A DNA stretch of 64,000 nucleotides from Antedon bifida (Eukaryota > Echinodermata > Crinoidea > Comatulida > Antedonidae): the NCBI GenBank assembly GCA_963402885.1, contig OY727093.1, forward strand, positions 23,683,409 through 23,747,408, read 5' to 3'. The notes under the pieces are model-generated. The model made no database searches. It worked only from the letters and a program-made list of their open reading frames with translations, and was not told where the DNA came from. Below, piece after piece: positions 1-64,000 of this stretch (within the stretch, counting starts at the first letter, position 1; each line of letters starts with the position of its first letter). The translations under genes and the position numbers were made by a program.

Positions 1-737
1 TCCTCGTGCTAATCCAAATGCATTCCTGTAAAAAAATCATCCGGAAATAAAGAAAGATTAACAAGATAAGAGAAGGATGATGTCAGCTATCGTCAACAGC
101 CTAGTTGCCATTAATGAATCATCAGGAAACCATGAACTTTGATTTATAAATAATTTTATTCATTTTAATTTAAGATGTATTGTCCCCCAGAAAAAATAAA
201 AATGAAGATTAATAAAATCAGACTTTGAATAGGTCATTTTCCATAGGGGAAAAACGAACAAAAATAATGATTTAACTTATAAAATGTAACAAAAAATTTG
301 ACAATTCTTTTCGGCTAAAATTTTCGATCCAATTTTTGGTCAAAGTGAATATGTGACATTAAAATGTCATGGTATTCACCAAAAAATATGTAACAATTAT
401 TTTTTCAGGGACACAATATATCTTTAAATTATTCCATGCAAGGAATTTGTTGTACTTGATTCACCTACAATACAATATAAATTAGTATTTTAGGTTGATT
501 TTTTATGATATTATCACATTTCTTACTATGAATGAAAAATATTCATGACTTATATATTCATCAAACCGAGCTGCATGCTTGCAGCCATTTCACCATCCAA
601 ATAAAGCCTTTTAAAGATTTAAAAATCTTGCTGTTAGTTTCTGTTTCCTCACTCCCCATTCTCTATTCAAAATTTGAAGCAAACATTCTATAAAATGTGT
701 AATAATTACACAGCTTTTCCAAGAAATTAAATCAAAA
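1..737. other. AT-rich intergenic DNA with a dispersed repeat
   Basis: No coding region is supported here. About 160-420 contains one member of a dispersed AT-rich repeat family also present near 12690-12960, 14970-15310 and 39355-39665, all in the same orientation. Shared marks are the words ATTGTCCCC, GAATAGG(C/T)CATTT and GATCCAATTTTTGGTCAAAGTGAA-like stretches. Class unknown; no terminal inverted repeats were found. Confidence 0.45.
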
Positions 738-890
738 TATGTTTGATTATATAACATAGTATAATACTAACTCCAAATAGCAAGAGGCAAGCCATGATTC
801 GATCTTTATTTGATCAAAACATTGAATCATGGCTTGCCTCTTGTTAATTGGAATCAGTTTTACACTATGTTATTTAAACATAATCAGTGC
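738..890. repeat. Long hairpin with a perfect 20-bp upper stem
   Basis: Positions 781-800 (CAAGAGGCAAGCCATGATTC) are exactly complementary to 824-843, separated by a 23-base loop. Pairing continues less perfectly outward: 741-780 matches the reverse complement of 844-883 at roughly three quarters of positions. The total fold is about 145 bases. This could be a small foldback transposon or the precursor of a small RNA; the sequence does not match a microRNA I recognise. Confidence 0.6.
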
Positions 891-1903
891 ATCTATATAT
901 TTGTTTATAAGAAATAATTGGCTTCATTTTTGTACAGTATACTGTAAATTTAGAGAAAGTTGTTAACAAAATTAAATTAATTCTAAGACCTGACATGCAA
1001 GAAACCAATTTTACATTTGTTGGTATAAATAATTTGTTTTTAGCTTTCATTACATTCATTTATAATAATTTTTTTAATTATAATTTGTTTCACTAAATTT
1101 GTACTAAGATGTTTATGATCTAGTATACTATTAGACTACATGAATATTTTATTTGTTTTTTAAATAATTTCACAGTAAAAAAAAGTGGTTCATAGCAAGT
1201 AGAAAATAACAAAATAAAATACTAATTTTCCCGGTATTTATATTTCTTAATTTCTTAAATTACCAATTTACGTTTTAACATTATATTTTTTTTCCTAAAA
1301 TGTTTGCATAAACCTATATTGATGTCATGAATATTGTAAGATTTAACATATGATAATATTTATATTGGAAAATTGAAGAGCTCTTGACTTTTCTTGCATA
1401 GATTAAAAATCTTAATTTACTGTAGGTGACAATATTATGAGTTGAGATTTGTTGTAAAAGTAAAATATGATTAGATGTTGGGCAATGTTAAAATCTATCC
1501 TTGAAAAATAAATAAGTATTGCACAATATATGTAAATATATAAATTAATAATAAACAGGTATCGTAAAGAGTATTATGTAAAATGTCAACAGCTGCCCCT
1601 ATTTTTGCAAAAATTATGGGTGGAATATTAGGAATATAGATGTTTTTGCTTTACTCACAATCAATTACAACAATCAAGGCAGAAAAATGCCTTTATATGG
1701 ACTGGGCCTCTTTGACTACTAAATTTATTGATTTTATATTTACTTGAACATTGTTTTACAATATCATATTGGCTAAACTCCTTCCCATAGTTGAAATAGA
1801 AAAACTACCTTTTTAAGCCTTCTTAAAGGTTGTTTTATTAAAGTGCAAAATTTAAAAGTTCATTCCATAAATTTGTAGATGTAGATTGGTTAGTATATAG
1901 ATA
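891..1903. other. Intergenic, no feature seen
   Basis: AT-rich DNA between the hairpin and the TTAA-flanked element. The short open frames here have no recognisable content and are expected by chance. Confidence 0.4.
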
Positions 1904-1907
1904 TTAA

Positions 1908-2203
1908 GCTGCTTTCACGCCTGAATTTAGTCCGATGCCCTGAGAAAATTATCGTGGGAAATGAGTTGAGTGGTAAAGCATATGATCGTACAATTCGGTC
2001 TCCGAGTTCGGAGTGATTGATCAAGAAGCCATTTGTTTTCTAAAATTGTACGATTTCTTTCTTTTCTCCAATTAGCAGGTTGAGTATAAATGACCTTGCT
2101 TCGCAACGAATAACCAAATTCGTGCTCGATGTGAAAGCATGCTCAATGCTTATGAAATTATTTTAGGGAACCGGACCGAATCCTGGCGTGATGTGAAAGT
2201 AGC
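1908..2203. mobile_element. Non-autonomous DNA transposon (MITE) with TTAA target site
   Basis: A 296-bp element starts GCTGCTTTCAC and ends GTGAAAGTAGC, so the ends are inverted repeats with one mismatch over 11 bp. It is flanked on both sides by TTAA (1904-1907 and 2204-2207). Further inside, the ends stay loosely complementary (words such as GTCCG, CCCT and AAAATTAT recur inverted). A TTAA duplication is typical of piggyBac, Kolobok and Chapaev-like transposons; which one supplied the transposase cannot be told. No coding capacity. Confidence 0.7.
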
Positions 2204-2207
2204 TTAA

Positions 2208-4094
2208 GTCCACATGCAAAGGATAATAAAAATCCATATTTATATAAAATGGTTGTATGAATGTACATATTTACTAATTACTGTACATGAAAGTATCCTT
2301 TGTTTTTAATGTTTAAGATTGTCATCTTATTGTTATGTTGTTTAAATGTTACAGTAGCTGTTTAAAACATTGTGTTTATTATAATTACATACATTGGTAC
2401 AGTAAAATGATTTTCACTTTTTTTTTACATTTGATACACATGCGAACCTCACTTCCCGCTTAAGTCTGGTTTTAATACTACAATTGTTAACACTGTTTTT
2501 ACAAATTATAAAATTGTTTTTATTGTGAATTGGTAATGGTAATTCATTAAAGGAAATTTATTTATTATAGAAATATTATGAATAATTTAAGATTTAACAG
2601 ATCGTGTGTGTTTCTGTAATTATAGTTTAATTTACTATTTAATAAGATTTGTTTACTGTATATAAACTATTAACACATGTATTTATTATTTAATTTGAGA
2701 TGATTTTAAATTCTGTACTCATTTTAATACCAAGCGATAAAGACTGTGGTAGTAAATGAAACTTCCATCAATGACAGGTTGATTTTAATTTGGCAAATAA
2801 ATAATAAAATTCTTCTTTAAAACTTAATTTAAAAAGTAATCATAAACAAGCGTTCCACATGTTCTTAGAGATTTGAGCAACCCACCAGCCAAATACAATG
2901 CACTGTCATGTGTGTGTATCATAAAGCAAGCAAATCTAAATTCATACCAACGATCGAATAACAACCTGTCAGTACATGGGACTACAATTGAATTTCTGAG
3001 TTTCTGAACAACCCTTTATTGCGCTTAAGTGGATTTGTATAGAAAATCTATTTTCTTTCTAATGAGTTTTAAAATGCAGTAGCATCAGTATTTTGAACTG
3101 AAGTTACCTAATTCAACCAGGTTCTCATGGAAGAATAAATACTGTACTTGTATCACATATTAGTTCTATTGTGTTTAGTCGTGCTAGGTACACTATTATT
3201 GTTGGTGCTTTATGTAAATCAAATTTCTTTGCTTCTTTCACTGTCAATAGAAATAACATTGATTGTTTATCAGTTGTAATTCTTTAGAGTTAGTACTGTA
3301 CATTCAAATAGATTCCATTGTGAAACCCTTTCCTTCTCACTTATTTGTAGGAGGTGATGCAGAAAACATGAATTATTCATTAGTGTGTATTCCTCTACCT
3401 GATTGAATATGCATGACATGCGATATATGTAATAACTGCAAATTCATGATAATGCTTTCTATCTATTGGCTTAATGCGTAATGGCATAGTATGCGGTGGG
3501 GGTCCTGGGTTCAAATTTTACACATGTTAATTTTTTTAACTCACCGTCTTGGGTACAAGGGTTAAGTGCCAGCTTCAGCCGGTTCTCGTATTGTATCGCA
3601 CCTGCTTACGGAAACTGACACATATCATAGCATCTAACTCCTAAATATTTACCAACCTAACCCTCTAAATAATCTTTCACGATATTACAGTATACCATAT
3701 GGGATTAGGGTTGCTGTCAGAAGACGCGATACAGCAGAATGTTTAATGTCGCTAGAGGCAATACCGCTGGTGTATCGGGCAATTGCCTAGAGGGAATGGT
3801 ATTGTATCTTCATGGTCAACAGATACAACATAATAAATAATTAATTTCTGCATCATACCTTCGAGAAAAAAATATTTTCTTGCCTGCTGAATATTACTGC
3901 ATATATGATTTATTAGTGATTACCATAAAGAAATATTATTTTTTCCTATGAGAAAATAATTACTACTTACATGAAACATACAGTGTAATTCGGTTTATTA
4001 AATACAGAGTGTACTTTACACTGGATTTATTTCCTGTAGATGGTACTATAATTGATCATTTTCATATCAGTGGTAGAGGTATAAGATGTACTTT
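2208..4094. other. Intergenic; possible tRNA-headed SINE remnant near 3475-3600
   Basis: No gene seen. Near 3475-3535 a patch reads like the 3' half of a tRNA-derived SINE head: a box-B-like GGTTCAAATT lies at 3510-3519, preceded by a diverged box-A-like segment. The rest is featureless AT-rich DNA with many TACTGTA words. Confidence 0.3.
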
Positions 4095-4273
4095 TTCATG
4101 TTTAAATAAATTACTGCTTTAAATTGAATTTTAGATGTTTTTTTTTATATACTGTAGTTTTTTCCATCACATTAAAAAATATAATTCATGTTTAAATAAA
4201 TTGCTGCTTTAAATTGAATTTTAGATGTTTTCTTTATATACTGTAGTTTTTTCCATCACATTAAAAAATATAA
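4095..4273. repeat. 90-bp direct tandem duplication, two copies
   Basis: Copy 1 is 4095-4184 and copy 2 is 4185-4273. Both begin TTCATGTTTAAATAAATT and differ by single substitutions and by the length of one T run. The adjacent head-to-tail arrangement indicates a recent local duplication. Confidence 0.85.
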
Positions 4274-5187
4274 TGGTATTAAATTGAAGTGCTGACCTGA
4301 AACTAATGTCCTATCTTTTGCATTGCCTGGGTCGGCTAGATCCGACCACTCATGAGAATTAGGTTCCACCCAATGGACACATACAGACAATATGATATCA
4401 TTAATACTTTATTCTTTGACATTCAACTGTGGTATTACTTAAAGACACCATTAACTAATATTTTATCACAAAATTTAAAACAAAGCAGAAAATTAATAAT
4501 AAAATTAAGAATTAATCCTATTTCTATAGCAATAATGTATACAATTTATGTACGAGTTGACCGTAATGTTAAACTACCTTTCAGATAGGTGGGGAGGGGG
4601 TCCAAAAACACCTTTATAAAGCACAAGAACCCAAATTAAACCCAATTTCTACGTCTAGAATATTCATGGCCTCTGGAATAAATAATTAACCACACATCTA
4701 TATAAATGCAAATAAACTATTTACAAATGTTTTATAATAGTGGTTACAATCAAAGTTGCCAATGCAAGACAAGAATTTGTTAAATATTAAATTATTACAC
4801 AACAGCTACACATTTCACATGCAACAACCTTTTGATAATAACTAGCTAAAGAATCTAAGATAGATATTTTCTTTTTACAGATATTAAGCAAAATTGCTGC
4901 TCAGAACCTGGACCACAACATAGACCCAGACTTAATAAAGTTCCAAATCATTTTCAGTTAAAAAATTCTTTAAACACTATGAGCCATGCAGAGTATTTAG
5001 AGAGCAGCTTTTTGAGTGTTATATGTCAGTATGTCATACCAACTTAAATAAATTTGTTTGACTGAACTGAATAGCTTTTATACTGACTAATTTCCAATCT
5101 TGTGAGTGTCATACAGTTTGAGCACAGTAATTTAGTACTCGCTATGTACAAAATATATATCCAGACAGAATGTGTATATAGTATTAA
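4274..5187. other. Intergenic, no gene supported
   Basis: An open frame of 78 codons at 4352-4588 has no recognisable domain, and its amino-acid composition is that of translated AT-rich DNA. Nothing else seen. Confidence 0.4.
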
Positions 5188-5382
5188 GGCCAACTGAGAC
5201 AGCATTGTACGAGTCATCTCGTTGAGAGAAACTTAATCATGTTTAAAGTTCCCCCCGACAACCATACAACTACGGCCAATGCTATCTCAAGACAAATCGT
5301 CTCGTCAGGATTTAACTCAGGCAGCACCGATGAGTCAAGACGTTTCATAGGCCTCGTCATACGATGCTGTGTGAGTTGGTTT
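5188..5382. mobile_element. Small MITE next to the DNAJA poly(A) signal
   Basis: The left end reads GCCAACTGAGACAGCATTGT; the reverse complement of the right end reads CCAACTCACACAGCATCGTA. These give inverted repeats of about 25 bp with a few mismatches around a 195-bp element without coding capacity. Target duplication is unclear and the family is unassigned. It lies in or just beyond the 3' untranslated region of the DNAJA-type gene on the minus strand. Confidence 0.5.
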
Positions 5383-5387
5383 TTATT
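5382..5387 (-). promoter_or_regulatory. Candidate poly(A) signal of the DNAJA-type gene
   Basis: On the minus strand this is AATAAA, about 360 bases after the stop codon at 5748. It sits at the edge of the inserted MITE. Chosen because no nearer canonical hexamer was found. Confidence 0.4.
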
Positions 5388-5747
5388 GTATCAGTAAAGC
5401 TTATAAAATTCTGTTTATGTAAATTGTTAACAGTTAACTAAGGCAATCATTTGTGGAATAATTATACAGTACTTGCACAAGAAATTGTTGTCATGCTTTA
5501 GAAAAAGTGTAGCTTTCAAATAAATTATTATATTGTGTAGTGCAATTATAAACATCATTACGATAGGTAGATTTAACAACAGTCCTTTTTTGCAGTAATA
5601 TAAATTGTAGTTTTAAAAAATATGTGGTACATAAAGGAGTAGACTGAACCATTTAAATAGTGATGCTTTATATCCACAAAGAATATAATTTTCTTGTACA
5701 TCAATTTTCATACCGTTTGAAATATTCATATCAGAATACAACTGTCG

Positions 5748-8557
5748 TCAATGACTTTGACATTGGACTCGTCTACCGCCCATGTCATCATCCTCATTAT
5801 ATGCGTGATTGTGGCTTGCTTTTTGACGGTATGTTGAAGGGTCAAATGAGACTAAATCAACTTCTTCAGCGTTCTCATCTGGAATAGGTTCTTCACGTTC
5901 TGGTAGCAGACTTTCTAACTCTTTTAGTTTATCTAACGGCACAAATCCGTCACTTGGGAAGATAACGTTAAATCTGATAATTAAACGACCTTTCTCATAT
6001 GGGTTTTTATAAAACGGCATTCCTTCATTTAGGATACACTTCAGCTCATCATGTTTCACTACATCACCTTCAATGAAGAAAATAAAAAGCAACAAGATTA
6101 TAATTATTGTTGTCATTTACAGTTATAAAATATTTCATGATCCAAATAAAACAAGAGTTCAAACTTACAGATACTAACTGGTACACATACAAATTTGACA
6201 TGACACAGTTTAAAATCCAATGTCTAATAATTGTTTTAACATTTTAAAATAGTGCGTGGGTTGGGTGAGGGCTGGGCTTTTGGGTGGAGCTGTCTATACA
6301 AAACAGCTATACCAAGCAATATGTGACCATTGGTCTAACAACAAAAGAGTATAAATGAGTAGAGGCATGATTTTAAACTGGTGTATTTGATTGGCTCCTG
6401 TGATGCAGCCATACCGTATGGTTCCTCTTCATGGTAACTTGCCTCTTTAATCTCCGATTGCATTGTAATTTACTTTTTAGTTAATTAATATTATCTTTGC
6501 TTACAACACAAGGTTGTCATAGAAACAATAAACATACCTGCATGTGAAATAATGAGCAGCTCCCTGTTGTCCAAAGTCTTCAATACTTTCTGGAAACCAC
6601 AAAGAGCTTCAACTAATTTAATTTCCATTTTAATAAGAAGATCATTTCCTTGTCTCTTATAAATCGGATGTTCCTTTTCGTCAATTATAATAATGATGTC
6701 ACCCGGTTCTAAACCAGGCTCTTGGTCTCCCTCTCCCCTAAAGAAAATCTTCTGTCCATCCTTCATACCTTTATATAAAGACAAACCAATCATAATTTTA
6801 ACCTCTGCCTCTACCTTTGTATATACAGGCAAAGTACTATCAGTATATCCATCTCATTGTCACGGTGTTCTTAAAGTCTCTGGGTATCTTAACCATCACT
6901 CATCTATATTGTAGACAGTTTGTACGGCTGTTTGTTAAATACAAATTGTTCCTACTAAATGCATACATGCACATGAGGTACAAAATTTACTTTAAACTAC
7001 AGTAGACGGTTTATATGACATTTGAACATTATCTGCCAACATAGCCGCCAAACTGGCATCTAAATAACCTACTTTGGCTGTTCGTTATACATTTGTTTGC
7101 TATTGCATGCATTCATACACACAAAGTATCAAAATGAATGTTATTGTGATGGGAAGGTTTTAAACTACGTTTGGAAACCACCCTGAAGTGGGGGAAAGGA
7201 AGCACCCTCTTTGGGGTGGGTATCTTTTCTAGTTAATTACGCAAGAGCTGGTTTTGTTACCTTTATCTACATGCACCTCTAAAATCTTCCTTTCTCTTAC
7301 AATTTTCTTGCCACTACATGTTTTACAACGATCCTTTTCATTTATTCGTTCTCCTTGTCCTTCACAGCTACGACAAACAGATTGAATCTGTTGAACCATT
7401 CCAGGACCTAACTGATGTATTTGTACCTGAACTCCAGTTCCTCGACATATTGGGCACTTCTCCACTGCACCTTTTTTACCACCCTTACCTGTTTTATTAA
7501 ACATAAATATTTTTATATAATTAGTTTCAATTTTAGAAATATAGAACCAGAACTCCGATATAGTACAAATATAATTGCAACACACTTTTTGTATATTTTC
7601 AAGTCAATTGTTGCACACATTGTATTGATAATGCTTTGAAGTGACTGAACTCAGGCACTGTACAAACTAATAAATTGTTTCTTTACGAAAATGTTTATAC
7701 TGTGTATCCTTATGAACTCGTGGCATTCATTGTGGATTATGTATATTTGTAATTTTTTGGATAGAATAAAGAAATAAAATGTATTGTATTTTAATTGTTA
7801 AATTCAAATAATTAAAAAAATTACCTTCACACTTCTCACACACAACATTTTTTTGTAGAGCTAATTTCCTAACCGAAGCATTGTACATTTCCTCAAGCGT
7901 AACACTGAGTTGATGAATAACATCCTTGCCCTTACGCTCACGTCGGCCTCCACCTCCTCCACCACCACCACCGAAAAACATGTCAAATATATCCATAGGT
8001 GAAGAGAAATGCCCCTCCCCTGTGCCCCCTTCTTTGATAGCTTGATCACCACCTCGGTCATAAAGATCTCGCTTCTTGGAATCTGATAAAACTTCATATG
8101 CTTGGGATATCTGTTTAAACTGTAAAATGAACCATTTTTAAATTACTGTAGAAAGAAGCTGAATTAAAATGTTGCTAATCAACTGTACTGTAGGCTTCAA
8201 TCATAAGGACGATAACAATAAATAATATCATTTCTACAGAAAACAAAAGAAAGTTTCATCTTAAACTTTAGAACTATACTGTAGAATAATCATATTACTG
8301 TATATTGTACCATCTTTGATGAATATAATATTTTTGAAATTGGATTTGTGAATATTATCGTCACTGGTTATCGTCTGTAGTATAAACAGGCTTATAACCT
8401 AGAAAACAATTTCTTACAAACTCACTTTTTCAGGATCTTCAGGATTTCTGTCTGGATGATATTTCAATGCAAGTTTTCTATATGCTTTTTTCAGTTCATT
8501 CTCGGTTGCCTCTGGCTTAACACCAAGTAAATCATAGTAACCTGTTTCTTTCACCAT
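5748..8557 (-). CDS. DNAJA1-like: DnaJ homolog subfamily A (type I Hsp40 co-chaperone)
   Basis: Coding exons, in transcript order: 8426-8557, 7825-8119, 7261-7488, 6538-6768, 5748-6067; 1206 nt, 401 residues, all GT-AG and phase-consistent. Residues 1-66 are the J domain with HPD at 34-36, which stimulates Hsp70 ATPase. A Gly/Phe region follows, with nine consecutive glycines near 94-102. The zinc-binding region holds four CxxC pairs: C138/C141, C154/C157, C181/C184 and C197/C200; the last is CxxCxGxK rather than CxxCxGxG, as in vertebrate DNAJA1. The substrate-binding C-terminal domain ends in CQSH, a CaaX box implying farnesylation at C398 and membrane association. Length matches the family (about 397-412). 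The start is the ATG opening MVKETGYY. Expected role: cytosolic protein folding with Hsp70. DNAJA1 versus DNAJA4 is not resolved. Confidence 0.96.
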
Positions 8558-9545
8558 TTTGCTTTCTTTTTACTGAAAAAATAGAAACTGCAAATTTATT
8601 AAAGAGATAATAAATAATAGGTAAAAAAGATCATTTCCATAAAATTAAAGTTGCATGTGTATATTTATCAATGTGGTTTCAATTCATTTAAAAACATGCA
8701 CTATTTAACTGCAAGACATACTGTAGGCCCGATTGTATTCTTGCAATTTGATCGGTCCATTACGCATCTTGTTTCATTTTGAATTAGCCATATCTCTTGT
8801 GAAAATGATATAAAATGGTGATAATTAACATGTACTAATATGAACGTTCAGTTTTTTATCATTTTGAGAATTTGTGACACGGGACATTGGGATTGTTGAC
8901 TATTAATCCGATCGTGTTCGCAAATCAATTTGTTTTGCACGCTGTCTACTCCTTTTTTAATAATGGCATACTGTAGCTTCCCAGCCTAGCATTCCTCAAT
9001 GATTTACGATGGATAAATATAAAAGAAATGAATGATTTGTATTGTATTTTCGTTGTTTTCTGGGTTGACCAACTAGCATATAGGTGTTTAGCACCTGTTT
9101 GGTCTTTCCTTGCCTTTTATATTTGTTTTGCCTTCTTTGTATATGGCAGAAAATTGAATAAATAAATAAAAAATAAAATGAATTATAAAATGGAGAATAG
9201 GCCTAGGCCTAGCCTATTTCAATTTCATTCATTCGATGACAAATCGATTGATTTTGTTGAAATATTCTCACCATCCAACTTATAAACAACATTCTTTATT
9301 TCTATAATATCCAACCACACCGACGTCATAAAGAAGCCATACCACCTCTGTTTTTAGACCTAGGCCTAGCCCTAGCCAGCCTAGCTTTTTTGTTTAAACC
9401 CACTCAGCAGTCATCATGCATTGTTACCCGAACCGGACGTGCTAACAGGATAATTGCATAAAAGATTCTATGCCTAACTAAGTACATATACCTACCTTTT
9501 AAAAACAAACTTTAAATTAAGTTGAACGAAATGCTATTACTCATT
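8558..9545 (-). other. 5' UTR intron and inferred first exon of the DNAJA-type gene
   Basis: Just upstream of the ATG the minus strand reads a pyrimidine tract then TTTTTTCAG, an acceptor ending at 8573, leaving a 15-base leader in coding exon 1. A good donor, AAAAG|GTAGGTAT, lies with its GT at 9495-9494. A first non-coding exon of roughly 9496-9545 is therefore likely, downstream of a TATAATAA at about 9572-9579 and the heat-shock element. Exon and start site are inferred, not proven. The intron holds no other feature. Confidence 0.45.
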
Positions 9546-9633
9546 TACAAAAGAAATATATTTTAGGAGGGTTATTATAGAGTAGAAATTAAGGTTCAAT
9601 TTACTAGGACCGAAAATATTCACGCGACGACGG

Positions 9634-9651
9634 GAATTTTCAAGAAACTTC
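9634..9651. promoter_or_regulatory. Heat-shock element, four perfect alternating nGAAn units
   Basis: The sequence GAATTTTCAAGAAACTTC contains GAA, TTC, GAA, TTC, each spaced by two bases, which is the canonical inverted-pentamer binding site for trimeric HSF1. It lies about 90 bp upstream of the inferred transcription start of the DNAJA-type co-chaperone, a gene class that is heat-inducible in other animals. Confidence 0.8.
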
Positions 9652-9886
9652 TCATGTGGGTACAAAAACTATTTTATATCAATTTCATTACTGTTAGGAA
9701 ATAAATTATTACATTTATTATCTACAAGAAAAAAATAAATAAGAATATTTAAATAATTTTATAAATATAATATACATTACTACCTTTACATTGTTACTAA
9801 ATAATATCTTCCAGTAACTAATTTATAAAAAAAGCGTACATTACATTTCCTATTTCCATATACTGCCCTCTATGTATTACCATTTT

Positions 9887-9993
9887 TAGTCGAGTCGCGA
9901 CACATAGAGCTCACTTTGTCGGTCGGTTGGTCGGTCGGTAAACGCTAACTCAAATTTGCGCACGCGCCTGGGCCAGGTATGTATGGCCTTGTT
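9887..9993 (+). mobile_element. TCGG-core interspersed element, copy 1
   Basis: Member of a short family seen about ten times in this window. The consensus runs: hairpin AGTCGCGTGCAACGCGACT, then CTACAGCTCACTATGTCGG, a variable run of TCGG/TTGG units, TAAACACTAACTCAAATTTG, a GCGACTGCAGCCATATATAT-like palindromic end, and GGCCTTGTT. The opening hairpin has 8-bp arms and a 3-base loop. Translation of the core gives meaningless Gly-Arg-rich peptides. No coding capacity, no clear target duplication; class unknown. This copy has a damaged hairpin but a complete 3' end. Confidence 0.65.
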
Positions 9994-10703
9994 AAATGTG
10001 AACTTTATTGTTGGCTAAAACACTCATACACGAACTAACAAAAAAGATTCTATTATTTCGTATTAAGTTGTTAATTAGGGGTAAAAACATTGATTTATAG
10101 TACATCAGTATATAGGAGGCATAGTGTCAAAGATTTGAGATTGCTTCTTTTTTTTTTAAAAAGAGCCGGGGGAAATATTATAACTTCTGTTTGAATATTA
10201 TTTGTATTAAAGTTTCTTCTTATGTAGGCCTACGACAGCCAATTACTCATTCTCTCCATACTGTGCAATTATTTATATCCATTGATTATTCTATTTGTTT
10301 GCCTTATATTAAACAGAATCCCCAGCATACTTTTAAAATTCTAATATTTTTAGACCTTCCAATTGCTGATTTCAAGCTGAAATGTTGACGCTTGTAATTC
10401 CGCGCCGGTGGTATCAATTTTCTATGGAGTGGCCCGGAGACGAATGCAGGGTGGATTTGATTACATTTATTTAGCACACAACTAATTCCAAACGCCAATG
10501 CCAGATTCATATTCTCAAAATGTTCAATACTCAAAACCACCCACCACCTGTACTGAGTAGGGCGCCACTTGTTGGCAGATGTGTAAAAACTTTTTTTCAG
10601 CTGCTCTCAGAATCATGACTACAGTGAATCCACATGAATAATCATGATGTGATCGACGGTAAGGCCTATCATAAATTTGTTTACTCTGGATTTCCTAATT
10701 TTT

Positions 10704-10951
10704 AGTCGCGACTCTACAGCTCATGTTGGCATGGTCGGTCGGTAAACACTAACTCATATTCATATTTTTTCGTTATTTTGACAGTGGTTATTTATTACTT
10801 GGAGGCAAATATAAATGTTTTTAAACATTTTCAACATTTTTAAACATTTTCAGCAATTTTGGTACGGTCGGTTAGTCGGTAAACACTAACTCATATTCAT
10901 ATTTTTTCGTTATTTTGACAGTGGATATTAATAATTGGAGGCAAATATAAT
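10704..10951 (+). repeat. TCGG-core element fragments in a local tandem duplication
   Basis: Two partial TCGG-core copies (10704-10760 and 10861-10895) are each followed by the same stretch, CTCATATTCATATTTTTTCG through GGAGGCAAATATAA. The repeated block is about 80 bp (10733-10815 and 10868-10951), so this is a local duplication that captured the element. Confidence 0.65.
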
Positions 10952-11021
10952 CAATCAATGTAACTGTTTTTTAAAATTATTATTCACATTTTATCACAGT
11001 TTTTCACAATTTTTAAATATT

Positions 11022-11133
11022 TCTTTGCGTGCAACGCGACTTCACAGCTCACTATGTCGGTCGCCGGGTGGGTTGGTCGGTCGGTCGGTAAACACTAACT
11101 CAAATTTGAGCACGCGACTGCAGCCATATGTCA
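11022..11133 (+). mobile_element. TCGG-core interspersed element, copy 4
   Basis: Carries GCGTGCAACGCGAC, CACTATGTCGG, an expanded TCGG tract with a GCCGGGTG interruption, TAAACACTAACTCAAATTTG and CGACTGCAGCCATATG. The 3' GGCCTTGTT is missing. Confidence 0.65.
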
Positions 11134-11139
11134 AAAAGT

Positions 11140-12290
11140 GTGTAAATGCATTTTAATGTGCTTACGTCACTTTACTTGAGGGATTCTCTAGTTCAAGTTT
11201 ATTTTCAAATGATGATAAGAAATATAAAAAATGATTCTATGCTGGTTGTCCCCTGGGCACCCCTCCCACTCAGACATTTACCTTCGGTATTTTGTACTTT
11301 TCCCCATGGACATTTGCCCACCCCCGGACCTACGGCATACCCCCGGACCTACGGCATTCCCCCAGACACCCCACCCACATCAGTATTTTATCATTATTCC
11401 AATTTCAAATTCAAATCTGTGTTTAAAAAGTAGGCCTACAGTAAGACATATTTAAACAAACTCAACGACTATAAAGTAGTAAGTTCTATAAAACTTTTCA
11501 TTTAACACTTGCGTCAAATGATTTTTCTCAATAAATACTATATTTTATAGTTTTCTCTATTTTGTTTATGTATGTTCACCTTGATTTTGCGTATGATGTT
11601 GTCTTATATTGTTTTATTGTTAGCAAGATAATGAATGAAAACATCAAAGATACCTCTAATTTGTATAATTTGAACAACCAGTTCATGCCGTTCCTTCTTC
11701 ATTGCTATTTTACAGATTACTGACCCATTTTGACTAGGACGATAACGATCGACGATAAATAGACAAATGTGAATTTTTCATACATAAAACAAAAATAAAT
11801 ATAAACACTTTTCATTCTAGAACTATAGAATAACCATAGGCTTCCTTTGATGAAAATTGTATTTTCAAACGTCCAATCAAATGTTTCAGTTGACTAACAA
11901 TAGAACAGGAACGTCAAAAACAAACGGCGGATGAATTTGAAAAGAAATAGTTTTTTTAAACCACTCGTATAAAAAAAACCTGTACATTAAATCAAACGAT
12001 GTTTAACATTACAAAGTTTACCTCTTGCCTCTTGTACAAAATTGAAGTTTTTTGGACAAGTAGTTCTCGAGAAAATGCAAATTCAGTTTACTTGTTACCG
12101 TACTTTAAGACTGCTCGTCGGCTTTTGAAAATTCTGTCCTATCGTTTAACACTAGAAGGTCTGAAAATATAATACAAAAAGTTGTCCAGAATTAGGACCG
12201 TGGTCCGGATTGCCTCCAACATTTAATGGAGTGGTCCTTGACCACATATATATCTATCTCTATTTTCATTTTGGTAAAGATCTTGCAATA
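11140..12290. other. Intergenic; short 19-bp tandem repeat at 11321-11358
   Basis: The unit CCCCCGGACCTACGGCAT occurs twice in tandem at 11321-11358, with one variable following base. No gene is supported; the open frames covering it lack recognisable content. Confidence 0.4.
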
Positions 12291-12292
12291 AT

Positions 12293-12377
12293 TAGTCGCG
12301 TGCAACGCGACTCTACAGCTCACTATGTCGGTCGGTTGGTCGGTCGCGACTGCAGCCATCTATATATGGCCTTGTTT
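12293..12377 (+). mobile_element. TCGG-core interspersed element, copy 5
   Basis: Has both family ends intact: the perfect hairpin AGTCGCGTGCAACGCGACT at the start and CCATCTATATATGGCCTTGT at the end. The middle is shortened: the TCGG tract joins directly to CGCGACTGCAG, so the TAAACACTAACTC block is deleted. Confidence 0.7.
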
Positions 12378-12399
12378 TTCACGCTGCTGCTCTAGCCCG

Positions 12400-13250
12400 C
12401 TACGTCACAGGAGATGACGTAATCCGATATAAAGCAAGCAGCAGTTTTAGTACTGAGAGACTGACATTTTTGCGAAAATGGAAACTCCACTATAATTTAT
12501 AGGTCCCAGCTGCTAGACCCAAAAAACGTCTGTGAAAAGAGTGTAACGGTTGAATGACAAATCCCAAAGCATTTCTGGTATTTATGAGTCCCATGATATT
12601 ATATAATACTGTAAATCAAAACAGTCCAAGTTTTTGTTTGTACCATGGAATTATAGTTCCATGTTTGTACTAAAGTGACAGAAATTGAGTCTGTATTTCA
12701 TATCAAAGTTATTCACTTCTGTAAGAAAAAAATAATATTTATTTATATATAAAAAGAGAAAAGAAACGTTTAATTATAACTCAAAAACCATTGTCTGACA
12801 GACAATTTAAGTATTTTTTGCTTTAAATTACATTTTTTCAGGTAAAATAACTATTATGTGATAATAAAATGACACATTCAAAACAAATTTGAAATAAAAA
12901 ATATTTTTCAGAGGGACAATCTATCTTTAAAACTGTTACGTCAAAAGCGAGCAGCGTTTTTTGTAAGAAATATTTCTTGTTTAGTAATTCTGCTAACAAA
13001 CAGACAGACCCAGGCGCGATCACATACCTCCTTGACGGAGGAAGTAAATGACATTGCGGACAGACCGGCTTGTTACATACAACCGTTAATGTAGAAAACA
13101 CCAGCTAATGTCGAAACAGTCAACAGCTTATGTAGCAACGAAAATTGCCTCCCAGCTTATGTAGTTACTATCGGCGCCAGCTAATGTAGAAAATGTTATA
13201 TATTTTACAAAAATGTCTCATTCATGTGCAAATGCATCAATCTTTACTTA
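12400..13250. other. Intergenic with dispersed-repeat remnants
   Basis: About 12690-12960 belongs to the AT-rich family seen at 160-420. Near 12945-12985 the words GCGAGCAGCGTTTTTTGTAA and GAAATATTTCTTGTTTA also occur at 34540-34575, 56820 and 63260, so a fragment of that second family is nested here. A small hairpin lies at 12640-12670. No gene seen. Confidence 0.4.
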
Positions 13251-13730
13251 GCCATCAGTTTTTCCACCTCTCGTAAGCAACCAACTTTCTAAAACGACCA
13301 CACATCGTAAGCAACCATCTCTGTTAAGGGACCGCTTCTCATAATCGACCACCTCTAGTAAGGGATCCTCCTCTCATAAGGAACCACTTCTCATAATCGA
13401 CCACCTCTCGTTAGTGACCACCTCTTTTAAGGGACCACGACCTCTTTCTCTCTATTAAAGGACCGCTTCTCATAATCGTCAGTGACGACTCTTTTAAAGG
13501 ACCACCTCCTCTATTAAGGGACTGCTTCTCATAATCGACCATTTCCCACCACAATGACCTCTCGAAAGTGACCACCTCTATTGAACGACGACTGTCTCTA
13601 TTAAGGGACCGCTTCTCATCATTGACCACTTCCGATTATGATAAATGGTCCTTTAAAAGAGACGGTGGTCGTTCAATAGAGGTGGTCACTTACCAGAGGT
13701 CGTTCTGACGGGAGATAGTCACATAAGTCC
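13250..13730. repeat. Diverged tandem repeat with GGGACCGCTTCTCATAATCG units
   Basis: A unit of roughly 35-50 bp recurs many times: AAGGGACCGCTTCTCATAAT followed by CGACCACCTCT. Copies differ and lose or gain steps of several bases. Near 13630-13700 the motif appears inverted (GGTGGTCGTTCAATAGAGGT), so the array also forms a large imperfect hairpin. An open frame across it is a by-product of the repetition. Confidence 0.7.
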
Positions 13731-13739
13731 GTAAGACCC

Positions 13740-15430
13740 CAGTACCAAGTAATACCTATAAAGTAAAAACATAGACAATCATTTTATAATGTTTATTTTT
13801 TCATAAAAAGTATATTAGGCCTAATGTACGTCAAGTCGTACGTAGATTGGAGTCGAGTGTATACCCTTTAAAACTCAAGTCAACCTACCTTGTGACTATC
13901 CTTCGTTGTTGGATAAAGACGATCAGATGACAAACATTGAACATGGTTTTTAAGGTTTCCATCCATTATCTGGATTTCGATTGACATGCATTTTATACAG
14001 TGTTTTGAAGTTGGAGAAGTCTTAAGAATTGTTTGATCCCAGTGTTACTGAATAATGATTCGTCATTCAGGTGATTCGTGATTGCTACATCTTGGTGATT
14101 GATCATAAGAAGTCATTACTGTTTAGTAGAGTAGCCCTTTTCTCCCTTCTCAAAGATCTTATAAGATCTTTGTCCATTCTCAAAGATAGGCGAGAGAGGG
14201 CGCTATTCAATGTTTTGGTAAATCTCTTTTTTTGATCGATCGCGGCATGGGATGATAATTTAATATGAATGAAATTTATTTGAAAACGATTAACAACAAC
14301 AGCTGTGTCGGTTGTACTACTGCTGCCCTGGTAGGAGTCATTGATTGCATTGGACACGTCATATCGAAAATAAGCTGTTAATTTCAATAATAACGGTAAG
14401 AATGATTATATAAATTTCTGAATTTAGGCCTAGGTCTAGGCTTGTTTATTTTAAGAATCTGCCTCACCCGTGTACGTACGCGTATACACATTGGACCTGG
14501 TGGTAATTAAATAATGTTTTCATGCTTCATCATGCATTGAGTTACAACTAAATTTACTCTGCACTTTTGGTATTGAGTTGACTACAGGGGGATCGGCTGA
14601 GCATGGAGTTACATTTTATAATTCCATGGGCTGGGTCTCTGTCTTTAACATTAACAAGGCTATTTGTATTTTATCTATACATTAATAATATAAATTATGC
14701 AATCGTCGAACGTTACGATTTTTTGTTTTGGCATTTCAGGCTTGAAAATCAAGGGTGGCGGTGACGCTTAACAACATATTTGGCTTAATTATAATATGAA
14801 TAATATTTTTTTCTGTTTCAATAAGTTCACATCACAAAATTTTGCAGATTGCTAATCCAGCTCCCAATCATCAATTTAAGGTATCAGGTCAAGGTTGTTA
14901 GTCAATTTCAGGGGTGGTTGAATAATTGAAATTGATTTGCCACAAAGTCTCATCCAGAAATTTATTTTTATATATTTTTACTGAGTAAAAAATAAAGAAA
15001 CCCATAGCAATCTGACATTTTTGTTTTGCATAGGTCCAAAATTATTTTTATTTGGATTAAAGATTTGTGCTCAAAAAACATGAAAAAATTTATGAAAATC
15101 AGGAATAGGCCATTTGTAATAAACTTTAAAATTTAACCAAAAACGCATTGGCTGGCAGCCAGTTTAACTATGTTTTGCTTTTTTAAATTACAGTTTCTTC
15201 AGTTTAAATATTTTTTTTTAGGATCCAATTTTTAGTAAGTGAACAACTATTATATGTGGCATATTCAACAAAGAAATGAAAAAAATTCAGCTATGTGGTC
15301 ATGTTACAAGAGTAGTCAAAACAATATAGATTATCTGATAAAACTTAAAAGTAGGAAACCTTTTGCCATTTTCCCCTGACTTTTTCTTAAAATTATGATG
15401 TAAATTTCAGTAAACTGAGTTTTGTGTAAA
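13740..15430. other. Intergenic; dispersed repeat at 14970-15310
   Basis: No gene supported. A 94-codon minus-strand frame at 14103-14387 has no recognised domain. About 14970-15310 is a member of the AT-rich family described at 160-420. Confidence 0.35.
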
Positions 15431-15471
15431 AATCATTTATTTTAAAACACATTCAGTGGTAGGTACTGTAC

Positions 15472-15638
15472 CTTGCTATTAACATCCTTCATTACTTGCT
15501 GACAAAAAGACTTCATATTATTTACTGGTAAATTATTACAGAAATTGAAAATGAATGCAGATGTTGGAATTTCCAAATTCTGATTAATTCTTTGTTTGCC
15601 AGAATTAAGTGGAAAGTTATGTATCCATGACAGAACAT
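15472..15638 (-). CDS. Possible single coding exon, unrecognised
   Basis: On the minus strand a 167-base open stretch is bounded by a reasonable acceptor (TTCTATGTGGCAG) and a consensus donor (AAG|GTACAG). It encodes about 55 residues including FIFNFCNNLPVNNMKSFC, with no stop. The composition looks more protein-like than most chance frames here. I do not recognise it and could not find partner exons, so it could be a chance frame or an orphan exon of a dead gene. Confidence 0.2.
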
Positions 15639-15679
15639 CTGCCACATAGAATAAATTGGTACATTTCAAGGAATAATAA

Positions 15680-16152
15680 AGTAATTAATTGTCAATTACA
15701 AATTCAACCTGTAATATTTAATAAGATAAGTTCTTTTATTCATCCACCATACTACAGTAAGTGGAAATAATAATGCCTGTTCAAAAATATAAAAAGTACA
15801 AAACTATAATGGAAACAATAAAATCCTAAAGTCCTCTGAATAGGTTGACTCTAGTGTTAAAATAATATTTCCTCTTCTTCATTTGGAAACTGTGCCATTG
15901 ATACTGCAGGGAGCGTGTCAAAAGGGAAGGTTCTACTGTGTCCAACATTACACTGTATAGAAAATATTGAAATTTATTTAGTGCCATCTACAAAATGAAT
16001 CAAATCTGGTTCTTAATTATATTTGTCAATCTCGGGTAATTTTAAATTTACTTTATGTTGAAACCAATACAATGATAAGGGATTAAAAATGTAATAATTT
16101 AAATTCCCCAATTTCCTGGACTGCATTTTCACTCCTGAGGACAATCAGAGCA
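15680..16152. repeat. Rearranged duplication: joined copy (segments A-B-C)
   Basis: Three segments lie side by side here: A (15680-15832), B (15834-16104) and C (16104-16152). Each recurs almost identically downstream, but separated: A at 16171-16323, B at 17643-17916, C at 18211-18260. About 1.3 kb lies between the downstream A and B, and 0.3 kb between B and C. The breakpoints show no GT-AG signals on either strand, and B includes intron-like sequence, so this is not a processed retrocopy. Confidence 0.85.
15857..15952 (-). pseudogene. Possible terminal exon, ADP-ribosyltransferase-like ending (copy in joined block)
   Basis: Minus strand: acceptor TTTTCTATACAG, then 31 codons ending MAQFPNEEEEILF and a TAA. 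The FPxEEExLF ending resembles the region around the ExE motif of arginine-type ADP-ribosyltransferases, where the protein normally continues for several more residues. Here it stops immediately, so a truncated or dead copy is likely. The downstream A segment carries AATAAA on the same strand and could be its 3' UTR. Family assignment is tentative. Confidence 0.25.
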
Positions 16153-16170
16153 AATATAAAATGTATTAAA

Positions 16171-16323
16171 AGTAATTAATTGTCAATTACAAATTCAACC
16201 TGTAATATTTAATAAGATAAGTTCTTTTATTCATCCACCATACTACAGTAAGTGGAAATAATAATGCCTGTTCAAAAATATAAAAAGTACAAAACTATAA
16301 TGGAAACAATAAAATCCTAAAGT
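16171..16323. repeat. Second copy of duplicated segment A
   Basis: Nearly identical to 15680-15832 (offset 491). It carries AATAAA on the minus strand. Confidence 0.85.
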
Positions 16324-17642
16324 TACCAAATATTCAAATCCAATAGCCTAATCAACAAAATAATAACTTAAATTATCTACATAGGCCTACAGGTAGTATA
16401 TCCACATATTAGAATTTTTAAAGCATAATTTTAAAAGAAAAAAATGAACTGCAAAGTACGTAGTAGCCTTAATTATATTTACCATTTTGAAATCATCAAT
16501 TTTAACAATATGTGTTGGGAAGACAGTGTAGGGAAGTTGAATATAGTTGTGTAGCTTTATGTATGTAGCTCAATTAAAGCATTCCACAACTCAATAAACC
16601 CCCTGTAAAGATAGTTGTCACACAATTTATTAAACCAACCCAGTATGTGCATAATAATGTTATAGTGCATATACTTCACTATTCAGTACAGTATTTTAAA
16701 GGTGGAAACTGTAAAATGTAATGACAATGACAATTAATCATCAATATATCAACAGTAACCATTTTAATTGATTTGTTGAATGAATGACAGAATACAGAAT
16801 TATCAGTTATGTATTGATTCCTGTTTCATTTAGCTTTAATATGTCCAAATTGATTTTTGATATTCATAATTTAACTACATATTAAGTCTACATAGAATAG
16901 TCTTTTCAAGTAAGTTATGGCCATTATAAATTGTTCTTAAGAAAACTTTATGGTTAATTAAGATATCTTTGAGTCTAACAGGTGCTGCACTAAACTGATA
17001 ATTCTATGAAGAAAGTAGTCAAGAGTTGGTCCAACATTGACACTGTGTCAATGTTGGGACAACAACAATAATTTGTCTCCTTGACATCATGATGGTGCAG
17101 TCTGGGTTTGAATCTTGCCATCTTGGTAGCTTGGTGGTCTAACAGTAAAGTAAAGAAGGCTGTGAGTTTGGAGTCAAAACCGAGAATTCCTGTTTTTTTT
17201 CTTTTGTTTTTGCAAGTGTTAGCAATGTGCTGAACATTCAGTGCATTTAATGTTAGAATGTTGTAAACATTTCCTTCTGATTGGAATTTCCAATCTAAAA
17301 ATAACACTTTTAACAGATGCTATTGAGATGGATATTTCCTATTTGATTTTCTATTGGCTGTCTCAATCTATTATTATAAGCCAATACAAAAGTCAATAAC
17401 AATAACATGCACCAATTCATGGCTTCTAATGCTATATTTCCGTCCTAATTCATCCAATCATAATACATTTAACAACTCTTTAAAAGTGGTTTAACAACAT
17501 ATATTTTCGTCACTTCAACAAGCTATTGACTGATAACTGTACTGCATTGGTTACGGTAGGAATGATTTGTGTTTTACATCACTTTCAAAGGTATACAACC
17601 CTGGATTCTAGGGACCCATCAAAGTGTTTCCTTAATATGAGT
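16324..17642. other. 1.3 kb between duplicated segments A and B, with a tRNA-like SINE head
   Basis: Near 17095-17190 (plus) a tRNA-like patch has a box-A-like TAGCTTGGTGG and a box-B-like GAGTCAAAACC, similar to one at 37680-37750. A 105-codon minus-strand frame at 16990-17307 overlaps it and is therefore probably not a gene. No other feature. Confidence 0.4.
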
Positions 17643-17916
17643 GTCCTCTGAATAGGTTGACTCTAGTGTTAAAATAATATTTCCTCTTCTTCATTTGGAA
17701 ACTGTGCCATTGATACTGCAGGGAGCGTGTCAAAAGGGAAGGTTCTACTGTGTCCAACATTACACTGTATAGAAAATATTGAAATTTATTTAGTGCCATC
17801 TACAAAATGAATCAAATCTGGTTCTTAATTATATTTGTCAATCTCGGGTAATTTTAAATTTACTTTATGTTGAAACCAATACAATGATAAGGGATTAAAA
17901 ATGTAATAATTTAAAT
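17643..17916. repeat. Second copy of duplicated segment B
   Basis: Nearly identical to 15834-16104 (offset 1812-1813). It includes the second copy of the small minus-strand exon. Confidence 0.85.
17669..17764 (-). pseudogene. Possible terminal exon, ADP-ribosyltransferase-like ending (second copy)
   Basis: Same 96-base frame, acceptor and stop as 15857-15952. Farther upstream on the minus strand, 17940-18070 has an open stretch after an acceptor (GTGATGGCTTTCAG) and 18180-18270 has another (residues ALMVLKSENAVQEIGEYQDW). These could be earlier exons of the same broken gene, which would then lie head-to-head with the uridine phosphorylase gene. I could not close a full reading frame. Confidence 0.25.
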
Positions 17917-18210
17917 GTATTTTTAAAGGAGTTATAACAAACTGTTCTTCAGACAAGCCTGGACTAGTGGTCATTGTTGGGTTTGTCAAAATAATTATGT
18001 ACACAGTTTTATAGAAATGGTCGAAGCAGGAGAATGTACCATCAATTGTCTTCCATAAAATAACTCTGAAAGCCATCACAAATACATTATTGCATTATTT
18101 TTTTACACAAGGTTTTGTATTGTTCAAGAGAAACAGCAATGCTCTTCTACAGCCTAATTCAAGCCTTGCTATGTTTTAGCTTTCACACCTAGTCCTATCC
18201 AATCTTGATA

Positions 18211-18260
18211 TTCCCCAATTTCCTGGACTGCATTTTCACTCTTGAGGACCATCAGAGCAT
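18211..18260. repeat. Second copy of duplicated segment C
   Basis: Matches 16104-16152 with a few substitutions. The sequence just beyond (18256-18345) is also related to 35912-35990, including TTCTTTTTCAGAACTACATA against TTCTTTTTAGAACTACATA. Confidence 0.7.
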
Positions 18261-18383
18261 ATTGATCCAAACGTCAAGAAACTCAACAGTTCTTTTTCAG
18301 AACTACATACGTGGTGTACCGCAAACTTGCTATCTAGTGTATCAACATATTGATGTTTTTAACAAATTGCCTTTTTTTTATAG

Positions 18384-18407
18384 TAGGAATTGATTGTGGT
18401 TTGCACT
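18384..18407 (+). other. 5' UTR segment of the uridine phosphorylase gene
   Basis: CTTTTTTTTATAG at 18371-18383 is a strong acceptor 24 bases before the ATG, so a non-coding first exon probably lies upstream. It was not located. Confidence 0.45.
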
Positions 18408-28309
<9,902 letters not shown>

Positions 28310-30719
28310 TTTTGCCAAATATGATATTTCTATTTTTATAGTGAAATATTATTCTATCATGCTGTATAGTTAAGATAAAAATATTGGCCTACAGTTTTCT
28401 ATAATTTAAGAAATTTCAAAATGTCCGGTTACTGAAGTGTTGTAGTGTCCTGTCAAAGTGTTGACAAATTTGCAATATACATTTACACATGAATGTACGA
28501 ATAATACTATTTTAAGACATTTTATGGCGATATAAATATAGAAATACTTTATTTAGAGATTTAAAAAGCAGTAAACATTATTTTATAAATTATTTAATGC
28601 TATATTCTTTTTAGTTATACTATACACCTATATTTTTTTTACTGACTGAATTTCAATATATTTATACTTAACATTATTATTATTTTAACTGTCATAAGAA
28701 ACCAGGGATATCATTATTCTGTTGGAAAAACCATGGAGAAATAGGTTAACTTAAGTTATTTCTCCATGGAAAAACACAATTCTTAAGGTGGTTTACTGTA
28801 CAATTATTTTGCTATTTCAACCAATTTTATTTATATTTAATTCTATCTTAAAATTCTTCTTCCAGCTTATAAAAATATATGGAGTGTAATAGATTTAATA
28901 GCAGCTGCTTTCGAAAACCACAATTTAAAAATATATTTTTAGTTTATATAATATTATATTGAATTTTCTTTTACATAAAATATCAGTTTAATAAATAAAC
29001 GTATTGAAGCGAAGTCTTCCGAAATTGAATGTTGCTGCAGATTTCCTTTTTTACCCCTGATATATATAAATTATAAGTATACTGTATCTTACTTGTTCTT
29101 GAGTTCTTGATTTAATAACGACAAATGAAAATTATTTTGACCTAGTATATAATAAAGTGGTATATTGTTGTTTTTCCATATATTACTGTATGTTTAATTA
29201 AGAAATAGTTTGCATATAGTATATATATGTATAGTAGCAATATATATTCTAAAACAATAATGATCTTAAGTTTATAGTGCCTTATATTTATATGGCTTAT
29301 GTCCAGGAAGAGTGAGTTTATACACTTTCCTGGTATGACAAACAAGCATACAGTACAATATGTCAAATTTCCTTGTACTTGGGAGTTGAGACCAATAGCT
29401 TTAAAGCAACAATATCTTTTAGAAGAGTAGTGTTAATTGGAAAATATGTAGCGCATAATTCTTTCAACATGCCTAATTTGCATAATGACATTGGATCATC
29501 CAATGTTTTTGTTTATGTAGAATATAATTATTTCCAAACTTTATTAATAAAGATTAATTTATTTATTAAAATGGAACCATCTATGCATCTATAATGTAAA
29601 TAAGTTAAATTTACATTTCCCAAATCTTCATTAAAAAATAAACACTTGATCCCCTTCCTGCGTGTATTGGATTATTACATGAGATCTCTGAGATTATTTG
29701 TATTTGTACAAAATTTTTAGTTTTTCGTTTGTTAAATCTGAATTTTGATGATCATGGCATCAAAATATAATCCATTTGGATGTTGTAGTTATAAAGTGTT
29801 CTTAACGTTAACCACACCAACACAAAACGGTGGTCAAATAAAAGATACTTGCCAAAGTAATATATCTGTATTAAAATAGTACATCAGGGTTCAACGCCAA
29901 TGGTTATTACATTTAACTTTAACGATATAGCAGCATATAATATTTATTATTTATTTTCTTTATATTGTTTACTTATTCCTAAGGGTTTGGGGTTTTGCTG
30001 TGATTATATAACAAATGAATGGATGATTCAATATATTTAGGGTGGGTGGATTTCTTTATGGAATCTACAACTTTTAAATTGGTAAATTTAATATCATATT
30101 TGTGTGTTTGTGTGTTCGGAAGTATTACTTATATAGTACACAGAATACAAGTAGATAATGATAATTAACTCAACTCAAATGTGTCCATTGTATAATACTG
30201 TTCGTAACACAATACTATACATAATATGATGATAATCCCGATTCTAAACATTCAGTATCATTATCCTAAAGTATTGACCAATAATAATTAACTTAAAAGG
30301 CCTGAGTTTGACATTAGTGACTTAATTTACACACAGTACGTAATTTTTGTAGGATTGGTTTGTTTCTGATACCATTGTGTCATTTCATTTGTGCATAATG
30401 GAAAGAATTCTTAAACCAGTTATAGCCTATATAGTTGTTTTTGTTGTCAATGGTTTGAACTAACCATCTTAACCTTTTAAAAAAATATTCATTATTTTTA
30501 TTTAATTTTAGTGTATCACTGGGTGGTTTAAAATCTCTCTTTGTGAATTTATTGAAATTAATGTTATTAGTAATAAGTTTTCTTTTGCTGAAATACAAAA
30601 CGATATTAAAAATGTTGACAAGATGATCTTTTCTGTTCCATTATTACTACTGTATTAAAGGTTTTGATGTTTGCTTAAGCTTGATTGTAACCCGAATGAT
30701 TTACGTTTTAACTTTAAAC
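28310..30719. other. UPP 3' flank and intergenic DNA
   Basis: A candidate AATAAA lies near 28990. At 28708-28782 a small hairpin pairs CCATGGAGAAATA with TATTTCTCCATGG around a short loop. A 73-codon minus-strand frame at 30380-30598 is Lys/Asn/Phe-rich and unassigned. Nothing else seen. Confidence 0.35.
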
Positions 30720-30865
30720 TGGGGTCCCACAAGGATGCAAAACAAGGACTCCAGCTATTTGACCAGGGGATAGTTCAGATAATCCATCGCTTGTGATTAG
30801 ATAATATTTGCATTGCCGCTTACGTCCTTGCATTGCGCTTACATCCTTGCGTCCTAGTGGGAAGA
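30720..30865. mobile_element. Probable MITE remnant with TCCCAC inverted ends
   Basis: The left end GGTCCCACAAGGATGCAAAA and the reverse complement of the right end CTTCCCACTAGGACGCAAGG share TCCCAC(A/T)AGGA(T/C)GCAA. The interior contains repeated TTGCATTGC(C)GCTTAC(G/A)TCC. No coding capacity, family unassigned. Confidence 0.45.
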
Positions 30866-31039
30866 AAAACATTTTAAGTTGTTTACTTACTGCTTTTTCA
30901 AAATTGTAAATTTGATAATATTTGTTTCTAATGACTACATTTGTTATTCGATTCGCTGAGTTAAAAACAAACCCAGAACAATAGTTTGTCATAGCCTAAG
31001 GCCTAACAATACATTTTTGTTTCAAAATCAAATCAAACA

Positions 31040-31500
31040 ACGAGTTCATTGAATGACACACTTTGGTAAAACAACAGGAAACAGGATTGCAGAATTATAC
31101 ACTAACAAACTTTAGTTTTCAAAACTCAAGCAACTTTGGTAAACTACAGAAAACAAGTCTGCAGAACTTGTATACATTCTATAGCAAACTTTAGTTTCTA
31201 AATATGATCAAACTCCGAGTTTGTCAAATTACAAACTTTGGTAAACTACAGGAAACAAGTTTTCAGAACTTTTAAGTTCTGATCAGAACTTAAAAGTTCT
31301 GAAAACTTGTTTCCTGTAGTACACTACAAAGTTTAGTTTTCAAACTTGAGCAACCTCCGAGTTGGCAAACATTTGGTAAACTGTGCTTCAACCTCCACAA
31401 ACAAAATGTCTATATTTTTTTGAGTTCGGAGTTCACTCAAGTTTGCTACGAAGTGTAGTCTGGAATCACATACTGTTACTTCACCAAACAATGGTAAGTT
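31040..31500. repeat. Repeat cluster built of TTTGGTAAACTACAGGAAAC units
   Basis: The phrase CTTTGGTAAACTACAGGAAA, followed by CAAG-TTGCAGAACTT, recurs at least three times with variation, alternating with CAAACTTTAGTTTTCAAA. Related pieces lie at 32165-32290 and 42120-42320. Contains the perfect palindrome 31246-31319. Confidence 0.6.
31246..31319. repeat. 74-bp perfect palindrome
   Basis: Arms 31246-31282 and 31283-31319 are exact reverse complements with no spacer, centred on TGATCA. The sequence reads CTACAGGAAACAAGTTTTC to the centre and back. Such spacer-free palindromes extrude as cruciforms and are usually unstable, so the copy is probably young. Confidence 0.9.
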
Positions 31501-31691
31501 TGTTAGTGAATTTCATTTTTAATAATAATAGAATTTGAATCACTCTGGATGCACATTCTTCAGCTAATTAATTATTTATAGTCTCTCAGAGAAGAGTAGA
31601 ATTGAGAAAACGTTACTTTTTAAGTTTCATAATCAGATTTTTATATTTTAAAACTTCTAATATATTTTAGTCACAATTAGGCCTATAATGG

Positions 31692-31948
31692 TCCGGACAT
31701 ATGCTAAGGCTTCCGATGGACACTCCAGCCAAATTAGCGTTGACAGAATCCATTCGAAAAGTTAAAAGACCAGTGGGCAGACAAAAAACTACCTGGATAG
31801 GAAACATAAATAAAGAACTCAAAAAAGCAAATACATCGATCGCAAAATTAATGACAGACCATCAGACCACCGAAAGAGAGTCATGGAAACGATTAGCGTA
31901 CGCAATGTCTACCCAAGACGAATAGCGTAACGGATGATGATGATGATG
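31692..31948 (+). mobile_element. 5'-truncated RTE-type LINE with 13-bp target duplication
   Basis: The direct repeat AGGCCTATAATGG flanks the insert exactly (31679-31691 and 31949-31961). The insert encodes the last 70-odd residues of an RTE/BovB-like polyprotein in one frame to a stop at 31923-31925. Marks include SGHMLRLPMDTPAKLALTES and WKRLAYAMSTQDE, with the GRxKTTW motif between them. It ends in a short (GAT)n run, as RTE 3' ends often do. Extreme 5' truncation is the usual outcome of target-primed reverse transcription. Confidence 0.85.
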
Positions 31949-32443
31949 AGGCCTATAATGGCGTTGGTACAGGCATATTAGTTGGCAATGTAAAAAAAAC
32001 TCACTACCAAAACACAATACAGATATATAAATTTAAGTTATATAAAAGTGAATAAGTAAGTTAAAATTACATGAATACATTGTTTCTGCGTTATAATAGT
32101 TTTTAACATTTTACATTTCTAAGTATAAGTTTTTAAAACATTTATGTTGCTTGGACCACAAAAAAAGATTTCCAAAGTTTGCTAGTGTGGACGAGTTGCC
32201 AAACTGTAGAGAACTAGTTTGCAGAAGTTCACATCAACAGTTGTAAGCTCTGATAAATGTGGTTTCTTGTGTATACTTGGATACACCAATAAATATCATG
32301 GGTGTTAGCTGGATTAAGTATGCTGCCATTGATTTGATTGATTACATGAAAGGTGGTGCATTAATATGGATCCATCCTCACATTGCACATCACAAGATAT
32401 TGTAAGAAATTAGAACTATAGCGCCCACGATAAAACCTATTAT

Positions 32444-32502
32444 TAGTCGCATGCAAATGCGACTCTACAGCTCACTATGTCGGTCGGTTGGTCGGTCGGT
32501 GA
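32444..32502 (+). mobile_element. TCGG-core interspersed element, copy 7 (truncated)
   Basis: Begins with hairpin AGTCGCATGCAAATGCGACT, with compensating changes that keep the 8-bp arms paired, then CTACAGCTCACTATGTCGG and the TCGG tract, and stops before TAAACACTAACTC. Confidence 0.65.
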
Positions 32503-32535
32503 ATGGCAGAAAAATTGCTTACTTTTTAAATTCAG

Positions 32536-32703
32536 AAATTGATTAAAAAGAAGAAAATAATCCTTATTAAGCCTAGGCACAATGTTATGCGTGAACCCTC
32601 AGCAGATAATAATGCACTGAATGCGTGCCATAGTTCAGATTGGATACTGTCTACTGATGATGAAACTGATGATACAGCAGAGATGATTATTACAAATGTT
32701 TAA
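32536..32703 (+). CDS. Possible terminal exon, unrecognised acidic C-terminus
   Basis: After an acceptor-like TTTTTAAATTCAG, 56 codons run open to TAA. The frame starts with a Lys-rich stretch and ends with SSDWILSTDDETDDTAEMII. The acidic tail and balanced composition look protein-like. No upstream exon could be joined with confidence, so it may be a relic of a transposon gene or a chance frame. Confidence 0.22.
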   Translation, partial: KLIKKKKIILIKPRHNVMREPSADNNALNACHSSDWILSTDDETDDTAEMIITNV

Positions 32704-33193
32704 TTAAATAGTTAAATTAGGCTAGCAAAGTGCATACGAAGGTATGAAACAATTAAAACGTTATTCATTTATGAAATACACTACTGGACATGAAAACTAG
32801 GCATAAGCCTAATTTTAACATAAGATGATTAACGTGTGACGGTGATGACACCAGCATGATGTCTTGATATGATGAGACTGACTGAGAGTGTGTGAGACCG
32901 TGCCGGGGAGAGGTATTTTTTAGCCTAGGGCCTAGACCTATTATGAAGTAGACATAAGCCTAGCTAGCCTAAGCCTACTATTACACTACTAGGCCTAGTA
33001 GTACTACTAATATTTATTCGTCAGCGCATGACCTATCCTATCTATAATCTAGTAATAATTATATTATAATAATAAATTGCGAGGCAGCAAGGCACACTGA
33101 GCATGCGAGGCATAATGAAGACATTGCTTTTTCTACCATTCCCAAAATTGCGATGCATCGTTATCATTTTAATGTTTCCCAAAAGGCCAAGGC

Positions 33194-34345
33194 AGGAGTG
33201 TCTCGAAAACAGAGACCTCGAATACAGAGACCAGAGACCCGAGACCCAGGGTCTCTGTTTTCGAGTTTTTCTCGAAAACAGAGACCCCCACTAAAACGTC
33301 TCAATATTACATTATATAGGAGGTCTCTGTTTTCGAGAAAAACTCGAAAACAGAGACCCCCACTAAAACGTCTCAATATTAAGTCAATATTACGTTATAT
33401 AGGAGGTCTCTGTTTTCGAGAAAAACTCGAAAACAGAGACCCCCACTAAAACGTCTCAATATTAAGTCAATATTACGTTATATAGGGGGTCTCTGTTTTC
33501 GAGAAAAACTCGAAAACAGAGACCCCCTATATAACGTAATATTGAGACGTTTTAGTGGGGGTCTCTGTTTTCGAGAAAAACTCGAAAAAAGAGACCCCCT
33601 ATATAACGTAATATTGACTTAATATTGAGACGTTTTAGTGGGGGTCTCTGTTTTCGAGTTTTTCTCGAAAACAGAGACCCCTTATATAACGTAATATTGA
33701 GACGTTTTAGTGGGGGTCTCTGTTTTCGAGTTTTTCTCGAAAACAGAGACTCCTATATAACGTAATATTGACTTAATATTGAGACGTTTTAGTGGGGGTG
33801 TATGTTTTCGAGAAATCTCAAAAAAGAGACCCCCTATATAATGTAATATTGACTTAATATTGAGATGTTTTAGTGGGGGTCTCTGTTTTCGAGAAAAACT
33901 CGAAAACAGAGACCCCTTATATAACGTAATATTGACTTAATATTGAGACGTTTTAGTGGGGGTCTCTGTTTTCGAGATTTTCCCGAAAACAGAGACCCCC
34001 ACTAAAGTGTCTCGATATTACATTATATAGGGGGTCTATGTTTTCGGGAAAAGCTCGAAAACAGAGACCCCCACTAAAACGTCTCAATATTAAGTCAATA
34101 TTACGTTATATAGGGGGTCTCTGTTTTCGAGAACCAAAACTTCATCATAATTTTAGGGGGAAACATTCATACATATTATTATTGTATTGATAAATAAAGA
34201 AGAAAGAAAGTTGTTTACATTAGGCCTACTGTATTTAAATTTGCATTTTTTTGGTTTTCATTGTAGTTTTTCACACCACCACACACAAATCACCCACAGA
34301 AATACGGGTGTCTCGAAAACAGAGACCAGAGACCCGAGACCCAGG
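33194..34345. repeat. Nested-hairpin satellite with units in both orientations
   Basis: Roughly a dozen copies of a 37-base hairpin, with arms GGTCTCTGTTTTCGAG and CTCGAAAACAGAGACC around an AAAAA or TTTTT loop, are spaced about 70-85 bp apart. They are joined by a spacer CCCACTAAAACGTCTC plus AATATT (with optional AAGTCAATATT) plus ACGTTATATAGG. The spacer is forward in three units (33284-33500), inverted in six (33515-33975), then forward in two (33990-34130). The core array spans about 33240-34133. A related non-hairpin phrase, GTGTCTCGAAAACAGAGACC then GAGACCCGAGACCCAGGG, lies at both outer borders (33198-33250 and 34309-34345), the right one after 170 bases of unrelated DNA. Open frames inside are artefacts of the repetition. 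Confidence 0.92.
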
Positions 34346-34359
34346 GAGTAATTAATGCT

Positions 34360-34575
34360 CCTACCCTGAAATATGTACATATACTGTAGTTTAGTTTTTG
34401 ATTGTATTTTTGTTCTGTACAGTACACTAGGCCAGACTATATTTACACAAAATGTTTACTACTGATTGTTAAAAATAATTGATATAATAAATCAATATAT
34501 CTGAAGAAAGAACAATGATTAAAATTTTCAAAAAGTCGAGCAGCATTTTTTGTAAGAAATATTTCTTGTTTAAAT
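34360..34575 (+). repeat. Partial copy of the 1-kb repeat found at 56.6 and 63.0 kb
   Basis: Shares CCTGAAATATGTACATATAC, CTAGGCCAGACTATATTTAC, ACTACTGATTGTTAAAAATA and GAAATATTTCTTGTTT in the same order with the longer copies. It ends where the 61-codon frame would begin in those copies. Confidence 0.7.
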
Positions 34576-34768
34576 ATGGTCTTTTATAATTTGTTTGCGT
34601 AACATATTTTTGGTCAGAAAAAAAAAACCCCAAAACATGGCCAACACAATTGTTTTTTGAGCCTAAACAAACTTCTATATATAAAAAAAAATTAATAAAT
34701 AAAAATTCTCTTATTTTTTATTTCAGTGATAAAGTGTACATCTTGAGTTATTGATGTAAAAAACTAAG

Positions 34769-36434
34769 ATGTCAATTCCAGCTAAGTGCTTTCAGTCTTT
34801 TATCAGGTTATGTAATTGTGACCATCCACCGCCGAAATTCAACACATCACTACCAGTTATGGTCACATCAACACTTACCAGTAGGCATAGAAACCATTTA
34901 TGTAAGTCAAATGATTACTTAGTTTTTTTCAGTTTCTGCTTCCAATTTTGGCCGGCTGCCAACTCATCTTAAGATCAGTGGCATAATGCCTATAAGTGCT
35001 CACTGGCTAAACCCAAGGGCCTCAGAGCTTTAAGAGGCCCCAGTGCATAAGCAGCCCTCAATACAAATACATAGCATTGGAAGGCCCCTTGTGAGTGCTA
35101 AACCTGATGCCTTTCCCCAGTGTTGACATTGGATTCAAAATTAAACTACCAAACTAATTGAATTGGTGTGTTTAAAGAATCCATAATAATGAATATAAAA
35201 TATATTTTGCTTACAATTTTGAGATTTTAATTAGAACTGTACATGGGCCTCTGTGCCAACAAATTGTAATATTCACTTTAGGTTTACCCAGGTGAATACA
35301 GTTCTATTCACTGGGGCATTTGATGAATAGTAGGCCTACTATTTTAGAGACATACTTTTACTTTTAACCAGAAGCCATTGAGGAAAATTTCATGTGTGTA
35401 CTACAGACAGAGACATGATTTTAAACCAAGTATTGTCTAATGATGACGATGTTAAAATACTTAATGAAGTGAAATTATTTTATATATTTTATACAGTGAT
35501 TTACAGTTCGATGTTTGGTTTATTAATACTTGTTTTCATGGTTTTGGTTTTTGTGTGGAAGATTCATTCACGGTATGCATACTGTAGATTGATTTTATCT
35601 ATTTGTTATAATGTTGCATGTTTTAGTTTTAGTGAAATCCAGCATCCTGGACTCTATTGAAAATCACAAACCCTTTGAAATTCTACTTTGCCTGTTTGTC
35701 ATCCTCTGTTTTGTATTAAGATAAGAATGAGATTGTTTTAACATTTTTGATTGAGTTAAACTTCTACTGAACATACTGTAGCATTTAACTTGTATCAATC
35801 TTACAGATAATGAAAACACTTTTGCAACTTTTAAAAATAGAATTGTTTTATAAACATTATGAAAATCAGTTTTGTTTAAAGGTTTGCCTAGCGAAAATAA
35901 ATTTGTTTGAAGCATATTGATTGAAAAGTCGAGAAACGCAATAATTCTTTTTAGAACTACATACAAACTTTATATCAACATACAGTATATGAAAATCAGT
36001 TTATGTGTAATTAGGAACATTTCTTTGTTCTGCTTTTTTGCCTTATAACTTCTCTTTTGGGTAGAGGGCACCGCATGTTTCTATTGTCCTACTGCACCTT
36101 CTTCTATTGAATGAAATAAAATAAAACAATCTGGCCTAAATGAAAACACTGAAAAAGAGAGCCCTGTACTGGGAGAATACTAATATTCACTTTTAACTTT
36201 GTGTCAAACGTGTGTAAAATCTGTAAGAATTTCTTTCAAAATAGCATGTTAAACTAATGGCTTGTGTTGTCCTTTTATTACTTTTATTGTTTCCAACATT
36301 ATTATTTGGTCGGTAAATTTTGCAATTATTTTTTCTTTAATTTAATTTTCAGAATTGCATCATATTCCTTTGGAAAGACCCCACCACCTGATATGTCTGT
36401 TGTTAGTGTTGTGAATGGAATTAAAAAACAATAG
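34769..36434 (+). CDS. Small single-pass membrane protein, unrecognised
   Basis: Coding exons 34769-34901, 35407-35572 and 36353-36434; 381 nt, 126 residues, phases 1 and 2, all GT-AG. A 5' UTR acceptor (TTTTTTATTTCAG) ends at 34726. Residues 1-67 are polar with one N-x-S site (NTS, from residue 26). Residues about 70-95 form one long hydrophobic helix (YSSMFGLLILVFMVLVFVW), followed by a basic KIHSR stop-transfer and a 26-residue Pro/Ser/Val tail ending GIKKQ. There is no N-terminal signal peptide. Size and layout resemble KCNE-type potassium channel accessory subunits, but the KCNE juxtamembrane signature is absent, so I make no family call. Precise phase closure across three exons is the main evidence that it is real. 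Confidence 0.7.
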
Positions 36435-37669
36435 CTGCACATATTGTTTGATGCACAAAAAGGAGATTAACATTATTAATAATGAATTAAATATAACAAG
36501 GCACTACTGTACCTGTATGAGGATGATGTTCTCAGATGGTGTATATATGTCTAATTATAGATATATATATTTAATTTAATTTAATTCTACTTTGTGTTCT
36601 TGGTTTGAATTAATTTTCATTTTCATCTTTCCATTCCATAACAGGGCAAATATTAGACAAGTAGGCCTGCATCAACCTTCAACATCTACTGTATCATAAT
36701 GTTCATAAACAAGGTTTCACTAATTGATTTTGAATTTAAACACCAAAATAGGAAGTGGATTGAACGAAAGTAAATCGATTTTAAATTTTAGCTGATTATT
36801 GGTTGTTGCTTTTCAGTCTAAAGACTCAAATTTATACAGTATCTCTCTAGCCAAACTTCATCAATAGTTTGATAACTTTAGTGTTGGGTAATACAATATT
36901 GACAGTCAATGTTCCTGTTATGTCTGTGCACGTTCCTACTGTAACACTAGCCAAACAGTTCATTTTTTAGTTAAATATTTCAATGGAATGCATTTCTGCT
37001 GCAATTTTCCTCATATATGATATATTTGTTGTTCTTGTTCTGTAAGTTAACATTCTGTAAAAAAATACCTTGAAATTTAAACCTTGACGTATCATCATGC
37101 TTGGCAATACTACATGGATACAAATAAGTAGTTAAACTCCGGACTTACTGTATCAATGTATAGGTCCATGATTGAATTCTGTGCTCTTGGTACACTACTT
37201 CCAATGGTTTGAAACAAATACTGTACTGTACCAAATACACCCACTCTATAGTTTTTTTCTTTTGTTAGGTTTCTAATTTACTGTATTTTATCTACTTAAA
37301 ATCTTTCTTTATTTACTTTTATGAAAATAAAAAATAAATACTAATATTACACTTTAGTCAAATAGTCCTTCAGAAGAAGATCAATATTTTATTTTATTCA
37401 AAATGCTAAGGGCACTTATTCTTCAATTTTGATAATTGCAGAAAATTATCCTGTTAGTGGTTGGTCTTTTTGTATTGTTATTTAATGGAACTTATGTTAT
37501 GATATCTTTACTTATTACATCAATTGTATTTATAATTTCACCTTTTTGTTATCTCCTTTCTGAATGAATGCCATACTGTATATGCTTCTAAATTGTGTAA
37601 TTTGTCAAATTGCAAATTAAACAAATGAGTAATTTCCAGTGTATGAATTATTATTGCTCTTACTTTGAC
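36435..37669. other. 3' flank of the small membrane-protein gene, nothing recognised
   Basis: AT-rich DNA with several poly(A)-like hexamers, the nearest canonical AATAAA cluster near 37327-37340. No further gene seen. Confidence 0.35.
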
Positions 37670-37750
37670 AGCAAAAGTGGAACTGTAGCTTGGTTGTATG
37701 CTCGGCTACCGATCTCAGAGTCATACTGTAGGTTCAAATCCAGATTCCAG
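37670..37750 (+). mobile_element. tRNA-like SINE head
   Basis: Box-A-like TAGCTTGGTTG and box-B GGTTCAAATCC lie in tRNA-like spacing. It resembles the head near 17095-17190. The body beyond is cut off by the next TCGG-core element. Not a functional tRNA: the acceptor stem does not pair. Confidence 0.45.
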
Positions 37751-37787
37751 GTTTTTTTCTCATGAAGAACAACTCCACTCCCAATAC

Positions 37788-37865
37788 AACAAGGCCATAC
37801 ACATGGCTGCAGTCGCATGCGCAAATTTGAGTTAGTGAGATATAGATTCGTGTTGCACGCGACTA
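37788..37865 (-). mobile_element. TCGG-core interspersed element, copy 8 (internally deleted)
   Basis: Reverse orientation with AACAAGGCCATACACATGGC at one end and CGTGTTGCACGCGACTAA at the other. The entire TCGG tract is deleted, leaving both ends joined through GAGTTAGTGAGATATAGA. Confidence 0.65.
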
Positions 37866-38130
37866 AAGAAGAGCATCCTTGTCATTAATTAAGGAGAGGC
37901 CGCTTAATTAGCCGCTAACCTTAATGGCTTTGTGGCCTCCTCTCCAGAAAATGTAGATGCTATATTATTACATCTTAAAGTTTATGAACATTCTCAATGT
38001 TTTGCAGTAAACTTTGTATAGCAGTATGGTATTCTTTGTTACTAATCCAGCTGGGAGTTTCTAATTTAAAGAACACCATAAATATTTAGTATTATAAATA
38101 ATATAATTCTATAAAACCTAAAATTATATT

Positions 38131-38227
38131 AACAAGGCCATATACATGTCTGCAGTCGCATGCTCAAGTTAGTGTTTACCGATCAACCGACCGACCGACC
38201 ACCAACCGACCGACATAGTGAGCTGTA
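38131..38227 (-). mobile_element. TCGG-core interspersed element, copy 9
   Basis: Reverse orientation: AACAAGGCCATATACATGTC, then GCATGCTCAAGTTAGTGTTT, then CCGA repeats and GACATAGTGAGCTGTAG. The hairpin end is missing. It sits directly beside a SINE. Confidence 0.65.
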
Positions 38228-38269
38228 GCAATATTGTAAATTAAAATTGCAGTATTGCAGATACTGTCT

Positions 38270-38520
38270 AGAGTGAGTGGCCGAGCGATTAAGATCGTAA
38301 TACACATAACATCGGCAATGATTCGAGGCTTGGATTCGAGGCTCACTTGCTCCATGGTTCTGGTCGTAGAATAAGACTTCACGGATTAAGACTATAAACC
38401 TTATGTCATCCAGTGTACACATCTCGCTAATGTTCACTTTAAAGAACCTAGTATATCTTTGGAAACGTGTAGAGGTTATACTAGAGGGTACTGTAGTTCA
38501 CACACACCCCTGTCACATAC
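38270..38520 (+). mobile_element. Diverged copy of the tRNA-derived SINE
   Basis: Matches the 19-kb SINE through GAGTGAGTGGCCGAGCG, ACATAACATCGGCAA, GATTCGAGGCT and GCTCCATGGTTCTGGT, then the body AAGACTATAAACC. The box-B region is locally duplicated (GATTCGAGGCTTGGATTCGAGGCT). Confidence 0.7.
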
Positions 38521-39354
38521 AACCACTCATAGGTATTACTAATCCATCTGGGAGAACAGTAACACATATTGCAACAAGTACAAAGAAAACATTACTCATC
38601 ACTTTAGAAAACTTAACAATATTTTTAATCTTGTGTCGTAAGTGCACTTTAGTGAGATGTTACAAGGATAAATTAATGATTGTGGATGGATAATCAATAA
38701 GTACATTTTAGTACAATTAAAGTATATTTGAAATAAGTCTTGGCTATGAGAACCAGATCTATGATCTTAAATATGAAAATACAGTACATTACATATTGTT
38801 GGTATGGAAGAACCGAATTTACATTTACCGAAACCCCATCAATTCTGTAGTGTATACTGTTTGTTTTTTATAATTTCAGTAGGAGTATTTATGCAGTAGA
38901 TTTTCTTTTTGGGTACGGTATTTATTTGATCCATATTCTGCAGTAAATGATTGTTCCCCCTCCCCCATGTCATCTCCTTTTTATGAATTCAGTGTCGTGT
39001 TGCATTTTATCATAATACAATTCAACTCTAACTAAATTTTTGAAACAAATTTATTATTATTATTAACTTTTGCACAAAAAGAAACACTTAATATTACAAA
39101 AATGCATATTCTAATATTGGTCTGACGTAACATATACATAGATTCTGCATAACTCTTGTTATATTTCTTAGTATACTGTACATAGTTTCCTGATAGCTTT
39201 GTTCATAATTTGACTCAGAGTTTCATTTAAGATGTTATATTATTGTGCTTTGTTGTCCTATAGAAAGATTAAGTCATCTACATATTTTAGAAATTAATTT
39301 TTAATTAATTAAATCAACATTACTTTGTTAGACTTTTATCCCTAAATTAGACTT

Positions 39355-39665
39355 AAAGATTTATTGTCCCCAAAAAAATTAAAAATGAAGATTAAAAGAT
39401 ACTTGAATAGGCCATTTCCCAGTTTAAATACAGTTAATCACTTCCGTATAGAAAGAAAAATGAAAAAATAATGTTTTCACTTATAAAAAGACAAATAAAC
39501 AAAATTCAACCAAAAATCCATAGACATTCAATTAGACTATATTTTGCTTTAAAATACAGTTTTCATGTAAATATATTTTTTTCAATCCAATTTTTGTTCA
39601 AAGTGAATAACTATTATGCATGTGAAATCAAAATGTCCCCTAAACCATAAAAAAATAAATAAAAT
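39355..39665 (+). repeat. Fourth copy of the AT-rich dispersed family
   Basis: Shares TTATTGTCCCC, AAAAATGAAGATTAA, GAATAGGCCATTT, ATTTTGCTTTAAAATACAGT and AATCCAATTTTTGTTCAAAG with the copies at 160-420, 12.7 kb and 15.0 kb. Confidence 0.65.
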
Positions 39666-39669
39666 CAAA

Positions 39670-42115
39670 CTTTAATTGATTAGACCATTTATTTTGTGGT
39701 GTTACTAAAAAAATGAACAATATACAACATTAAAGACTACAATAGATTCAGCTAACTTGACCATTTTGATGTTGAATGACATTATTTTTCTTTCTCGACC
39801 TTTTTTGTTGCAACGTGAACAAATTAATAATTAACTTAAATTAGCAAATAAAAACAAAGATGAAAAAACTGAAGGAAAAAACCTCAACCGGCACAGCATA
39901 AAGATTCATTTATACATTTTTGTTTTAATTATCCGTTCAGTCGATTCCAGATCCCTTTTTCAAGATTTATCTTTACAATTAATATATTCATTATATTAAA
40001 GAAAAGTACATACTGCTTCAAAGATTATTGATTTTTTTTATTGCAAAATAAAAGCTAATTAAAGTAGAACAATTAAGTTATTAAGCTCTCTCTCATGCTA
40101 TAGCTGCTGTGTAACCATGAATATCAGTAGAGTAACAAGCTTGCACATTTTCCAACGGAATTGTTGTACGTTAACGCTGGATATTACTGTAAATAATTAC
40201 CATTTTCATATTTGCAATTTGCAAATACTCTTTTTACCCAAATATACCACATACACACCCGAAATTGTTACGCGGTACTGTCGACCTACATACAATTGTA
40301 TGTTAAACAAGAATTATTTATTACAAAAAATGCCGCTCGACATTTTAACATTAATCATTGTTCTTTTAATTAATTTATGATTAATTATTAAAAAGATGTC
40401 CTTTAATCGCAAAAATACATACAAATCACAGATAGTTCATTAATTATAAATCACATGCCCATTTGTCACTAGTTAATTGTATACACAGCATTTGAAAGAA
40501 GACATGTGTACCTTTCCAACAATGTATTATTTACCAACAAATATTAATCTACTAATTCAAAAATGGCATTTAAAAATGGTCAATTTTGAACTTCAATGTG
40601 CTGTAGCCTGTGTGTGTGTGACCTCAACCTGTACTGTAGGCATGCAACTGAATACCCTCTAGAGTCAACGTGACTTCACGGTAGTACAAGTGAACAGTCT
40701 GTTGATTCGCGTCAACTAATCAAAGGGCGAGAATCCAAAATCGTTCAACCGTGAGCCCACATATACTCTCTTTTCCCAGACGTTTGTTAGGTCCTGCAGC
40801 TGGGACCTATAAATTATAGTCGAGTTTACAAATTCGCAAAACTGTCAGCCTTGGATACTAAAGCTACCGCTATGAAACAGCTTATTAATAAATATGTCCT
40901 CCTGGGACATAGCTGGCTAGAGCCGCGGCGCGAAAAAATATATGAAAGTATCTTATGTTAATTTTAACCTTCAACAAAGGGTTATTTTGTATAGACCTAA
41001 GAAACGCTTACATAGGTCTATTTTTTTAACTGTATATGCACCCAAATGTTAAAAAATAACAAAGATCATTGCGAATATTCATATTTAATATATTTAAAAA
41101 GAACACAATACCTCGCGAAGAAAAAATGAATAATATATATATGTAAATACAAAGAATAATGTCCTATAATTTGAAATAACAGAGGAATGATGAATCGAAT
41201 GATGTAAATGGGATAACCGGTCTGCCTGATCATTGGTGAATGTAAAAATATGGATAAAAAAACAACCAAGCTAACTCCGTTATACAAGATATTTATTGCT
41301 TTAAAAATACATTAGTTATTAAAAAATTGCATAATCATAATTTACGTTGTAATAAACCTCTCATTTTCTTTGTGACTTGCGGTATATTTATTCATACACT
41401 GCCATTATCAAGTTGGTATTAGTATTTTTTTCTAAATACAGTATTTTACAAATTCAGTACACAAAGGTTAAAGTAAAACTGAAAAAGTATTGTTATTATT
41501 ACGTAGGCCTACATACTGTATACCTGTGATAAAGAAAACACGTAGGCCTATATTTTTAAACGGTGTTTTCAGCTTTTTTTCAAGATTCTTGATACTAACC
41601 AAGAAGATGCTCACAAAAGATAAAGACTAACTGAATAAACAAATGCTATACTACATTGTATATACTGCACATTATGAATTTGTCATATTGAGCACCGTAC
41701 AATATTGTAAAATATCGAAAAGAATATCATCTCAAAGAGAGCTCCCTCCTCCCTGGTTTGCAAAAGTAATCACAAAATGAAGCCCCTATGCTTCTTTTCA
41801 AGAAAGCGTGCAAGCTTTGTATCAAGGTAATACAGAAAATTGACCGTGCATTATTCCCATTAATTATCACAATAAGATATCGTTAGTAGAGCCTGGGAGA
41901 TGTAAAATAAATGTATTTTACCTCTTTCGTGGTAGAAATTACCTAACGGCATTTAATGCAGGAACACTCAGATATGTTTTAAAAGTACAAATGTGCTAAA
42001 GAACTAACTTAAAAAATTGGTTGTGAAAATTATTGCCATCAAATGTAGTGATTTAGGCCTATATTTACATACTCAAAACAACACAATAGTGAAATGAAAT
42101 TTTATTTCACTTAGC
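39670..42115. other. Intergenic, no gene supported
   Basis: Several frames of 60-90 codons (for example 40117-40380) have no recognisable domain and AT-driven composition. A short segment near 40730-40850 is more GC-rich but contains no identifiable element. Confidence 0.35.
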
Positions 42116-42119
42116 ATAT

Positions 42120-42320
42120 TTATATTATCTTACTCGGAACTAGCAAACGTTTACCAATTCTTGTTTGCATTACTCGGAGTGGTAAACTGGTTTTCAGCAG
42201 TTTACTGAAAGTTGTCAACTAGCAAACATTGGATAACCTATCTTGACCAACCTCCGTTTGCTCTAGTTTTTAAGCAAAGGCTTTTCAGTGTCAATCTGTG
42301 AATTCTTTTTAGAGTCTAAT
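42120..42320. repeat. Relative of the 31-kb TTTGGTAAACT repeat cluster
   Basis: Shares ACTAGCAAAC(G/A)TT, GTAAACTG and CAACCTCCG(A/T)(G/T)TTG words with 31040-31500 and 32165-32290, and contains inverted TTTACC/GGTAAA pairs. Confidence 0.4.
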
Positions 42321-42800
42321 TCATACACTGTAACTTTTTTGCGTCTCTTAGGCCTATGTCATATTTGGTAATAATTTAATGTTGTAATAATTGTATGTAA
42401 CATCGTAACACGACTTTCTAACGATAATGTAGTTTTTAAAGATTATTAAAGGCTATTATTAATACATTTTTTTTTTAATATTAGGCCTACAATAATATAC
42501 ATAAGTGCTTTAAAACATTTAATATAAATACACTATGTTAAATATTTTGTGTCGCTGTTTCTTAGCGTAGATGGTGGTGAAAATGACGACAGAATAATAT
42601 AACACTTAATTTCTTAGGAAATAATTAGTCGTTGTTTATAGGCCTATGTATCTCACCTACGTAAAAATTTCGTAGTCAAAACTCAGTTCGGTCTTTGTAC
42701 ATGCGATTATGTTATGATCTGTTGAATCCTTCGTTCGTGTGTGGCAGTAGTCCTTAGTTTGGCGGAAAACCAACTGTTTGTTTACTTGTACGGCTGATTT

Positions 42801-45800
42801 CTATTTTAGTATTTTTGGTGGCCCCAGACCTAGAGTTGGTGGTGGCGGTGGCGCTTGCTCAACCTTGTTTTTGGGTTTGAAGAAACCCGCTATGACACAA
42901 CAACAACCGATTGCTAAGACCACTACTGAAATAATGGTTAGTGACATCAATAATATTATCATTGGTGCAACCGTCAAATCACTGCTATCTGTAAAAAAAC
43001 CAGAAAGATATATATTTAAATATTAATATCATTTTAATTATTATAGTTTTCCATTTATAAAAACAATATTGTTGCCCTCAGAACAGTAATATTTCACTAC
43101 CTACACATTAGAAATTAGAAACAGAAATCTAAGTTACAATTATGTGTAACGTACATTGTACTGATTCGGTTGACATTCGGTCAGTTATATTCTGCGTGGA
43201 ATATCCATTTGTTGGACCGTATGATTCCATTCCAGCTTCTGATATAGTAGGCCTATTCCCATTTCCACCATTTGTAGATTTAGTAGTTCTGTAACCACTG
43301 TGCTCCGATTCAGTAATCTCCGGCTCATTATCCGCCGTTCCGTTACTCAATGACCTACTACGTTCTGTTCCATTATTCCATTCATTGTTTCCCGTTCCAT
43401 TGTTTCCCGTTCCACTGTTTCCCGTTCCATTGTTTCCCGTTCCACTGTTTCCCGTTCCACTGTTTCCCGTTCCACTGTTTCCCGTTCCGTCTTCCCCCGC
43501 TCCATTACTCCATGACCCACTATTTCTTAAAGTACTGTTTTCTACTCCATCGGCTCCCGCTTCATTGTTCCCCGCTCCGTTGTTCCATGACCCACTGTCT
43601 CCCGAAGTATTGTTTCCAAGGCCACCGTTTGAGCTTGAATTCACTGGTGTTTCAGTAGTCCAATTATGTCCCATTTGTCCGTTTTCTGATCCATACAACG
43701 TGTCCTTTCCGTCATCCCCTTTCGACGTTACATAAGGTCTGCCAGACATCTGAGTTGTTTGACCATAACCAAGGCCAGTATTATATTCGTAAACGGATAA
43801 ACAGTCTGTGGGATCGCAGCTACAGTTGAACATAGTCACTGGTTCTCCTGTTATTGACGTACAGTTACAAATGTATATCACACAGATGACTCTAGATGAT
43901 GATGAGCAGGTACCACAATCAGTATAGTTACATGTACAATTAGGTGCAAATACTGTTATATTGTTAGAATCTGTCATTGTAGTAACTTCATACTTGTATG
44001 TGCTATGTTCTGTTGTGGTATCTTCATGGCTACCCGAATTTGTTTGATCAACGTGACCTATTAATTTAAAAAAAAACACCACATTAGTTTGTTTAAACAA
44101 ATAATTTATAGAGCTTGGATACATCGGAAGAGAAGAATACCAGAGTAGAGTAGGCCTATTAACACTAAAACAAAGAACAATAATCGTCTTCTTAAATCTG
44201 AAAAAGAATTCCAGATAAAACTGAAACCGTTTTGATATTCTAGAGAGTATACATACAAAATATGACATTGAAGGAAGAAACACAATTGAAGTGCTTTCAG
44301 AGATAAAGACAAATATACCGCCTCTAGATACTAAATAGAAATAGCTGGAGAAATAAACTATAAAACGAGAGAGATCACCGTATAATATTCTGAAGTAGTG
44401 GTTTGAGGTGTTGAAGCATTGACGGAAATAGAGAAGACAATAATATTAATTAGAGAGTGAAGATTAAATTCGGAACAGGAAAAAAAAAGTTAATCTGAAG
44501 ATGCATTGTAAAAAAAAAGCAGGGGTAGAAACAACCAACCAAGAGAAAAGTACCGGTATAAAATACAAATTAAACATGGGTGACACTAAAGAAGAAAACT
44601 ATTTGCAATAGTTTATCCTAAATAACAATAATGTGTAGGAAAGTGGTTAATAAAACAAACTAGAAGGGCACTCAGAGTGCACAAACCTCCGCCTAGGCAA
44701 ATGTAATGACGTGTTCCCACACTATACAGCTTGAAACCATCCATTAATAAAAATCGGCCAATAAGTAAGTTGAGTAATCCTGCTAATAAATAAGAAACAA
44801 ATACACGCACGCACATACACGCGCGAGAAGAAAGGCCGTGAAAGAGAAATTATTAACAACCCAATGAACGATTGAGAGTAGTATGTTGTACTCCAAGATT
44901 GAGTTTGACACACCAAAATTAGAAAAATCAGAAACACTGACTGATTTTCCCTTTGTGATGGACAAGAACATTTTTAAATTGTTGATAAAGAGAGATATGA
45001 ATTGAAAAAGAGGAAAAATCAGAAAAATAGGAAAACGGAATAAAACAAGAAAATATTGGATGATTGTCAAGGAACAAACATAGAAAAAAAAATGAAAATT
45101 AGGTATAATTCAGGAAAAAATGGGAAAAAGAACAAGGAGGAAAGGACATTTACACTGATATGACATTTCATGTCAACATATTGAGATTCGCACTGACAGC
45201 ACTTTTGGCATAAATTATTATTTGTCACATTACCATGTGATCATAATGTGAAATCAAAGTCACAATTAACTTGATTGTTTTACCTATGTGACAATCAGAT
45301 AACATATCGATGTTTATATCTTGAACCAATAGCCGTCTTATGATGCGAGGAGGGTTTAGTTGAAATAAATGGCCACTTTCACGGTCGATCCGTATTCCCG
45401 TACTCGATATTTGTATTTTTACTGTTTCGTGTTTATCATTCTGTACCGCAGTGTCGTATACTGTTTGGTTCCTTCGTGGTCCTGAATTTATACTTAGATT
45501 GTCTAACGTATATGTGATTATAATGTCGTCTTCTGTTCCATTTGTTGACAACTGTAGTGTAAATGGTTTTGGTTTGGTAACAACAACACTTATGTGTATA
45601 GGCCCATCTTCTATGTCGGGTAAATCAATATAGCAGTGCTCCCTTGTCGCCCCAATAACACATTCTACGCAGAAAAAGTGAATGCGCAATATAAGTATTA
45701 ACAAGTATTATTTAAGACTCAAGATTCTTAGTTATATTAGTAAATAATAAAATAAATAAATATAAAAATAACCCATATTTTAATGCATATTTTTATTAAA

Positions 45801-46071
45801 ATGTGGAAAATAGGCCAAGAGGAAACCATGGGCCAATGGCCCAACACAGAAGTCGAAAATAATACAAATTTTTGGAGGAAAAACTATACAAGTTTATCTT
45901 ACCAACAAACCTAACAGGATGGCTTGTTGCTTGCTTTGATTTTGTTAAGCCGTGCAAGTATGATACCAGGCAAAATATTAAATAGAATTAAATACAAAAT
46001 AGTATACCTCCTTTGGAACCAGCAGTGCTTCCAACAACACAGATGATTGTTATGAGGTTAAGATGATGCAT
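42801..46071 (-). CDS. Type I membrane glycoprotein with Cys-rich block and repeat stalk
   Basis: Coding exons: 46008-46071, 45284-45664, 43155-44057, 42801-42988; 1536 nt, 511 residues, every junction GT-AG and in phase 1. Residues 1-18 are a signal peptide (MHHLNLITIICVVGSTAG). Exon 2 encodes a 127-residue beta-rich segment with N-glycosylation sites; its strand pattern faintly recalls galectin/LamG sandwiches, which I cannot confirm. Exon 3 begins with a Thr/Ser stretch, then ten cysteines in 46 residues (189-234) with NCTC, TDCGTC and NCSCDPTDC. A long Gly/Asn/Thr/Ser stalk follows, rich in N-x-S/T sites and including GTGNS pentapeptides. Exon 4 supplies the transmembrane helix (about 459-486, CCC inside it) and a tail with APPPPPTLGLGPP, a possible SH3/WW/EVH1 ligand. 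Probably a mucin-like surface receptor or adhesion protein; no named family recognised. Confidence 0.75.
43386..43500 (-). repeat. Coding 15-bp minisatellite
   Basis: About eight head-to-tail 15-bp units, TTTCCCGTTCCACTG or CATTG on the plus strand, encode alternating GTGNS and GTGNN pentapeptides in the glycoprotein stalk. More diverged 15-bp units continue to about 43620. Because the unit is a multiple of three, copy changes preserve the frame. Confidence 0.85.
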
Positions 46072-46139
46072 TGCGTCTAAAGATAAACATAGCGATGTTA
46101 TATAAAGCAAGATGATTAACAAGTCACACAGTATATTCT

Positions 46140-48421
46140 ATTCTATTCCATACAAGTTTTTATATGGCGCCCTACAAAGAACAGAGCGCCTAACAATTAA
46201 TTAAAAAGAAAAGTTTTAAGTTGACGTTTAAATAGAGGTGCCGAATTCGCTCCTCTCAAATCGACACTTAGCGCGTTCCAGATCCGCGGACCGGTGACAG
46301 AAAAAGCATTGTCACCAGCTTTCCGATTAGATCGTGGAACGAAAAGTCGGATGGGATCATAGCGAAGTCGGCACCTGTAATTAAATGAAAGCTGGTCACG
46401 GTTAAACTTAGTTAAATAAAAAATGTACAAAGGAACAACAGAGTAAAACTCTTAACTTTGAAGCCAATGGAGATATTTCAATGAATCATCCGAGGGCTGA
46501 TACCGTCCACATTTAGTTGAGAGGACATATTTAAAGAGCTATCAAACATCACACATAAGTTTTTAAAGGACGAATAATAATATTGTTATTTAATTTTAAT
46601 TCAAGATCTGGTAGCGCGACACGATTATTTGCAAAACAAAAGAACTGAGTTTTCTCCTGATAACATATTTCTAATAATCCATTCATTAATTTTGGATATG
46701 CAGGAAGTCAAATGTTTAAGTGCATTTTGTTAATCATTAACAATTTTTTGGTCGAATTCTATATACAACTGTATTATATAGGCCTATCATCGGCATATTC
46801 ATGAAAAAGGACGTTATGATTACGAATGATATCACCAATGGGAGATGTATAGAAGATAGAACCCAACGGTCAAATATTATTAAAGGATTTAACTATCGAA
46901 TTTAATATCAAAACAATGAATTTGTTTAAAGGTTTTGTTAAAATAATAATAACATTATTTTGATGATTTTAAACAACAAAAATAGCTTTAATCCATTTAA
47001 TTTAACTACTCTGACTGTGCCCTCCATGTACGCTCTACGCGTGCGCGTTTACTTTGTACAACGATTCTCTATAGTAATGCCTTGTTTTTACATTTTGTTG
47101 TTTAAAATCATCTTCGATCTATGATTAATTACATTATTTCAATTTTTTCAATTTTGTGTATAAAAAATTACAAAAATTGATCAGCAAGCTGTGTGTTAGA
47201 AGTAGTACCTTTTGGATTATTTATAGTACCATACATATCTTTCATTTTTGCGGTGCTACATTTACTAGTGAAGTATTCCATTTTTGCGCGAGTAATCAGT
47301 CCAATTAGATGGTCTTTATGGGTTCCAAATGCCAGCCGATCTTCTTCCGTTTGAGATTTCTTCCAGCGACGTTCAAGACGAAGACGTCTAACTTCATAAA
47401 TGTCATTGTTATACCATGGTAGTGTCCGTCTTACAGTATAACTCTACTGTGCAATTACAGGGCAGAGCTCTTCGAGTGCAGATGAGGTATATGCAACAAA
47501 GGAATCTACGAGAATGTACATCATTACTCTCTGGAAAATTATTGAAGTTGTGGATTAATTAGCGATAATTTCAAACGTTCGTGGTCAAGTTTTGCATATT
47601 CACGTTTTGCTGTTATTATTACTTTAATAGGAGGCGGTTTGTCACATTTAATAGTACACACAATGACGTAATAATCGGATTATTCTAAAGGATCCACCTG
47701 TACACATTGAATGAGATTATCTTCTGGGTGTGTCCTATTTTATGCGTCGGTTGATTTATGTATTGATGAATTTTTTTGTGAATCAGTATATTTATAAATT
47801 CGGCAGTATCTCACTTTCCTCACTTTTCATGTCCACACCAAAAATCGCGATTTGTTGAGGAGTAACACAGATTTCTTAGAAAAATTGTTCTACTTCTGCC
47901 AGGAAAGTACTGGTCTTGACACCGTTTGCTCGAGATGGTGGAGGACGGTAAATACCAACTAGTTTAACTTTATTCTGTACGCTGATAACACAATGTTCAA
48001 AACTCGCGTAAGTAGAAGATGAAGATAGGGATACATTTAGTCATTTTTTATGAAGTATACCGATTCCCCCTCCGTAGTTTTCACTTCCCTTGGGAATGTT
48101 AATAAACTCATAGCCTGGTGGTGTAAACTCTCCTATAATGACTGTATCATCAATAGTCAACCACGTCTCAGTAACCAGTATGTCAACATCGTAAAGCAGA
48201 ACGTGATCGGCGACAATTATAGTCTTATTTCGGATGGAAATTTGATTCACGCAAAAAATAGCACGAAGATTTTCTTTATTTTTTCTACCAGAAGCTAAAT
48301 TTTCCTTATTTACAATGCCTCTATTATATTTAAGCCTAGGTGCATGACATATACGTATTTTCTTTCGCATATTTGTTTTCTGCTCTCCGGCTACGAGGAC
48401 GACGCACAATTCCAAAATCAT
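46140..48421 (-). mobile_element. Degenerate CR1/L2-like LINE
   Basis: Recognisable pieces in coding order: endonuclease near 48421-48041 (ILVTETWLTIDDTVI, FTPPGYEFINIPKG, GGGIGILH); linker near 47430-47200 (RRLRLERRWKKSQTEEDRL); reverse transcriptase YADD box near 46800 (SPIGDIIRNHNVLFHEYADD); and the C-terminal tail at 46430-46197 (RLFVPRSNRKAGDNAFSV, GPRIWNAL). The element ends near 46140 with a GGCGCC...TATAAAAA-like tail. Multiple stops and frameshifts break it, and 46885-47125 is an inserted foldback-element fragment. It lies directly upstream of the glycoprotein gene and cannot be active. Confidence 0.8.
46885..47125. mobile_element. Partial copy of the 58-kb foldback element
   Basis: Shares TATCGAATTTAATATCAAAA, TTTGTTTAAAGGTTTTGTTA, ATTTTAAACAACAAAA and TGTACGCTCTACGCGTGCGC with 58600-58800. 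It lies inside the LINE remnant, so it inserted later. Confidence 0.65.
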
Positions 48422-51400
48422 TTAAAGCACGGTAAGTATCATCAGAGATAGGATATTTCGCATTCGCAGTATACATATTACATTCATTATTAACTTTTAC
48501 CAACACATTTATTCAAAAAGAAAGTCTTCAAAACAGAAATAGAAAATGATAATTCGTAAATGTAAACAATAAATAAAGTAAATAATACACTACTAGGCCT
48601 ACTACTACTTTCTATGAAACAAATTGTCTCATAAGATCCCTAAATAAACTTTTTTTTAAAATCATAATTAAAAACAGCATCAATGTCATACGGTAGACAT
48701 ACTTGTAAGGATAATTCAAATTGTTGCAACAATTGAAATATCTTTATTGTATTATTAAAACTGCTTTCATTATAAAAATATACACCTTTACTCGTAATAA
48801 GACCTCGCTAAAGGGAATCTGTTTCTGTTACGTTAGCTAGGTCTATGCAAGTTTTCAGTTTGTTGCTTCAAACCTTTATTGTAAGTCATATAAATAAAGC
48901 TTATTTAAAAAATGTATTAATGATAGAGCTACATTCGGAATTGTTCTTAAAAACTCGAAAAAAATATTTTATAATGGGTTAACTACAACACACGTTCATA
49001 ATACAAACTAGAAAAAAGAGCGTGGATGGTGGTATATACATTTATCACCTTAACAAACTACACACCTGCTACTATTTAAGTTTTTCTTTTTAAACTTTAA
49101 AACAACATTTACAGATTGATTATGATCTACAGATTGTCAATTGATTAAACCAAATAACGAGCATTGCTCTTTTGGGGTTTTCCACCCTTTTCCTTCATTT
49201 TAAATTTGTGTTATATTATTCAATCAGCGCATAGAGAATATTTGTATTTTGCGCTATATAAATTTAAAAAACCATTAAACCATTAAATTTGGAAATAAAT
49301 GATTTGAAGTTGTTCAATTCTATAGAAATTAAAAATGTTGCTTACCGTTTCTCGTCTTTTGCGTTCACTCTATCATTGTAGTCTGAAGTTTAATCATCTA
49401 CAAGTTATTCTTTAATAAAATGCTTTTTAGAATTTACACACGATACAATATTTCACAATTAATCTCCCAGAAACCATGCAGCCAATCAGATGGAATCCAA
49501 TAATTTGAAATGAGTTTATTGTTAAATGTTCAAGATTGTCGCTCAATTGTGACATTAAATAGAGTAATTGCACTTATGGAGCTATTTCGATTAAGGGCCA
49601 AAATGCATTATTCTATGACAAATTTCTATAGCAAATTACAATAATTAGTTTAACCAAATCGAATTTATATGCGTACGTCATTGAGATTAAAATCAACTGG
49701 TTTCGAGGGCGCCACAATTACTCAAGCATATTTTGACAAACTGTGAGGCACCATTAATAAGTTTATCATAAAATAAAATCATAAACACTGAAATCGATTT
49801 TGCAAAGTTTGTTTGGATTAAGTAAGTCTTAAAATATGGATTACAAACGATTGACTCAATATTTGCTAAGCCTAAGAGTGTCATCCTGCCTACCTCAGTA
49901 AAAAATAATCTTATCGCTCACTCGTTCATATACCGTAAGTACTGTAAGTACTACATCGACTACATTATTATTGTTAGGGAAACTTAATACTTTTAAAGTT
50001 AATTAAAGTTAATAGTTTCACACTTAAGTGATGGAGCTGTCATCCTATCGATTTTAGTTGTAACACACTGTTAGGAGATACATTTATACTATTATATCTT
50101 TATTATCACTTTACTATAGTATTATACTATATTATGTATATATATTATATTGGTTGTAGACTAGAATTTCATCTTAAAACTAATTTCATCATCTTTATTT
50201 GTTGAGATCATAATCACCCCATATATCCTGCATAAGTGGTAGATTAACCATATTTAATCAGTCCTACTACGAATACTGAGATAGCTAAACTAAATGCTGT
50301 TAAAATTTATCTAAAAGTATCTAGAAGTCTGTTTGACTGTTTTGAACAACTGAAGTAAAGCTTTATATTAGCCTTATAGGCTCAGCTATATTTGTCAGTC
50401 TTAAATTGCTTTATGTATTTTGATTGTGTGTTACCACCATCTTATACTTTGATAATTATTTTATATTATTAATTAATCTTTATCTTTATTTATAATCATT
50501 TTAATTTATTTTGTTATCTTTTGCTTTTCTGTTTGAAGAATAAAACGTAGATTAGATTATATAACTTATCCTTTGTATTGCCTATCTTCTGTTTGTGCCT
50601 TGCATGTAACAACACAATGTCTTAGGTAAAATGGCTACCCGTTCAGACCTTACACACATGTAATGGTCGCGTGTGGTGGTGTCAATTGTTACGTCCGAAC
50701 GGGCTCCAACTCATAAGGTGGATTTTTAAATTACACCTTTAAACGCAAGCTGATTAACCACAATATAAGGAGCAATTTTGGACCTTACTAGTGTAAAAAG
50801 ATGCATGAAATATGACCTTGCTGATTATTTTTGTTTAGGTTACATGTGCACATTTTTTGTAGTCTGAACAGTCCGAAAGTAGGAAGCCTTTTGCCATTTC
50901 CCCCCGACTGTTTACATTTTGGAAGTGTCTCAATTAGTTTATATATCGGAAGAATTCCGGGGAAGACTGTAGTTTCATTTCCCTATTTATCTCTAATGGG
51001 TGCTCTACCAAACAGATTAAACAAACACCAATATTTAAAGTAAATATCAACAACACAAGTACCTGTGTGTGTTTTCTCTCAATATTTTAATAGATACATA
51101 TCAATTTCAGACTTATGTAATAGAGGACGCTATAAAACAGACCGCAAATATAATAAATAAAATATCTCGCGCATCCAAGAAAAATTAAAATGGGTAGCCT
51201 AAAGAATTGGTTAATAAATAGTACAAAAATTCGAGGGACTTTTTTAACTGCCGAAAATGTGGTTTGTTTAGAAGAGGTTTTGAAAAGGTAATAAATCAAA
51301 CTAGACTCAAAACGTATGACTGTAGTAGCTAGATCAATTTTAGTACTGTATGTACTTTGAGGTTCAGATAGGCCTAATTCAGAAATTGGTTTAGGCTGGT

Positions 51401-51798
51401 CAAGCAATAGTTTTTGGCTTGGTTACACATTTTGAAAATGTGGCGAAAAGGTCAGGGTGAAAGGTTATAAGACCAAAACACCAATCTAGAGCCTTTAAAT
51501 CTCGACAACCACTGGTTACAGCGAGGTAATTGTATACATTCAAATTATTCAATATATATTTATTTTTTCTGATTTGCCTTTGATGTAATGGTAGTCCAAT
51601 GTGTCCTAATTTTTCACTCGATGTGTTTGCGTGTTTGTTATTGTGTTTCGCCTCTCATTAACTGTCAAGCTTGGGTATGTACAGTTTAACACTGCCTTCT
51701 TGAGATTCTTTATCTCTTCTTCTCTTTTGTCAACCGGTGACAGTATTGTTAGGCCTATGTATGAGAGTGCGAGTTACACTTAGTTTATTGTGGATGGT
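48422..51798. other. Intergenic; SINE tail at 49222-49290
   Basis: At 49222-49290 CAGCGCATAGAGAATATTTG, then GCGCTATATAAATTTAAAAA and CCATTAAACCATTA match the tail of the 19-kb SINE. No gene seen: a 63-codon minus frame at 49693-49884 and a 106-codon frame at 51087-51407 have no recognisable content. Confidence 0.4.
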
Positions 51799-52962
51799 GA
51801 GAGTGAACGTGTCATTATTGATTGATTTGCGTTGGTTTACGATATGCGGGTGCGTTTATGTTAAATACATAAGTAAAAGACTATACATTATTTTATTGGC
51901 TTGATGTTTCGCTTACCCGAAAGCAGGTTCAAAAGTCGATAAACAATCAAACAAGAAAGTAAACCAATGTTGATTTTCATGAAAATAACTAGTTTCTATT
52001 ATATGGAGTTTTTTTTTCACAGAATGAATTAACACCATACAGAGGTAGTATTTTGAAAAAAAAGTTTTATTATTTTTAACCTCCAACAAACTAAAATATA
52101 GAGGTATACCAATATAACAATATGATGGGACACGTGACTATACTGCGCAAATCTGGCATAAATTGCCATATTGCATTAACCTCAACAATTATGCAAATTT
52201 CGACAAAGTTTTTATGGAAAGGTTAAATAATAATAATTTAGTAGAAGTTTTAAAGAAGAGGCGAAAACCCTCAGGTACCTGCATTTGTTAAAGAGTAATG
52301 TAGTTAAATATAATGTATGTATAATAAACAATTATTATTATTATTATTATTATAAATGTTCATTATCTACAGTAGAGCTCATATTAAGGAGAGAGAGAGT
52401 GAGCGTGTAATTATTGATTGATATGCGTTGGTTTTCGATATGCGGGTGCGTTTATGTTATTGTTAAATACATAAGTAAAAAACCATAAATTATTTTATTG
52501 GCTTGATGTTTCACTTACCCGAAAGCAGGTTCAAAAGTCGATAAATCAAACATAGAAAGTAAACCAATGTCGATTTTTATGAAAATAACTAGTTTCTTAT
52601 TATATGGAATTTGATTTTTTTTCACAGAATTAATTAACACCATACGGTACAGAGGTAGTATTTTGTTTTTATTATGTTCCATCCAACAATGATGCCATAG
52701 AAACATTATGATGGGACACGTGACTATACTGCGCAAATCTGGCATTTGTAATATTGTATTAACCTCAACAATTATGCAAATTTCAACAAAGTTTTTTTAG
52801 AAAGGTTAAATAATAATAATTTAGTAGAAGTTTTAAAAAGGTACCTACATTTGTTAAAGAGTAAAGTAGTTAAATATAATGTATGTATAATAAACAATTA
52901 TTATTATTATAAATGTTCATTATCTATAGTAGAGCTCATATTAGAGAGAGAGAGAGAGAGCA
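51799..52962. repeat. Tandem duplication of a roughly 0.6-kb unit
   Basis: Copy 1 is 51799-52394 and copy 2 is 52395-52962, both starting GAGAGTGA(A/G)CGTGT and sharing CGATATGCGGGTGCGTTTAT, GCTTGATGTTTC(G/A)CTTACC, GGGACACGTGACTATACTGC and TTAAATATAATGTATGTATA. They differ by several small indels and by length of (ATT)n and (GA)n runs. The block ends about 65 bases from the stop codon of the methyltransferase-like gene, so copy 2 probably contributes to its 3' UTR. Confidence 0.88.
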
Positions 52963-53027
52963 ATCATTGTTAGTATAGCTTTAGGAATATTTTACTATCT
53001 ATTATACTATCTTGTAGATAGTGTTGT

Positions 53028-54315
53028 CTACTTTGTGATAACAATCGCATCACAATCACATCTTAGCAAACTTTTGCCATCCTTACTTTCAGGCAAAACA
53101 ATACTTCTTAAATGCTTAATGACATCACTATACAACGATTCAGATGCATTTTTCTTAAAGAAAGCAGATCTTGTAAGAAAATCCAAGAGAAGTTCCCCTT
53201 CTTTCGATTCGCCATCGAAACAGCTGGTAGCATCCATGTTTACTTGTATGCGATGCTTCACATACTGTATTTGGAGTTTCTCCAACGCTTTCTCCACATC
53301 TCTTGTAGATATAGCATATACATTCTTCTTAAACTGAGGCATTTGTTCGTAACACTGTAATGTACAACTGTCATCTATAAAAAAATGTATTTGTTAAAAG
53401 GAACAATGGTTCTAGCCTGTACTGCCTCGGTATTAAGAAATTTAGATTAATTATTACGTCCTGTACAAATTAGACATTTCGTTTTTTTCCAAGTCCGAGT
53501 TCAGTAAACTTACTTTTTAAGAAAGATATTCTTAGCATAAACATGTATTAAAAAGATGTAATAGCCTACCACACGAGATCATTGCTAATATCATACCACC
53601 ATCTTCAAGAATACTCATCAGATATTTTAAAACATCTGGTAAATCTTCAAAGAAATAAAGCGCGTGGATCGCCATTATAAAATGGTACTTCTTCACTGGT
53701 TGATTTTGGGTTTCCTATCTGAACTGCTGTAGAGTTTGTTGTCGCCATTCGAAGGAAACTCCATCGTTGAGTTCAGTTTTCTTGAAAGCTAGATCTTTAT
53801 ATTTATTAATATATGAAAGATCTGGTTCCACCACCGTATCTGTGATCTCTGGCCACTGTCTAAGCAGTTGCTTCAACAATTTGATTTCAGTTTGACCTGG
53901 AGGGAAAAATGGGGAAAACGATACGATAAGCCCCATATTCAATGGTGTGCCTAAATTGAATACTGGTGTACAAATGAAAACCAAACATTAAAGGAATCAC
54001 AGTCCAAATTAGGCTAAATAAAAGCAACATTAATTTGAATGTTGTTTGTAGAGAGGAACAACGGGTATTTTCAAAACCTCATATAATTATAGGCCTAGTT
54101 CGATTCTCCGACCCCTTCTTACCTGGCCCGCTACCAATTCCGAGTGTCATTAGCTCTTTTCCTCTTTCTACATTTATTTCTTTCATAATTTTCTCAGGGA
54201 AATATGAATTAATCCAATTTTCAAACGCTCCAACGTTTCTACATAACTTCCAATATACATCAAATGACTCTGCATACCTTTTGGGGTTGTTACTTAACCG
54301 TGTCAAATTGTCCAT
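53028..54315 (-). pseudogene. HNMT-like: Histamine N-methyltransferase-like gene with an in-frame TAG
   Basis: Exons in coding order: 54123-54315, 53570-53896, 53028-53374; 867 nt, 289 codons with the terminal stop, phases 1 and 1, all GT-AG, close to the 292 residues of human HNMT. HNMT transfers a methyl group from S-adenosylmethionine to histamine in the cytosol. Visible: RYAESF near 13-18, holding the Glu (16) equivalent to the substrate-binding Glu28 of HNMT; SAM motif I, LGIGSGPG (58-65); VVEPDLSYINKYKDL; YHFIMAIHALYFFEDLPDV; and a C-terminal DATSCFDGESKEGELLLDFL. Codon 125 is TAG (53715-53717, minus strand), in the poorly conserved loop before YHFI; both sides are otherwise intact. One C-to-T change from CAG would explain it. 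Null allele, young pseudogene, readthrough or base error are all possible. A 5' UTR acceptor precedes the ATG. Confidence 0.85.
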
Positions 54316-55479
54316 TTCTTCTATAACATAACAATTATACATGTACAAATAAGTTAATAGTTATTATTAATAATATGCAGTTCAAATTATAATTAAAAAG
54401 TAAATACGATTTTGTATTTGTTTACTTACTTGTTTAAAAATGAGAAAGTATCAAAACGTTAACTTACAGACTAAAAAAGCTCAAAATAAATTAATTCAAC
54501 AACTTAAAAACAATTTGTTAGTTCTTCTTTCTTCGCCTTATGAATGACTTCATTTATTTTTCAAGACAGCTTTATACAGTACATCATTCGTGCCGGCCAG
54601 TAGAGGGCGTCAGCATTGCTGCATAGATAACAGTTTTACCAAAATCTCCCCTCCCTGCAATTTGTAGCCCCGGGTGACGTGTCAGGCAAGAGATACAGGG
54701 AGGAAATTTTATGAATTGTTAACATTTTTCTTTCGGTTGTCTGAAGCGATATACGGGAATTGCATCAAGTCCGTTTTTCTACCTATTTTCTCAAACCGAT
54801 CAAATTGGAACGTTCCTGGAATGAGTAACTGTACCATAAAGAGGCAGCGTGCTTTTATTTAACCATTAGCAAGTTGTATTTAATTTGTTTTTAGATACAT
54901 TTTTAGAACTAAAACTTCGTATATCAACTGAAAAATCTTTCCACACACATTTTTTTCAGTTCAAATATACAAGAAATGGTTTGGTGAGATGGAGGTGTTT
55001 GGGGGTCAGGGTGTATCCTTGATTTAGGTAAATAACACCCCTAGATGGTCGGAAATGGTACTTTCGCACTTAACATTCAGGATAACAACATGGCACCTCT
55101 CACTAGTCTAGTTTTCCCGGAAATGACAGCCTACACCGAAAAAAAAATAAATAACAATCGCGAGCGGGCAGTGTGCACATTGATTCTTGGAACTTTTCCG
55201 GTTCGGAACATGCAATTCGTTTTGCGCGGTGAATCAGCAAAAAAATCACGTATTCGTAGTCTTCTGGAAAAGACTCAATTATCCCAAGATAGTTGTCTTA
55301 GTTTTGGGCAGAATTTAAGTCCTCGGGAAAATAAATGTATTCTCTCCTTCGGAAAGTTGACAATTAATTTCAACAACTGAATCAGAGGTGGTGTTACTCC
55401 GATTCTCGTTCGAAGTCCGAAAAAACCTTCATGGTTTCCTACAAGCCCTGAAATCAACCGAAGGTAGAGTCACTTGTGT
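54316..55479. other. Upstream of the methyltransferase-like gene; no gene supported
   Basis: A plausible acceptor (TGTTATGTTATAG) sits just upstream of the ATG on the minus strand, implying a 5' UTR intron. A 111-codon plus-strand frame at 55045-55380 has no recognised domain, and the opposite strand also reads semi-open here, continuing the degenerate coding patch at 55480-55900. Confidence 0.35.
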
Positions 55480-55900
55480 TGAAATGACCAAGTCTGCAGG
55501 TAAAACAAATTTGTAATGTCTCCTCTAGGACATTTCCAATGCGATAATCCTGAGTTTGTTTTGAAACTCGGATGCAGAAATTTCGCTTTTTAACTTCTTA
55601 GTTCTAGAGTGAATTTCAACGTAAAACTTTTTTTTTCGGCAATTGCCAATTTGAATCTCATTGAGTTGACAAGCATTTTTTAAAAGGACAGCGTTCTAAC
55701 GAGAAGGTATACCATCATCTGCGAATGGAATACCAGATGTGACATGAAATTTGAGTCCTTTAAGGGCCGAATATTTAGAACGATGTTTCAGAAAAGTAGA
55801 TAAATGGTGACGATACCTGACACGTTTCTCGGACAGGCGACGTAGAATTTTGAAGTTATCCAAAGTACCCTCCAGGATTACAGCAAAGTCAGATCAAAAT
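55480..55900 (-). pseudogene. Degenerate coding patch, family not recognised
   Basis: On the minus strand about 130 codons are open apart from two or three stops: RLSEKRVRYRHHLSTFLKHR, then GLKFHVTSGIPFADDGIPSR, then CRKKKFYVEIHSRTKKLKSE. The basic, coiled-coil-like composition and the neighbouring LINE debris suggest a retroelement accessory protein, but this is a guess. Confidence 0.3.
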
Positions 55901-56570
55901 TGATACAAACAGTAGAATATATATATTAATCCAATAAATATGAACATCACAGGCATAGAAACAAATTCTAAACCTCTCGGTGATATCCTATTCAAGAAGT
56001 TGTATGGGTAAGATAATTTATGAAATGCAAGGGTGTTTCTAGCCTAGGTGTGATTGGTGAATAAGGCCTTTTGTATTCAATGCGATGTTGATTGGGCATA
56101 ATTTAATTCAAATCTTTTTAATACATCAAAACAAATTTGATAAAATTAATATCAAGAAGGTAAACAAAACAAACACATTCATTAGAACTTTCCTTAATCC
56201 ATGGTTGACGCGAATCAACACACCCTCTGTCACGTCAAGGTGTCTCTGAGGACTGTCCAATACACGGAAGATAATGTATTGAAATTCTCTGAGGTTAAAT
56301 ATATACACTCTTTTTCATTTAATAAACATGTAATGTCATATTTTATTGAATTTTACAAAGTTTATATACAAAATATATAGTACTAAAAACCGTAATTTAT
56401 CTAATTATTTTATCAAAAATTGCGTAGTTCATACAATTACAGACTGACTGGCGAAGTTTTAAACCCAATATTTTGAAAACTACAAGTCAGATTTTCATAA
56501 TTCTTTCTTTATTACAATATTGATACAAAATACTAACAGACAGGCAATATATAATTTGTTTAAAAATATT
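55901..56570. other. Intergenic, start of the 1-kb repeat region
   Basis: AT-rich. ATTGCGTAGTTCATACAATT near 56423 recurs at 62885, so the 1-kb repeat family may begin here with a poorly conserved 5' part. Confidence 0.35.
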
Positions 56571-57540
56571 AACTTTTAATGTTTTCTCATCTTTATCCCT
56601 AGTTTGTGGGCCGGGTCACTTTGTTCACCTTTTTAGTGAGTAAACCTAGTCCCTACCCTGGAATATGTACATTACTGTAGTTTAGTTTATGATTATATTT
56701 TCGTTCTGTACGCTAGGCCAGACTATATTTACACAAAATGTTTACTACTGATTGTTAGAAATAATTGATAATAAATCATTATTTCTGAAGAACAATAATT
56801 AAAACAGCTACGTCCAAAAGAAATATTTCTTGTTTATTGATGTGTTCGCTCCCACTCTAGGAAGTGTAGACGATGGTTCTCGGAATGTTAAATATTAATA
56901 AAGGACGTTCTGGCCTGGACGTTTTCGGAGGTCGGTTACCATCTATATATAACATTATGCTTAATTCTGACATAGGCGAGCACAATGGAAAAAACTTCGG
57001 GAAAGATCTCCGCCTTGGCTATCTTAGATGTACCGCCACCAACGGCCAACTTAGTTGATACCAGGAAGTCGCAAGATGACTCACTGAACCAGGAACTAAC
57101 TTTACCGCGCGACGGTTAAAAATCTACCGATGAAATCCAAAGTTTCGTTTTAAAACCCTTCATGATATCTTCCTAAGAGAGAAATATGGAACAATATCGT
57201 AAAGGCCTGCTAAAATGTTGTAGAATATACCTATAATATTTATATAATATACACATGGAGCAGCTAGGGTGAGTAACCGACACGGAGTTGGTGACACGCG
57301 GTTGGTGTGACACGCGTTTTACATTGTGTCTACCTATTCCATAAATAAGCATATATATAGATACATTTAAAAGTCAAAATATGGTCACTGATGCATGCGG
57401 GATCCCTTTCGAAAACCATTTGGATTTTCGGTTATAAGATTATTTTTAATAGCAACATTACTCAGCATATTGGTAAGAATTGAACAGAGAAATTTGCATA
57501 TTACTATTAACTACAATATCAGGATAGTTGATTGGATTGC
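56571..57540 (+). repeat. 1-kb dispersed repeat with a conserved 61-codon frame, copy 1
   Basis: Matches 63009-64000 at high identity over its whole length, starting CTTTTAATG(T/G)T and TTATCCCTAGTTTGTGGGC. Contains an open frame at 56873-57058 (begins MVLGMLNINKGRSGLDVFGG, ends TNGQLS) that differs from the other copy by a single Ile/Thr change. The repeat runs into a LINE reverse-transcriptase fragment on the minus strand. Class unknown. Confidence 0.8.
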
Positions 57541-58030
57541 CTTTATCAACCTTTTTTTGTGAATAGGCGTAAGAAACCTTGTACGCCATTGGGCAGGAAA
57601 TGTTATTGAATAGAATAACGAGAGACGGAACGATAGTGATCACGCCAAGTTTTATCGTTTCATTACGAATTCCGTCAAACGCAGCAGATTCACCGTTTCG
57701 TACGGCTTTAACAACCTCATCTGATGAAATATGAGTGTCTAGTATATTGCTAAAATTATTGTTGAAATGATCATATTATTAATGTAATTTTAAAAGTCAG
57801 AATCTGCATCTGTTCAATTTAGAAAAGTAATTCAACCAGTTTTGGCGAAATAGAGGCTCAGTTCTTTCCACTGTATTCAATTCAGTGTATATATTCCAGA
57901 AAGCCTTTAGATTATTACCTTCCAAATGTTCAAATCTGTTGTTAACAATATTATTCCTGAAATCGTTTTTCTTTTTAATAAGAAGTTTAAAGTACTGTTT
58001 TCTTGTTTTACGGTAAGAATGAACCAACTT
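57440..58030 (-). mobile_element. LINE reverse-transcriptase fragment (N-terminal part)
   Basis: Minus strand, coding order: YRKTRKQYFKLLIKKKNDFR, then WNIYTELN and WLNYFSKLN; after a break SSDEVVKAVRNGESAAFDGI, RNETIKLG and LFNNIS; then KKVDKGNPINYPDIVVNSN, a decayed form of the KKGDKGNPNNYRGI reverse-transcriptase motif. Stops split it into at least two frames. The last part is also present in the second repeat copy at the right edge of the window. Confidence 0.7.
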
Positions 58031-58144
58031 TACATTGTATAATATTAAAGCGTATTTTTCTATCTAACGCCTTTAGTTGTTATAATCGAGATTTACATTT
58101 CGTTTATTTATTTTTCGTTTCGTTTATTTATTTTGTCCACTCAC

Positions 58145-58165
58145 TTATATATATATATATATATA
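58145..58165. repeat. (AT)n microsatellite
   Basis: An uninterrupted run of AT dinucleotides of about 20 bases. Confidence 0.9.
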
Positions 58166-58364
58166 ATTTACACAACATTATATTAAATGTGGGTGGATGG
58201 AGGTCACAGTAAGTTCACTGAACTTTAAGTCGTGACCCCCGTAAGCCTATAAGTATACTAACATTAATACGGAGTAGACTAAAATATAAATAGTGCCACG
58301 GGCGGCGTTAGAAACCATATGGGACATGCGTTGAAAACCCCTAGTCGGCGATACACACCAAACC

Positions 58365-58402
58365 AAAGATCTTATATACTATATATAGTATATAAGATCT
58401 TT
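58365..58402. repeat. 38-bp perfect palindrome
   Basis: AAAGATCTTATATACTATA followed directly by its exact reverse complement, no spacer. It lies about 45 bp from the left end of the foldback element. Confidence 0.88.
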
Positions 58403-58445
58403 GACCAAACGTACCTTCTGTGTTTGAGGGCGATAATCACTAACT

Positions 58446-59047
58446 TCTGCCAGAGCCATATATAGAGAGAGTTACGGCATTGCGTTCACGGATTTTAGAA
58501 AGTCACGTGGTGTGCACACCGGCCATGTTTGTGTCCAACTATGCCTATGTAGCGTATGGAGTCGAGTCATTTGCTTAAAAATTGTATAACATTCAGAAGG
58601 CTTTAAAAATCGAATTTAATATCAAAACAATCAATTTGTTTAAAGGTTTTTGGTAAGATAATAACGAAATCATAAAGTTACTGCGAACATGATTTTAAAC
58701 AACAAAATGTAAAAACAATGCATTACTATAGAGAATCGCTGTACAAACTAAACGCGCACGCGTAGAGCGTACATGGAGCGCACAACCAGAGCCGTTCCGA
58801 AATTGCTATTTTTGTTGTTTTAAATCATGTTCGCAGTAACTTTATAATTTTTTTATTATTTTAACAAAACCTTTAATCAAATTGATTGTTTTGATATTAA
58901 ATTCGATAATTAAAGCCTTGAACGTTATACATTTTCAAAACAAAAGACTCAACTCCATACGCTACATAGGAATAGTTGGACACAAACATGGCTTCTAATC
59001 CATTCGAAGTCGTAACTCTCTCAATATATGGCTCTGACTTCTGCTTG
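58446..59047. mobile_element. Foldback element with inverted arms of about 230-245 bp
   Basis: The left arm (about 58446-58690) and right arm (about 58810-59047) are reverse complements at high identity. Both read, from outside in: CAGAGCCATATAT, GAGAGAGTTACG, CCATGTTTGTGTCCAACTAT, TAGCGTATGGAGT, ATCGAATTTAATATCAAAAC and GTTACTGCGAACATGATTTA. The loop is about 110 bases and contains GCGCACGCGTAGAGCGTACA. Target duplication is not clear. A decayed partial copy lies at 46885-47125. No coding capacity. Confidence 0.8.
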
Positions 59048-59570
59048 TCTGAGGATTCTGGGATAGCTTTTATTCGATCAAGCGTAAAATTTTCTTTCGA
59101 AAAATGTCAACGAAAAAATTTTCGCTATAGGAAAATCTTTTGGAAATATCAATTAAAAACTAATTAATTAATCAAAATCATGTTGTTTGTTGATTACACG
59201 TTCTCCGTATCTAGTCACACAACCGGAAATACTGACTCCTTTGTTGAAAAATGTGCAACGCGAGACGGATTGTTTGTAGGCCCATGCAGCACGTTGTCAG
59301 AATTTACTCGCCTGAGTAACTTGCTTATAGTGGGCATGCTCAGACTAACGATGGTGATAGGATGGTTTGATTGGGCCTAGGCTAAGATTATACGATGGCG
59401 GTTTATTTGAATAAAATAACTCGTATCTAATTCTCCTATTATTACTTTTGTTCAAGTAAATATACATTTATAGGTATGTATTATAAATATTTGTTTGTTG
59501 GGGTTTTCTAAATATCATTTTATTATCGTTTTTATACGATTTTTTAAAGCAATTTCTTGGAAATTTTAAT

Positions 59571-61396
59571 TTAAAAATAGTTGAAATTATTTAAGGAAGT
59601 AAACTGAACACGATTGAAAAGGTAGCTTTTAATTAGTTTTAAAGGAAGGCCTCTGATACCGTAATTTGAAAGTTTATGAATTAAAATATCGTGGTTAATA
59701 GTATCGAAGGCCTTAGATAAATCAAGGAAAATGCCAACAGAAAACTCATTTTTACTCAGGGCAATTGTAATTTTGTCAAAAATATCTAATAAAGCAAGAT
59801 CTGTTGAATACTTTTTCCTGAAACCATATTGGCCTTTAAATAAAATGTTATGTTTAGTTAAAAAGGAAGAAATTCGATTATGCATAATTTTTTCAATTAA
59901 TTTTGAGAAACAAGGAAGTAGGGGGATTGGTCTGTAGTTATTGAAATGGTGAGGATCTTCTTTCTTGTAGATAGGGATGACTTTAGCTATTTTAAAAGAA
60001 TCGGGAAAAATACCGGTTTGAAAAGAAGTATTGAAAATGTGAGTTAAGGGATTGCATATAAAATTAGAAACATGTTTAATAATTTTATTGGAAAACCCAT
60101 CAAACCCAGGAGATTTATTATCTTTGAGGGAAAGTATTATGCTGACAACTTCATGTTCGGTTACTGGACTAAGAAAGAGAGAATGCACACATGGACGAGG
60201 TAGGGTAGAAGTATAATTATCATTATCCGACACATGTATTTTGTTAACTAAATTTGGCCCTATATTAGTAAAATAATTATTGAATTCAGTTGCAATTTGT
60301 TGAGGATTATTTAATTCAATGTTATTGTTAATAAAGTGAGAAGGAAACGGTTTACGAGATTTCTTGCCAAGGACTCCATTTATTGTTTGCCAGGTTTTTT
60401 GGATGTTATTTTTATGGAATTCAAATTTGTCACTGTAATAATTCTTTTGGGCAGTACGAAGGATTTTGGTAAGTACATTACGATATTTAACATATTTATC
60501 TTTGTCCTTTTGCTTTTTAGATATAAGAAATGTTTTATATAATTTGTGTTTTTTGTCGATAGATTTAATTAAACCTTTAGTTATCCAAGGTTTCTTTTCT
60601 TTCCGAATATTGCGTCTGGAACGAGTGGTTTTAATGTTGTTATTATATAATGTACTAAAAATGTCGTTGAATAATGCGTATGCCTCATTGGGTTCATTTG
60701 AGTTATAAATACTAGTCCAGTCAACATTTGACAAATCATTACTTAAGGCAGAAATTGAAATATCATTGACTTTTTTTATGTATATATATTTTGAATTTGG
60801 TTTCAGGTGTTGGAGAGGTTCTGATTTATGTATTAGCAAGAAAACAGGAAAGTGATCCGAGATGTCCGAATATAGAATTCCGGAAGAAATGTTATCGTAT
60901 AAATTGTTACAAAAAATATTGTCGATTAAAGTTGCAGAATTACGCGTAATTCTAGTTGGCCTAGTAATAAGAGGGTAATAATTGGATTGAAATAAAGTAT
61001 TAACAAAATCAGAAGTTCCTTTGTGTGTTTTAGAATTTAACAAGTTAATATTAAAGTCTCCTGAAATATATGCTGTTTTTTTCTCATTATTAATGGTGTC
61101 AATTAAGTTAGAGATATCTTTATTAAATGTGTTAATGGATAATTCAGGCAAACGATATACTACTCCAAGGATTATGTTTTTGGGTTGTGCATCGATTTCA
61201 ATGAAAAGAGATTCCGAACCATTAGTAATGATAAATGATAAATCAGGGCGAAGAATATATTTAAATCTCTGGTGTAGATAAATGGCAACGCCTCCCCCTG
61301 GTCTATCAGCTCGTGGAACATGCAAGAGGTTATAATTGGGAATGTTATAAAAGGAAAAGGGCGTATTATGATTAAAAAAAGTTTCTGTGAAACATT
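59571..61396 (-). mobile_element. LINE with a 584-codon open frame (endonuclease plus partial RT)
   Basis: Minus strand, one uninterrupted frame; upstream of 61325 it stays open to about 61396 (ECFTETFFNHNTPF). Endonuclease marks: RADRPGGGVAIYL, SGDFNINLL, DNIFCNNL and SDHFPVFLL. Reverse-transcriptase marks: DNKSPGFDGFSNKIIKHV, NNYRPIPLLPCFSKLIEKI, GQYGFRKKYSTDLAL, and FLDLSKAFDTINHDILIHKL, the last carrying the first catalytic Asp. The frame stops after LFNRVQFTSLNNFNYF, before the GVPQGS and YxDD motifs, so the enzyme is incomplete and the copy is dead. CR1/Rex/L2-like clade by motif style. The missing 3' end is unusual, because LINE insertions normally lose the 5' end. Confidence 0.85.
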
Positions 61397-61410
61397 CGCT
61401 ATCAACCCAT

Positions 61411-61477
61411 CACTATGTCGGTTGGTCGGTCGGTCGGTAAACACTAACTCAAACACGCGACTGGGCCAGCCTTGTTT
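61411..61477 (+). mobile_element. TCGG-core interspersed element, copy 10 (beside the LINE)
   Basis: CACTATGTCGG, TTGG and TCGG units, TAAACACTAACTCAAACACG and GCCAGCCTTGTTT, without the hairpin end. It abuts the 5' limit of the LINE frame, so it inserted into, or bounds, that element. Confidence 0.6.
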
Positions 61478-63008
61478 GCTTGTTTTGTTTATTTTTCTTG
61501 GGATGATTAGAATGATTGGTGCCTGGTTTAGCAATACTAGCTAATTCACCCACGGTTGTAATATTACTATAACAGTGTTCGACAAAATATTCAACCGACA
61601 TTGTAGAAGAGAGCTCTGAATGCAGAGTTGAGCAAAAAACATTTTAGAATTAAAATGATTGATAGCTTTTATTCCATGTAGATGCAAGCATTGTCATGCC
61701 ATGCAAATGTAGATGGAAGATAATTTAAGAGGAACATCATAATGCAATGTTCATTAGTTGGTACGAGAGGAGTAACTTAGCTGCAGGTTATTTTATTGTC
61801 ATTTCCCATTTACCCCTTTTTTGGATATATTATGTCTCATACATTTTTTCTGTTATCATTTAAAGTTCGTTTATAGTCTAATTACATTAATTCATTTCAT
61901 TACAGTATATTCGTTCATCATTATTTTTAACAATGTTAAGAAACACACAAGTAGACCTAAAATATCTAACAAAGATTCCTTAAAGCAGATTTGATACTCA
62001 GTCAATATTTAATATTTTTAAAATGATATTTTATTTTAGGCTTTAAGTACACAAAGGTAAAAATTATATCTATGCAATTTGTATACAGCGACGTATATAT
62101 TTATACTATATTTAAATCTATAAAACACAATAAGACCTCGTTTACACTTGCGATTTGGGCCGGCCCGGCAATTGATAATACCCCTTTCACACCAAAACCG
62201 GTGATCTCCGGAGACACTCCGGGGTTTATGACCATTCAAAATGACCTTTCACACCAACCTAGCAACACCGGGGTTTATAAAATAAAATTGTAAATGTCAC
62301 CCTCTATTTTGTTTGTTTACATAGAAAAAAAAAATTACTACACACGTATCAGATACTTTGTATAAAGCGCTTTAGAATTTCATATTCAAGTTATATAAGA
62401 TGATTGTATTGAAATACATATTAATGTAACGCGTTGACAGGGTATACAATGGGTAAAAACCTATTCAATTGATTTTATTGTCTAATAAAAGTTAATTAAA
62501 GCACAGATGCGAGCAAAACACAATAGTATTCGTACTCTTCCTTGGTACAACATAATAAGGCTATAAACAAGCAATGCGACAATGGAAAGTTTCAACTTTC
62601 AAAGAACGGATAAAACAGAAACAATAACTTGGTAAAAGAAGATGTCTTTTATCATTAGTCCATTCAATGTGAATAACAATAGAATATTAGAATTTTACTG
62701 CTCAGTGTGATAAATAATTTATTCAATAATTAATGCGTAAGCATGCATATAGAGCCTTAGTGACTTACTCAAGATAACAACAAGCAATTATTACTTTTCC
62801 CAACCAATAGTGAATTCAATGTTCCACTTGGAGGGGAACATTGTTAAGCAACACAAAAGTATACATATTAAGCTAACAACAACATTGCGTAGTTCATACA
62901 ATTACCGACTGACGGCGCAATTTGTTTACTTCGTTCGTGGATAAAAACGATGAATTTCGGCGATATTTTAAACATATAATATATAATTAATTATTAATTA
63001 ATTATAAT
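61478..63008. other. Intergenic; possible transposon end near 62150-62290
   Basis: At 62150-62290 a GC-richer patch has two CCTTTCACACCAA phrases and ACACTCCGGGGTTTATGA / ACACCGGGGTTTATAAAA, a pattern often seen at ends of DNA transposons; no partner end was found. No gene seen. Confidence 0.35.
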
Positions 63009-64000
63009 TAACTTTTAATGGTTCCTCATCCTTATCCCTAGTTTGTGGGCTGGGTCACTCTGTTGACATTTTAAGTGAGTAAATCTAGTCCCTACCCTGG
63101 AATATGTACATATACTGTAGTTTAGTTTATGATTATATTTTCGTTCTGTACACTAGGCCAGACTATGTTTACACAACATCTTTACTACTGATTGTTAAAA
63201 ATAATTGATAATAAATCATTATTTCTGAAGAACAATAATTAAAACAGCTACGTCCAAAAGAAATATTTCTTGTTTATTGATGTGTTCGCTCCCACTCTAG
63301 GAAGTGTAGACGATGGTTCTCGGAATGTTAAATATTAATAAAGGACGTTCTGGCCTGGACGTTTTCGGAGGTCGGTTACCATCTACATATAACATTATGC
63401 TTAATTCTGACATAGGCGAGCACAATGGAAAAAACTTCGGGAAAGATCTCCGCCTTGGCTATCTTAGATGTACCGCCACCAACGGCCAACTTAGTTGATA
63501 CCAGGAAGTCGCAAATGATGACACACTGAACCAGGAACTAACTTTACCGCGCGACGGTTAAAAAGTCTACCGATGAAATCCAAAGATTCGTTTTAAAACC
63601 CTTCATGATATCTTCCTAAGAGAGAAATATGAAACAATATCGTAAAGGCCTACTAAAATGTTGTAGAATATACCTATAATATATAATATACACATGGAGC
63701 AGCTAGGGTGAGTAACCGACACGGAGTTGGTGACACGCGGTTGGTGTGACACGCGGTTGGTGTGACACGCGTTTTACATTGTGTCTACCTATTCCAGAAA
63801 TAAGCATATATATATAGATAGATTTAAAAGTCAAAATATGGTCTGATGCGTGGGGGATCCCTTTCGAAAACCATTTGGATTTTCAGTTATCAAGATTATT
63901 TTTAATAGCAACATTACTCAGCCTATTGGTAAGAATTGAAAAGAAAAATTTGCATAAATTACTATTAACTACAATATCAGGATAGTTGATTGGATTGCCT
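63009..64000 (+). repeat. 1-kb dispersed repeat, copy 2 (runs off the window)
   Basis: Second copy of 56571-57540. Its 61-codon frame is 63313-63498. It carries one extra 16-bp unit, CGGTTGGTGTGACACG, near 63740-63765 compared with copy 1. The right end again enters the LINE fragment and is cut by the window edge. Confidence 0.8.

Follow-up and report, generated by a model that had tools for sequence, protein, structure and literature searches.

Within the 64,000 nucleotides analyzed here (the window, C1:23683409-23747408), a run of closely spaced hairpins is joined by spacers that change direction, which raises the question of whether such DNA is a satellite that grew in place or the remnant of a mobile element.

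Organization of the Hairpin Array

The region 33250-34131 contains eleven hairpins (one degenerate) and a half, joined by eleven directional spacers. Each unit is built of the arm GGTCTCTGTTTTCGAG and its complement around a 5-base loop (mostly AAAAA or TTTTT), followed by the spacer. In 10 of the 11 spacers (the one beside the degenerate arm is left out), the length is either short (35 bases) or long (45-46 bases), and these two forms give units of about 72 and 83 bases. The order from 33196 to 34346 is a terminus, three forward, six inverted, and two forward units, a half hairpin, a stretch of 174 bp, and a second terminus (table 1). Both arms are within three mismatches in the ten hairpins other than the degenerate one. 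Nineteen exact arms (GGTCTCTGTTTTCGAG / CTCGAAAACAGAGACC) were found in the window, all within 33202-34327, compared with none in 20 mononucleotide shuffles of the window, which excludes chance as their source. The coordinates and layout of the flipping array in an earlier, sequence-only reading were accurate, with spacers in the exact pattern 3/6/2, and its description of the DNA as palindromic at two scales was right, because the array also forms inverted repeats beyond the hairpins, of up to 217 nt at 93%.

Table 1. Features of the hairpin array and the adjoining sequence, in window coordinates (numbers in brackets are start positions)
Position	Strand	Feature	Basis
33196-33249	+	Left terminus T: GAGTGT + CTCGAAAACAGAGACC, a second copy at a 15-bp period, then AGAGACCCGAGACCCAG	Repeat family and period search
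33250-33487	+	First arm: hairpins (33250, 33322, 33405); three forward spacers (33287, 33359, 33442)	
33488-33524	No strand	Hairpin at the first direction change (33488): perfect arms, AAAAA loop	
33525-33960	-	Second arm: six inverted spacers (33538, 33621, 33693, 33775, 33856, 33939); hairpins (33560, 33643, 33715, 33797 degenerate, 33878)	
33961-34131	+	Third block: hairpins (33961, 34033); two forward spacers (33998, 34070); lone half hairpin last (34116)	
34132-34305	+	Stretch of 174 bp, 98% match to C1:13669968-13670140	
34306-34346	+	Second terminus T (GGGTGTCTCGAAAACAGAGACCAGAGACCCGAGACCCAGGG), direct, not inverted, relative to the left T	

The two termini correspond to a phrase that had been noticed on both outer sides of the array and taken as a sign of growth from one founding element. 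Both copies are indeed present on the plus strand, the second of them in direct orientation, and growth from a sequence related to this phrase was borne out, since the core of the terminus is identical to the hairpin arm. In particular, the inner 16 bp of T, after GGGTGT, match the arm at 16 of 16 positions, and each array hairpin consists of two such 16-bp cores (CTCGAAAACAGAGACC) facing each other across the loop. The array is thus end sequence multiplied as inverted pairs. The first six bases of T are GAGTGT at the left terminus of the window, compared with GGGTGT in most other copies, and tandem-repeat analysis showed a 15-bp period of the core at 33202-33232.

Folded as DNA, three of the hairpins gave -19.2, -19.2, and -24.1 kcal/mol (z -8.6 to -10.3). 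For 930 nt of the array folded as RNA, very long duplexes were predicted at -674 kcal/mol, with z -48 relative to 20 shuffles. Double-stranded RNA and cruciforms are thus physically plausible. A structured RNA was also considered and dropped: nothing in the window scored high enough to pass the gathering threshold of an Rfam family, and ARAGORN, set to the bacterial code, reported no tRNA there. Misassembly is unlikely to be the only reason for the direction changes, because the units differ from one another and similar flips occur at two loci on other contigs (L011 and L026).

The 174-bp stretch does not belong to the array and is instead a copy of a place about 10 Mb away on the same contig. 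Beyond the 174-bp match, that source place showed no further match to window positions 32001-36000, and it is nearly unique in the genome: a 621-base query returned, besides itself, the window, a partial copy (94%) at a distance of 20 kb, and three short matches. One edge of the stretch adjoins the half hairpin, and the other meets the second T exactly; the stretch reads as a captured or filler fragment that may have been picked up in repair or transposition. Derivatives carrying pieces of host genes are described for the Muta1 element in the accessible part of its report (PMC5225508).

Elsewhere in the window, an open frame on the minus strand at 59571-61409 matched a reverse-transcriptase domain (PF00078, E 9.3e-16), together with an endonuclease-like match just below the cut-off, and belongs to a LINE-type element. 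With a DnaJ_C match at E 7.6e-21 and a DnaJ match at E 4e-06 that falls just short of the cut-off, frames at 6491-8137 (minus strand) resemble exons of a chaperone gene of the DnaJ type. About seven 15-bp repeats (TGTTTCCCGTTCCAC) at 43386-43488 lie within a minus-strand stop-to-stop frame of 438 aa, the second half of which is rich in G, N, S, and T and which had no Pfam match at E 0.001. A diverged 17/34/51-bp tandem repeat, CCACCTCTCATAAGG..., occupies 13264-13438.

A Dispersed Family with a Common Terminus

We addressed the distribution of the array by searching the genome (315.6 Mb in 27 contigs). The exact 16-bp arm occurred 77 times, 37 forward and 40 reverse, compared with no match for a reversed control pattern. 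By our grouping, which counts exact matches and not diverged copies, these arms form 19 clusters on 8 contigs, some ten of which hold a single exact arm. These results indicated a dispersed, low-copy element. Satellite DNA in the sense of long, high-copy tandem arrays was therefore rejected, and the earlier view of the array as a satellite without a described layout was not supported: the same units are dispersed, with distinct flanks and a common terminus, and inverted, repeat-filled arms are a known foldback architecture, seen in Muta1, Tm1, and Tetris.

A search with the whole array gave at least 108 matches (40 of the 86 candidates scored), and 18 regions from arm clusters and 20 further regions were analyzed as named loci. 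The better copies, on C1, C7, C8, C12, C14, and C15, carry array units. The terminus T (GGGTGT + CTCGAAAACAGAGACC) is common to those on C7, C8, C12, C14, and C15, and the flanks differ each time, which is the dispersion expected of a foldback family; the copy at C1:22.139 Mb (L010) is without T. Among the matches listed, eleven degenerate relatives of the array, each of about 170 bp and in a single orientation, lie at 11.6-15.6 Mb on C10. The six of these that were compared have homologous flanks (one in part), indicating that they are passengers of a dispersed duplicated segment rather than separate insertions.

Inverted Arms around an Internal Module

Four loci share an internal module of about 460 bp: L010 (456 bases, the reference), L026 (96%), L025 (95%), and L011 (89%, 351 bases). 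Most module-search matches (46 of 50) were shorter pieces at other dispersed repeats. Relative to the module, 18 of 21 spacers on one side, 6 of 7 on the opposite side, and 24 of 28 in total had the orientation expected for inverted arms; spacers are present on both sides in L011 and L026 and on one side in L010 and L025. The four exceptions comprised three in L011, one of them past a foreign stretch of 1.4 kb, and one in L026. T lies on the same side of the module in all three of the four module loci that have it. With a different interior, L023 shows T, three forward spacers, the interior, and an inverted spacer. Two long inverted repeat arms around an interior, as in foldback elements, were therefore observed at L011, L026, and L023; in the window the arms adjoin with no interior between them. 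Neither L026 nor L023 has an interior stop-to-stop frame of more than 89 aa, and no transposase gene was seen in either interior.

As spacer orientation tracks the side of the module, the first flip in the window is most simply explained as two arms that met after the interior was lost. The second flip, which leads into the last two forward units, lies outside what this rule explains. Single reversed units were observed at the arm edges of L011 and L026, which indicates that occasional turning of units happens as well.

Two of the arrays carry insertions of other kinds. In L011, a MITE with the ends AGATGTATTGTCCCCC / GGGGGACAATACATCT lies inside an array spacer (4309-4654 of the locus; C7:19587808-19588153) with TTAA on both sides, a piggyBac-like pattern. 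In L012 on C8, a 2.9-kb insertion (1932-4813 of the locus) with inverted-copy ends GATCAGGTGCCGTTTTCGGCCACCTCGACTTG splits a hairpin array.

Search for a Second End in the T Family

None of the nine T termini examined, at eight loci, had an inverted partner within about 1.0-4.5 kb beyond T (about 1.0-1.4 kb in L021, L025, and L084, 2.4-2.6 kb in L023 and L026, and 4.5 kb in the rest); the matches that the scan returned were internal hairpins. These nine exclude several T-like places, such as C1:9767847 and C11:16965015. Also left out was C8:24490288 (L013), which has one mismatch to T, because spacer sequence precedes it and it reads as the inner half of a hairpin. The far ends of L010, L012, L023, L025, and L026 stop at five different points with no common motif by eye. 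Thus, as far as seen, the T family is one-ended.

A search for 9-mers beside T-like places at 16 loci listed no usable target duplication for the T family; the listed matches lay inside arrays, inside a tandemly duplicated host segment (L076), or among scattered AT-rich near-matches. A shared TCACAG beside both ends of L026 was rejected as a target duplication, six bases being judged too weak. L076 itself (C1:6164878-6169573) consists of three copies in tandem, spaced by about 2.2 kb, all of which begin with the T-like end of a degenerate foldback relative. By eye, these copies show a possible diverged inverted end, TGTGATTCGAAAACAGAGACC, which the inverted-partner scan did not list, and an imperfect duplication, TATCTTCGG / TATCGTCCG, matching at 7 of 9 positions. 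The right end of the degenerate array L085, ...CTCTGTTTTTGAACACCC, likewise resembles an inverted T by eye and was absent from the scan list.

Related Termini and the MULE Association

Termini related to T do occur as inverted pairs. Three types were recognized, R1 (GGGTGTTTCGAAACTAGAGACC), R2 (GGGTGTCTAGAAAACTAAGACC), and R3 (GGGTGTCACGAAACCTAAGACC), and among the places listed (166 counted) there were at least four R1, at least one R2, and at least eight R3 pairs. The pairing, by nearness, is ours, and the ends were read for three R1, one R2, and three R3 pairs. Target duplications of 9-10 bp flanked all seven pairs read, two of them imperfectly. The three R3 pairs have perfect 10-bp duplications with three different flanks (GCACAGACAC, CGTATACGAC, and GGATATTTCG), and the R2 pair has ATTACTTTG / AATACTTTG, matching at 8 of 9 positions. 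In R1, the 9-bp duplication GTTTTTAAC stands on both sides in L096 and L097 (9/9) and in L095 at 8/9; these three pairs count as one event, since all lie within one host repeat. According to the accessible part of a 2019 survey, which also records MULEs without TIRs, Mutator-like elements are marked by duplications of 8-11 bp (PMC6446971). Inverted repeats at both ends, a typical MULE feature, were present in the R1-R3 pairs and at none of the nine T termini examined.

The interiors of the three R1 copies (L095-L097) are tandem copies of another unit, of the type GGGTCTCCCTTTTCGTATATTA, enclosed by the two R1 termini. This unit matches the R1 core at 12 of 16 positions, as do 59 of 20,000 shuffles of the unit, both unit and core having been chosen by eye. 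The R1 family has perhaps multiplied its own end too, which would hint at a function as extra transposase-binding sites.

The MULE transposase profile PF10551 had 33 matches in the genome. Six of them lie 0.7-1.6 kb from an R1 terminus, among the R1 termini listed. Another match, which has an open frame of 350 aa, is located 2.3 kb away from the degenerate array L085. The search for an empty R1 host site returned none, all six matches being the occupied right flank; thus, the association of R1 with MULEs is probably a passenger effect, in which one ancient insertion was carried along by a MULE. A search for the left end of the element near the MULE match at C9:11196225-11196521 did not locate it; the sole match was on another contig. 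On C7, R3-type inverted pairs stand 11.2 and 13.5 kb apart (C7:13719900-13731158 and C7:14488010-14501514) with no PF10551 match inside; these may represent large or autonomous members, or else separate copies paired by chance.

Origin of the Array

Taken together, the results make it likely that the array is a rearranged remnant of a nonautonomous foldback DNA transposon, probably a Mutator-like one; it is filed under the foldback type, with the Mutator link as probable, because no inverted partner was found at the nine T termini examined and the target duplications come from related families. A minisatellite or satellite of no transposon origin, expanded in place through slippage and template switching at the hairpins, would account for the head-to-tail blocks of 72- and 83-base units and for the stability of the folded hairpins. 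We consider it decidedly unlikely, as the units occur together with the terminus, and at four loci with the module, at dispersed places with differing flanks, the arrays at the loci read have at most about eleven units, and spacer orientation follows the arm. That the element is of the foldback kind and belongs to a superfamily other than Mutator, as does Galileo (foldback-like, of the P superfamily), is unlikely: neither a target duplication nor a transposase is tied to the T family itself, but its relatives R1-R3 have duplications of 9-10 bp, compared with the 7 bp given for Galileo of D. willistoni in the accessible text of PMC4168063, and PF10551 matches lie near relatives.

The lack of a partner at all nine T termini, together with the differing far ends of five copies, would also be expected if T were the only fixed end and any point of the array could serve as the other, by rolling-circle or one-ended transposition. 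Such one-ended spread is extremely improbable, given that the arms are inverted around an interior, which fits a two-ended ancestor, that R1-R3 are two-ended with duplications, that the diverged L076 copies show a possible inverted end, and that no Helitron-type end motif was apparent by eye. A related proposal, in our judgment very unlikely, makes the hairpin dyads a working device: the transposase would bind the head-to-head paired cores and take almost any array hairpin as the second end, leaving one fixed terminus and one floating end, with spacers inverting freely.

For the preferred reading, a remnant of a foldback transposon, we propose the following course. The core would be a transposase-binding site, and its multiplication as dyads would give the ends extra sites of this kind; internal TIR repeats holding additional transposase-binding sites are reported for Galileo (Marzo et al. 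2013, as cited in the accessible part of PMC4079207). Hairpin-prone DNA may gain units when it is copied in gap repair or replication. With identical inverted arms on either side of every spacer, template switching or recombination can invert a spacer seamlessly. At this locus, loss of the internal module would have joined a left arm of three forward units to a right arm of six inverted units. A further rearrangement would account for the final pair of forward units, the filler of 174 bp, and the second terminus in direct orientation. It has long been asked why foldback transposons carry repeat-filled ends. In this array the repeats are the exact core of the terminus in head-to-head pairs, which offers a direct test of end arrays as extra transposase-binding sites, and the array shows how foldback arms can collapse into satellite-like, flipping sequence.

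Comparison with Known Elements

In the foldback and MULE literature searched, from the part that is openly accessible (most subscription papers lie outside it), we found no element with the same layout of hairpin-dyad arrays and flipping spacers. In the TU foldback elements of sea urchins, the outer domain of the long inverted repeats consists of 15-bp tandem repeats, a likeness by description only to the 15-bp period at the left terminus of the window. Several published families, compared here from the accessible parts of their reports, share features with the array. Rehavkus has 9-bp TSDs and a minisatellite before its 3' TIR; its transposase contains a PHD finger, and it is known from arthropods and annelids (PMC6446971). 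Tetris of Drosophila virilis is a nonautonomous foldback element with TSDs of 8-10 bp and a variable number of TIR repeats, which were probably derived from a portion of the terminal domain and are able to turn into satellite arrays. Its tandem repeats measure about 220 bp and reach 66 copies per array, whereas the units here are small, few, and hairpin forming (PMC4079207).

Tm1, a Mutator/Foldback element of root-knot nematodes, has composite TIRs in which the number of 13-15 bp tandem repeats varies, TSDs most commonly of 9 bp, and nonautonomous classes (PMC3169594). Its two outer ends bear different 7-bp motifs, so that an unlike second end in the T family would have a parallel; unlike the T family, Tm1 has complete two-ended copies, and the same account, in its accessible part, describes no hairpin-dyad array. 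Muta1 of Aedes aegypti, a MULE termed a "type2 Foldback TE", has TIRs made of a short, imperfectly palindromic terminal motif and many short subterminal tandem repeats, and its derivatives have truncated TIRs, variable repeat numbers, and host sequence inside; its TSDs are of 8-9 bp (PMC5225508). The repeats of Muta1 are 12-bp tandem units with linkers of 3-4 bp, in contrast to the terminus-core hairpins and directional spacers of 35-46 bases found here, where, moreover, none of the copies examined carries both termini. Judged by the literature seen, the hairpin-dyad arms and flipped spacers are new, and the kind of element is ordinary.
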